A stretch of DNA of 29,423 bases from a virus, in the IMG/VR virus record IMGVR_UViG_3300006030_000022, positions 1 to 29,423 of that record; one strand, 5' to 3'. Positions 1-29,423 of the stretch are shown piece by piece. Both the position numbers and the translations under genes were made by a program. Under the pieces are notes generated by a model, which did no database searches, was not told the DNA's origin, and saw nothing but the letters and a program-made list of their open reading frames with translations. Every line of letters begins with the position of its first letter. The first letter of the stretch is position 1.

Positions 1-90
1 CAACCGAGCAGATTGTCTACTTCCGCGAACCATCGTTCTTGGACGACTACGGACCCGGGACGGCACCGGCAGCAGTCGCATTGCAGCACG
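1..90. repeat. Terminal direct repeat, left copy (assembly closure)
   Basis: The first 90 bases are identical to bases 29334-29423. Because the repeat falls inside the portal gene and keeps its frame intact, it reads as the overlap of a circular assembly rather than as a physical terminal repeat. The real unit length is therefore 29,333 bp. Physical ends (cos, pac or direct terminal repeats) cannot be deduced from it. Confidence 0.95.
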
Positions 91-1616
91 CGCAGCTCAG
101 CCACTACGCCACGTCGTTTGCGTCGGCGTTCTTCCAAGGTGGCGCGCAGCCAGTCACCGTGATGAACTTGCCGGAATACACGGACGTTGCCGAGGTCGAG
201 CGATTCAGCGCCGACGTCAACAGCAAAGCCGGCGGCGGAATCATGAACGCGTTCAAGTTTCTGTTCTTGCGCTCGCCCGACCTGAAGGTCACGCAGCTGA
301 CGCCGCCGATTGACTCGTTGCAGATGCCCGAGCTGACCGAGCGCACGACGACAGCAGTGGCTGCCACGCTTGGAGTCCCGCGGACGATGTTGGAAGCGTC
401 GGCAGCGAACTACGCCACGGCAGACAGCGATCGACAGTCGTTCTGGCGCGAGACCATCGTCCCGCGTATCGCGCTCTATGATTCCGTCATCAACGCGCAG
501 CTGCTCGGCCCCATAAACTATCGGATTGAGTGGAAGCCCGAGACGATGGACGTCTTCCAGGTGGACGAAGCGGCGCGCGCGTCGTCGTTCCTCGCTTACA
601 CGCAAGGCGGCATCCCGCCACGGGCAGCGGCGCAGATTCTCGGCATTGACAACCTCGACGAATACTGGCCCGATCCCGCAGCGAGCGCCACGCCCGAACC
701 TGAACCGCAACCTGTCGGCACCTCGACCGAGACGCCGATCGAAATCACGGCGCAGCCTGCCGAGGTCGTGTTGCCCGATGCGAAGACGGCAGAGTGGGGA
801 CTTCTCGCAAAAAAAATTGAGCGCCGGATTAAGAGTGGACGCGACCCACGCTGCACTTTTGATTCGGCGCTGCTGACCGTGCATGACGTCGACGCCGTGA
901 TGGACCGCTGTTACAAGGGCATGAAGGTTGTGGACATTCCCGCAATCATCGAAGCCGTCAAAGCGCCGGTCGATGACATGACGCCGGACGAACTGCGCAT
1001 CTACAACCGCATCATCAAAGAGATGCGGAAGCGTGGCGAACGATGGGCGCGCGACATTATGAATGGCGACGTGCCCGAAACAGAACTCAAAGACGTCATC
1101 GCGCCGGTCTTGCAGTCCGAGCTTGGCACGACGATGGGCAAGCGGTTGGACGCGCTCGGCAACGAGTTCGCCATCCCGATGACCACGGACGATAGCAGCC
1201 GTTACATTCAGAACTGGTTAGGCACGCATGTGCCGATGACAACGAATGGCATCGACCAGACGACGGCGGACCGCATCGGGTCAATCATCGAGACGTTCCG
1301 CACGACGCCGGGCATGACCATTCAAGACGTGACGGCAGCCATCACGCCACTCGCCGACCCGAACCGCGCCAAGGCAATCGCCATCACGGAGACGACACGC
1401 GCAGCGGCACAGTCGGTCTCGTCGTACAAGGATTATCTCGGGCAGCGTGGCATCACCATGACGCGCGTGTGGAACACAGACGCCGACGAGCTGGTCTGCC
1501 CGATTTGCGTGCCGCTCAATGGCAAGACGGAAGACGAGTGGGCGGGAGAATTCCCGGATGGACCTCCGGGGCATGTGAACTGTCGTTGTGACACGTCGCT
1601 GCGGTTGGTGCGCTGA
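1..1616 (+). CDS. Portal protein fused to MuF-like minor head domain (3' part, continues from 28925)
   Basis: This is the C-terminal part of a 674-residue protein that starts at 28925 and crosses the circular junction; the frame stays open through the 90-bp overlap. The portal is the dodecameric ring at the capsid vertex through which DNA enters and leaves. The portion here holds the portal stem and clip region. At the far end (about residues 597-674) it has a MuF/SPP1-gp7-type minor head domain, seen as ITETTRA, then W-N-T-D-A-D, VCPIC, and a final GHVNCRC. In many phages portal and MuF are separate genes, so this is a fusion. A Pro/Glu/Thr-rich linker (nt about 680-770) separates the two halves. 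An apparent TTG start at 39 is only the truncated window edge. The stop overlaps the next ATG (TGATG). Confidence 0.92.
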   Translation, partial: TEQIVYFREPSFLDDYGPGTAPAAVALQHAQLSHYATSFASAFFQGGAQPVTVMNLPEYTDVAEVERFSADVNSKAGGGIMNAFKFLFLRSPDLKVTQLTPPIDSLQMPELTERTTTAVAATLGVPRTMLEASAANYATADSDRQSFWRETIVPRIALYDSVINAQLLGPINYRIEWKPETMDVFQVDEAARASSFLAYTQGGIPPRAAAQILGIDNLDEYWPDPAASATPEPEPQPVGTSTETPIEITAQPAEVVLPDAKTAEWGLLAKKIERRIKSGRDPRCTFDSALLTVHDVDAVMDRCYKGMKVVDIPAIIEAVKAPVDDMTPDELRIYNRIIKEMRKRGERWARDIMNGDVPETELKDVIAPVLQSELGTTMGKRLDALGNEFAIPMTTDDSSRYIQNWLGTHVPMTTNGIDQTTADRIGSIIETFRTTPGMTIQDVTAAITPLADPNRAKAIAITETTRAAAQSVSSYKDYLGQRGITMTRVWNTDADELVCPICVPLNGKTEDEWAGEFPDGPPGHVNCRCDTSLRLVR

Positions 1617-2077
1617 TGAAAGTCAATATCGACGTCGAAATCCTTGGCAGGATCGGGGAAGCGCAAATCGGCGAGGTCATCCGCGCGGTCACGCTTGGCT
1701 ACGCGGCACTCACGCAGGCACGACTTAACGAGGACAAGCCACCACCACCGTCGCCCGGGTCGATGAAGTTTAAGTCCGAACGACAGCGGCGTTTTGTGAT
1801 GGCGGCAATCAAGCGCGGAGACATCACTGTTCCGTACGTGCGCGGTCGTGGTGGCAGCCTCAATGGCAGCGAGACACTGAACCGCAGTTATCGTGTCGAC
1901 CTCTTCGGTGACGAAGCCGTGCTCGTGTCGGGCGCGTCGTACGCAAAGTACGTCGTCGGCGACCAGCAGGCAGAGATTCATCAAGGACGATGGAACACCG
2001 CGCAGAATGCAGTCGAGCAGGTTCATTTATCGGGCGACCTCGACGCGCTTGTGCAGCAGGCTATGGAGGGCTTTTGA
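1616..2077 (+). CDS. Small head-region protein of unknown function
   Basis: A 153-residue protein whose ATG overlaps the portal stop and whose stop overlaps the next ATG, so it is translationally coupled on both sides. The middle (KFKSERQRRFVMAAIKRGDI) resembles short structural or morphogenesis proteins found after portal/MuF genes in siphoviruses, with a basic stretch followed by a compact beta-rich segment (YRVDLFGDEAVLVSGASYAKYVVG). No catalytic motif is visible. Its position between portal and capsid suggests a minor head or head-completion role, but this rests on context only. Confidence 0.7.
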   Translation: MKVNIDVEILGRIGEAQIGEVIRAVTLGYAALTQARLNEDKPPPPSPGSMKFKSERQRRFVMAAIKRGDITVPYVRGRGGSLNGSETLNRSYRVDLFGDEAVLVSGASYAKYVVGDQQAEIHQGRWNTAQNAVEQVHLSGDLDALVQQAMEGF

Positions 2078-3216
2078 TGGCCGACACATTCACGCCACCG
2101 GCTGACGTCGCAGCCAACGCGCGGCAGGCACTCGAGGTCAGGCAATCGAAGCCAGAATCGCAACGAGGGATGACCGCGGTCGGCTTGGCACGTGCTAATC
2201 AGCTAGCCAACCGCGACCCGGTCAGTCTCGAGACGGTCCGCCGGATGGTTGCCTACTTCGAGCGTCATGAGGTGGATAAGCAGGGCGCGACGTGGGACGA
2301 CCAAGGTCCCGGGTGGCAAGCGTGGCAGGGCTGGGGTGGTGACGAGGGGCGCGCGTGGGCGCGTCGCATTATGGAGGACAACATGGAAACGAAGGCATCA
2401 CGCCGGCACAGCGAGTCAGACATGGAGGCGCTTCGCACGGCAGCGCATCACACGAAACAGACGATGAAGGCGCTGCGCACCGTCGGCTACGACGGCATGC
2501 GACCGAAGAGTGTGAAAGCACTCGACGAGTCCGCCACGCTCAACGAGCGGCAGGTCGCGCTTTACGACATGTACGAGAGCATCGTCGAGGAATACGGCGT
2601 GTTCGATCGCGGCATCGGCGCGAATGGTGCGCATTACGCAGAAGCTACACAAAACCCATTCAAAGACGAAGGCATGGTCTGCAAGAACTGCGTATTCTTT
2701 CTCGCCAATCGCTGCGAAATCATCGACGGCGACATCGAAGAAGAAGCCATCTGTAAATTCTGGATTATCCCGGAGTCGCTGCTCGGCATCGAATCGGAAC
2801 CGATGGACGAAGCGCCAGCCGAGCCGATGGCAGAAGCTGAGCCGATGGACGAAGAGATGATGACCGCGGACAAAGCCATCGAAGACCGCGAGTCCACGCC
2901 GGCAGAACGTGCCGACATGCCAGCGGGTGACTTCGTCATCCCCGAGACGCGGAACTTCCCCGTGGTCACGCCGGGCGACATCCCCGCTGCGGTCTCGTCG
3001 TGGGGTCGCTACCGTGGCGACGTCACCTTCGAGGAATTTAAGCAGCGGCTCATCGCGATCGCGCAGCGCAAGGGCGAAGAGTTCGTTGCACGGCTTCCGC
3101 AAGAGTGGAAAGACGAGATGGACGCTGAAAAATCCGCAGCCCTTGACAGCACCCCGACAATGGAAACAGCAGAAGCCGCGAAGCGCTTCGCACGTCGATT
3201 GATGGGGCGCGAATGA
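2077..3216 (+). CDS. Putative structural or scaffold-like head protein with Cys cluster
   Basis: A 379-residue protein. The ATG at 2077 overlaps the upstream stop (TGATG), so I prefer it to an in-frame ATG at 1990 that would run through the previous gene. Residues 31-100 carry a recognisable phage domain (GLARANQLANR, then a Trp/Gly-rich stretch ending WGGDEGRAWARRI) seen in structural-region proteins of many siphoviruses. Around residues 202-229 there are four cysteines (CKNCVFF, NRC, ICKFW) that could bind a metal. The central part is acidic with repeated PMDE/PMAE motifs, like an intrinsically disordered scaffold segment. The end overlaps the protease-capsid start by 4 bp (ATGA). The exact function is not known to me. 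Confidence 0.75.
   Translation: MADTFTPPADVAANARQALEVRQSKPESQRGMTAVGLARANQLANRDPVSLETVRRMVAYFERHEVDKQGATWDDQGPGWQAWQGWGGDEGRAWARRIMEDNMETKASRRHSESDMEALRTAAHHTKQTMKALRTVGYDGMRPKSVKALDESATLNERQVALYDMYESIVEEYGVFDRGIGANGAHYAEATQNPFKDEGMVCKNCVFFLANRCEIIDGDIEEEAICKFWIIPESLLGIESEPMDEAPAEPMAEAEPMDEEMMTADKAIEDRESTPAERADMPAGDFVIPETRNFPVVTPGDIPAAVSSWGRYRGDVTFEEFKQRLIAIAQRKGEEFVARLPQEWKDEMDAEKSAALDSTPTMETAEAAKRFARRLMGRE
3139..3162. repeat. 24-bp exact repeat, copy 1 (inside coding sequence)
   Basis: These 24 bases are identical to 26120-26143. The core CCTTGACAGCACCCCG also appears with one change (CCTTGACAGCTCCCCG) at 4833-4848. This copy lies in frame inside the preceding head gene, about 50 bp before the capsid gene start. 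It contains TTGACA, but no -10 box follows at a usable distance. Confidence 0.8.
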
Positions 3217-4808
3217 AGTCAACACCACACGCAATCAAGGCAACCGCACCCTACACCCTCGCCGGTCGTGGCGTGGTGTTCGGTGGCGAAGACCTGACCG
3301 GTGACCGCTTCAGCAAAGACACCGACTTTGGCGCCACGCGTTCCTTCGTCGGCATGCCGGTCTACTACGACCACGCACTCGGCGGCATCAAGTCCGCCAT
3401 CGGCACGGTCAAAGCGTGGACGCCGACGGACGAAGGCATCGACGTCGAAATTGAGCTAGACCGCCGTCACAAGTACGTTGCTGACGTGATGAAGCTCGCC
3501 GAGAAGGGCGCACTCGGTCTTTCGACCGGTGCCGCGTCGCATCTGGTCGAGCGCATCGGCGGCGACATTAAGCGCTGGATTGTCGCAGAGATCTCTCTGA
3601 CGCCAACGCCGGCAGAGCCCCGCACCACAACCGAAGTCAAGACCACAGGGAATCCCGTGCGCACTGCGGCGGACGTCACCGGTCACGACGATACAAACCG
3701 CAGTACAAGCACAGAGGACACCATGAGCGACATCAAAGAAGCAGTGAAGGCTGCCATCAACGAACTGGCCGGCGAACCCGTAGCAGGCGGCACCTTCCAG
3801 CCGACCGGCACCGTTAAGGTACTCCCGGCAGGCGTCGAGAGCGAAAGCCCCTACGCGTCCAACGAGTACCACCAGGCCTACAAGAGCTTCATGCGCGGCA
3901 GCAACGACTCGTCCGTGATGAACACGCTGACCAACGCCAAGAGCGCAGCAGCCGGGTTCTACAAGACGATGACCGAAGCCACCAACAACGACGGCGGCTT
4001 CACCGTCCCGACGACCATCAACCGCGAGATTGTCGCCAAGCGCGATGAGCTCTCGTTCCTCGGTCAGGTCGGCTTCACCCGCGTGACCACGGAATCGTGG
4101 AAGCACATCATGCCGGCGCAGTCCGTCAAGGCAACCCCGGGTATCGTCAGCGAAGGCACGACCGCAACAGCCAGCGAGCCGAATCTCGCCAACTCGAAGA
4201 CTATCCAGCTCTACAAGGACACGCTCGAATTCGCGCTGTCCGACGAATTGCTGGCCGACACCTCGAGCAACCTCGAGCAGTTCATTCAGGGCGAAATCGC
4301 TCGCGCGATGGCAGTCAGCGCCAACAACTACATCGTCAACGGCAGCGGTTCGGGTCAGCCGTACGGATTGCTCACCCGCGTCACGAACACCACGGCTTTC
4401 AGCGCCACGGCCATCACCAATGCGCAGATTGTCGGCTTGAGCACCGATGTCGCCGGCGAATACCTGACCAACGGTCAGACCGGTTTCATCATGCAGAACA
4501 GCACGTGGGGCGCGCTGAAGGTTCTGGACCTGACCAACTACAACCGCATCACCGAGACCGTCAACGGGCAGCGCTTGGTCGAAGGTTGGCCGGTCATGTT
4601 GTCGGCACAGATTCCTGCGATCGGGACCGGCAACAAGTCCATCATCTTCGGTAACTTCAGCTACTACGCATTCGTGGAGCGCACCTCGGGCGTTCAAATC
4701 GAGCGCTGGCGCGACATTCGCAAGGGTCTCACCTACGTGGTCGCTTCGTGGCGCTACGGTGGCGACGTGACCCAAATCGAAGCCTTCGCACTCGGCGTCC
4801 ACGCTTAG
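3213..4808 (+). CDS. HK97-type prohead protease fused to major capsid protein
   Basis: A 531-residue fusion. Residues 1-140 are a U35/HK97-family prohead protease: His54 in YYDHALGG, Ser104 in LGLSTGA and Glu127 in VAEISLTPTP are the expected catalytic positions. Residues about 170-250 are a Lys/Ala-rich and linker region comparable to the HK97 delta (scaffold) domain. Residues about 250-531 are an HK97-fold capsid protein (GGFTVPTTI, then the long E-loop region, then FALSDELLADTSSNLEQFI and NGSGSGQPYGLL). In HK97 the protease and capsid are separate; here they form one frame, so the protease must cleave itself off or the capsid must also be made from an internal start. A good internal start exists at 3723 with AGAGGA before it, giving a 361-residue scaffold-capsid protein. 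Confidence 0.95.
   Translation: MKSTPHAIKATAPYTLAGRGVVFGGEDLTGDRFSKDTDFGATRSFVGMPVYYDHALGGIKSAIGTVKAWTPTDEGIDVEIELDRRHKYVADVMKLAEKGALGLSTGAASHLVERIGGDIKRWIVAEISLTPTPAEPRTTTEVKTTGNPVRTAADVTGHDDTNRSTSTEDTMSDIKEAVKAAINELAGEPVAGGTFQPTGTVKVLPAGVESESPYASNEYHQAYKSFMRGSNDSSVMNTLTNAKSAAAGFYKTMTEATNNDGGFTVPTTINREIVAKRDELSFLGQVGFTRVTTESWKHIMPAQSVKATPGIVSEGTTATASEPNLANSKTIQLYKDTLEFALSDELLADTSSNLEQFIQGEIARAMAVSANNYIVNGSGSGQPYGLLTRVTNTTAFSATAITNAQIVGLSTDVAGEYLTNGQTGFIMQNSTWGALKVLDLTNYNRITETVNGQRLVEGWPVMLSAQIPAIGTGNKSIIFGNFSYYAFVERTSGVQIERWRDIRKGLTYVVASWRYGGDVTQIEAFALGVHA
3713..3725 (+). promoter_or_regulatory. Possible internal ribosome binding site and start for the capsid part
   Basis: AGAGGA at 3713-3718 is followed four bases later by an in-frame ATG (3723) exactly at the boundary between the protease tail and the scaffold-like segment (MSDIKEAVKAAI). 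Translation from here would supply excess capsid protein over protease. The spacing is short but the same four-base gap is seen before 26159. Confidence 0.5.
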
Positions 4809-4814
4809 TCGTCA

Positions 4815-4847
4815 GGGGAGCTGTCACGTAATCCTTGACAGCTCCCC
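4815..4847. terminator. Strong hairpin after the capsid gene
   Basis: GGGGAGCTGTCA (4815-4826) pairs perfectly with TGACAGCTCCCC (4836-4847) around a 9-base loop. No T-tract follows, so it is not a standard intrinsic terminator. It could act as a partial terminator, an RNase barrier that stabilises capsid mRNA, or a protein site. Its right arm contains the motif CCTTGACAGCTCCCCG that recurs elsewhere in the genome. Confidence 0.7.
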
Positions 4848-4848
4848 G
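4833..4848. repeat. One-mismatch copy of the CCTTGACAGC motif
   Basis: The 16 bases differ by a single base from the core of the 24-bp repeat at 3139 and 26120. They form the right arm of the post-capsid hairpin and lie 17-32 bp upstream of the next start codon. Confidence 0.65.
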
Positions 4849-4864
4849 TTACGGAGTCCACACC

Positions 4865-5062
4865 ATGAAAGTCCAAATGCTACATAGCATGGCGTACCGC
4901 GTGCCGGGCACCAAAATCACCGAGGCGTATCACCCGGGTGACGTGGTCGACCTGAGCGAATCGGAAGCGCAGCAGCTCATTAACGAAGGCTCGGCGGTCC
5001 CACTGACTGACGAACCAGCCCCGGCACCTGAAGCCAAACCCAAGCGTCCGAAGGTGGTCTAA
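4865..5062 (+). CDS. Small head-tail region protein
   Basis: A 65-residue protein starting at the ATG at 4865, preceded by GGAG at 4853-4856; an upstream TTG in the hairpin has no ribosome site. The sequence has a compact domain (HPGDVVDLSESEAQQLINEG) followed by a Pro/Ala/Lys-rich tail. Short proteins with this GDVVDL..EAQ.LI..G pattern commonly sit between capsid and connector genes in siphoviruses. Its stop overlaps the next ATG (TAATG). Function is unknown; a role in head completion is inferred from position. Confidence 0.75.
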   Translation: MKVQMLHSMAYRVPGTKITEAYHPGDVVDLSESEAQQLINEGSAVPLTDEPAPAPEAKPKRPKVV

Positions 5063-5652
5063 TGGCGTACGCAACCGCAGCCGATTTGCGCGCATGGCTG
5101 AAAATCTCTTCAACCGCAGACGACACGCAGCTCGGGAATGCGGTCACGCGTGCGCAGCAGTACATCGAGACGCAGACGGGCCGCGTGTTTGAAGCGGCAG
5201 CCGACACCACGCGCAAGTTCACCCCGCTCCACGTCTCGCAAGGCGGCAACCTGCTCGACCCGGACACGTTGCAATTCGACCAAGACCTCGCGGTTCTCAC
5301 GTCGATTACCAACGGAGACGGCGCTGCCATTCTTACGACGGACGTGATGTTGTTGCCTGCCAATCGGAAACCCGCCTACGCAGTGCGCATCATCTCGGGC
5401 ACGTCGGTTTGGAAGTACGACCCGATCCCGTGGAACGCGGTAAGCATCGTTGGACGTTGGGCGTATTCAACGACGCCACCGGCTGACATCGTCGAAGCCA
5501 CGCTCGAGCTGGCAGGGCACCTCTACCGCAACCGCGACCAGTCGTCCTACAGCAACGCGGCAGTCATGTCCGCGGACGGCGTGCCGATTATGCCGCCGGG
5601 CATGCCATCAATCGTCAATCGCTGCATCAAACAGTATCGGCGGCACTCATGA
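5062..5652 (+). CDS. Head-tail connector protein (gp6-like)
   Basis: A 196-residue protein with the typical start of phage gp6-like head-tail adaptors (YATAADLRAWLKI, then DDTQLGNAVTRAQQYIETQTGRVF), a helical N-terminus that docks under the portal. The central part is beta-rich and the C-terminal part (IVEATLELAGHLYRNRDQ) is again helical, as in the family. Length is within the usual range. The start overlaps the preceding stop and the end overlaps the next gene by 4 bp, so it is part of one coupled head operon. Confidence 0.85.
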   Translation: MAYATAADLRAWLKISSTADDTQLGNAVTRAQQYIETQTGRVFEAAADTTRKFTPLHVSQGGNLLDPDTLQFDQDLAVLTSITNGDGAAILTTDVMLLPANRKPAYAVRIISGTSVWKYDPIPWNAVSIVGRWAYSTTPPADIVEATLELAGHLYRNRDQSSYSNAAVMSADGVPIMPPGMPSIVNRCIKQYRRHS

Positions 5653-6092
5653 GTCAGCTCACCAACATCGTGGACGCGATTGTCGGGATGAGCGTCGCAC
5701 CGGTCACGCTTGTGCTGCGTGGGTCCACGTTGAAAAACGCGGTCAACATCGCCGACGCGCCGGTGCGCATCGTGTCGGCGGTCGGTATGCAATCGACCCG
5801 CGTCAAGACAGCGACCCTCGGTGGTTCTGGTCACGTGATGACGGCAGAGTGGGCAATCAGTGACGTGGCGCTGATTCGCACCGCGGGCACTGGCTTGGGA
5901 TTGTCGGACGTTGTCAGCGATATGGAATCCTACCTCGCAGCCTACCACGACGCGGCGCGCACGTTGGTCGCACCGGCGTGGGCGGTCATCGACATTCGCT
6001 GTCGTGCCCAAATATTGGAATGGCCGCAAGCGTCAGGGCGATTCTATGACGCGGTCATTGCCACGGTATCCGTTCGCGAAATCAACCAATAG
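5649..6092 (+). CDS. Probable tail-completion or head-tail joining protein
   Basis: A 147-residue protein located exactly where siphoviruses carry the stopper or tail-terminator gene, between the gp6-like connector and the major tail protein. The sequence alternates beta-like segments (VTLVLRGSTLKNAV, MTAEWAISDVALIRT) with a helix (LSDVVSDMESYLAAYHDAA), consistent with the alpha/beta fold of tail-terminator proteins, but I recognise no diagnostic motif. It overlaps its neighbour upstream by ATGA. The assignment is mostly positional. Confidence 0.7.
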   Translation: MSQLTNIVDAIVGMSVAPVTLVLRGSTLKNAVNIADAPVRIVSAVGMQSTRVKTATLGGSGHVMTAEWAISDVALIRTAGTGLGLSDVVSDMESYLAAYHDAARTLVAPAWAVIDIRCRAQILEWPQASGRFYDAVIATVSVREINQ

Positions 6093-6101
6093 GAGCAATC
6101 A

Positions 6102-6557
6102 ATGGCACAGACAACCGCATCAATCAACGGCGCAGCGGCTACCGTGTCCCTCAAGGTGGGCGCGGGGTCCTACGTCGACATCAGCGGCAGCACGCAGAGC
6201 GTGGATGCTGCAACCGCCACGGTCATGAACAGCGAGGCGTACACCCTCGACGGTTCGGGCTCGATCGTGTACGTCGGCAAGTTTGAACCGGTCGAAGTGA
6301 CGGTCAACATCCTCTACACGGAGACTGCCGCGACCGAAGGTTTCATCCTGGTGCAGGACGCGTTTAAGAACAAGACTGCCGTGCAGCTGAAGTGGGTACC
6401 GCGTGGTGCCGCGTCCGGTGCCAACACTATCGAGACGATGGCCACGGGTTACATCACCTCGATGGACTTCCCCGCGGTGGACGCATCCTCAGCCGATGCG
6501 CTGATGGTCAGCTTCGTCGTGAAGTGTCCGGGTATCACCTACACGGAAGTCGCATAG
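6102..6557 (+). CDS. Major tail (tube) protein
   Basis: A 151-residue protein with AGGAG six bases before its ATG. The composition is rich in Ala, Thr, Ser and Val with few charges, and predicted as nearly all beta (SYVDISGSTQSVDAATA, GKFEPVEVTVNILYTE, MVSFVVKCPGITYTEV), as in siphoviral tube proteins of similar length. It is followed directly by a terminator-like structure and then by the tail chaperone genes and tape measure, the standard order. It would polymerise as stacked hexamers around the tape measure. Confidence 0.85.
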   Translation: MAQTTASINGAAATVSLKVGAGSYVDISGSTQSVDAATATVMNSEAYTLDGSGSIVYVGKFEPVEVTVNILYTETAATEGFILVQDAFKNKTAVQLKWVPRGAASGANTIETMATGYITSMDFPAVDASSADALMVSFVVKCPGITYTEVA

Positions 6558-6565
6558 TTCGGGCG

Positions 6566-6615
6566 TGCGGTCATGGTGGGGCGTGACCGCAAGCCAATCA
6601 ACAGCCCCACTTTTT
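6566..6615 (+). terminator. Terminator with an overlapping alternative hairpin after the tail tube gene
   Basis: GTGGGGC (6576-6582) pairs with GCCCCAC (6604-6610), followed by TTTTT (6611-6615), the form of an intrinsic terminator with a long loop. A second hairpin, TGCGGTCA (6566-6573) with TGACCGCA (6584-6591), has the GTGGGGC stretch inside its loop. The two can form an H-type pseudoknot or compete, so read-through could be tuned. It would lower transcription after the abundant tube protein. Confidence 0.6.
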
Positions 6616-6691
6616 CCCTACTTCGCACTGTGATGCAGGGAAATGCAGTTTCTGAGAGATCCCGCAGCACATTTTTAGGAGCATGCCCCAC

Positions 6692-6898
6692 ATGCAGTAC
6701 ACCATCGACGCAGACATGATTACTATCCGCGACCTCATCGCACTGCAGGACGTCGGCAACGACAGCGCCAAGCAAATCGCCATCCTTCGGAAGGCAGTCA
6801 TCGTTGAGGGCGGCGAGTTTGAAGACATCCCAGCACGGCACTTCCGGAAGATTATCCAGACCATCCTCGCCGAGCTGGACCCGAACGTGGGAAACTAA
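6692..6898 (+). CDS. Tail assembly chaperone (G-like, unshifted product)
   Basis: A 68-residue protein. AGGAG at 6677-6681 lies ten bases before the ATG at 6692; an earlier ATG at 6683 is too close to that site. The gene sits between the major tail protein and the tape measure, the fixed place for the G/GT chaperone pair that coats the tape measure while the tail tube assembles. The chain is short, helical and ends DPNVGN at a slippery site. Most ribosomes would stop at the TAA at 6896-6898, giving this shorter product. Confidence 0.85.
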   Translation: MQYTIDADMITIRDLIALQDVGNDSAKQIAILRKAVIVEGGEFEDIPARHFRKIIQTILAELDPNVGN

Positions 6899-7089
6899 AG
6901 CGCCGGCTGCTTGCTCACCTGTGGACGCAAGCAGAAGCGCCGGCGGAATACATACGGCTGATTATGTGTCGCGATGTCTACCATTGCACGCCGACGGAAT
7001 TGGATAAGGTCCCATGGCGGATTATCCGCGAGGACCTTGAGATGATTTCGATTGAGCGCTCGGTAGAGAAGCGACGGAGTAAGAAGTAA
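6692..7089 (+). CDS. Tail assembly chaperone, frameshift product (GT-like)
   Basis: A -1 shift at GGGAAAC (6889-6895) lets ribosomes bypass the TAA and continue in a frame that has no start codon of its own and ends with TAA at 7087-7089, which overlaps the tape-measure ATG. The fused protein is 132 residues (join of 6692-6895 and 6895-7089). The added part reads LKRRLLAHLW, then CRDVYHCTPTELDKVPWRII and IERSVEKRR, which looks like genuine protein and resembles the T domain that contacts the tape measure. Frameshifting at this locus is a known conserved feature of long-tailed phages. No ordinary gene caller would report the second part because it lacks a start. Confidence 0.88.
6889..6945 (+). 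promoter_or_regulatory. Programmed -1 frameshift signal
   Basis: The heptamer G GGA AAC at 6889-6895 fits X XXY YYZ in the zero frame and is followed at once by the TAA stop. Five bases later a strong stem begins: 6901-6914 pairs with 6927-6933 and 6939-6945 (7 + 7 bp with a 5-base bulge) around a 12-base loop. Slippery site, spacer and stem all match the textbook arrangement. Confidence 0.88.
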
Positions 7090-8915
7090 TGGCCGAAGAG
7101 ACGGTACTGATTCGGTTTAAGGGCGAAGACGAAGCAAGCTCGGTGGCCAACGAGGTCAACCAGAAGGTTGACAGCATTGGCGGCAAGGCTGGACAGGTCG
7201 GCGGTTCATTTACCAAAATGGGCTCGGTGATGACCGGTGTCTTGCAAGGTGTTGGGCAGGCAATCGGTGGGTTTGTCACTGACATGGGCGGCAAAGCGCT
7301 CGGTGCGGTCTCTGATTTTGTCAGCGGCTCCATCCAGGAAGCGTCGCAGTGGGACTCGGTCTTCGCGCAGACGGAAGCGGTCATTGCCTCGACCGGCGCA
7401 GCGGCAGGCGTAACCGCGGAAGATATGGCGAATCTCGCCGGAAGCCTCAGCGCATCCGCTGGGGCGTCGTTGTTTTCCGATGATGCCATCCTCGGCGCGC
7501 AGAATCTGCTAGCCACATTTACGAACATCAAGGAAGACACCTTCGCCGATGCAACTCTCGCAGTGACGAACATGTCGCAAGCGATGGGCACGGACCTCAA
7601 CACCGCGGCGATGCAGGTCGGTAAGGCACTCAACGACCCCGTCGCGGGGTTAGCAGCGCTCAGCCGATCGGGCGTGCAATTCACAGACGAACAAGAAAAC
7701 ATGATAAAAAGCATGGTCGAAGCGGGCAACGTTGCCGGCGCGCAGCAAATCATGCTACAAGAACTCGAAACACAGTTCGGTGGGTCGGCTGCCGCTGCGG
7801 TCAACACCTACGCCGGGCAGCAGGTCGTACTCGCCGAGAAAATGAACGACATCAAGCAGACGCTTGGCGAATCGCTCATGCCCATTCTCATGCAATTCGG
7901 TTCGTTTATGGTGGATACGGTAGTGCCAATCATCGCGGACGTCGTCAGACGCATCGCTGAGTGGATTACGACCACCAACGAGTCGGGAGTTATCGCAACG
8001 GTGTTTGACACCATCCGCGGAGCAATCGCTGCCGTGCCGGGAATCATCGCCGAGCTGGGCGTCTACTTCGGAATGTTGGCGACGTGGTTCCAGCCGATTA
8101 TGGACGCGGCGATGAACTTCATCGGCATTTATGTGCCAATTCTCCAGCAGGCCGGTGACGCAGTTATGCAATACTTCGCCTCGCCTCTGGTGCAGTCACT
8201 CATCACATCGCTGATGTCGTTGTTCTCAGCAGCTGCGCAGCTTATTCAAGACGTACTCGTGGCAGCGTTTGGATTGCTTGGGCAGGCATGGACGAAAATC
8301 GCGGAACTGTTCACGCAGTACTGGCCGCAGATTCAGACCGTGCTAAACACGCTCGTCAGTGCCGCCACGATTGCGGTAAATTTTGTGACCGGTCTCTTCA
8401 CCGCGTTGTCGCAATTGGTCAAGGGCGATTTCGCCGGCGCGTGGACCACGCTCAAAGATACCGCGGGTAAAGCGCTCGGCGACCTGTGGAAGTTCTGCCA
8501 AGAGCTGGGGAAAAACCTGTTGTCGTTCATGGCTGACGTGCGGGCGAAGTTCGCCGAGGTCGGGACCAACATCGCCGAAGGAATCGCGAGCGGTATCACC
8601 TCCGCAGCGTCTGCAATCAAGACCGCAGCCCTCGACGCCGCCAAAAACGCATTCCAAGCGGTCAAAGACTTCTTCGGCATCGCGTCACCATCGCAGCTCA
8701 TGCACGACATGGTCGGCGTCAACATCTCGCGCGGTATCGCGACGGGTATCATGGCGGGCATCCCCGACGTGACGACCGCAGCCGACCTCGCCGCGGCATC
8801 CGGTGCGCAGACGGTGAACAATTACAATTTCTCCGCGTCGTACGCAAATACGCAGTCTGAGTCGTCGCTCATCAGTGACGCGCGCGCCATGATGGTTAGC
8901 TTGGGGGCGATGTAA
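7089..8915 (+). CDS. Tail tape measure protein
   Basis: A 608-residue protein that sets tail length. It is Ala/Gly/Ser-rich with long helices and hydrophobic stretches (about residues 260-340 and 375-460) and starts with a short beta motif (ETVLIRFKGEDEASS) common in tape measures. The segment AMGTDLNTAAMQVGKALNDP is a family hallmark. By the usual rule of about 0.15 nm per residue the tail would be roughly 90 nm. The ATG overlaps the stop of the frameshifted chaperone, and the stop overlaps the distal tail gene. Confidence 0.93.
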   Translation: MAEETVLIRFKGEDEASSVANEVNQKVDSIGGKAGQVGGSFTKMGSVMTGVLQGVGQAIGGFVTDMGGKALGAVSDFVSGSIQEASQWDSVFAQTEAVIASTGAAAGVTAEDMANLAGSLSASAGASLFSDDAILGAQNLLATFTNIKEDTFADATLAVTNMSQAMGTDLNTAAMQVGKALNDPVAGLAALSRSGVQFTDEQENMIKSMVEAGNVAGAQQIMLQELETQFGGSAAAAVNTYAGQQVVLAEKMNDIKQTLGESLMPILMQFGSFMVDTVVPIIADVVRRIAEWITTTNESGVIATVFDTIRGAIAAVPGIIAELGVYFGMLATWFQPIMDAAMNFIGIYVPILQQAGDAVMQYFASPLVQSLITSLMSLFSAAAQLIQDVLVAAFGLLGQAWTKIAELFTQYWPQIQTVLNTLVSAATIAVNFVTGLFTALSQLVKGDFAGAWTTLKDTAGKALGDLWKFCQELGKNLLSFMADVRAKFAEVGTNIAEGIASGITSAASAIKTAALDAAKNAFQAVKDFFGIASPSQLMHDMVGVNISRGIATGIMAGIPDVTTAADLAAASGAQTVNNYNFSASYANTQSESSLISDARAMMVSLGAM

Positions 8916-9838
8916 TGACCATCTACGTGACAATCACCCGGAATAGTCAGGTCTACCAATTCGCCAACAGCAAGGGCGTGATAAACTTCGGCACCAACGC
9001 AGATTTCCCGGTCTACATCATCGGAACGGTCAACTGGGGAAACGCGCAGTACAAGCAGATTTTCACGCGCAAGCCGTACCAGAACGGCGACACCTACGTC
9101 GGCTTCCAGCTCGAACCACGCGTCTTTCAGCTGCCGATTCTGACGATGGCATCGTCCCCAGAGGAGATGATGTCACGACGCTACATGCTGTCCAAAATTT
9201 TCAACTATGGAGACGACGAGATTCTGGTTAACGTCTCGTGGTCGGACGCGACGGGAAACTATGCGCGCAAGATTCGCGGGCACGTGGTGGGCGGTCTCGA
9301 CTTTGACACGGACGCCGAGCACAACACGCTGCGGACCGTCGTCCAAATCAAAGCCAACGACCCGACGTGGGAGAACGGCATCAACGAAGATTTCACCATC
9401 AGCGGTGTCATCGCCGGTACGCCGACACTCTACCCAAAGGTCTACCCCGTTCTCTACGGCGATAACCTCATAAATAAGACGACGTTGATTTCATACGATG
9501 GGTCGTGGGATGCCTATCCAACAATCAGAGCGACCGGTCCAATATCGAACCTGACCATGGTCGATACGCAAGGGCACGTGATAAAATTCAACGGCTCAAT
9601 CCCGACTGGTGCGGTCTGGACGATTGACCTTTCCTACGGAGTCTACACGGTCATCGACCAAGACGGCATCGACCAATTCGCAGCGCTCGACGTCTCGTCA
9701 AATCTGGTCGATTGGCGCATCTACGCAACGCCGGGTGGCAACATCCTCAACAATAACAGCATCAGCATCAGCGGCACGGGCGCGTCGGGCGCGTCGTTGG
9801 TCGTTCTCACGTACGTCACGCGCTACATAGGAGTGTAA
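8915..9838 (+). CDS. Distal tail protein (Dit-like)
   Basis: A 307-residue protein that directly follows the tape measure, the place of the Dit protein joining tail tube and baseplate. The N-terminal half has the pattern of Dit-type tail proteins (PRVFQLPILTMASSPEEMMS, then SRRYMLSKIF, and later VVQIKANDPTWENG, where 'DP.W' is typical). The C-terminal half is a beta-sandwich-like region. Its start overlaps the tape-measure stop (TAATG). A minor tail protein of another class is possible, but position and motifs agree. Confidence 0.82.
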   Translation: MTIYVTITRNSQVYQFANSKGVINFGTNADFPVYIIGTVNWGNAQYKQIFTRKPYQNGDTYVGFQLEPRVFQLPILTMASSPEEMMSRRYMLSKIFNYGDDEILVNVSWSDATGNYARKIRGHVVGGLDFDTDAEHNTLRTVVQIKANDPTWENGINEDFTISGVIAGTPTLYPKVYPVLYGDNLINKTTLISYDGSWDAYPTIRATGPISNLTMVDTQGHVIKFNGSIPTGAVWTIDLSYGVYTVIDQDGIDQFAALDVSSNLVDWRIYATPGGNILNNNSISISGTGASGASLVVLTYVTRYIGV

Positions 9839-9840
9839 TC

Positions 9841-10737
9841 ATGGCAGAGCAGTCTATTGGGATGACGTCGGGATCGGGCGACGGCGTCGCGGGTGGTTAC
9901 ACATCCGGACGCATGACGCAGATGGAATTAAAGACGTTATCGAATGGTCAGCTGTTGTACACGAACAACGGCAGCGACCAGCCCTTCGCGCTGAGCGGTG
10001 TCGGTACGTCCACGCTGTCCATCGGAGATGGTAACGCGATGGTCGCTGGATGGTTTTATGAAAATACCACGGCAGTCACCATCGGATTGAGTGGTGCGGC
10101 GACCACCTACTATCTTGTCGTAGCGGTTAATAATTCAGCATCGCCTCTCGCTGTTTTTCGCGCCGTTGGTGGTGGCTCGACGATTCCTGCATATTCTGTG
10201 CGTCTTGCAGTCGTGACATCAGTGCCAAGTCAATCCATCCAGCTTGCGACGATTGGCTGGAACGGCACGGCTATTTCGTCGATTGCCTACACGTACTCGT
10301 CGTACAACATCAGTACGTCACTCGGTCGGCAGGTTTACGCGCAGATGGCGGCAGGTACCGCAACGCTGACATCGGCAACAACGCAGTATGATGTTGTAAA
10401 CTACAACGCCGGCTCGGTCATCAATTCATCCATGGACAAGATTTTCACGGTCAACAACACGACTGGAATCATCACGGTCAACAAAACCGACCTCTACATC
10501 ATCACGCTGACGGGCACGTTCTCCAGCGGCACCACGTCATGGCGTCGTGCTTCAATTGGTCTGAATGGAGTACGCACACAATTACATAGTTTTGCTGCGG
10601 CAGGCAGCACAAACCACGAAATTACAATGTCAACGTTGCAGTATTTGAATGCTGGAACTGACGTCAAGTGGTCGGTAATGTCTGGTCTTGCCACGCAGTC
10701 ATTCTCCGATGGTGTTTTCACAATCGCGCGGGTGTAA
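9841..10737 (+). CDS. Probable tail fibre or receptor-binding protein with C1q-like end
   Basis: A 298-residue protein, rich in Thr, Ser, Gly and Asn, with AGGAG upstream of its ATG. The first half resembles baseplate-associated proteins (SGRMTQMELKTLSNGQLLY, then beta strands). The last 120 residues look like a C1q/TNF-type jelly roll (DLYIITLTGTFSSG, IGLNGV, LNAGTDVKWSV, FSDGVFTIARV), a fold used by many phage receptor-binding tips that trimerise. A second protein with a similar end lies at 11855. It probably contacts the host surface, though the receptor cannot be told. Confidence 0.7.
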   Translation: MAEQSIGMTSGSGDGVAGGYTSGRMTQMELKTLSNGQLLYTNNGSDQPFALSGVGTSTLSIGDGNAMVAGWFYENTTAVTIGLSGAATTYYLVVAVNNSASPLAVFRAVGGGSTIPAYSVRLAVVTSVPSQSIQLATIGWNGTAISSIAYTYSSYNISTSLGRQVYAQMAAGTATLTSATTQYDVVNYNAGSVINSSMDKIFTVNNTTGIITVNKTDLYIITLTGTFSSGTTSWRRASIGLNGVRTQLHSFAAAGSTNHEITMSTLQYLNAGTDVKWSVMSGLATQSFSDGVFTIARV

Positions 10738-10740
10738 TCC

Positions 10741-11877
10741 ATGGTCAAGTACCAAATCACCATGTGCGACGCGACGGGCACGCCGCTACGCGTGCTCACG
10801 CCGCTGACTATCAGCATCGTGCACAAGACGAACACCCCGAGCGTGGCAACCGTCACGCTGGGGGAATCGTTCGTAAATGTCACGTTCGATGTGAACTACA
10901 TCGTCATCATCACGCGGTCGGACCCGGAAAACAACATCAACCCGTACACGGAATTTATCGGGTTCATCCGTGGAATCGAGCGACTTTACGCCGCAAATAA
11001 TCGCGTACAGATCTCCTGCGTATCTGCAACGGCGATTCTCTCAGACCGTATCGTCGCGTGGTATCCGAACCTCGTGGGTGTCTCACTCTTCAGCACGGCA
11101 GCCTATCCGAAGGCGTCGGGAATCCTGACGCAGCTGTGGAACACGAACATCGGCAGTAAGGCGAACGGCGCGCCGCCAGTGATGACCGCATCGGACACGC
11201 GCCGCTACGGCACGTCGCTCAATCGATGGACGGATGGACGCTTCTCGTCGGCGGTGGACGCAGTAGACCTGAACATCGGCGCGACCGGTGGCGACTTCGC
11301 CTGCTCAGGTGAGCCAGTACTGCAGTCCATGCAGAAGGTCGCAGATTTCGGGTCGCTCGACTTCGAGGTCGTGCTCACACTCTCGCCGGTGACATTCACC
11401 TTCCGGTATGCAAACTACCTCGGGGCAGACCGCACGACCACGGTCAAATTCACCATGAAGAACAACGCCATCTCGAGCTACAAGCGCACGACCAACAACC
11501 TCGCCTCGCCCACGTACTTCATGGCGATCGGGAAGGGAAAGGACAAGAACAATCTGCGCTCGGCTTTCCCCGTAAGCGCGCCGACGGGATTGTCATTGCG
11601 CGAAGGCATGGTCAAAGGCGGGTCGTCCAACACGGTCGACCAGCTGCGCAACATGGCGCGCCGACGATACAACCAAGAGCAGCGCAAGACGGCCATCTAC
11701 GATATCGAGGTCGTGCAGACGTCACAATACCGATACGCGCGCGACTACTTCATGGGCGACCTCGTCACCGTCGTCAGCGGCAGCACGTCGATTACGCGCA
11801 AGATTGGGTCGGTCTCGCTGTCGATGAAAAACACGGGCAAGGAGGACATACAGGTTGACTTGGAAGCTACCATCTGA
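10741..11877 (+). CDS. Tail hub or baseplate protein, Gp37-like
   Basis: A 378-residue protein recognisable as the siphoviral Gp37-like (ReqiPepy6-type) family, a baseplate hub related to Tal proteins. Signs are the N-terminal beta domain with a 'FIGFIRGIER' core, a central domain (GEPVLQSMQKVADFGSLDFEV) and the C-terminal stretch YARDYFMGDLVTVVSG, which is highly typical of the family. It lacks any enzymatic tail domain. The gene overlaps the following one by 23 bp. In the tail it would sit below the Dit ring and seal the tube before DNA release. Confidence 0.82.
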   Translation: MVKYQITMCDATGTPLRVLTPLTISIVHKTNTPSVATVTLGESFVNVTFDVNYIVIITRSDPENNINPYTEFIGFIRGIERLYAANNRVQISCVSATAILSDRIVAWYPNLVGVSLFSTAAYPKASGILTQLWNTNIGSKANGAPPVMTASDTRRYGTSLNRWTDGRFSSAVDAVDLNIGATGGDFACSGEPVLQSMQKVADFGSLDFEVVLTLSPVTFTFRYANYLGADRTTTVKFTMKNNAISSYKRTTNNLASPTYFMAIGKGKDKNNLRSAFPVSAPTGLSLREGMVKGGSSNTVDQLRNMARRRYNQEQRKTAIYDIEVVQTSQYRYARDYFMGDLVTVVSGSTSITRKIGSVSLSMKNTGKEDIQVDLEATI

Positions 11878-12322
11878 GACCGCGCAGCTGCGTGAGCGCA
11901 TGGCTATGGTCGAGCAGTTTGACGACGCAATCTTCCTTTCACTCACGCGGACCGCGACGCTCAACATCACCACCGCCGGCGTCCTCGTGACGTGGCAGTC
12001 CGAAATCGCCAGCAACGGCATGACGTGGTCGGGTTCGTCTATCACCGTCCCGATCGCGGGCTACTATCATTTATCCATTAAGGGCAGTTTCGAAACGAAA
12101 GACAGCATCACGGGCGACGTGGTTGTCAACGGCGTCGAGGTCGCGACCATGGGCACGGGCGATTCCAAAGACGCGAAGTTTCGCCTCAATTCGACGCGTT
12201 TCTACAAGGCCGGCGACGTCGTGCAAATCAGACTCACGCAGGCAAGCGCCACGCACACGCTGCAAGTCGTGACCGAAGACAGCGCTGGGGAATCGCCCAT
12301 CATGCATATGGTGCTGCTATGA
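11855..12322 (+). CDS. Second jelly-roll (C1q-like) tail protein
   Basis: A 155-residue protein. The start is a TTG at 11855, supported by a strong AAGGAGG site (11839-11845) nine bases upstream inside the previous gene; the next ATG (11900) lacks such a site. Residues 38-155 look like a single jelly-roll domain (TAGVLVTWQSEI, SITVPIAGYYHLSIKGSF, GDVVVNGVEV, FYKAGDVVQIRLTQAS), with the 'G.Y.l...' and 'GD.v.i...' pattern of C1q-like phage tips. It may be a receptor-binding or accessory fibre partner of the 9841 protein. Confidence 0.72.
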   Translation: MTWKLPSETAQLRERMAMVEQFDDAIFLSLTRTATLNITTAGVLVTWQSEIASNGMTWSGSSITVPIAGYYHLSIKGSFETKDSITGDVVVNGVEVATMGTGDSKDAKFRLNSTRFYKAGDVVQIRLTQASATHTLQVVTEDSAGESPIMHMVLL

Positions 12323-12627
12323 TTCTGTACCGCATCTACGTGCCCGAGACCATCACGGTCGAGTATTGGGACGAATACGGCGAACAATACTACGAACCGC
12401 CAGCGGGAGCGGTCATCGTCGACCGACCATTCGACGCGGCAGGGGCAATCGACGCGCTGCGGACCGTGCGCAATGCCAAGCTCGTGGCGTGCGATTATAC
12501 GCAGCTGCCCGATGTGAACCTGACGCCGGCTGCGGTTGAAGCGTGGCGCATCTATCGGCAGGAGCTGCGCGACATTACCGACAATCTCGAGTGGGGAGTC
12601 ACCACGTGGCCAGTCGCGCCGTGGTAG
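12319..12627 (+). CDS. Tail-fibre-assembly-like small protein
   Basis: A 102-residue protein that overlaps the previous gene by 4 bp (ATGA). The C-terminal part (TPAAVEAWRIYRQELRDITD) matches the 'W..yRq.LRdi' signature of small tail assembly chaperone or fibre-assembly proteins that follow fibre genes in many phages. The N-terminal half is Tyr/Pro/Glu-rich. It closes the tail module; replication genes begin after it. Its stop codon TAG is part of a possible extended -10 element (TGGTAGAAT). Confidence 0.68.
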   Translation: MILYRIYVPETITVEYWDEYGEQYYEPPAGAVIVDRPFDAAGAIDALRTVRNAKLVACDYTQLPDVNLTPAAVEAWRIYRQELRDITDNLEWGVTTWPVAPW

Positions 12628-12630
12628 AAT
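12622..12630 (+). promoter_or_regulatory. Possible extended -10 promoter for SSB
   Basis: TGGTAGAAT at 12622-12630 fits TGN-TAGAAT, an extended -10 element, 37 bases before the SSB start. No good -35 is seen at 16-18 bases. The same 11 bases GTGGTAGAATA recur at 17104-17114. Confidence 0.4.
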
Positions 12631-12667
12631 AGTCAGGACCAACCGCGGACCTACTAGGAGACTCCCC

Positions 12668-13045
12668 ATGGCCAAAGACTACAACCGCTTCACATTCACC
12701 GGGCGGCTCGGGCGCGATCCCGAAGAGCGCCAAGCCGGCACCGGCAAGGTCGTTTCCTTCTCGGTGGCGTGCAATCGCCCGAGCAAGGGCGAGACGAAGA
12801 CCGACTGGTTCAACGTGCAATGCTGGGACAAGCTCGGCGACCTCGCGCTGACCTACCTGCACAAGGGCAGCCGCGTGCACATCGAGGGCACCGTCCAGCT
12901 GCGCGAATACAAGGACACCGGCGGAATTACCAAGACCGCGATCGACATCGTCTGTCGCGACTTTATGATGCTCGACAGCCGACCAGCGGCAACCCGTGAA
13001 GACAGCGACGGGAATGCAGTCGCTGACGAACCGCTTCCGTTCTGA
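12668..13045 (+). CDS. ssb: Single-stranded DNA-binding protein
   Basis: A 125-residue OB-fold SSB. The ATG at 12668 has AGGAG at 12656-12660. The domain is plain: NRFTFTGRLGRDPEERQAG, then VVSFSVACNR, the WFNVQCWDK core, YLHKGSRVHIEG and a final strand TAIDIVCRDFMML. The tail is short, acidic and ends DEPLPF, close to the DDDIPF tip through which bacterial SSBs recruit partner proteins. It protects single-stranded DNA during phage replication and works with the primase-helicase at 18327. It stands at the border between tail and early genes and may have its own promoter. Confidence 0.95.
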   Translation: MAKDYNRFTFTGRLGRDPEERQAGTGKVVSFSVACNRPSKGETKTDWFNVQCWDKLGDLALTYLHKGSRVHIEGTVQLREYKDTGGITKTAIDIVCRDFMMLDSRPAATREDSDGNAVADEPLPF

Positions 13046-13051
13046 TACAAT
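13023..13051 (+). promoter_or_regulatory. Predicted promoter at the SSB stop
   Basis: CTGACG (13023-13028), 17 bases, then TACAAT (13046-13051) with TG one base upstream gives a 4/6 -35 and an extended -10. The -10 overlaps the SSB stop codon. The only thing downstream before a terminator is about 70 non-coding bases. Confidence 0.5.
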
Positions 13052-13057
13052 ACGATT

Positions 13058-13127
13058 GTTCGAGGTTGGTCGCCGCGAACTCCTTTCGGCACGAAACCCG
13101 TCGCGATCGCGGCGGGTTTTGTGTGTT
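13058..13127 (+). ncRNA. Predicted short RNA between SSB and the early promoter
   Basis: A transcript from the promoter at 13023-13051 would start near 13058 and end at the terminator near 13127. It has no usable reading frame. It contains ACTCCTTTCGG (13079-13089): CTCCTTTC is the anti-Shine-Dalgarno core of 16S rRNA, and TCCTTTCG is the exact complement of CGAAAGGA, the ribosome site used by several genes of this phage. TTTCG could also pair locally with CGAAA at 13092-13096. Confidence 0.35.
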
Positions 13128-13129
13128 TT
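13094..13129 (+). terminator. Intrinsic terminator after SSB
   Basis: AAACCCGTCGC (13094-13104) pairs with GCGGCGGGTTT (13109-13119), with one G-T pair and a GATC loop, followed by TTTT and a second T-run. It separates the structural/SSB transcript from the early operon. Confidence 0.85.
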
Positions 13130-13173
13130 CAAAACTCGTCGAAAACTCGTCGAAAACTCGTTGAAAATTCGCT
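13130..13173. repeat. Four tandem 11-bp repeats with phased A-tracts
   Basis: Units of the form GAAAACTCGTC start at 13130, 13141, 13152 and 13163; the first begins with C and the fourth is degenerate. The AAAA tracts recur exactly every 11 bp, about one helical turn, and the last unit abuts the -35 box. They may bend the DNA, act like an UP element, or bind a regulator or replication initiator. Confidence 0.85.
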
Positions 13174-13201
13174 TGACAAAGTTTTTCGTATGCACTATAT
13201 T
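13173..13201 (+). promoter_or_regulatory. Strong early promoter
   Basis: TTGACA (13173-13178), a 17-base spacer and TATATT (13196-13201) form a near-consensus housekeeping promoter. It lies between a terminator and the first gene of the early operon, about 40 bases before the start at 13240. Confidence 0.9.
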
Positions 13202-13239
13202 AAGCACATAAGCAATTGACGCAACGAAAGACAACGACA

Positions 13240-13419
13240 ATGACCAACGCAATGCACATCCAAATCGCCAAGGCCGAAGCAGCTCGCATGACCACCGCTG
13301 AAGTTTTCGCCGCAATGCAGCTCTGGACCAACCGCTACGCAGAAGTCCAGAACGAACTGACCGCTGGTTTGATGATGGTGTTCGGCAACGAGTTCCGCGC
13401 TCGCATGGCTGCCAAGTAA
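13240..13419 (+). CDS. Small early protein, unknown
   Basis: A 59-residue, mostly helical protein and the first gene after the early promoter. The ATG at 13240 has CGAAAG nine bases upstream. The sequence is rich in Ala and Met (AEAARMTTAEVFAAMQLWTNRY) with no motif known to me. First position behind a strong early promoter is often held by host-takeover proteins, but nothing in the sequence shows that here. Confidence 0.75.
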   Translation: MTNAMHIQIAKAEAARMTTAEVFAAMQLWTNRYAEVQNELTAGLMMVFGNEFRARMAAK

Positions 13420-13429
13420 TAACCACCCA

Positions 13430-13451
13430 ACGAAAGGAATCACGACCATGG
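13430..13451 (+). repeat. 22-bp repeated translation leader, copy 1
   Basis: The 22 bases holding the ribosome site and start codon of the 13448 gene are identical to 14000-14021, which serve the 14018 gene. The core is CGAAAGGAATCACGACC followed by ATGG. Confidence 0.85.
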
Positions 13452-13996
13452 CATCCGCAGGCTTCAACATTCAGGACTACATCACCGTTGCAGACCGCAT
13501 CGCCCTCGCACACGCCGAGGGCTGGATTAAGGAAATCCGCACGGCACCGCCGGTCATGCTGACCGCGACGATGGGCTTCATTCGCGCCACGGTCATCTTC
13601 AGCGATGGCACGCAGGCCGATGGCATCGGCAGTTTCCGCCTCGACGCCACGCGATCGGCGCAGGCGACCAACCCGCTCGAAGATGCCGAGACATCCGCCG
13701 TCGGTCGGGCACTCGCATTCCTCGGCATGGATACCAAACGCCAGAAGGTGGACGTCAAGCTGCCGGCGCGCCGGTCCATCGCATCAGCCGACGAAGTCGT
13801 CATCGCACGACGTCGCGACGGCCAGCCCAACACTGCGACGATGGAGAAGACGGTCGCTGCGGTCAAGGAGCTGATGGCTCAAGCCGAAGCGCGCGGTATC
13901 ACCGTTGTGCACGATGCGGCTGCCGACGTTGACGCGGCAACCTACGACGAGCTCGTCGGACTGGGCAAGCTACTCCGCCAGCTGTTGGCGCAGTAA
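13448..13996 (+). CDS. Putative single-strand annealing / recombination protein
   Basis: A 182-residue protein. Residues 10-95 (DYITVADRIALAHAEGWI, MGFIRATVIFSDGTQADGIG, then NPLEDAETSAVGRALAFLGM) carry the 'E.AET.AvGRALa..G' motif seen in phage Rad52/Sak/ERF-like annealing proteins, which pair complementary single strands in phage recombination. The C-terminal half is a Lys/Ala-rich helical tail. Position among early genes with SSB upstream and a VRR-NUC nuclease and primase downstream fits. The family assignment is from motif memory and is tentative. Confidence 0.65.
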   Translation: MASAGFNIQDYITVADRIALAHAEGWIKEIRTAPPVMLTATMGFIRATVIFSDGTQADGIGSFRLDATRSAQATNPLEDAETSAVGRALAFLGMDTKRQKVDVKLPARRSIASADEVVIARRRDGQPNTATMEKTVAAVKELMAQAEARGITVVHDAAADVDAATYDELVGLGKLLRQLLAQ

Positions 13997-13999
13997 TAA

Positions 14000-14021
14000 A
14001 CGAAAGGAATCACGACCATGG
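14000..14021 (+). repeat. 22-bp repeated translation leader, copy 2
   Basis: Exact copy of 13430-13451, again containing the ribosome binding site and ATG of the following gene. In both places it lies shortly after a TAATAA double stop. Confidence 0.85.
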
Positions 14022-14278
14022 GCATCCTCGACCAACGCCGCCTCTCCGCTGAAAAGCTGCGCATCGAAATCCGCAGCGTCCGCACGACCAAGCTGCTCGA
14101 CTACTCCGACGTCATCGCCGTCCCGTCCGAGCAGCTCACGCGCCGCATCATGGACATCCTCGCCACCGAGGACGTCACCCACGGGCAGCGCACCTACGCA
14201 ATCATCCGCAACGAAAAGGGCGCCACGGTCGGTCTGCCGTTCGGGCACCTCTTCAGCTACGAAAGCCGGGCACGATGA
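14018..14278 (+). CDS. Hypothetical early protein
   Basis: An 86-residue protein with a strong ribosome site (CGAAAGGA) shared word for word with the 13448 gene. The sequence (AEKLRIEIRSVRTTKLLDYS, then a helix SEQLTRRIMDILATED, then TYAIIRNEKGATVGLPFGHLF) suggests a small alpha/beta protein. I recognise no family. It overlaps the next gene by 4 bp (ATGA) and belongs to the early operon. Confidence 0.75.
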   Translation: MGILDQRRLSAEKLRIEIRSVRTTKLLDYSDVIAVPSEQLTRRIMDILATEDVTHGQRTYAIIRNEKGATVGLPFGHLFSYESRAR

Positions 14279-14553
14279 GCTACAAAAACTTCACCTCCGC
14301 ACACGGTCGCGCGTTCGTCTGGGTCCATGTTCACTCCGTGCATGATATCCCGGTCAAGATGGAAAAATACCCGGTTGAGGCAATCGACCCGGACCGCATC
14401 CAGCGGATGTTGTGGCTGCTTTCCGACGTCTCGCGCGTCACGATCGAGGTCGACTGTTTGTGTCAGTACACCATCAGCGAAGAGCATCACGGAATCAGTC
14501 GCGCGTGCGGTCTGCATATCTGTGACCAGGTGGTCGGATATGCCCGATATTGA
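14275..14553 (+). CDS. Hypothetical early protein
   Basis: A 92-residue protein coupled to the previous gene through ATGA. It has several His and Cys residues (VWVHVHSVHD; VDCLCQY; EEHHG; RACGLHICD), so metal binding is conceivable but no known zinc motif fits. Its end overlaps the start of the next gene by 14 bp. Function unknown. Confidence 0.7.
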   Translation: MSYKNFTSAHGRAFVWVHVHSVHDIPVKMEKYPVEAIDPDRIQRMLWLLSDVSRVTIEVDCLCQYTISEEHHGISRACGLHICDQVVGYARY

Positions 14554-14740
14554 CCGCGAGGTCGAGTACCTCATCGGGGAAACGAAAGCGCTGCGGGCTC
14601 TCATCCGCAGCCGCCCCGAAATCGACGAGGACAATTTCTACACCGACAAGCTCGCTGAAGCTACCAGCCGCATTTTCCAATTCCGGCGCATCATTCGCCA
14701 ACGGGACAAAGAACACACGAAAGGAAAAGACCATGCCTGA
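14540..14740 (+). CDS. Hypothetical small helical protein
   Basis: A 66-residue charged protein (DREVEYLIGETKALRALIRS, then FYTDKLAEATSRIFQFRRII) predicted to be almost all helix. The ATG at 14540 lies inside the end of the upstream gene after an AGGTGG-like site; a longer frame reaching upstream to 14327 is only an out-of-frame shadow. The end overlaps the next start by 8 bp. Function unknown. Confidence 0.65.
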   Translation: MPDIDREVEYLIGETKALRALIRSRPEIDEDNFYTDKLAEATSRIFQFRRIIRQRDKEHTKGKDHA

Positions 14741-15083
14741 CCAACAGCTGCCCGAGGCCCTCATCACCGCGCTGAGCGACTTCCGCGAACTGGAGAGCGA
14801 ATACAAGTCGCTCGGTGGGTTCATGGATGACAAGCGCGCCATCATCCGCGCCGAGGTTGCCAAGCTCGGTGGCAAGGCGAAGCTGGACGGCGTCGCGTCG
14901 GTCTCGATCGTGCCGGCGTCTGAGTCGCACAGCTACGACACCGACGCCATCGACGACATCGTGCTCGAGCTCTACGCTGACGGCACCAAGGACGGCATCG
15001 CGATCGCACAGAAGCTCATCGACGCGCGCAAGAAAACGACCCGCAAGGAATCGCTGCGCATTACGCTCGACAAGGGGTGGTGA
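14733..15083 (+). CDS. Hypothetical early protein
   Basis: A 116-residue protein with CGAAAGGA 16-9 bases before its ATG. It begins with a long helix (LPEALITALSDFRELESEYKS) likely to form a coiled coil, followed by a compact region with repeated Asp/Ala and a basic end (KKTTRKESLRITLDKGW). This layout resembles phage helper proteins of recombination nucleases, but I cannot name a family. The stop overlaps the next start (TGATG). Confidence 0.72.
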   Translation: MPDQQLPEALITALSDFRELESEYKSLGGFMDDKRAIIRAEVAKLGGKAKLDGVASVSIVPASESHSYDTDAIDDIVLELYADGTKDGIAIAQKLIDARKKTTRKESLRITLDKGW

Positions 15084-15883
15084 TGGCGTACATGATGACC
15101 AAAGAGACCGCGCGCCGGTGGTTCCGGCGCTTGGGTCCACAGTTCAAAGCGGACTGTTTGAATCTGGACCTACCTAATATTGACGTCGCGCGTACGCATG
15201 GCGTCAGCAAACAGACCATCATGCGCATCCGTCAGGCCATGGTTCCAAAGTACAAGCCACGTATGATTGACGTCAGTGAATCAAAGATTTGGGATGCGCT
15301 CCACGCGGACATCACGCAAGCCGAGGCAGCAGCTCGAGTAGGTGTGAATCAGACGACTATCAGCCGCTACCGTCGACTACTTGGACTGAAACCACGCGTT
15401 CCGAAACCAATACGCTACGATGACTCTACTATGGCGTTGCTGCGGTCGAGTCTGGAAGATGATCACGTCGCTCGTGCGCTTGGTGTTGAGGCGTCAACGG
15501 TCAGAAAACACCGCTATGCACTGCGACCACCACGACGCGCGTATACCCCACCTGACGAGCTGGAGAAGATGACGCCGGAGATTCTTGCAGCACGATCGAC
15601 GAGGGCGGCGGCTGCCATGCTGGGCATTTCGTACAGTGCAGCAGCCATCATCCGCGCGCGTCATAAGGGCAAAAAGAAAACGCTGCCAGATGCATTTTGC
15701 ACTATCACCGACTACGCAACACTCACGGTTCAGGAAATTGCCGCCATTGTCGGCATGCCAGAAGCAAACGTCCGCTACTACCTCCGCACGCGCGGGATTA
15801 CTGCCAAAGATGGAAAGACAGGTATCACCTATGCACAGCGCAAAGCTCGTCGCGCAAACCGTGCCGACACTGCCAAGCCTTGA
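15083..15883 (+). CDS. Protein of five tandem helix-turn-helix units
   Basis: A 266-residue basic protein. The ATG at 15083 follows AAGGGG and overlaps the previous stop. It contains five units that each read as a helix-turn-helix: residues about 31-51 (VARTHGVSKQTIMRIR), 77-101 (EAAARVGVNQTTISRYRRLL), 127-147 (VARALGVEASTVRKHRYAL), 172-193 (TRAAAAMLGISYSAAAIIRA) and 214-238 (VQEIAAIVGMPEANVRYYL). It ends in an Arg/Lys-rich tail. Repeated HTH units suggest recognition of a long or repeated DNA site. It could be a phage regulator, an origin-binding protein or a transposase-derived DNA-binding module; no catalytic domain is present. Confidence 0.82.
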   Translation: MAYMMTKETARRWFRRLGPQFKADCLNLDLPNIDVARTHGVSKQTIMRIRQAMVPKYKPRMIDVSESKIWDALHADITQAEAAARVGVNQTTISRYRRLLGLKPRVPKPIRYDDSTMALLRSSLEDDHVARALGVEASTVRKHRYALRPPRRAYTPPDELEKMTPEILAARSTRAAAAMLGISYSAAAIIRARHKGKKKTLPDAFCTITDYATLTVQEIAAIVGMPEANVRYYLRTRGITAKDGKTGITYAQRKARRANRADTAKP

Positions 15884-16493
15884 CCCTGAGCAATTCATCG
15901 CCTACGTGGCGCGCGTATCAAATCCGCAAAACCAAGAGTCACACGAGACCGCTCCCCGGCTGCTGCGGTTCCTTATCAAACACAAGCACTGGAGCCCGTT
16001 TGAGATGGCGCACGTCGTGATGGAGATTACCACCACGCGCGACATCGCCCGGCAGATGCTGCGCCATCGGTCCTTCAGTTTTCAGGAGTTCTCGCAACGG
16101 TACGCCGACCCGACCGACCTCGGCTTCGCGTTCCGTGCTGCCCGGTTGCAAGACAACCGCAACCGCCAGAACAGCATCGACACGGACGACCCGCATCTGG
16201 CGGCGTGGTGGAACCAAGCACAGAACAAAATCGCTGATGCTGTCGGCGAAGTCTACGCCGAAGCAATCGGGCGCGGCATTGCCAAAGAGCAAGCACGCGC
16301 CGTACTGCCAGAGGGGATGACCGTATCGAAGCTCTATATGGCCGGCAGCGTTCGCTCGTGGTTGCACTACTGCGAGCTGCGCATGGGGCACGGCACCCAG
16401 CGCGAACACCAGCAGGTGGCACGGTCGGCGTGGGACGAGCTCATCGACGCGTTCCCAGTTCTCGCCGATTGCTTGGAGAATCCGCGTGATTGA
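15831..16493 (+). CDS. thyX: Flavin-dependent thymidylate synthase
   Basis: A 220-residue ThyX, which makes dTMP from dUMP with methylene-tetrahydrofolate, NADPH and FAD. The signature RHRx7S is present (R78-H79-R80 and S88 in RHRSFSFQEFSQRY). Other family marks are HKHWSPFEM near residue 53 and the C-terminal REHQQVARSAW. The ATG at 15831 overlaps the end of the HTH-repeat gene by 53 bp; an alternative ATG at 15810 would add seven residues. Together with dCTP deaminase at 24020 it would raise thymidine supply during replication. Confidence 0.95.
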   Translation: MHSAKLVAQTVPTLPSLDPEQFIAYVARVSNPQNQESHETAPRLLRFLIKHKHWSPFEMAHVVMEITTTRDIARQMLRHRSFSFQEFSQRYADPTDLGFAFRAARLQDNRNRQNSIDTDDPHLAAWWNQAQNKIADAVGEVYAEAIGRGIAKEQARAVLPEGMTVSKLYMAGSVRSWLHYCELRMGHGTQREHQQVARSAWDELIDAFPVLADCLENPRD

Positions 16494-17115
16494 TTACGAA
16501 CCGCAGAACCTCCGCTACACGGATGACGTCATCGCCACGCTGCAAAGCGGGTGGCCGCTCGAAAAGATAGCACGTGCGCTGCAAGTCACCATCGGCGAAG
16601 CCGAGTGGCATATCGCCGAAGTCGATGGCATGCCGCATCGGGGCGAACCTATCTGGCCAGAACCAAAGGCGACCGTTCCGAAGTATCCGACCGACCCAGA
16701 ATGGTACGCAGCCCGGACAAAAGAAGACGCAGCGAAACTGTGGGGCGTCAATGCAATCACCGCGCTGAAGTACGCCGGTGCGATCGGCATGAAGTTCAAA
16801 CGGTCACCGTCCAAGCGCGGGCGCGGTCCCAAAGACTACCCGACGGACCCTGATTGGTACCAGACGCGAACCGCTCCGGAAATCGCGGCTGAACTTGGCC
16901 TCACCACTGAAGGCGCGCGCATCCTCGCCGCTCGTTACGGAGGCCCGCTGCGGATTTACAATTACAAGTGCGACTATCCGACCGACCCCGAATGGTACAA
17001 AACACGGACCTACTGGGAGGCTGCCGCTGAGCTGGGCGCATCGATGCAAACCGTCCGCAATTACGCGTGGCGCCACAAATACGAATTCAAACCGAGTCAC
17101 GAAGTGGTAGAATAA
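16486..17115 (+). CDS. Protein of tandem YPTDPxWY / helix-turn-helix repeats
   Basis: A 209-residue protein starting at a GTG (16486) with GGAG at 16475-16478, overlapping the thyX stop. It has three clear repeats of about 46-51 residues, each opening with YPTDPEWYxxRT (residues 67, 118 and 164) and continuing with an HTH-like segment (EIAAELGLTTEGARILAARYG in the second). A fourth, divergent HTH lies at residues 20-48 (LEKIARALQVTIGEAEWHIAE). I do not know a family with this repeat. It may bind DNA repeats or act as a phage regulator, like the five-HTH protein on the other side of thyX. Confidence 0.78.
   Translation: MIDYEPQNLRYTDDVIATLQSGWPLEKIARALQVTIGEAEWHIAEVDGMPHRGEPIWPEPKATVPKYPTDPEWYAARTKEDAAKLWGVNAITALKYAGAIGMKFKRSPSKRGRGPKDYPTDPDWYQTRTAPEIAAELGLTTEGARILAARYGGPLRIYNYKCDYPTDPEWYKTRTYWEAAAELGASMQTVRNYAWRHKYEFKPSHEVVE
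17105..17113 (+). promoter_or_regulatory. Possible extended -10 promoter
   Basis: TGGTAGAAT at 17105-17113 fits an extended -10 and repeats the element before SSB. TTCAAA lies 16 bases upstream as a weak -35. It overlaps the end of the 16486 gene and faces a short non-coding stretch with a terminator. Confidence 0.4.
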
Positions 17116-17119
17116 ACAC

Positions 17120-17174
17120 GCCGAAGAGGAAAACGGCAGCAGCGCTCCGAGCAATCGGGGCGCTGTTGTTTTGT
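17120..17174 (+). ncRNA. Possible very short RNA
   Basis: Transcription from the extended -10 at 17105-17113 would give about 55 nt ending at the terminator. The 5' part can form a small hairpin, GCCG (17120-17123) with CGGC (17134-17137), presenting the purine-rich loop AAGAGGAAAA. No reading frame is present. It may equally be only the trailer of the upstream gene. Confidence 0.3.
17140..17174 (+). terminator. Intrinsic terminator
   Basis: CAGCGCTCCGA (17140-17150) pairs with TCGGGGCGCTG (17155-17165), one G-T pair, GCAA loop, followed by TTGTTTTGTT. It ends the first early operon just before the promoter at 17178. Confidence 0.85.
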
Positions 17175-17177
17175 TGA

Positions 17178-17207
17178 TTGACAAAAACAGTAATACACGT
17201 GTATGAT
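17178..17207 (+). promoter_or_regulatory. Second early promoter
   Basis: TTGACA (17178-17183), an 18-base spacer and TATGAT (17202-17207) precede the 17238 gene by about 30 bases. It follows directly on a terminator and probably drives the primase-helicase operon. Confidence 0.82.
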
Positions 17208-17237
17208 GTGTGAGTCATCTACGAAAGGACACTGACC

Positions 17238-17447
17238 ATGAAGACACGCGGATTCACGATGGAAGAGCTGGCGATGCTGGCGTGCATGAGCGCGCAAGAA
17301 CTCGAGGACATGTTGTGGCTGGCCAAGCGCTACGGTGACGAGTCCGACGCGTGGCTGTTCAGCACCGAGCTGGCGGCGCGCTTGGTCCGCGCGATGGACG
17401 CGCAGCTGATGGAGCCGGTCATCGAATGGAAGGAATGGGCAGAATGA
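17238..17447 (+). CDS. Small hypothetical protein
   Basis: A 69-residue helical protein and the first gene of the operon from the 17178 promoter, with CGAAAGGA about ten bases before its ATG. The sequence (MEELAMLACMSAQELEDMLWLAKRYG, then ELAARLVRAMDAQLMEPVIEW) is acidic and Met-rich. No family recognised. Its stop overlaps the next start by 4 bp. Confidence 0.72.
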   Translation: MKTRGFTMEELAMLACMSAQELEDMLWLAKRYGDESDAWLFSTELAARLVRAMDAQLMEPVIEWKEWAE

Positions 17448-17665
17448 AAACACACGGGACCAAGCGCGTCCGACAGGAAGACTCGGGAAAAGTCGCAATC
17501 TACACGCACGTGGTGAGTTTCACCTGCGACGCGAAGACGATGCGCGCGCTCGATACCATCATCGAGCGCATGTCGGAACGAGACGGGCAGCCGACCACCG
17601 CCAGCGCGGCAATTCGCGAGGCGATCGTATACACGGAACAGAAGACACGGAAGGTGCAAAAGTGA
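17444..17665 (+). CDS. Ribbon-helix-helix-like small protein
   Basis: A 73-residue protein starting at the ATG at 17444, coupled to the previous stop, with AAGGAATG upstream. A basic N-terminus is followed by a strand (VAIYTHVVSFTCDAK) and two helices (MRALDTIIERMSERDG; TTASAAIREAIVYTEQK). This order of strand, helix, turn, helix resembles CopG/MetJ-type DNA-binding repressors. It may regulate this operon, but that is inference from fold pattern only. Confidence 0.65.
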   Translation: MKTHGTKRVRQEDSGKVAIYTHVVSFTCDAKTMRALDTIIERMSERDGQPTTASAAIREAIVYTEQKTRKVQK

Positions 17666-18330
17666 CACACAAAGTTTACCTCATCAGACATCTGGATAAT
17701 GGCAAGCAGTACGTGGGCATCACCGGCGGCGACCTTGCGAAACGCTGGCAGCAGCACTACAACGACCCCAAAAGCGCAGTTTACAAAGCACTGCGCAAAG
17801 AAGGCTACCGCATGACCATGGAACTGCTTGACGAGGTCGACGATCGCGATGACGCGCTACTATTAGAGCAAATGTATATTCAAACTTTAAACACTGCCGA
17901 ACCGCATGGATGGAATCGTATGGTTCGTAATGATTGGCTCGAAAACGTAAAATCAAGAGTAACGTGGAAAAAAATAGAAACGGGTTTGTCATTTGATGAT
18001 TTTGGACCGGACATGAATCTATTGTGTCCAACTTGTAACGAAGCATATATGCATATGAAATGTTTTGAAATTTATCAACATCATTGGGATAAGGGCTACA
18101 AACCTTGGGCAATGCTAGTAACTGATAGAAATGCTTGGGCTGAAATTGAAGACCCAGATGTGACAAAAGAAGCGCCAGGCAATCACGATGGTCCTTCACT
18201 TCGAATACGATTCGAGTGCGAATCTTGCCACAACGTAAAATTTCCACCACCAGCTTATTCGATTAACATATACGACACTCATGGGAATACACATTTCTTT
18301 TTAGAATCATTCGTAAAGGACAACAAATGA
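17662..18330 (+). CDS. GIY-YIG nuclease-like protein with zinc-ribbon-like tail
   Basis: A 222-residue protein starting at a GTG that overlaps the previous gene. Residues 3-85 are a GIY-YIG-type domain (KVYLIRHLDNGKQYVGITG, then AKRWQQH and LLEQMYIQTLN), with VYLI in place of GIY, a common variant. The C-terminal half has CPTC (122-125) and CESC (186-189), which could form a split zinc ribbon. Base composition changes abruptly at about 17880: the nuclease half matches the phage, the tail is much more AT-rich. Phage GIY-YIG proteins are often homing endonucleases. It overlaps the primase start by 4 bp. Confidence 0.8.
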   Translation: MTHKVYLIRHLDNGKQYVGITGGDLAKRWQQHYNDPKSAVYKALRKEGYRMTMELLDEVDDRDDALLLEQMYIQTLNTAEPHGWNRMVRNDWLENVKSRVTWKKIETGLSFDDFGPDMNLLCPTCNEAYMHMKCFEIYQHHWDKGYKPWAMLVTDRNAWAEIEDPDVTKEAPGNHDGPSLRIRFECESCHNVKFPPPAYSINIYDTHGNTHFFLESFVKDNK

Positions 18331-20687
18331 CCACCATTGACGACCTTAAGCGCCAAAAACGCTGGGTCTGCTACGACGCATCGAAGACGCCCATCGATGC
18401 GACCACGGGCAAGTTCGCCAGCACAACCGACCCCGCAACGTGGACCACCTACCACCTCGCATCGGCACGCGTCAAGGCGCTGCGCTGTCAGGGCGTCGGC
18501 ATGGTCTTTCTGCCCGATGACGACATCGTCGGCATTGACCTCGATGACTGCGTCACCGAAGAGCTGGGCGATGACTTCACTCCGGTCTACCGGCAGGCTG
18601 GATATGCTCGACACCTCATGGCGCAGTCCACCAGCTACGCCGAACTGTCACCGAGTCGCACCGGTATTCACATCATCGGTACCGGCACGATTCCGCGCAG
18701 CCTCAAACAGAAGGTCAACGGCATCGGCGTCGAAATCTACGATCGCGCACGCTATTTCACATTCACCGAATTGGCCATCAGCGCAGACGACACCAACCTC
18801 AGCAGCGTGCAGGGCATCATCGATGAAGTGTTCTACCACGTTGACGAACCGCTACCATTGCAACAGCCCGACCCGCTACCCATTACCGGTCAGACAAGTG
18901 ACGCGTGGCTGAAAGCCGTTATCGACCGTCGCGTCGATGCTGCCAAGCGCATGATAGAAAACGCGCCAGACGGCTTCCGTCATTCGCAGCGATTCGCTGC
19001 CGCTCGCCTGCTTGGTGGTTACCTCGAAGCTGCCGACCGTGCGGGCTATCGTGCAATGTCCGACGATGAGGCAATCCGCACGCTCTACGACTGCCGCGTT
19101 CCCGCGAAGGGCGCTGAGCGCAAGGAACGACAAGCAATCGTCGACGGCCTTCGATCGGGTCGAGAACGCCCGGTCAATCTTCCGACACCGCCTGACGATA
19201 TACCGCCTTCACCAAAACATGCCAAAAGCAGCCCCGTAGAAGCCCCAGGAGCGATGGAAAATCATTTCGGGGATGACGACACCACCATGAAGAACCGCGC
19301 GTTCACAGACGTCGGAAATGCGCACCGATTGGTACGGTTTGTTGACGGGAAAGTCTGCTATGTGCCCGAGTGGAAAGCGTGGCTTGAGTGGGACGGCAGA
19401 CGCTGGGCCCGCATCGACGCGCAGCTCGTCAAGCGCAAAGCCCACGAGATGGTGCTGGAGATGTACCGCGAGGCAGCCACCCACGGCATCAGCTCCGAGC
19501 TGGCCAAGTGGGCGATAAAGTCCGACGCGTCACCACGAATCGACGCCATGATTACCGAAGCGCAGCCGTATCTCATCATCAACGCGCACCGCTTCGACAC
19601 TGACCCCGCGCTGCTGAATTGCGGGGATTGCGTCGTCAATCTGCGCACCGGCGGCATCCTCGACCATCATCCTGACCTGCGCATGACGAAGCTTGTGGAC
19701 GTGCCCTACCGAAACTATGACGGCATCTCCCAGCGATGGGCGCAGTTCTTGCAAACCGTATTCCGCAATGATGACGAGCTTATCGCATACATCCAGCGCG
19801 CCGTCGGCTACACGCTCACCGGCATGACCGACGAGCATTGTCTGTTTTTCTGTTACGGCGATGGGGCGAACGGGAAATCTACCTTCATGCGCGCGATGTC
19901 TATCATCCTCGGAGACTACGCCACCACGTCCAGCATCGAAGCGCTACTTGATCACCGGCAAGATGGCGAGGGCGCCACGCCGATGGTCGCTGCCCTTCAG
20001 GGGAAGCGCTTCGCCATGGCGTCAGAAATGCCCGAGGGGCGCCGACTCAACGAGTCACGAGTCAAGGACCTCACCGGTGGCGATGACGTCGTCGCGCGCG
20101 TCCTCTATGGCGCTCCGTTCGTCTTCCGACCGACGCACACCCTCTGGATTACCGGCAATCACAAACCACGTATCAGCGGCACCGATTCGGGCATCTGGCG
20201 TCGGCTGCGTATCGTGCCCTTCGTGGCGAACATCCCAGCCGAGAAGCGGCGCGACCCGCGCGACCTTGAGCGCGAATTCCGCGAGGACGCGTCCGCTATT
20301 CTGTCGTGGGCCGTTACCGGAGCGACACTCTGGTTTCAGAACGGACTTCGCACCTGCCGTGCCGTGGAGACCGCAACCAACGACTACCGCGGCGAGGAAG
20401 ACATCGTCGCGCGCTTCCTGTCGACGATGTGCATACTGGGCGAAGACAAGACCGCGCGTAAGTCTGAATTGTACGCCGCATGGAAAGAGTGGGCCGAAGA
20501 CGAGGGAGAGCGTGACGCGTCGCGCAAGTCGCAGCGCTGGCTTACCACGCAGCTGCTCACCCGTGGGATGCGCGACGATCGCACGCACGTTATCGGGCTC
20601 GGAGTCAAAACGGAACGCTACGAAACCGCGCACAATGTGACGCCACTCCCCACCCGCGGTCAGCTTCGACGAGGGGAAATGCAATAA
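18327..20687 (+). CDS. D5-type primase-helicase
   Basis: A 786-residue replication protein, the largest in the genome. The N-terminal part (residues 1-200) looks like an archaeo-eukaryotic primase module (KRQKRWVCYDA, then FLPDDDIVGIDLDD, where the acidic residues would bind metal). A PriCT-like linker follows. Residues about 400-710 form a D5_N plus superfamily 3 helicase, with Walker A GDGANGKST near residue 510, the B region around 560-575 and LWITGNHKPRI with an arginine finger in GIWRRLRIVPF. It would prime and unwind phage DNA together with SSB. The start is coupled to the upstream gene by ATGA and has AAGGA. Confidence 0.93.
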   Translation: MTTIDDLKRQKRWVCYDASKTPIDATTGKFASTTDPATWTTYHLASARVKALRCQGVGMVFLPDDDIVGIDLDDCVTEELGDDFTPVYRQAGYARHLMAQSTSYAELSPSRTGIHIIGTGTIPRSLKQKVNGIGVEIYDRARYFTFTELAISADDTNLSSVQGIIDEVFYHVDEPLPLQQPDPLPITGQTSDAWLKAVIDRRVDAAKRMIENAPDGFRHSQRFAAARLLGGYLEAADRAGYRAMSDDEAIRTLYDCRVPAKGAERKERQAIVDGLRSGRERPVNLPTPPDDIPPSPKHAKSSPVEAPGAMENHFGDDDTTMKNRAFTDVGNAHRLVRFVDGKVCYVPEWKAWLEWDGRRWARIDAQLVKRKAHEMVLEMYREAATHGISSELAKWAIKSDASPRIDAMITEAQPYLIINAHRFDTDPALLNCGDCVVNLRTGGILDHHPDLRMTKLVDVPYRNYDGISQRWAQFLQTVFRNDDELIAYIQRAVGYTLTGMTDEHCLFFCYGDGANGKSTFMRAMSIILGDYATTSSIEALLDHRQDGEGATPMVAALQGKRFAMASEMPEGRRLNESRVKDLTGGDDVVARVLYGAPFVFRPTHTLWITGNHKPRISGTDSGIWRRLRIVPFVANIPAEKRRDPRDLEREFREDASAILSWAVTGATLWFQNGLRTCRAVETATNDYRGEEDIVARFLSTMCILGEDKTARKSELYAAWKEWAEDEGERDASRKSQRWLTTQLLTRGMRDDRTHVIGLGVKTERYETAHNVTPLPTRGQLRRGEMQ

Positions 20688-20714
20688 GTCTGCACTAACG
20701 CATTAAATAGGGGT

Positions 20715-20766
20715 CTTTTTCCAAACTTTCTTATATCCGCGCGTATAAGGAAAAGTTTAGAAAAAG
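20715..20766. terminator. Long hairpin after the primase-helicase gene
   Basis: CTTTTT (20715-20720) pairs with AAAAAG (20761-20766), AAACTTT (20723-20729) with AAAGTTT (20752-20758), and CTTATA (20730-20735) with TATAAG (20744-20749) around a GC-rich loop. With A- and T-runs on both sides it could terminate on either strand, though nothing is transcribed from the other side. It ends the replication operon. Confidence 0.72.
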
Positions 20767-20778
20767 GGGGGTATTTAC

Positions 20779-20787
20779 TGCGATAAT
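20779..20787 (+). promoter_or_regulatory. Possible extended -10 promoter for the nuclease/lysis operon
   Basis: TGCGATAAT (20779-20787) fits an extended -10, right after the terminator hairpin and about 19 bases before the 20806 start. No good -35 is visible. Confidence 0.4.
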
Positions 20788-20805
20788 GCAAAAAGGGGGA
20801 TGACG

Positions 20806-21258
20806 ATGACTGATGACCTGTTTGAAGGAACCGCAGCCGAGGCGACATCTACAAAAAAATGCCTCGTGTGCGGCGCGTCTGCCGTGCGTCCGTGGGTGAT
20901 GTGCGCGCCGTGCAAGGCGTATCCGGTCGATGCCATGCAGCGGCTGGCTGCCGAGGTGGACGCGCTCGATGAGGCGTGGCGAACCCAGCTGCGCGAATCA
21001 TCCGACGCCACGCAGGAGCGCTTCGTCGGCGTGCTGGCTGCCCAGTCGGAGGCGTACGGCCCCGGGGATAACCGCAGCCGGCGGCGGCGGATTCTCGCGT
21101 TCCGCAGTCGGTTGTCGAAGACGAAGACCGCGCGGGGCGAGATTGCCACGATCGCGGCGGCGTACGAAGCGTGGCTGGTCCGAGCTGCTGACCTCGAGCT
21201 GGTGGCCATGGTGGTGATGATGGGCAAGAGCGGGCAAGACGTCGGAGGTGTCGAGTGA
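20806..21258 (+). CDS. Small zinc-finger-like protein
   Basis: A 150-residue protein. I prefer the ATG at 20806 over that at 20800 because the AAGGGGG site (20793-20799) then has a normal spacing. A four-cysteine motif near the N-terminus (CLVCG, then CAPC) suggests a bound zinc. The rest is helical and Ala/Arg-rich. It overlaps the VRR-NUC gene by 4 bp and is probably co-transcribed with it. A function in DNA processing is plausible from its neighbour but not shown. Confidence 0.72.
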   Translation: MTDDLFEGTAAEATSTKKCLVCGASAVRPWVMCAPCKAYPVDAMQRLAAEVDALDEAWRTQLRESSDATQERFVGVLAAQSEAYGPGDNRSRRRRILAFRSRLSKTKTARGEIATIAAAYEAWLVRAADLELVAMVVMMGKSGQDVGGVE

Positions 21259-21746
21259 CGTGGTGGCACCGCCGGCAGCAGAAGGACAGCACCCATACCA
21301 CGATCGTGGCGGCGCTTCGATTCCACGGGGTGCTGGTCTCGGACCTGAGCCAAGCAGGCGGCGGCGTGCCCGACCTCTTGTGTGGCTTTCGTGGCGTGCT
21401 ATTCTGTGTAGAAGTCAAGAGCCCCACCGGTTCGCTGAGCAAGTCGCAGCGGGCGTGGTTTGACGAATGGGCCGAGTACCCCGCACTCGTCCTGCGCAGT
21501 GTCGACGATGTCGTCATGGTTATGGAGGTGCTGAGGGATGCGTACGATTTGGCGGGGCTTGATTGGACGGTTTTGGTACCGCGTGGACGTCGTCGAGAAA
21601 AGCGGCAGATGGATGATGATTCGAGAGCACGAGGGCGAACAGGACGAGGAGTGCGTGGTGCGGGGTCGCGAGGTGCGGACGACACCGCGGCACATACTGG
21701 ACGTGGCGGTCGAAGAGCTCGAGGCAATCGTGGAGGAGCTGCGTGA
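21255..21746 (+). CDS. VRR-NUC nuclease
   Basis: A protein of up to 163 residues starting at a GTG coupled to the previous stop. Residues 10-75 form a VRR-NUC (PD-D/E-XK) domain: a conserved helix with ESxQ-like start (QKDSTHTTIVAALRF), then GGGVPDLLCG with the catalytic Asp, and FCVEVKSPTGSLSKSQ with the E-x-K pair. Such small nucleases cut or resolve branched DNA in phages. Residues from about 95 on are Arg/Gly-rich and coincide with a better gene in another frame (21538), so the tail looks like overprinted sequence rather than a domain. Confidence 0.88.
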   Translation: MTWWHRRQQKDSTHTTIVAALRFHGVLVSDLSQAGGGVPDLLCGFRGVLFCVEVKSPTGSLSKSQRAWFDEWAEYPALVLRSVDDVVMVMEVLRDAYDLAGLDWTVLVPRGRRREKRQMDDDSRARGRTGRGVRGAGSRGADDTAAHTGRGGRRARGNRGGAA

Positions 21747-21762
21747 TGGGCAAGAAGTATGA
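21538..21762 (+). CDS. Hypothetical protein overlapping the VRR-NUC tail
   Basis: A 74-residue protein with GGAGG (21524-21528) nine bases before its ATG. It overlaps the VRR-NUC gene by 209 bp in another frame. Its codons favour G/C in third position, as in the phage's other genes, while the VRR-NUC frame there does not, so this frame is probably the ancestral or constrained one. The sequence (GRFWYRVDVVEKSGRWMMIR, then RHILDVAVEELEAIVEEL) looks like a small alpha/beta protein. Function unknown. Confidence 0.65.
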   Translation: MRTIWRGLIGRFWYRVDVVEKSGRWMMIREHEGEQDEECVVRGREVRTTPRHILDVAVEELEAIVEELRDGQEV

Positions 21763-21967
21763 CGCTTTAAAATTGAAATACGATGCATTGGCGTCTGAAC
21801 TGCTTGAAGACAAGAAAAAATTAGCACGACAGAGTCAGCATATTTCACTGCTTATTTCACTTGCTGAAGCATACCGCGAACATTTTGACGAATCGCGGGT
21901 GACATTTTCTCGACTGCGAATGCTTGATGCAACGCTGAAGGAGTTTGAATATTATGAGCGTTCTTAG
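21746..21967 (+). CDS. Hypothetical coiled-coil protein
   Basis: A 73-residue protein. The ATG at 21746 has GGAGGAG seven bases upstream; a GTG at 21743 is less well placed. Almost the whole chain is helical and charged (KLKYDALASELLEDKKKLAR, then RVTFSRLRMLDATLKEF), with heptad-like spacing. It is more AT-rich than its upstream neighbours. Function unknown; it opens a run of small genes leading into the lysozyme. Confidence 0.7.
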   Translation: MGKKYDALKLKYDALASELLEDKKKLARQSQHISLLISLAEAYREHFDESRVTFSRLRMLDATLKEFEYYERS

Positions 21968-22064
21968 TTTTATCGCCGGCTGCATCGTTGGCTTCATCTT
22001 GGCAGTGTTTGGGGTGGCGCTGGGAATTGCGGCAACGAAGCGGGGGCGCCGATGGGAACCGTGA
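21954..22064 (+). CDS. Small single-pass membrane protein
   Basis: A 36-residue protein (MSVLSFIAGCIVGFILAV, then FGVALGIAATKRGRRWEP) with AAGGAG ten bases before its ATG. One membrane segment of about 25 residues is followed by a positively charged tail, so the C-terminus should face the cytoplasm. Small proteins of this kind just upstream of a lysin can be holins or antiholins. It overlaps the previous gene by 14 bp. Confidence 0.7.
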   Translation: MSVLSFIAGCIVGFILAVFGVALGIAATKRGRRWEP

Positions 22065-22113
22065 TTTGCGGAGCGTCAAATCAGTTTATCACTCCACAAC
22101 GAAAGGCTTACCA

Positions 22114-22260
22114 ATGATAGTTACGAAAATTATTTTAATGTTTTTATTGATGCGGATTTTTCAGTTTTTTGTTCCTTTGCGGTTTATGTTTGAGACGGTG
22201 TTAATTTTTATCATGTGCTGTCCGGTCATTATTTCTATGATTGTGATTGGAATATTATGA
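22114..22260 (+). CDS. Small membrane protein, possible holin
   Basis: A 48-residue, very hydrophobic protein with CGAAAGG upstream of its ATG. It has two membrane stretches (VTKIILMFLLMRIFQFF and FETVLIFIMCCPVIISMIVI) with a short turn, and is AT-rich. Its stop overlaps the lysozyme start (ATGA), so the two are coupled. A holin or lysis-accessory role is inferred from this context. Confidence 0.72.
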   Translation: MIVTKIILMFLLMRIFQFFVPLRFMFETVLIFIMCCPVIISMIVIGIL

Positions 22261-22631
22261 ACGCTGTAATCCTGTTTTGGTACCTCGTCTGCTCCGGCGG
22301 CGTCTGCCACGTCGAGCCATACACCGTCACCCGGGAGGCAGCCGCCATCATCGCGTGCGAGTCGGGCGACGGGCTGACCTACGGCACCTACTCGCTGCGA
22401 GCACGATCCCGCACGGCTGACGGCGGACTCTTTCAGTTCAATGACAAAACGTACGAATGGCTTGCCGGTCGGACGCACGCCGACACGGACGACGTACAAT
22501 CACAGTACGCAGCGTTCCTGCGATTGTGGGACGATGGCGCAGGGTGGAAGCATTGGAAGGCGTCGAAGGCGTGCTGGTCGCAGTGGATGACGATTAACGA
22601 CAAAGGGAGGGCGGTATGGAACAGCAAATAA
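22257..22631 (+). CDS. Rpf-like lysozyme / transglycosylase
   Basis: A 124-residue protein. A short hydrophobic N-terminus (MNAVILFWYLVCSGGVC) could act as a membrane anchor or signal. Residues 25-107 resemble the resuscitation-promoting-factor/lysozyme-like fold (IIACESGDG with the catalytic Glu35, then RSRTADGGLFQFNDKTYEWLAG and YAAFLRLWDDGAGW), which cuts the sugar backbone of peptidoglycan. Its last 25 residues (KACWSQWMTI...) are duplicated as fragments at 23140 and 23721. It overlaps the next gene by 16 bp. A separate amidase at 26485 would attack the peptide stem. Confidence 0.8.
   Translation: MNAVILFWYLVCSGGVCHVEPYTVTREAAAIIACESGDGLTYGTYSLRARSRTADGGLFQFNDKTYEWLAGRTHADTDDVQSQYAAFLRLWDDGAGWKHWKASKACWSQWMTINDKGRAVWNSK
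22556..22618 (+). repeat. Lysozyme 3'-end repeat, copy R1 (functional)
   Basis: The end of the lysozyme gene, including the next gene's ribosome site and start. The core GTGCTGGTCGCAGTGG at 22571-22586 is identical to 23155-23170. Encoded peptide: KASKACWSQWMTI followed by a divergent tail. Confidence 0.85.
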
Positions 22632-23137
22632 AAAACGACGCGAAACTCATAATTAAGACAATTATTGATCACATAAAAGCAAACAAAATATTGCATAGTC
22701 AATTCACTGTTTTGATGTGTACAATAGAAGTTTATTTGCCTGAACAACCAACTTACAATCCGTTTTCATATGGATTTGTTGGGTTTAGCAAATATGGTTT
22801 AAGATTTGTAGTACATCAGGACAAAACACAATATTTTGAATTGAATATTACCGAGTATAGCATCGATGAATTATCCGCTGTTATAGAGTCTGAGCTAGTA
22901 CATCGTCTAGTTAAGGTAACAAACAAGCAAATTATTTCTATCAACAAAGAAAGATTGTTAAACAAAGAATATTTCAGATTAGTTAACAGTAGAGCAATAT
23001 ATGACTCTCAGTATGTTTATCGTAAGGATTCTACGCTAGAAAAAATTTTAAATGGCTTGGAGGAAATACCCGACATCACACTAAACGACATTTTAGATGG
23101 TGATGTGAAAATTCCCGAAATATGGACGTATGTTTAG
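22616..23137 (+). CDS. AT-rich hypothetical protein (likely inserted gene)
   Basis: A 173-residue protein whose base composition is strikingly AT-rich compared with the flanking DNA. Its ATG lies in the lysozyme end and is preceded by GGGAGG. The sequence is rich in Ile, Lys, Asn and Tyr (KLIIKTIIDHIKANKILHSQF, then YGFVGFSKYGLRFVVHQDK). No family recognised. Immediately after its stop lies a second copy of the lysozyme 3' end (R2), so the gene appears to have entered by an event that duplicated this border. It behaves like a moron or cargo gene. Confidence 0.75.
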   Translation: MEQQIKNDAKLIIKTIIDHIKANKILHSQFTVLMCTIEVYLPEQPTYNPFSYGFVGFSKYGLRFVVHQDKTQYFELNITEYSIDELSAVIESELVHRLVKVTNKQIISINKERLLNKEYFRLVNSRAIYDSQYVYRKDSTLEKILNGLEEIPDITLNDILDGDVKIPEIWTYV

Positions 23138-23139
23138 AA

Positions 23140-23199
23140 GAAGGCATCGCAGAAGTGCTGGTCGCAGTGGCTGACGATTGAGGAAGGGGTGGCGACGTG
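23140..23199 (+). repeat. Lysozyme 3'-end repeat, copy R2 (remnant)
   Basis: Right after the 22616 gene, this stretch still encodes KASQKCWSQWLTIEEGVATWK and then a stop (23202-23204), an intact-looking lysozyme C-terminus without the rest of the gene. The GTG at 23197 inside it serves as the start of the next gene. Confidence 0.85.
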
Positions 23200-23499
23200 G
23201 AAGTGATTGATGTGACACTAAAACAGCAAAACGCCACAGCGCGTCAATTGTTGAAAAACAAACGACACCTCTGGATGAGAGTAGGAAAATATACGATTGT
23301 GCTGCATGGGTATGGAGAGGAAGAAAACCCGTATTGGTGCGTAGAAATTATGCACAAAGACCACAAAAATAACCTCTATCATATCGTCAGTGAACAATCG
23401 GATAATTGGCATACTGGGTGGTTTAAGTTCTTCAGTGTTGGTGATGCGATGAATAACGCTTTATCGGCTATTGTCAGGATAGAAAAGGGAAAAAGATGA
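23197..23499 (+). CDS. AT-rich hypothetical protein
   Basis: A 100-residue protein starting at a GTG within the R2 repeat, with GAAGGGG upstream. The AT-rich body (HLWMRVGKYTIVLHGYGEEENP, then WCVEIMHKDHKNNLYHI, then a helix) reads as a small alpha/beta domain with a basic end. No family recognised. It is coupled to the next gene by ATGA. Like the 22616 gene it seems to be part of an imported block between lysozyme-end repeats. Confidence 0.72.
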   Translation: MEVIDVTLKQQNATARQLLKNKRHLWMRVGKYTIVLHGYGEEENPYWCVEIMHKDHKNNLYHIVSEQSDNWHTGWFKFFSVGDAMNNALSAIVRIEKGKR

Positions 23500-23720
23500 A
23501 ACCACTTGAAAAGCGCAGCGTCGGCGGCCTGTTGCAACTCCGAAAAGAAACGCAAAAACGCGCAAGCGCAATCCATGATGAGCTTCGGGCAATTGAAAAA
23601 GAACTCAACGATCGCGGGTGGTACATGCACTACGACTATTGCGGTGGTGATTACGGATGGAAAGAGGGCAAACCAGAGGAACGCAAAACGGAACCGCGAT
23701 ATGCAGGTCGAGTGTTCTAA
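23496..23720 (+). CDS. Hypothetical small coiled-coil protein
   Basis: A 74-residue protein coupled to the 23197 gene. A helical, charged N-terminal half (LLQLRKETQKRASAIHDELRAIEKEL) is likely a coiled coil, followed by an aromatic, Gly-rich segment (GWYMHYDYCGGDYGWKEG). An overlapping frame at 23506 is a shadow. The third copy (R3) of the lysozyme-end sequence follows its stop directly. Function unknown. Confidence 0.68.
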   Translation: MKPLEKRSVGGLLQLRKETQKRASAIHDELRAIEKELNDRGWYMHYDYCGGDYGWKEGKPEERKTEPRYAGRVF

Positions 23721-23745
23721 TGATTGAGGACGGGGTGGCAACGTG
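23721..23745 (+). repeat. Lysozyme 3'-end repeat, copy R3 (remnant)
   Basis: ATTGAGGACGGGGTGGCAAC and following bases match R2 (23177-23199) with two changes and encode IEDGVATWTK and a stop. Again the GTG inside it (23743) starts the next gene. Confidence 0.75.
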
Positions 23746-24036
23746 GACCAAGTGAGTGACCAACAGTTGGAATTCTCGCGCGTGCTGCTTGAGATGCGTA
23801 CGCTCTACCTGCGCAAGAATGCCGCGTACGGCAACGGGGCAATCGGCAGCACGGGCTTGTACGGGGTGGCGGTCCGCATGAGCGACAAAGTCCACCGGCT
23901 GCTGACGCTGACCCGATCGGGCAGTGACGGCACGGCTGACGAGAGCATCGCTGACACGCTGTTAGACCTCGCGGTCTACGCGGTCATCGGGATTATCGTG
24001 CTACGGGGGAAGTGGGGGAATGATGATTCTGAATGA
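23743..24036 (+). CDS. Nmad1-like (DUF1599) protein
   Basis: A 97-residue protein starting at a GTG in the R3 repeat. The pattern MRTLYLRKNAAYGNGAIGST, then VRMSDKVHRLLTL and SIADTLLDLAVYAVIG fits the DUF1599 / 'nucleotide modification associated domain 1' family, whose members have a K-N..YG motif and a D-T-L.DLA.YA helix and resemble all-alpha NTP pyrophosphatases. The genes next to it, dCTP deaminase and a DNA methyltransferase, also concern nucleotides. It overlaps the dcd gene by 17 bp. Confidence 0.75.
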   Translation: MDQVSDQQLEFSRVLLEMRTLYLRKNAAYGNGAIGSTGLYGVAVRMSDKVHRLLTLTRSGSDGTADESIADTLLDLAVYAVIGIIVLRGKWGNDDSE

Positions 24037-24619
24037 CCGCGAGATTACGCGTCTCGCTGCCGCCGGGATGATTACGCCGTTCGCCGAGGGTATGGACCGA
24101 CCCGGCGTCATCTCGTACGGGGTGACGTCGTTTGGTTATGACATGCGCGTGGCGGATGAGTGGGTCGAGACCGTGCTCCACAGTGACGACATCGTTGACC
24201 CAAAATATCCGCACCCGCTGACGATTCGCGATGAGAGTTTGTATTCCGATTGGCACATGAACTCTCGCGGATGGTATTCGCGCCGTCTCGAGCATTATCT
24301 GCTCAAACCCGGCGGCTTCGTCCTCTGCCGCTCCGTCGAAACCTTCGCCATTCCCGAGGACGTCGTCGGGATCGTCGTTGGGAAGTCCACCTACGCGCGC
24401 TGTGGTCTCATCGTGAACTGCACGCCGATGGAGCCGGGCTGGTCGGGTGAACTGACCATCGAGCTGCACAACGCGTCGCAGCACGCCATCAAGGTCTACG
24501 CGAACGAGGGAATCGCGCAAGTGATGTTCTTCCGTGGCGAGCGACCAGCCGTGACGTACGCCGACAAGCACGGCAAGTATCAGGGGCAGACGGGTGTGAC
24601 GCTGCCGAGGGTGAAGTGA
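24020..24619 (+). CDS. dcd: dCTP deaminase
   Basis: A 199-residue dCTP deaminase, which converts dCTP to dUTP and so feeds thymidylate synthesis by ThyX. Family motifs are GVTSFGYDMRV near residue 34 and the long core GKSTYARCGLIVNCTPMEPG followed by WSGELTIELHN, where the Glu of GELTIE is the expected catalytic base. GGGGGA lies just before tandem ATGs at 24020 and 24023; I use the first. A deaminase needs a dUTPase for the next step, and none is evident here, so a bifunctional enzyme or a host dUTPase is possible. The stop overlaps the methyltransferase start. Confidence 0.93.
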   Translation: MMILNDREITRLAAAGMITPFAEGMDRPGVISYGVTSFGYDMRVADEWVETVLHSDDIVDPKYPHPLTIRDESLYSDWHMNSRGWYSRRLEHYLLKPGGFVLCRSVETFAIPEDVVGIVVGKSTYARCGLIVNCTPMEPGWSGELTIELHNASQHAIKVYANEGIAQVMFFRGERPAVTYADKHGKYQGQTGVTLPRVK

Positions 24620-25428
24620 TGCGATACGAATTGCACCTCGGCGATTGCCGCGACGTCATGGCGACGCTACCCGCTGAATCGGTTGACGCCATCGTCTGCG
24701 ATCCTCCGTACGGGCTGTCGTTCATGGGCAAAGGGTGGGACCACGGCGTTCCCGGTGTTGACTTTTGGGTAGAGGCGTTGCGCGTGTTGAAACCGGGCGG
24801 ACACCTGATTGCGTTCGGTGGCACACGGACGTATCACCGGTTGGCGGTGGCGATCGAGGACGCTGGCTTCGAGGTGCGCGACTGTTTGATGTATCTCTAT
24901 GGCTCGGGATTCCCGAAATCGCTGGACGTATCGAAGGCAATGGATAAACAGGCGGGAGCGGAGCGAAAAAAACGATGGAAAGCTGTTACGCCACACGGAA
25001 TGACCGGAGCGTTAGAACATCGTCCGTGGATTGAACGTGCGCAACGTGACGGCGGTATTTTTGTAGACGGCGAGGAGCCATCCACCGACCTCGCAAAGCA
25101 GTGGCAGGGCTGGGGCACCGCGCTCAAGCCAGCCGTTGAGCCCGCCATCCTCGCGCGCAAGCCGCTGACGGGGACGGTGGCAGACAACGTGGCGCAGTGG
25201 GGCACGGGCGCGCTGAACATCGACGGGTGCAGGGTGGGAACGTCAAGACCAGAAACGTCGTTGCACGCATTTACCGCATTACGAAGAATGGAAAATCGTA
25301 CAGACCTACAAACACCAACCGCAGATAATCGCACGGATGTTGGCCGCTGGCCCGCGAACCTCATCCTCGACGAAGACGCAGCGGCGGCGCTGGATGCGCA
25401 GAGCGGCGGCGCGTCTCGATTTTTCTAA
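24619..25428 (+). CDS. DNA methyltransferase, N-terminal part (interrupted by TAA)
   Basis: A 269-residue fragment of a DNA adenine/N4-cytosine methyltransferase. The ATG at 24619 overlaps the dcd stop. Residues 26-33 (IVCDPPYG) hold the catalytic DPPY motif, followed by VLKPGGHLIAFGG and the target-recognition region. The chain stops at TAA (25426-25428) right after GGASRFF. Homologues continue here with FFYxAKASxxER, and the same frame does go on as TAKASRSEREAGLEGM, so a single Tyr-to-stop change (TAC to TAA) seems to have cut the gene. The SAM-binding motif lies beyond the stop, so this half alone should be inactive. Confidence 0.85.
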   Translation: MRYELHLGDCRDVMATLPAESVDAIVCDPPYGLSFMGKGWDHGVPGVDFWVEALRVLKPGGHLIAFGGTRTYHRLAVAIEDAGFEVRDCLMYLYGSGFPKSLDVSKAMDKQAGAERKKRWKAVTPHGMTGALEHRPWIERAQRDGGIFVDGEEPSTDLAKQWQGWGTALKPAVEPAILARKPLTGTVADNVAQWGTGALNIDGCRVGTSRPETSLHAFTALRRMENRTDLQTPTADNRTDVGRWPANLILDEDAAAALDAQSGGASRFF

Positions 25429-25473
25429 ACGGCTAAGGCGTCGCGATCGGAGCGCGAAGCGGGGCTGGAGGGG

Positions 25474-25779
25474 ATGGAGAAAATCAAAGCGGGCGCGATG
25501 ACCGGGGCAGAATACCGCGAAGACCGACCGACGAATCACCCAATGCGCGCCAATCATCACCCGACGGTGAAGCCCATCGACCTCATGCGCTACATGATCC
25601 GCCTCGTCGCACCGCGTGGCGCCGTCGTGCTTGACCCGTTCATGGGCAGCGGCTCCACGGGCTGCGGTGCCATGCTCGAGGGGATGCGCTTTATCGGCAT
25701 CGACATCACGCCGGAGTACGTGGAGATTGCACGGCGCAGGATCGCGCACCACGCAGCGCAGGGAACGCTTGAGATTTGA
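25474..25779 (+). CDS. DNA methyltransferase, C-terminal part
   Basis: The second half of the same methyltransferase, in the same frame as 24619-25428. It is open from 25429 on; the first ATG is at 25474, where GGAGGGG sits directly against it, so reinitiation would be poor. It contains NHPTVKP-like HHPTVKPIDLMRYMIRL and the SAM-binding loop DPFMGSGSTGCGA, then GIDITPEYVEIARRRI. Activity would require stop-codon read-through or joining of two separately made halves. The stop codon overlaps the -35 of the first small-RNA promoter. Confidence 0.75.
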   Translation: MEKIKAGAMTGAEYREDRPTNHPMRANHHPTVKPIDLMRYMIRLVAPRGAVVLDPFMGSGSTGCGAMLEGMRFIGIDITPEYVEIARRRIAHHAAQGTLEI

Positions 25780-25804
25780 CCGCAGCCACGCGGTGCGGTA
25801 TCAT
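25776..25804 (+). promoter_or_regulatory. Array promoter P1
   Basis: TTGACC (25776-25781), 17 bases, TATCAT (25799-25804). The -35 overlaps the methyltransferase stop. It shares TTTGAC...GTATCATGA with P2 and P3. Confidence 0.8.
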
Positions 25805-25810
25805 GACCGA

Positions 25811-25881
25811 GACGCGCCAAGAAGCATCTACCGCAATTAGTTGCAACGCGTCACCACTCCCGGTTTCTGGATTGACGTTTT
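25811..25881 (+). ncRNA. Predicted small RNA 1
   Basis: About 71 nt from the expected start of P1 to its terminator. It holds a small hairpin, GCAA (25833-25836) with TTGC (25841-25844), before the terminator stem. No reading frame with a ribosome site is visible. Confidence 0.55.
25849..25881 (+). terminator. Terminator of unit 1
   Basis: CGTCACCA (25849-25856) pairs with TGG (25868-25870) and TGACG (25873-25877), with a 2-base bulge, followed by TTTT. It is the weakest of the three terminators. Confidence 0.5.
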
Positions 25882-25901
25882 CCGACGGATGGGTCTTCTG
25901 T

Positions 25902-25930
25902 TTGACACGCAATCGCGCGCGTCGTATCAT
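25902..25930 (+). promoter_or_regulatory. Array promoter P2
   Basis: TTGACA (25902-25907), 17 bases, TATCAT (25925-25930); a near-consensus housekeeping promoter 126 bp after P1. Confidence 0.88.
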
Positions 25931-25936
25931 GATGGG

Positions 25937-26018
25937 GCTGGCGTGGATTCAGTCCCTGCGTCAGCGCCATCCAGAAGATGACGGACCGCCACCCACGCCA
26001 TCGGGTGGCGTTTCGTTT
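25937..26018 (+). ncRNA. Predicted small RNA 2
   Basis: About 80 nt from P2 to a terminator whose T-stretch runs into the -35 box of P3. The body can pair TGGCG (25939-25943) with CGCCA (25965-25969). No protein-coding signal is seen. Confidence 0.6.
25987..26018 (+). terminator. Terminator of unit 2
   Basis: CGCCACCC (25987-25994) pairs perfectly with GGGTGGCG (26003-26010) across an 8-base loop, followed by TTTCGTTT. Confidence 0.85.
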
Positions 26019-26045
26019 GACACGCGGCAGCGGTCGCGGTATCAT
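26017..26045 (+). promoter_or_regulatory. Array promoter P3
   Basis: TTGACA (26017-26022), 17 bases, TATCAT (26040-26045), 115 bp after P2. Its -35 begins within the end of the unit 2 terminator. Confidence 0.88.
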
Positions 26046-26051
26046 GACGCC

Positions 26052-26116
26052 ATTGACACCTTGTGCGGACATTGTGCCATCGATGAAACCACCCTCCATC
26101 TCCGGGGTGGTTTTTT
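26052..26116 (+). ncRNA. Predicted small RNA 3
   Basis: About 65 nt from P3 to a strong terminator. It is unrelated in sequence to small RNAs 1 and 2 apart from the CCACCC/GGGTGG terminator stem shared with unit 2. Confidence 0.6.
26086..26116 (+). terminator. Terminator of unit 3
   Basis: AAACCACCC (26086-26094) pairs with GGGTGGTTT (26105-26113) and runs into TTTTTT (26111-26116). It is the clearest intrinsic terminator in the genome. Confidence 0.92.
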
Positions 26117-26119
26117 CGT

Positions 26120-26143
26120 GCCCTTGACAGCACCCCGACAATG
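26120..26143. repeat. 24-bp exact repeat, copy 2
   Basis: Identical to 3139-3162. Here it lies between the unit 3 terminator and the ribosome site of the 26159 gene. It contains TTGACA but no fitting -10. Confidence 0.8.
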
Positions 26144-26158
26144 AACGCAGGAGGCAAC

Positions 26159-26488
26159 ATGACGACACCAGCAGCACCAATCCCCAACCCGTGCGAATTG
26201 CAGATTCCCGGCGGCACCTACACAGCAACGCTGACCTTCGTGCAGGTGGACCGCCTCGGCCAGTGGTTCGCCACGTCGATGGGCTCGTACGGGATTCTCT
26301 CCCGAAAGTTTGCTATTCATCTTTGGTACCGAAAAAGCCTGACGGACCCGTGGCAGCTCATCCAGTACTACGAGGACGCGCACGGCAGTATTCAGGTCAT
26401 CGGTAACGAACTCTACTTCGTGGTGAACCGCAAGAACGGCACCACGTTTATGAACAAGATTCAGCGATGGGCAGGAGTGCGTCAGTGA
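26159..26488 (+). CDS. Hypothetical protein upstream of the amidase
   Basis: A 109-residue protein; the ATG at 26159 has AGGAGG (26149-26154) four bases away, better than an upstream ATG at 26141. After a Pro-rich start it is predicted beta-rich (GGTYTATLTFVQVDRLGQWF, WYRKSLTDPWQLIQYY, IQVIGNELYFVVNRKNG), as in small carbohydrate- or surface-binding domains. No family recognised. It overlaps the amidase by 4 bp, so a lysis or virion role is possible. Confidence 0.72.
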   Translation: MTTPAAPIPNPCELQIPGGTYTATLTFVQVDRLGQWFATSMGSYGILSRKFAIHLWYRKSLTDPWQLIQYYEDAHGSIQVIGNELYFVVNRKNGTTFMNKIQRWAGVRQ

Positions 26489-27030
26489 GTTACGCGTATG
26501 CCCTTCTGCAGTGGCGGACTGTCGATGAATTCCGCGCGCATCTCGCGAAGTATCCGCCGAGCGTGGCGCCGTGGGCTCGCGGTCTGGTCTTGCACCACAC
26601 ATACCGACCGACACCCGACCAATGGCGAGGGAAGCGGACCATGGACGCAATGAGCGCACGCTACGAGGCGATGGGCTGGCGTGGTGGTCCGCATTTGTTT
26701 GTCGTGAAGGGCGCGCCCAACTTGGCAGACGACGGCATCTGGCAAATGTGCCCGCTGAATCTTCCGGGCATTCACTGCTCATCGTTGACCGGCAACAATT
26801 CCATGTGGGGTCTTGAGGTGGTCGGCGATTACGACCGGCGACCGTGGCCCGACGACTTGCACACGCTCGTCCGATCGGTGACGCTCTCGTTGTTCGCATG
26901 GCGCAACATCAGCGTCAACGGGTCAACGCTGAAGGGGCACCGCGAGTACGCAGCGGCGCATAAATCATGCCCGGGCTGGGCAATCGACCTTGACACCATC
27001 CGCGCAGAGTTCCGAGCATATCAGGGATGA
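26485..27030 (+). CDS. N-acetylmuramoyl-L-alanine amidase (endolysin)
   Basis: A 181-residue amidase_2/PGRP-type enzyme that cuts the bond between muramic acid and the peptide stem. The start is a GTG at 26485 (GTGA overlap with the previous stop) with AGGAG seven bases upstream; the ATG at 26467 has no site. Zinc ligands are expected at His38 (LVLHHTY), His152 (KGHREY) and Cys162 (KSCPGW), the arrangement known from T7 lysozyme. No cell-wall-binding domain or signal peptide is visible, so export needs a holin, and two holin-like genes follow. Confidence 0.9.
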   Translation: MSYAYALLQWRTVDEFRAHLAKYPPSVAPWARGLVLHHTYRPTPDQWRGKRTMDAMSARYEAMGWRGGPHLFVVKGAPNLADDGIWQMCPLNLPGIHCSSLTGNNSMWGLEVVGDYDRRPWPDDLHTLVRSVTLSLFAWRNISVNGSTLKGHREYAAAHKSCPGWAIDLDTIRAEFRAYQG

Positions 27031-27032
27031 CG

Positions 27033-27239
27033 ATGACAGAATCACTAGAAACCAAACTGGCCCGAGTCGAGACGAAGCTCGACGCCGTGCTTTCGCGACT
27101 CGAGAACGGCGACGCGAACTTCAAAGAATTCGAGAAGCGTATCGCCACGCTTGAAAAGCAATTCTACGCAGCAGCACTCATCGGCTCGCTGCTTTGGGCG
27201 ATCGTGCTGTTGTGGCTTCGCGCCAAGATTGGGGCATAG
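27033..27239 (+). CDS. XhlA-like coiled-coil membrane protein (holin-associated)
   Basis: A 68-residue protein with an N-terminal coiled coil (LETKLARVETKLDAVLSRLE, then FKEFEKRIATLEKQF) and a C-terminal membrane helix (AAALIGSLLWAIVLLWLRA). This layout is that of haemolysin XhlA-type lysis proteins, which work with a holin. The ATG at 27033 is better spaced from AGGG (27022-27025) than the one at 27027. It directly follows the amidase. Confidence 0.78.
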   Translation: MTESLETKLARVETKLDAVLSRLENGDANFKEFEKRIATLEKQFYAAALIGSLLWAIVLLWLRAKIGA

Positions 27240-27240
27240 C

Positions 27241-27417
27241 ATGAAACGATGGTATCGAAGTAAGACGTTGTGGGTCAACGGGCTGACGCTTGCCGCCATG
27301 ATTCTGGCGACCGTGGCAGCATGGCCAGAGCTGAATGACGCGTCGGCGGAGATTGCCTACGCGCTCGCAATCGTGAACGTAATTCTCCGATTCTTGACGA
27401 GCGAGAAGCTGGGCTAG
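27241..27417 (+). CDS. Holin-like small membrane protein
   Basis: A 58-residue protein with two membrane segments (TLWVNGLTLAAMILATVAAW and AEIAYALAIVNVILRFLT) and a basic N-terminus (MKRWYRSK). The pattern 'SKt.WvN.ltl....' with a terminal 'N..LRf.T' is common in small phage holins. It forms a lysis cassette with the amidase and the XhlA-like protein and starts immediately after the latter's stop. Confidence 0.78.
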   Translation: MKRWYRSKTLWVNGLTLAAMILATVAAWPELNDASAEIAYALAIVNVILRFLTSEKLG

Positions 27418-27418
27418 C

Positions 27419-27820
27419 ATGACCAAGCCACTGCGACCGTCGGTCGAACTGCGCGCAGAGGAATTGCTTGAAGCCATCGCCGAGCTTGGACTGATTGACC
27501 CGGCGTGTAAGGCAGTCGGCTACAATCGGCAGGTTCTCTACAAGCAGATGGACCGCAACCCGGAATTGTGCGCAGCGGTCCGTCACGCGCAGGCAATCGG
27601 GCGCGAGAAGCGTCTCGACTATCTCGAGTCACTCGCGTTTTCGATGGCGCCCGAGAACCCGACCATGGTGATGTTTCTGCTGAAGAAGCTCGACCCGAGC
27701 TACCGAGAATCGTACAATGTTCACTCTACCAGCACCCCCACAGACTACGTCATTGACCTCACCACTGACGATACGCCACACGTCGCAGACGAAGCCACAG
27801 AAGCTATTCTGGGCGAGTGA
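27419..27820 (+). CDS. terS: Terminase small subunit
   Basis: A 133-residue protein directly before the large terminase. The N-terminal half has a helix-turn-helix (LEAIAELGLIDPACKAVGYN, then RQVLYKQMDRNPELCAA), the usual DNA-recognition part of TerS, followed by a helical oligomerisation region (KRLDYLESLAFSMAPENP) and an acidic tail. It would recognise the packaging site and start DNA loading. It overlaps the large subunit gene by 104 bp in another frame. Confidence 0.85.
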   Translation: MTKPLRPSVELRAEELLEAIAELGLIDPACKAVGYNRQVLYKQMDRNPELCAAVRHAQAIGREKRLDYLESLAFSMAPENPTMVMFLLKKLDPSYRESYNVHSTSTPTDYVIDLTTDDTPHVADEATEAILGE

Positions 27821-28925
27821 CGCGCGCTTCCGTCGGTTCGTGGGTGGCCGCGGTTCGGGCAAGACCCGCGCCGGGGCGATTGAGTGTCTGCGGCAGCCGG
27901 CGGGCTCGACTGGCTTGGTCATCGCACCGACCTATCCGATGTTACGGCTTGGCGCCATGGACACGCTGCTGCGCTTGGTTGGTCGTGCTGGCATCGTGAC
28001 GGATTGGAACAAAAGTGAGCTCGAGCTCAAGCTTTTGGGGAATCGCCGTATCATCTTCCGGTCAGCTGACAATCCTGACCGCCTGCGCGGTGCGAATGTC
28101 GGCTGGCTTTGGCTTGACGAATCGGCGCAGATGGAATCGCGCACGTGGGAGCTCGCCATCGCCACGCTGCGCGAGAAGCCCGGGCGCGCGTGGATGACGA
28201 CCACGCCACGCGGGCGCGATTGGGTCGACCGACTCTTCACCGATGGCGGACGCGATTACGTGACCATCAGGTCGTCATCAGCAGACAATCAGTTTCTACC
28301 GCCGACCTTCGTGCAGATGTTGCGCGAGACGATGACCACCGAAATGGCGCGGCAGGAAATCGACGGCGAAGTGGTCGACATGAGCGGCGGGCTGTTTCGT
28401 CGTGAGTGGCTGCCAGTCGTCGAGCACGCACCGATCGGCGCGTCGTGGTTTCGCTATTGGGACCTCGCCTCGTCCACCAAGCAGTCGGCAGACTTCACCG
28501 CATCAGTGCGAGTCGCCATGCATGACGGCATCATCTACATCGCCGATGGCATCAGCATGAAGGCAGAATGGCCAGACGTGCGACGCGTAATGGTCGAGAC
28601 GATGCGCCGAGAGGACCGCACCACGCACGGCATCGAAAAAGCGCAGCACGGACTCGCCGCCACGCAAGAACTACGACGCATGACCGAACTTGCCAGCGTG
28701 CCGTTCCGCGGCATCGATGTGCGAGGCGATAAGCGGGAGCGCGCCATGCCGTGGGCAGCGCGTGCCGAGATGGGCGGCGTGCGTGTCGTTGCCGGCGCGT
28801 GGAATCGGAATTTCTTGGACGAGGTCGTCGGCTTTCCCGCGTACGAGCATGACGACTACGTGGACGCGGTCAGCGGTGCCGTGGCGATGGTCGCCAAACC
28901 GAAGTTAGAATGGAGTTTCATCTGA
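27717..28925 (+). CDS. terL: Terminase large subunit
   Basis: A 402-residue packaging ATPase and nuclease. Walker A is GGRGSGKT (residues 43-50), Walker B GWLWLDES with D134/E135, and a TTTPRG coupling motif lies at 161-166. The nuclease half begins near 240 with RYWDLASS (D249) and ends with DDYVDAVSGA. The length is on the short side for the family. The ATG at 27717 is the only ATG before the ATPase core and lies inside the small-subunit gene. Its stop overlaps the portal start. Confidence 0.95.
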   Translation: MFTLPAPPQTTSLTSPLTIRHTSQTKPQKLFWASDARFRRFVGGRGSGKTRAGAIECLRQPAGSTGLVIAPTYPMLRLGAMDTLLRLVGRAGIVTDWNKSELELKLLGNRRIIFRSADNPDRLRGANVGWLWLDESAQMESRTWELAIATLREKPGRAWMTTTPRGRDWVDRLFTDGGRDYVTIRSSSADNQFLPPTFVQMLRETMTTEMARQEIDGEVVDMSGGLFRREWLPVVEHAPIGASWFRYWDLASSTKQSADFTASVRVAMHDGIIYIADGISMKAEWPDVRRVMVETMRREDRTTHGIEKAQHGLAATQELRRMTELASVPFRGIDVRGDKRERAMPWAARAEMGGVRVVAGAWNRNFLDEVVGFPAYEHDDYVDAVSGAVAMVAKPKLEWSFI

Positions 28926-29423
28926 TGCCGATTCAATACCCGCAGGGGTGGCTTGACGCGCTGAACCGATCGGGGAAATTAACGACCCCGGCGGACGCGT
29001 ATCGTCAGGTGCCGATGTTGTACCGCGCGGTCAATCTCCGGGCCGAGGCGCTGTCAAGCGTGCCGACCGTGTTGACCCGCAATGGCGAGGAAATCGCGTG
29101 GCCGTGGTCGTCGCAGCTCGCGCGACTCATCGCCGACACCGAGCGTAGTCTCTTGGTCTTCGGTGCCGCGTATTGGCTCAAGGTCGTCAAGGGTCGAACG
29201 ATGACGGGCTTCGTCTGTCTGAATCCCGCCGGCGTGTCGTGGCAATACTTGCCCGAAGAGTCGGCAATCACTGACCCGTACAGCGGGCTGCGATTCACCG
29301 CGACGATTGGCGGCAAGCTCTACGGACCGTGGACAACCGAGCAGATTGTCTACTTCCGCGAACCATCGTTCTTGGACGACTACGGACCCGGGACGGCACC
29401 GGCAGCAGTCGCATTGCAGCACG
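28925..29423 (+). CDS. Portal protein (5' part, continues at position 1)
   Basis: This is the N-terminal segment of the portal-MuF fusion. The ATG at 28925 overlaps the terminase stop codon (TGATG), a typical translational coupling, and the frame is open to the end of the window. Position 29334 matches window position 1, and the reading frame continues from there to the stop at 1614-1616. Residues near the start (QYPQGWLDAL, then VPMLYRAVNLRAEALSSVP) match the usual beginning of HK97-type portals, where the conserved stretch around 'aV.lrA.a.a..P' precedes the wing domain. Position right after the large terminase gene is the standard packaging order. Confidence 0.92.
   Translation, partial: MPIQYPQGWLDALNRSGKLTTPADAYRQVPMLYRAVNLRAEALSSVPTVLTRNGEEIAWPWSSQLARLIADTERSLLVFGAAYWLKVVKGRTMTGFVCLNPAGVSWQYLPEESAITDPYSGLRFTATIGGKLYGPWTTEQIVYFREPSFLDDYGPGTAPAAVALQH
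29334..29423. repeat. Terminal direct repeat, right copy
   Basis: This is the right copy of the 90-bp exact repeat, identical to bases 1-90. It marks the point at which the circle closes. Confidence 0.95.

Follow-up and report, generated by a model that had tools for sequence, protein, structure and literature searches.

A predicted tandem-HTH protein family of uncultured phages with an invariant head module and a variable number of xPxDPxWYxxRT modules

The locus and the anatomy of the repeats

The DNA analysed here (the window) is a complete virus record of 29,423 bases, which may itself be a genome fragment. The gene under study encodes a 209 amino acid protein and lies between tail genes and primase, a position that is kept in related genomes. 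The genes and modules in question are as follows.

15083..15883, + strand: five-HTH protein P0002, a remote relative with module types A and B in common with the target protein
15834..16493, + strand: thyX (Thy1, 6.8e-41), sitting between the two multi-HTH genes
16486..17115, + strand: target gene, GTG start, 209 aa, overlapping the end of thyX
16510..16644, + strand: N-terminal module A (LRYTDDVIATL...), residues ~9–53, HTH-like, acidic, the best-conserved part of the family
16684..16809, + strand: module B1 (YPTDPEWYAART...), HTH helices 71–75, 79–86 and 90–99
16837..16962, + strand: module B2 (YPTDPDWYQTRT...), HTH helices 122–126, 130–137 and 141–151
16975..17100, + strand: module B3 (YPTDPEWYKTRT...), HTH helices 168–172, 176–183 and 187–196
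17135..17170, + strand: terminator-like hairpin after the target gene, with the same layout in L004

The motif YPTDP[E/D]WYxxRT is present in three copies, starting at residues 67, 118 and 164 (spacing 51 and 46), with nine of its twelve positions identical across all three. The top 12-residue self-match in the protein has 10 identities, against a maximum of 8 in 1000 shuffles (8 was seen once and 7 in 19), which confirms the three repeats with a YPTDPEWYxxRT opening reported in the initial annotation of this DNA. Third codon positions differ between the copies. The count of three nevertheless fell short as an inventory of modules, since a fourth, HTH-like module at the N-terminus had been overlooked.

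The initial annotation also placed the target gene next to thyX and opposite the five-HTH gene. All three genes are on the + strand, with thyX in the middle. Only the window and L004 have thyX immediately before the target gene; adjacency so limited is not a family trait and the link is incidental. The suggested pairing of the two multi-HTH proteins fared better, in that they are indeed related. A B-module profile matches P0002 at E 6.4e-12, a module A profile matches its third HTH (8.9e-4), and P0002 homologues ending in one full B module are found in L042 (two), in L036 (two) and as a truncated ORF in L004. In the window, none of P0002's modules has the xPxDPxWY opening. The window and 13 other loci (L014, L017–L020, L027–L031, L035, L037 and L040) have a five-HTH-like ORF upstream of the target gene; in L004 it is a fragment, in L036 it lies on the downstream side, and none was detected at the remaining family loci.

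A third gene of this type, encoding A-like and then B modules, is present on the minus strand of L050 (L050:633-1319) and L051 (L051:903-1634), the copy in L051 matching the module A profile at 2.8e-7. It is found near a DNA methyltransferase gene in both, lying between dCTP deaminase and methyltransferase in L051, and was not seen at the corresponding place in the window. The window's own DNA methyltransferase (24616-25428) is 94% identical over 106 aa to that of L030 (L030:4382-4699), whereas other genes shared with L030 are far less alike (the target 35%, dCTP deaminase 73%), suggesting recent exchange. The gap after the primase gene holds an inverted repeat (20691-20790) with 50-nt arms that are 72% complementary.

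Predicted fold and known families

An AlphaFold2 model of the window protein, made with an alignment of 24 members (pLDDT 83.0, pTM 0.36), has twelve helices forming four trihelical HTH sets. Module A contributes helices 13–19, 25–32 and 36–46, and the B-module motif is predicted to form helix 1 and to run into helix 2. For a second member, L017, the model has five trihelical sets (pLDDT 78.4, pTM 0.29), so that a three-helix HTH fold is predicted in both proteins. At these pTM values the relative placement of the modules is not predicted and a rigid array finds no support in the models. Taken together, the trihelical sets suggest that the repeat is no new fold but a divergent HTH whose first helix is unusual; along with the Pfam HTH matches described below, the models bear out the earlier view of the repeats as HTH-like.

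A fold search of the PDB returned no match at E ≤0.001 (the best was 0.23) and no match reached Z ≥5 in VIA-align. A search of BFVD structures, by contrast with the PDB at the same threshold, gave 16 matches at E ≤0.001, including a Vibrio phage D5 protein (1.8e-4) and a phage endonuclease (2.9e-5). PDB chain 8vd6 ('CAP REPEAT') was considered as possible kin and rejected: the overall value is 1.4e-16, yet each repeat scores only ~12 bits, over the HTH part, and we read this as a shared HTH rather than kinship.

The window protein falls below every Pfam cut-off (HTH_23 scores 22.7 bits vs 24.6), but relatives exceed some of the Pfam HTH cut-offs, such as Sigma70_r4_2 in L004 (37.7 vs 25.7), and all 24 aligned members match PHROG 323, 'transcriptional regulator, D5-like', at E ≤0.001 (8.7e-6 for the window). 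The idea that the repeat belongs to no known family can thus be set aside. The matches to Pfam HTH_23, Sigma70_r4 and HTH_17 cover helices 2 and 3 of the B modules and leave the xPxDPxWYxxRT opening mostly outside. Although Sigma70_r4 is matched by 22 of the 24 members, the window protein does not combine the regions 2 and 4 by which we would recognise a sigma factor: it matches the region 4 HTH only, and no region 2 family was among the matches listed for the 24 members (25 of 31 families).

Among the closest known systems is the D5 protein of phage T5, reported to be 255 residues long, mildly toxic when expressed and recognised via its HTH by a retron (PMC13405049). By annotation, D5 binds DNA and is needed for both DNA replication and late transcription, and its gene adjoins helicase and primase genes; the target gene has a neighbourhood of the same kind, both being found among replication genes. 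Like the target family, D5 comes from a phage and carries a series of HTH motifs, its HTH-type Pfam matches lying at ~32–68, 71–100, 145–184 and 204–230, of which only the last is above a cut-off. Unlike the family, it has neither the xPxDPxWY first helix nor the LRYTD module. D5 fits PHROG 323 over positions 3–270 of 319 with 243 bits, whereas the window protein, tested for a full-length colinear match, aligns over 108–194 only, with 26.5 bits, and hhalign of D5 against the family yields a probability of 14.7 over 79 columns, taking in HTH pieces only.

Spread, module number and module exchange

As a single query against viral contigs the window protein found no relative, probably because it is a divergent member. 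The family was opened instead with a DNA pattern of the motif, which identified three contigs whose alignment then served as query. Of the 67 stretches matched in this way, 36 are IMG/VR loci that encode relatives, answering the question of conservation beyond the window genome. Scanning with the N-terminal signature gave 38 stretches and added two new contigs (L080 and L082), both with the same architecture. In cultured phages, tblastn with the window and L031 proteins gave no match at E ≤1; genome contigs scanned for a host with the family (21 stretches) and with TerL (146 stretches) contained no relative, and all phage matches of TerL are below 60% identity. In the literature, the family motif strings occur in none of 5.39 million papers, and among the papers listed for tandem-HTH phage proteins none dealt with the family.

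The head of the protein is its most constant part, LRYTDxVIATL being invariant in all 24 aligned members. Third codon positions vary freely in the LRYTD stretch, showing that the signal lies in the protein and ruling out constraint at the DNA level. The number of B modules, by comparison, varies. Counting repeats among relatives, as had been proposed with the initial annotation, gave three modules in 8, four in 19 and six in 3 of 30 near-complete proteins, the window included, with module starts spaced 50, 46 and 46 in 18 of the 19 four-module proteins. The count omitted L025, L035, L037, L038, L039 and L040 (cut by contig ends), L033 (no in-frame N module) and L003 and L005 (the same genes as L007 and L006), and took in both L028 and L029, which encode the same protein, plus other near-identical pairs. 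L032 (L032:5989-6735) is missing part of the N-terminal module. In L033 a short ORF separate from the B modules encodes the N module, so that the gene looks broken in that record. An apparent gene duplication in contig 3300046820_001817 (L009 and L025) was dropped, as similar stretches are found at both contig ends, which fits the assembly of a variant overlap.

Pairwise dN/dS values for seven close members (21 pairs) are 0.05 for the N-terminal part and 0.07, 0.15, 0.44 and 0.14 for B1 to B4, indicating a working gene under purifying selection in which B3 is the freest. B3 exists in two forms, between which pairwise dN/dS ranges from 0.51 to 1.23, a suggestive value only. Positive selection on the recognition helices is unsupported, with dN/dS for the turn plus helix 3 (0.21) close to that for helices 1 and 2 (0.18).

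In one case modules have also been exchanged. In a comparison that drew on nine members, the nucleotide identity of L031 to L018 is 0.92 in the N part and 0.91 in B1 and then 0.65, 0.76 and 0.87, whilst its identity to L017 is 0.82 and 0.74 and then 0.91, 0.96 and 0.97. L031 is thus a mosaic, with the switch between B1 and B2.

Putative role and neighbouring DNA elements

On balance, the protein is probably a DNA-binding phage regulator of the tandem-HTH type and belongs to a new subfamily of D5-like proteins, with B modules that grip DNA and a module A that docks a partner. We infer DNA binding, docking and a regulatory role along the following lines. The three C-terminal B modules (three to six in relatives) would grip successive DNA stretches, with a separate recognition helix in every module and an almost constant pitch of 46 residues. 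The invariant, acidic module A would bind no DNA and might instead dock a conserved partner, for example RNA polymerase or a replication protein. The B array would then recognise a single phage site and recruit the partner to it, and the partner, once in place, could control early or replication genes.

The pattern of variation within B modules gives this reading mixed support. Across 71 non-redundant modules (193 instances reduced at ≤80% identity), the least variable positions are T12, P2, Y8 and R11 and the most variable columns of helix 3 are 24, 25 and 29, at 3.67, 3.69 and 3.70 bits. Exposed column 14 reaches 3.61 bits, and helix-3 entropy so little above that of other exposed positions counts against DNA contact by the B modules as we propose it. 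Likewise, in 10 proteins the outward positions of helix 3 match at 0.31 between same-numbered modules across phages and at 0.10 between different modules, but at other exposed positions the values are 0.35 and 0.14, an equal gap which may reflect common descent and not DNA contact.

The distinctness of the modules bears on whether their binding is specific at all. It is conceivable, if rather unlikely, that the protein serves in replication or genome organisation and, as may be the case for T5 D5, is not very sequence-specific, its modules adding affinity and not an address. The replication and late transcription role annotated for D5, the similar neighbourhood of the target gene and the basic character of B modules all fit this. 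Against it, same-numbered modules stay distinct between phages and modules differ in evolutionary rate, neither of which non-specific binding would need. At the opposite extreme, each module might read one subsite, with modules added, lost or exchanged whole to change the target and module A recruiting a constant partner, which would make the array a prokaryotic counterpart, in logic, of zinc-finger and TALE arrays. This we regard as doubtful, and just as doubtful is the notion, part of the same reading, of a toolkit of two module types that three or more genes of this phage group have in common.

Charge was computed on 15 chosen members. Module A is acidic in all of them (net charge −3 to −7) and 49 of the 59 B modules are positive. 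The window copy is atypical, with B1 at +5, B2 and B3 at −1 and the entire protein at −1, and these values, unlike those of most relatives, count against strong DNA binding by the window copy itself. Binding of protein or RNA in place of DNA would suit its near-neutral B2 and B3 and the acidic module A, but sits badly with the basic B modules of the family and with library matches that are most commonly to DNA-binding HTH types; we think it a slim prospect.

A candidate site for a regulator of the kind we favour would be the tandem element at 13131-13171, which consists of 3.7 copies of an 11-bp unit, AAAACTCGTCG, and has the highest TRF score in the window (68). It is located directly upstream of an early-operon promoter-like site, TTGACA-17-TATATT (at 13173; region 13131-13201). 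Activators of the PhoB/OmpR type typically have direct repeats of 11 bp ahead of the −35 box. Looking within 900 bp after gene g12319, we found two units, the first 30–31 bp before the −35 box, in 18 of the 25 sources holding the region (17 loci and the window), compared with 0.01 pairs per window under a Markov null. The −35 box is mostly TTGACA or TTGACT, with TTGCAT, by eye, in L016, L021, L032 and L039. The element is in another place in L022, is degenerate in L023, L024 and L033, and was not found in L014, L036 and L038, which encode the protein. A scan of the collection found 18 stretches, of which three (L060, L063 and L065) belong to other phages and have the element close to TTGACA-like boxes; no match to the target family was seen in their records (0 of 4 records searched, though as fragments these are weak evidence). 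That the target protein is an autoregulatory activator reading this element would account for its recurrence in register with the −35 box, but speaking against it are phages with the element and no detected protein, phages with the protein and no element, and near-identical element units facing recognition helices that differ between modules. We therefore rate it as quite improbable and do not assign the element to the target protein; the phages that have it but no detected copy of the protein point instead to a common host or some other factor.

Phage HNH and homing endonucleases have tandem-HTH parts like the family's repeats, as seen in the BFVD endonuclease match and in the HNH endonuclease family phrog_8446, which matches the HTH part of 20 of the 24 members, and a GIY-YIG gene lies near the target gene in the window; yet the window protein has no nuclease domain (HNH, GIY-YIG or LAGLIDADG) in Pfam at E ≤1, and the purifying selection on the gene and its constant location among related genomes make it scarcely credible that it is a homing endonuclease remnant that kept just its DNA-binding repeats.

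Tandem-HTH phage regulators of the D5 type are already known. The novel features are the xPxDPxWYxxRT module, an invariant head, a module number that varies and module exchange, and together these define a conserved, unnamed multi-HTH protein family from uncultured phages with a recognisable signature. Should the modules be read one by one, the family would offer a compact bacterial-virus system in which to study how a DNA address is built and changed by module exchange; should they not, the protein would be an ordinary phage regulator and the gain would be the family profile and its place.

The DNA after the target gene (17135-17207) has a promoter-like layout of its own. After the terminator-like hairpin comes TTGACA-18-TATGAT, and a perfect palindrome of 12 bp, ATACACGTGTAT (17193-17204), overlaps it; we do not attribute this palindrome to the target protein. 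The layout in L004 is the same, with the palindrome AATATACGTATATT. The gene that comes after this region has a weak RHH match.

Follow-up and report, generated by a model that had tools for sequence, protein, structure and literature searches.

The window, by which we mean the whole stretch of DNA analysed here, is an entire virus record of 29,423 bases. Its first and last 90 bp (1–90 and 29334–29423) are identical, so that we are probably dealing with a phage genome that is circular or complete. The genes identified include those for a large terminase, an Amidase_2 protein, an SSB, a primase, a dCTP deaminase, a thymidylate-synthase-family protein and a DNA methylase. A cultured near relative is absent, the best terminase identity among 50,697 phage records being below 60%. 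With the terminase, only remote relatives were found, all in MAGs (Pyrinomonadaceae, a Thermoprotei MAG and Chloroflexota), and these do not suffice to name the host; that the source is freshwater is our guess, based on the metagenomes in which the relatives occur. The phage encodes two proteins built from repeated helix-turn-helix (HTH) segments (15077–15883 and 16486–17115), one of which is weakly similar to a T5 D5-like transcription regulator. Two of its intergenic regions, 13087–13201 and 17132–17207, hold a very stable hairpin with a T-rich tail (to 13125 and 17173, respectively) followed by a near-consensus promoter (13173 and 17178).

The locus of interest is the gap of 361 bp (25780–26140) that follows the methylase gene (Table 1). 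It stands where the early/middle genes, including those for dCTP deaminase and methylase, give way to the late genes for lysis and packaging, and contains an array of three promoters pointing downstream. The first gene after the array is followed by the Amidase_2 lysis gene. On the upstream side, the final TGA stop of the methylase falls inside the TTTGAC of the first promoter. The methylase gene also has an in-frame TAA at 25426–25428 (translation RFF*TAKASRSERE), where relatives have a Tyr codon, and its C-terminal part can restart at 25474; the gene may be disrupted or split, or the TAA may be a sequence error.

Table 1. Features of the array and its flanking genes (positions in the window).
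Feature	Position	Strand	Basis or remark
DNA methyltransferase gene, upstream of the array	24616–25779	+	PHROG matches
Promoter P1, TTGACC-N17-TATCAT, then GA	25776–25804	+	Pattern match
Unit 1 body, expected start ~25811	25811–25900	+	Without supported terminator
Promoter P2, TTGACA-N17-TATCAT, then GA	25902–25930	+	Pattern match
Predicted small RNA 2, ~80 nt	25937–26018	+	MFE -40.9 kcal/mol, z -4.3
Terminator T2, CGCCACCC-8-GGGTGGCG, then TTTCGTTT	25987–26018 (hairpin 25987–26010)	+	Fold and terminator scan
Promoter P3, TTGACA-N17-TATCAT, then GA	26017–26045	+	Pattern match
Predicted small RNA 3, ~65 nt	26052 to about 26117	+	MFE -24.9 kcal/mol, z -3.4
Terminator T3, AAACCACCCT-8-GGGGTGGTTT plus T-run	26086–26115	+	Fold and terminator scan
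Motif CTTGACA-N7-GACAATGAA, putative late promoter or operator	26123–26145	+	Kept in array-less relatives
First gene after the array, function not assigned, conserved in relatives	26141–26488	+	

As predicted from the sequence, P1–P3 agree with the promoter consensus at 10–11 of 12 positions, each with 17-bp spacing, and follow one another at intervals of 126 bp (P1–P2) and 115 bp (P2–P3). The pattern TTGACN-N17-TATCATGA has exactly three exact matches in the 29.4-kb record, all in the post-methylase gap, and the entire plus strand holds four sites of such quality with 17-bp spacing, three of them inside the gap. Exact dinucleotide shuffles of 25771–26140 (n = 20,000) gave 22 such promoters in all (mean 0.0011) and never two in one shuffle. 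When the units are compared, the promoter segments align with each other, spacers included (p ≤0.002), and the bodies align no better than shuffles (p 0.46–0.88). The preliminary description of this DNA, which had proposed three promoters of the same form at these intervals and bodies that differ while the promoters are conserved, is thus borne out by the pattern match, the shuffles and the alignments. The likeness of the promoter segments implies a common history of P1–P3, and the fact that the 17-bp spacing is kept despite change in the spacer sequences suggests that it is under selection.

The same description had placed a hairpin with a T-stretch after each promoter, and here the units part ways. 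Folding and terminator scans agree on T2, with a G+C-rich stem of 8 bp and an interrupted U-tract, and on T3, with a stem of 10 bp, located between P3 and the gene at 26141; the hairpin/tail scores of both were exceeded in 0 of 20 shuffles. The tail of T2, TTTCGTTT, overlaps the -35 element of P3, so that the terminator of unit 2 runs into the third promoter as had been claimed. Predicted RNA 2 consists of a 5´ hairpin starting exactly at the expected +1, a short linker and the terminator hairpin, and predicted RNA 3 of some 30 nt with little structure at the 5´ end plus its terminator hairpin; for neither was an equally stable fold seen in 200 shuffles. For unit 1 the claim did not hold. Terminator scans found none near 25881, the segment 25850–25900 is less stable on folding than most of its shuffles (z +1.4) and the tail of the putative hairpin is a mixed TCTTCTGTTT. 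Two of the three units are therefore complete. With no terminator before P2, a transcript from P1 would be expected to continue to T2 and may end at about 26013.

The gap does not look like a gene. In its longest frame, GC by codon position is 0.58/0.59/0.59, compared with 0.58/0.46/0.71 on average for the phage genes, and the codon log-odds of its six frames range from -0.25 to +0.03, compared with +0.08 to +0.45 in short yardstick genes. It had earlier been called a non-coding gap of 380 bp, and these values uphold the non-coding view. A frame of 122 aa (25776–26144) was considered as a gene and rejected, its codon-position GC being flat, its codon score not clearly positive and PHROG and Pfam giving no match. 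An array of tRNAs with individual promoters was also rejected, as ARAGORN finds no tRNA in the gap. An Rfam search of the gap gave nothing at gathering score; a weak match to RNAI at 26012–26119, which reached 18.8 bits where the cut-off is 47, was taken as chance. Neither strand of the gap holds a small hydrophobic ORF of at least 20 aa.

One could imagine that the repeats themselves are the functional part, as binding sites or promoter decoys that sequester host RNA polymerase or a phage regulator, with the RNAs irrelevant. The conserved part is indeed the promoter with its spacer, the bodies are dissimilar and the phage encodes the two multi-HTH proteins. However, strong terminators after P2 and P3 would be unnecessary for such a role, three sites are few for titration, and the similarity of the spacers is equally expected from recent duplication. 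We consider this reading unlikely.

Comparison with related phages places the array in context. Relatives were gathered on the basis of the gene at 26141, the amidase and the terminase, and about 36 were examined at the locus. No comparable promoter array was present within 450 bp upstream in any of them, so that the conservation of the architecture among related phages, raised earlier as a check, was sought and not found. Instead, the gene that precedes this site, be it a methylase, a dCTP deaminase or another, abuts or overlaps a conserved motif, which is followed by the homologue of the gene at 26141; a more distant group (L048–L054) is without both motif and array. In methylase-bearing relatives, the C-terminus of the methylase reads through the motif (e.g., ...SCQLDGNAIMNAEEDEA in L011), compared with which the methylase of the window ends early. 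Across the phage group, 31 distinct instances of the motif, CTTGAC[A/G]-N7-GA[C/T]AAT, were counted, always with a spacer of 7 bp, roughly one helical turn less than 17, and its copies precede the lysis-side gene and the capsid gene. The window has it in both places: one copy stands directly after T3 and a second, at 3142–3164, just before the capsid gene (two copies are also found in L058, L060 and L073). We read the N7 motif as a putative late promoter or operator of the group, of an unusual kind, and the multi-HTH proteins are candidate regulators of the copy at 26123.

Since the relatives do not have it, the array can be regarded as an accessory, moron-like insert, set at the junction of early/middle and late genes. 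Searches for homologues elsewhere were negative: an exact double-promoter pattern gave 4 viral matches, none homologous, tighter single-promoter patterns gave 0 matches, genomes gave 0 matches, and blastn against phages and plasmids gave nothing meaningful. The TTGAC starts at 25776, 25902, 26017 and 26124 form one series, the last of them belonging to the motif. Together with the position of the array where relatives carry the motif, this series suggests that the array grew by duplication at that position.

The same series, at the place where relatives carry the motif, would also be seen if a promoter segment with TTGAC had been copied again and again at that motif and had left a non-functional filler, and a unit 1 whose terminator is already lost, or was never present, agrees with such a relic. 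Yet the exact 17-bp spacing in all three promoters despite differing spacers and bodies argues for promoter selection, and two strong terminators persist. The probability of the array being mere debris of this kind appears low.

The main rival to a role for the RNAs is a boundary element or attenuated leader, in which T2 and T3 keep early/middle transcription from entering the late genes and the short RNAs arise as by-products. A stronger version of this model has the promoters always on, with the late genes fed only once a phage antiterminator has let polymerase through the terminators. The 6S RNA leader of lambda (pR´-tR´) is organized in this way, with a strong host-type promoter and a short terminated RNA just before the lysis/late genes. 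The array is positioned as such an element should be, exactly at the junction of the dCTP deaminase/methylase and lysis/packaging genes and pointing downstream, and the phage has other terminator-promoter junctions (13125 to P13173 and 17173 to P17178). However, relatives with the same gene order and motif do without the array, which weakens the case; they have kept only the CTTGACA-N7-GAYAAT motif, and the window retains it as well, downstream of T3. The lambda pR´-tR´ is a single unit that is needed for the late switch, whereas the array has several units and is absent in relatives, which lack promoter and terminator, so that a conserved late-switch part of the lambda type is not seen at the locus. 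One promoter and one terminator would also do for a boundary, leaving three unrelated bodies unexplained, and a Q-like antiterminator protein was not identified in the phage. A boundary or leader function is possible, but we rate its probability well short of even.

The interpretation that we favour, at about even chances, is that the array is a compact accessory cassette of small RNAs driven by the host polymerase. The three related promoters would be recognised by the housekeeping RNA polymerase of the host (sigma70/SigA type), and at least two short non-coding RNAs would be made, of ~80 nt from unit 2 and ~65 nt from unit 3, with a third, from P1, that probably continues and ends at T2. The promoters would have arisen via duplication and would drive unrelated bodies, the tail of T2 doubling as part of the next -35 element. 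The promoters are near consensus and should work without a phage factor, so that the RNAs would be expected from the start of infection. For units 2 and 3, where the bodies are unrelated, the promoters similar, the terminators strong and a coding signal absent, the original proposal of distinct short RNAs made from similar promoters remains the best reading; for unit 1 it is weak. The most likely action of the RNAs would be in trans, on RNAs of the host or of competing phages or on RNA-binding proteins, rather than on the phage's own mRNAs. Transcription, discrete RNAs and trans action are all inferred, and the trans action is a guess. In a search of the phage's own mRNAs for targets, the longest complements of the three bodies were 9, 13 and 9 nt, not clearly above shuffles, the 13-nt complement of unit 2 being equalled by 8% of them. 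That no phage target emerged leans weakly to host targets. A more elaborate scheme, which we regard as rather improbable, is an expandable cassette at the late-promoter motif, in which each duplicated promoter captures another short RNA body and the phage carries a swappable set that counters host RNA regulation or defence. In this scheme the array may have been built by expansion of the N7 motif into housekeeping promoters, the 17-bp spacer corresponding to 7 bp plus about one helical turn.

Judged by position, the nearest studied parallel would be found in lambdoid prophages, whose moron site near PR´ holds short anti-sRNA genes (AgvB/EcOnc01, AsxR/EcOnc02 and EcOnc03; PMC4104026). In both cases several genes for short RNAs share one accessory insert, which lies where early and late genes meet and precedes a conserved phage ORF. 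The lambdoid RNAs are 51–60 nt long, bind Hfq, have a conserved 3´ region of ~42 nt and occur as convergent pairs (PMC4104026), whereas the predicted RNAs of the array are tandem and codirectional, ~65–80 nt long and without a common body sequence. A common 3´ region of about 42 nt of the AgvB/AsxR type was not found, the bodies being alike only at chance level and without an Rfam match. As the array RNAs are neither convergent nor provided with such a region, we do not claim membership of the lambdoid anti-sRNAs. A second parallel is the lytic phage PAK_P3, for which neighbouring intergenic late-phase RNAs, sRNA1 and sRNA2, are described that are discrete and ~100 nt long (PMC4933390). A repeated promoter/terminator unit does not figure in the excerpted account (PMC4933390). 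Small RNAs of lytic phages are little known, the same paper counting only RNAs C and D of T4 before its own (PMC4933390). A 360-bp insert of tandem units at a defined accessory site offers exact predicted 5´ and 3´ ends.

In the titles and abstracts of the phage sRNA literature, we found no description of a tandem promoter-RNA-terminator array. The preliminary description likewise knew of no such family in small siphoviruses; the architecture is not unique and recurs in a few unrelated phage contigs. Within the viral collection, 35 stretches have three near-consensus promoters in tandem; the majority are tRNA arrays or other series of promoters that lack terminators. With a strict pattern of promoter, body, T-run and second promoter, 38 stretches were returned, and 5 of these pass a hairpin test (L109, L139, L140, L154 and L158). 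Promoter-RNA-terminator-promoter modules recur in the unrelated IMG/VR contigs L006, L109, L081, L139, L140 and L154. Like the array, they have a near-consensus promoter and a hairpin with a T-run near the next -35 element, with a body of 50–75 nt; they differ in having no sequence similarity to it and in coming mostly from AT-rich phages. The clearest analogue is L109, where 12740–13250 (minus strand) holds a series of about five units, each terminator abutting the next -35 element, and a gene cluster follows downstream. Two complete units are present in L081. The tandem layout is therefore recurrent but rare and probably convergent. The array and these modules suggest a compact way to carry several RNAs in little DNA.

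The temperate phage contig L006 has four promoter-RNA-terminator units at 5700–6640 (minus strand), between repressor-like and integrase-like genes, and two hydrophobic ORFs of 27–29 aa that end in KWLDG and are weakly like a C. difficile type I toxin model. The array of L006 is a probable type I toxin-antitoxin cluster. Its architecture is that of our array, which would allow the RNAs of the window to be read as type I antitoxins as well; but tiny toxin-like ORFs are linked to the array in L006 and lacking from both strands of the window's gap at the length cited above, and we hold this explanation to be highly improbable. A further arrangement was observed in L077, L084, L087, L088, L093, L099 and L101, where tRNA-like genes each apparently have their own near-consensus promoter.
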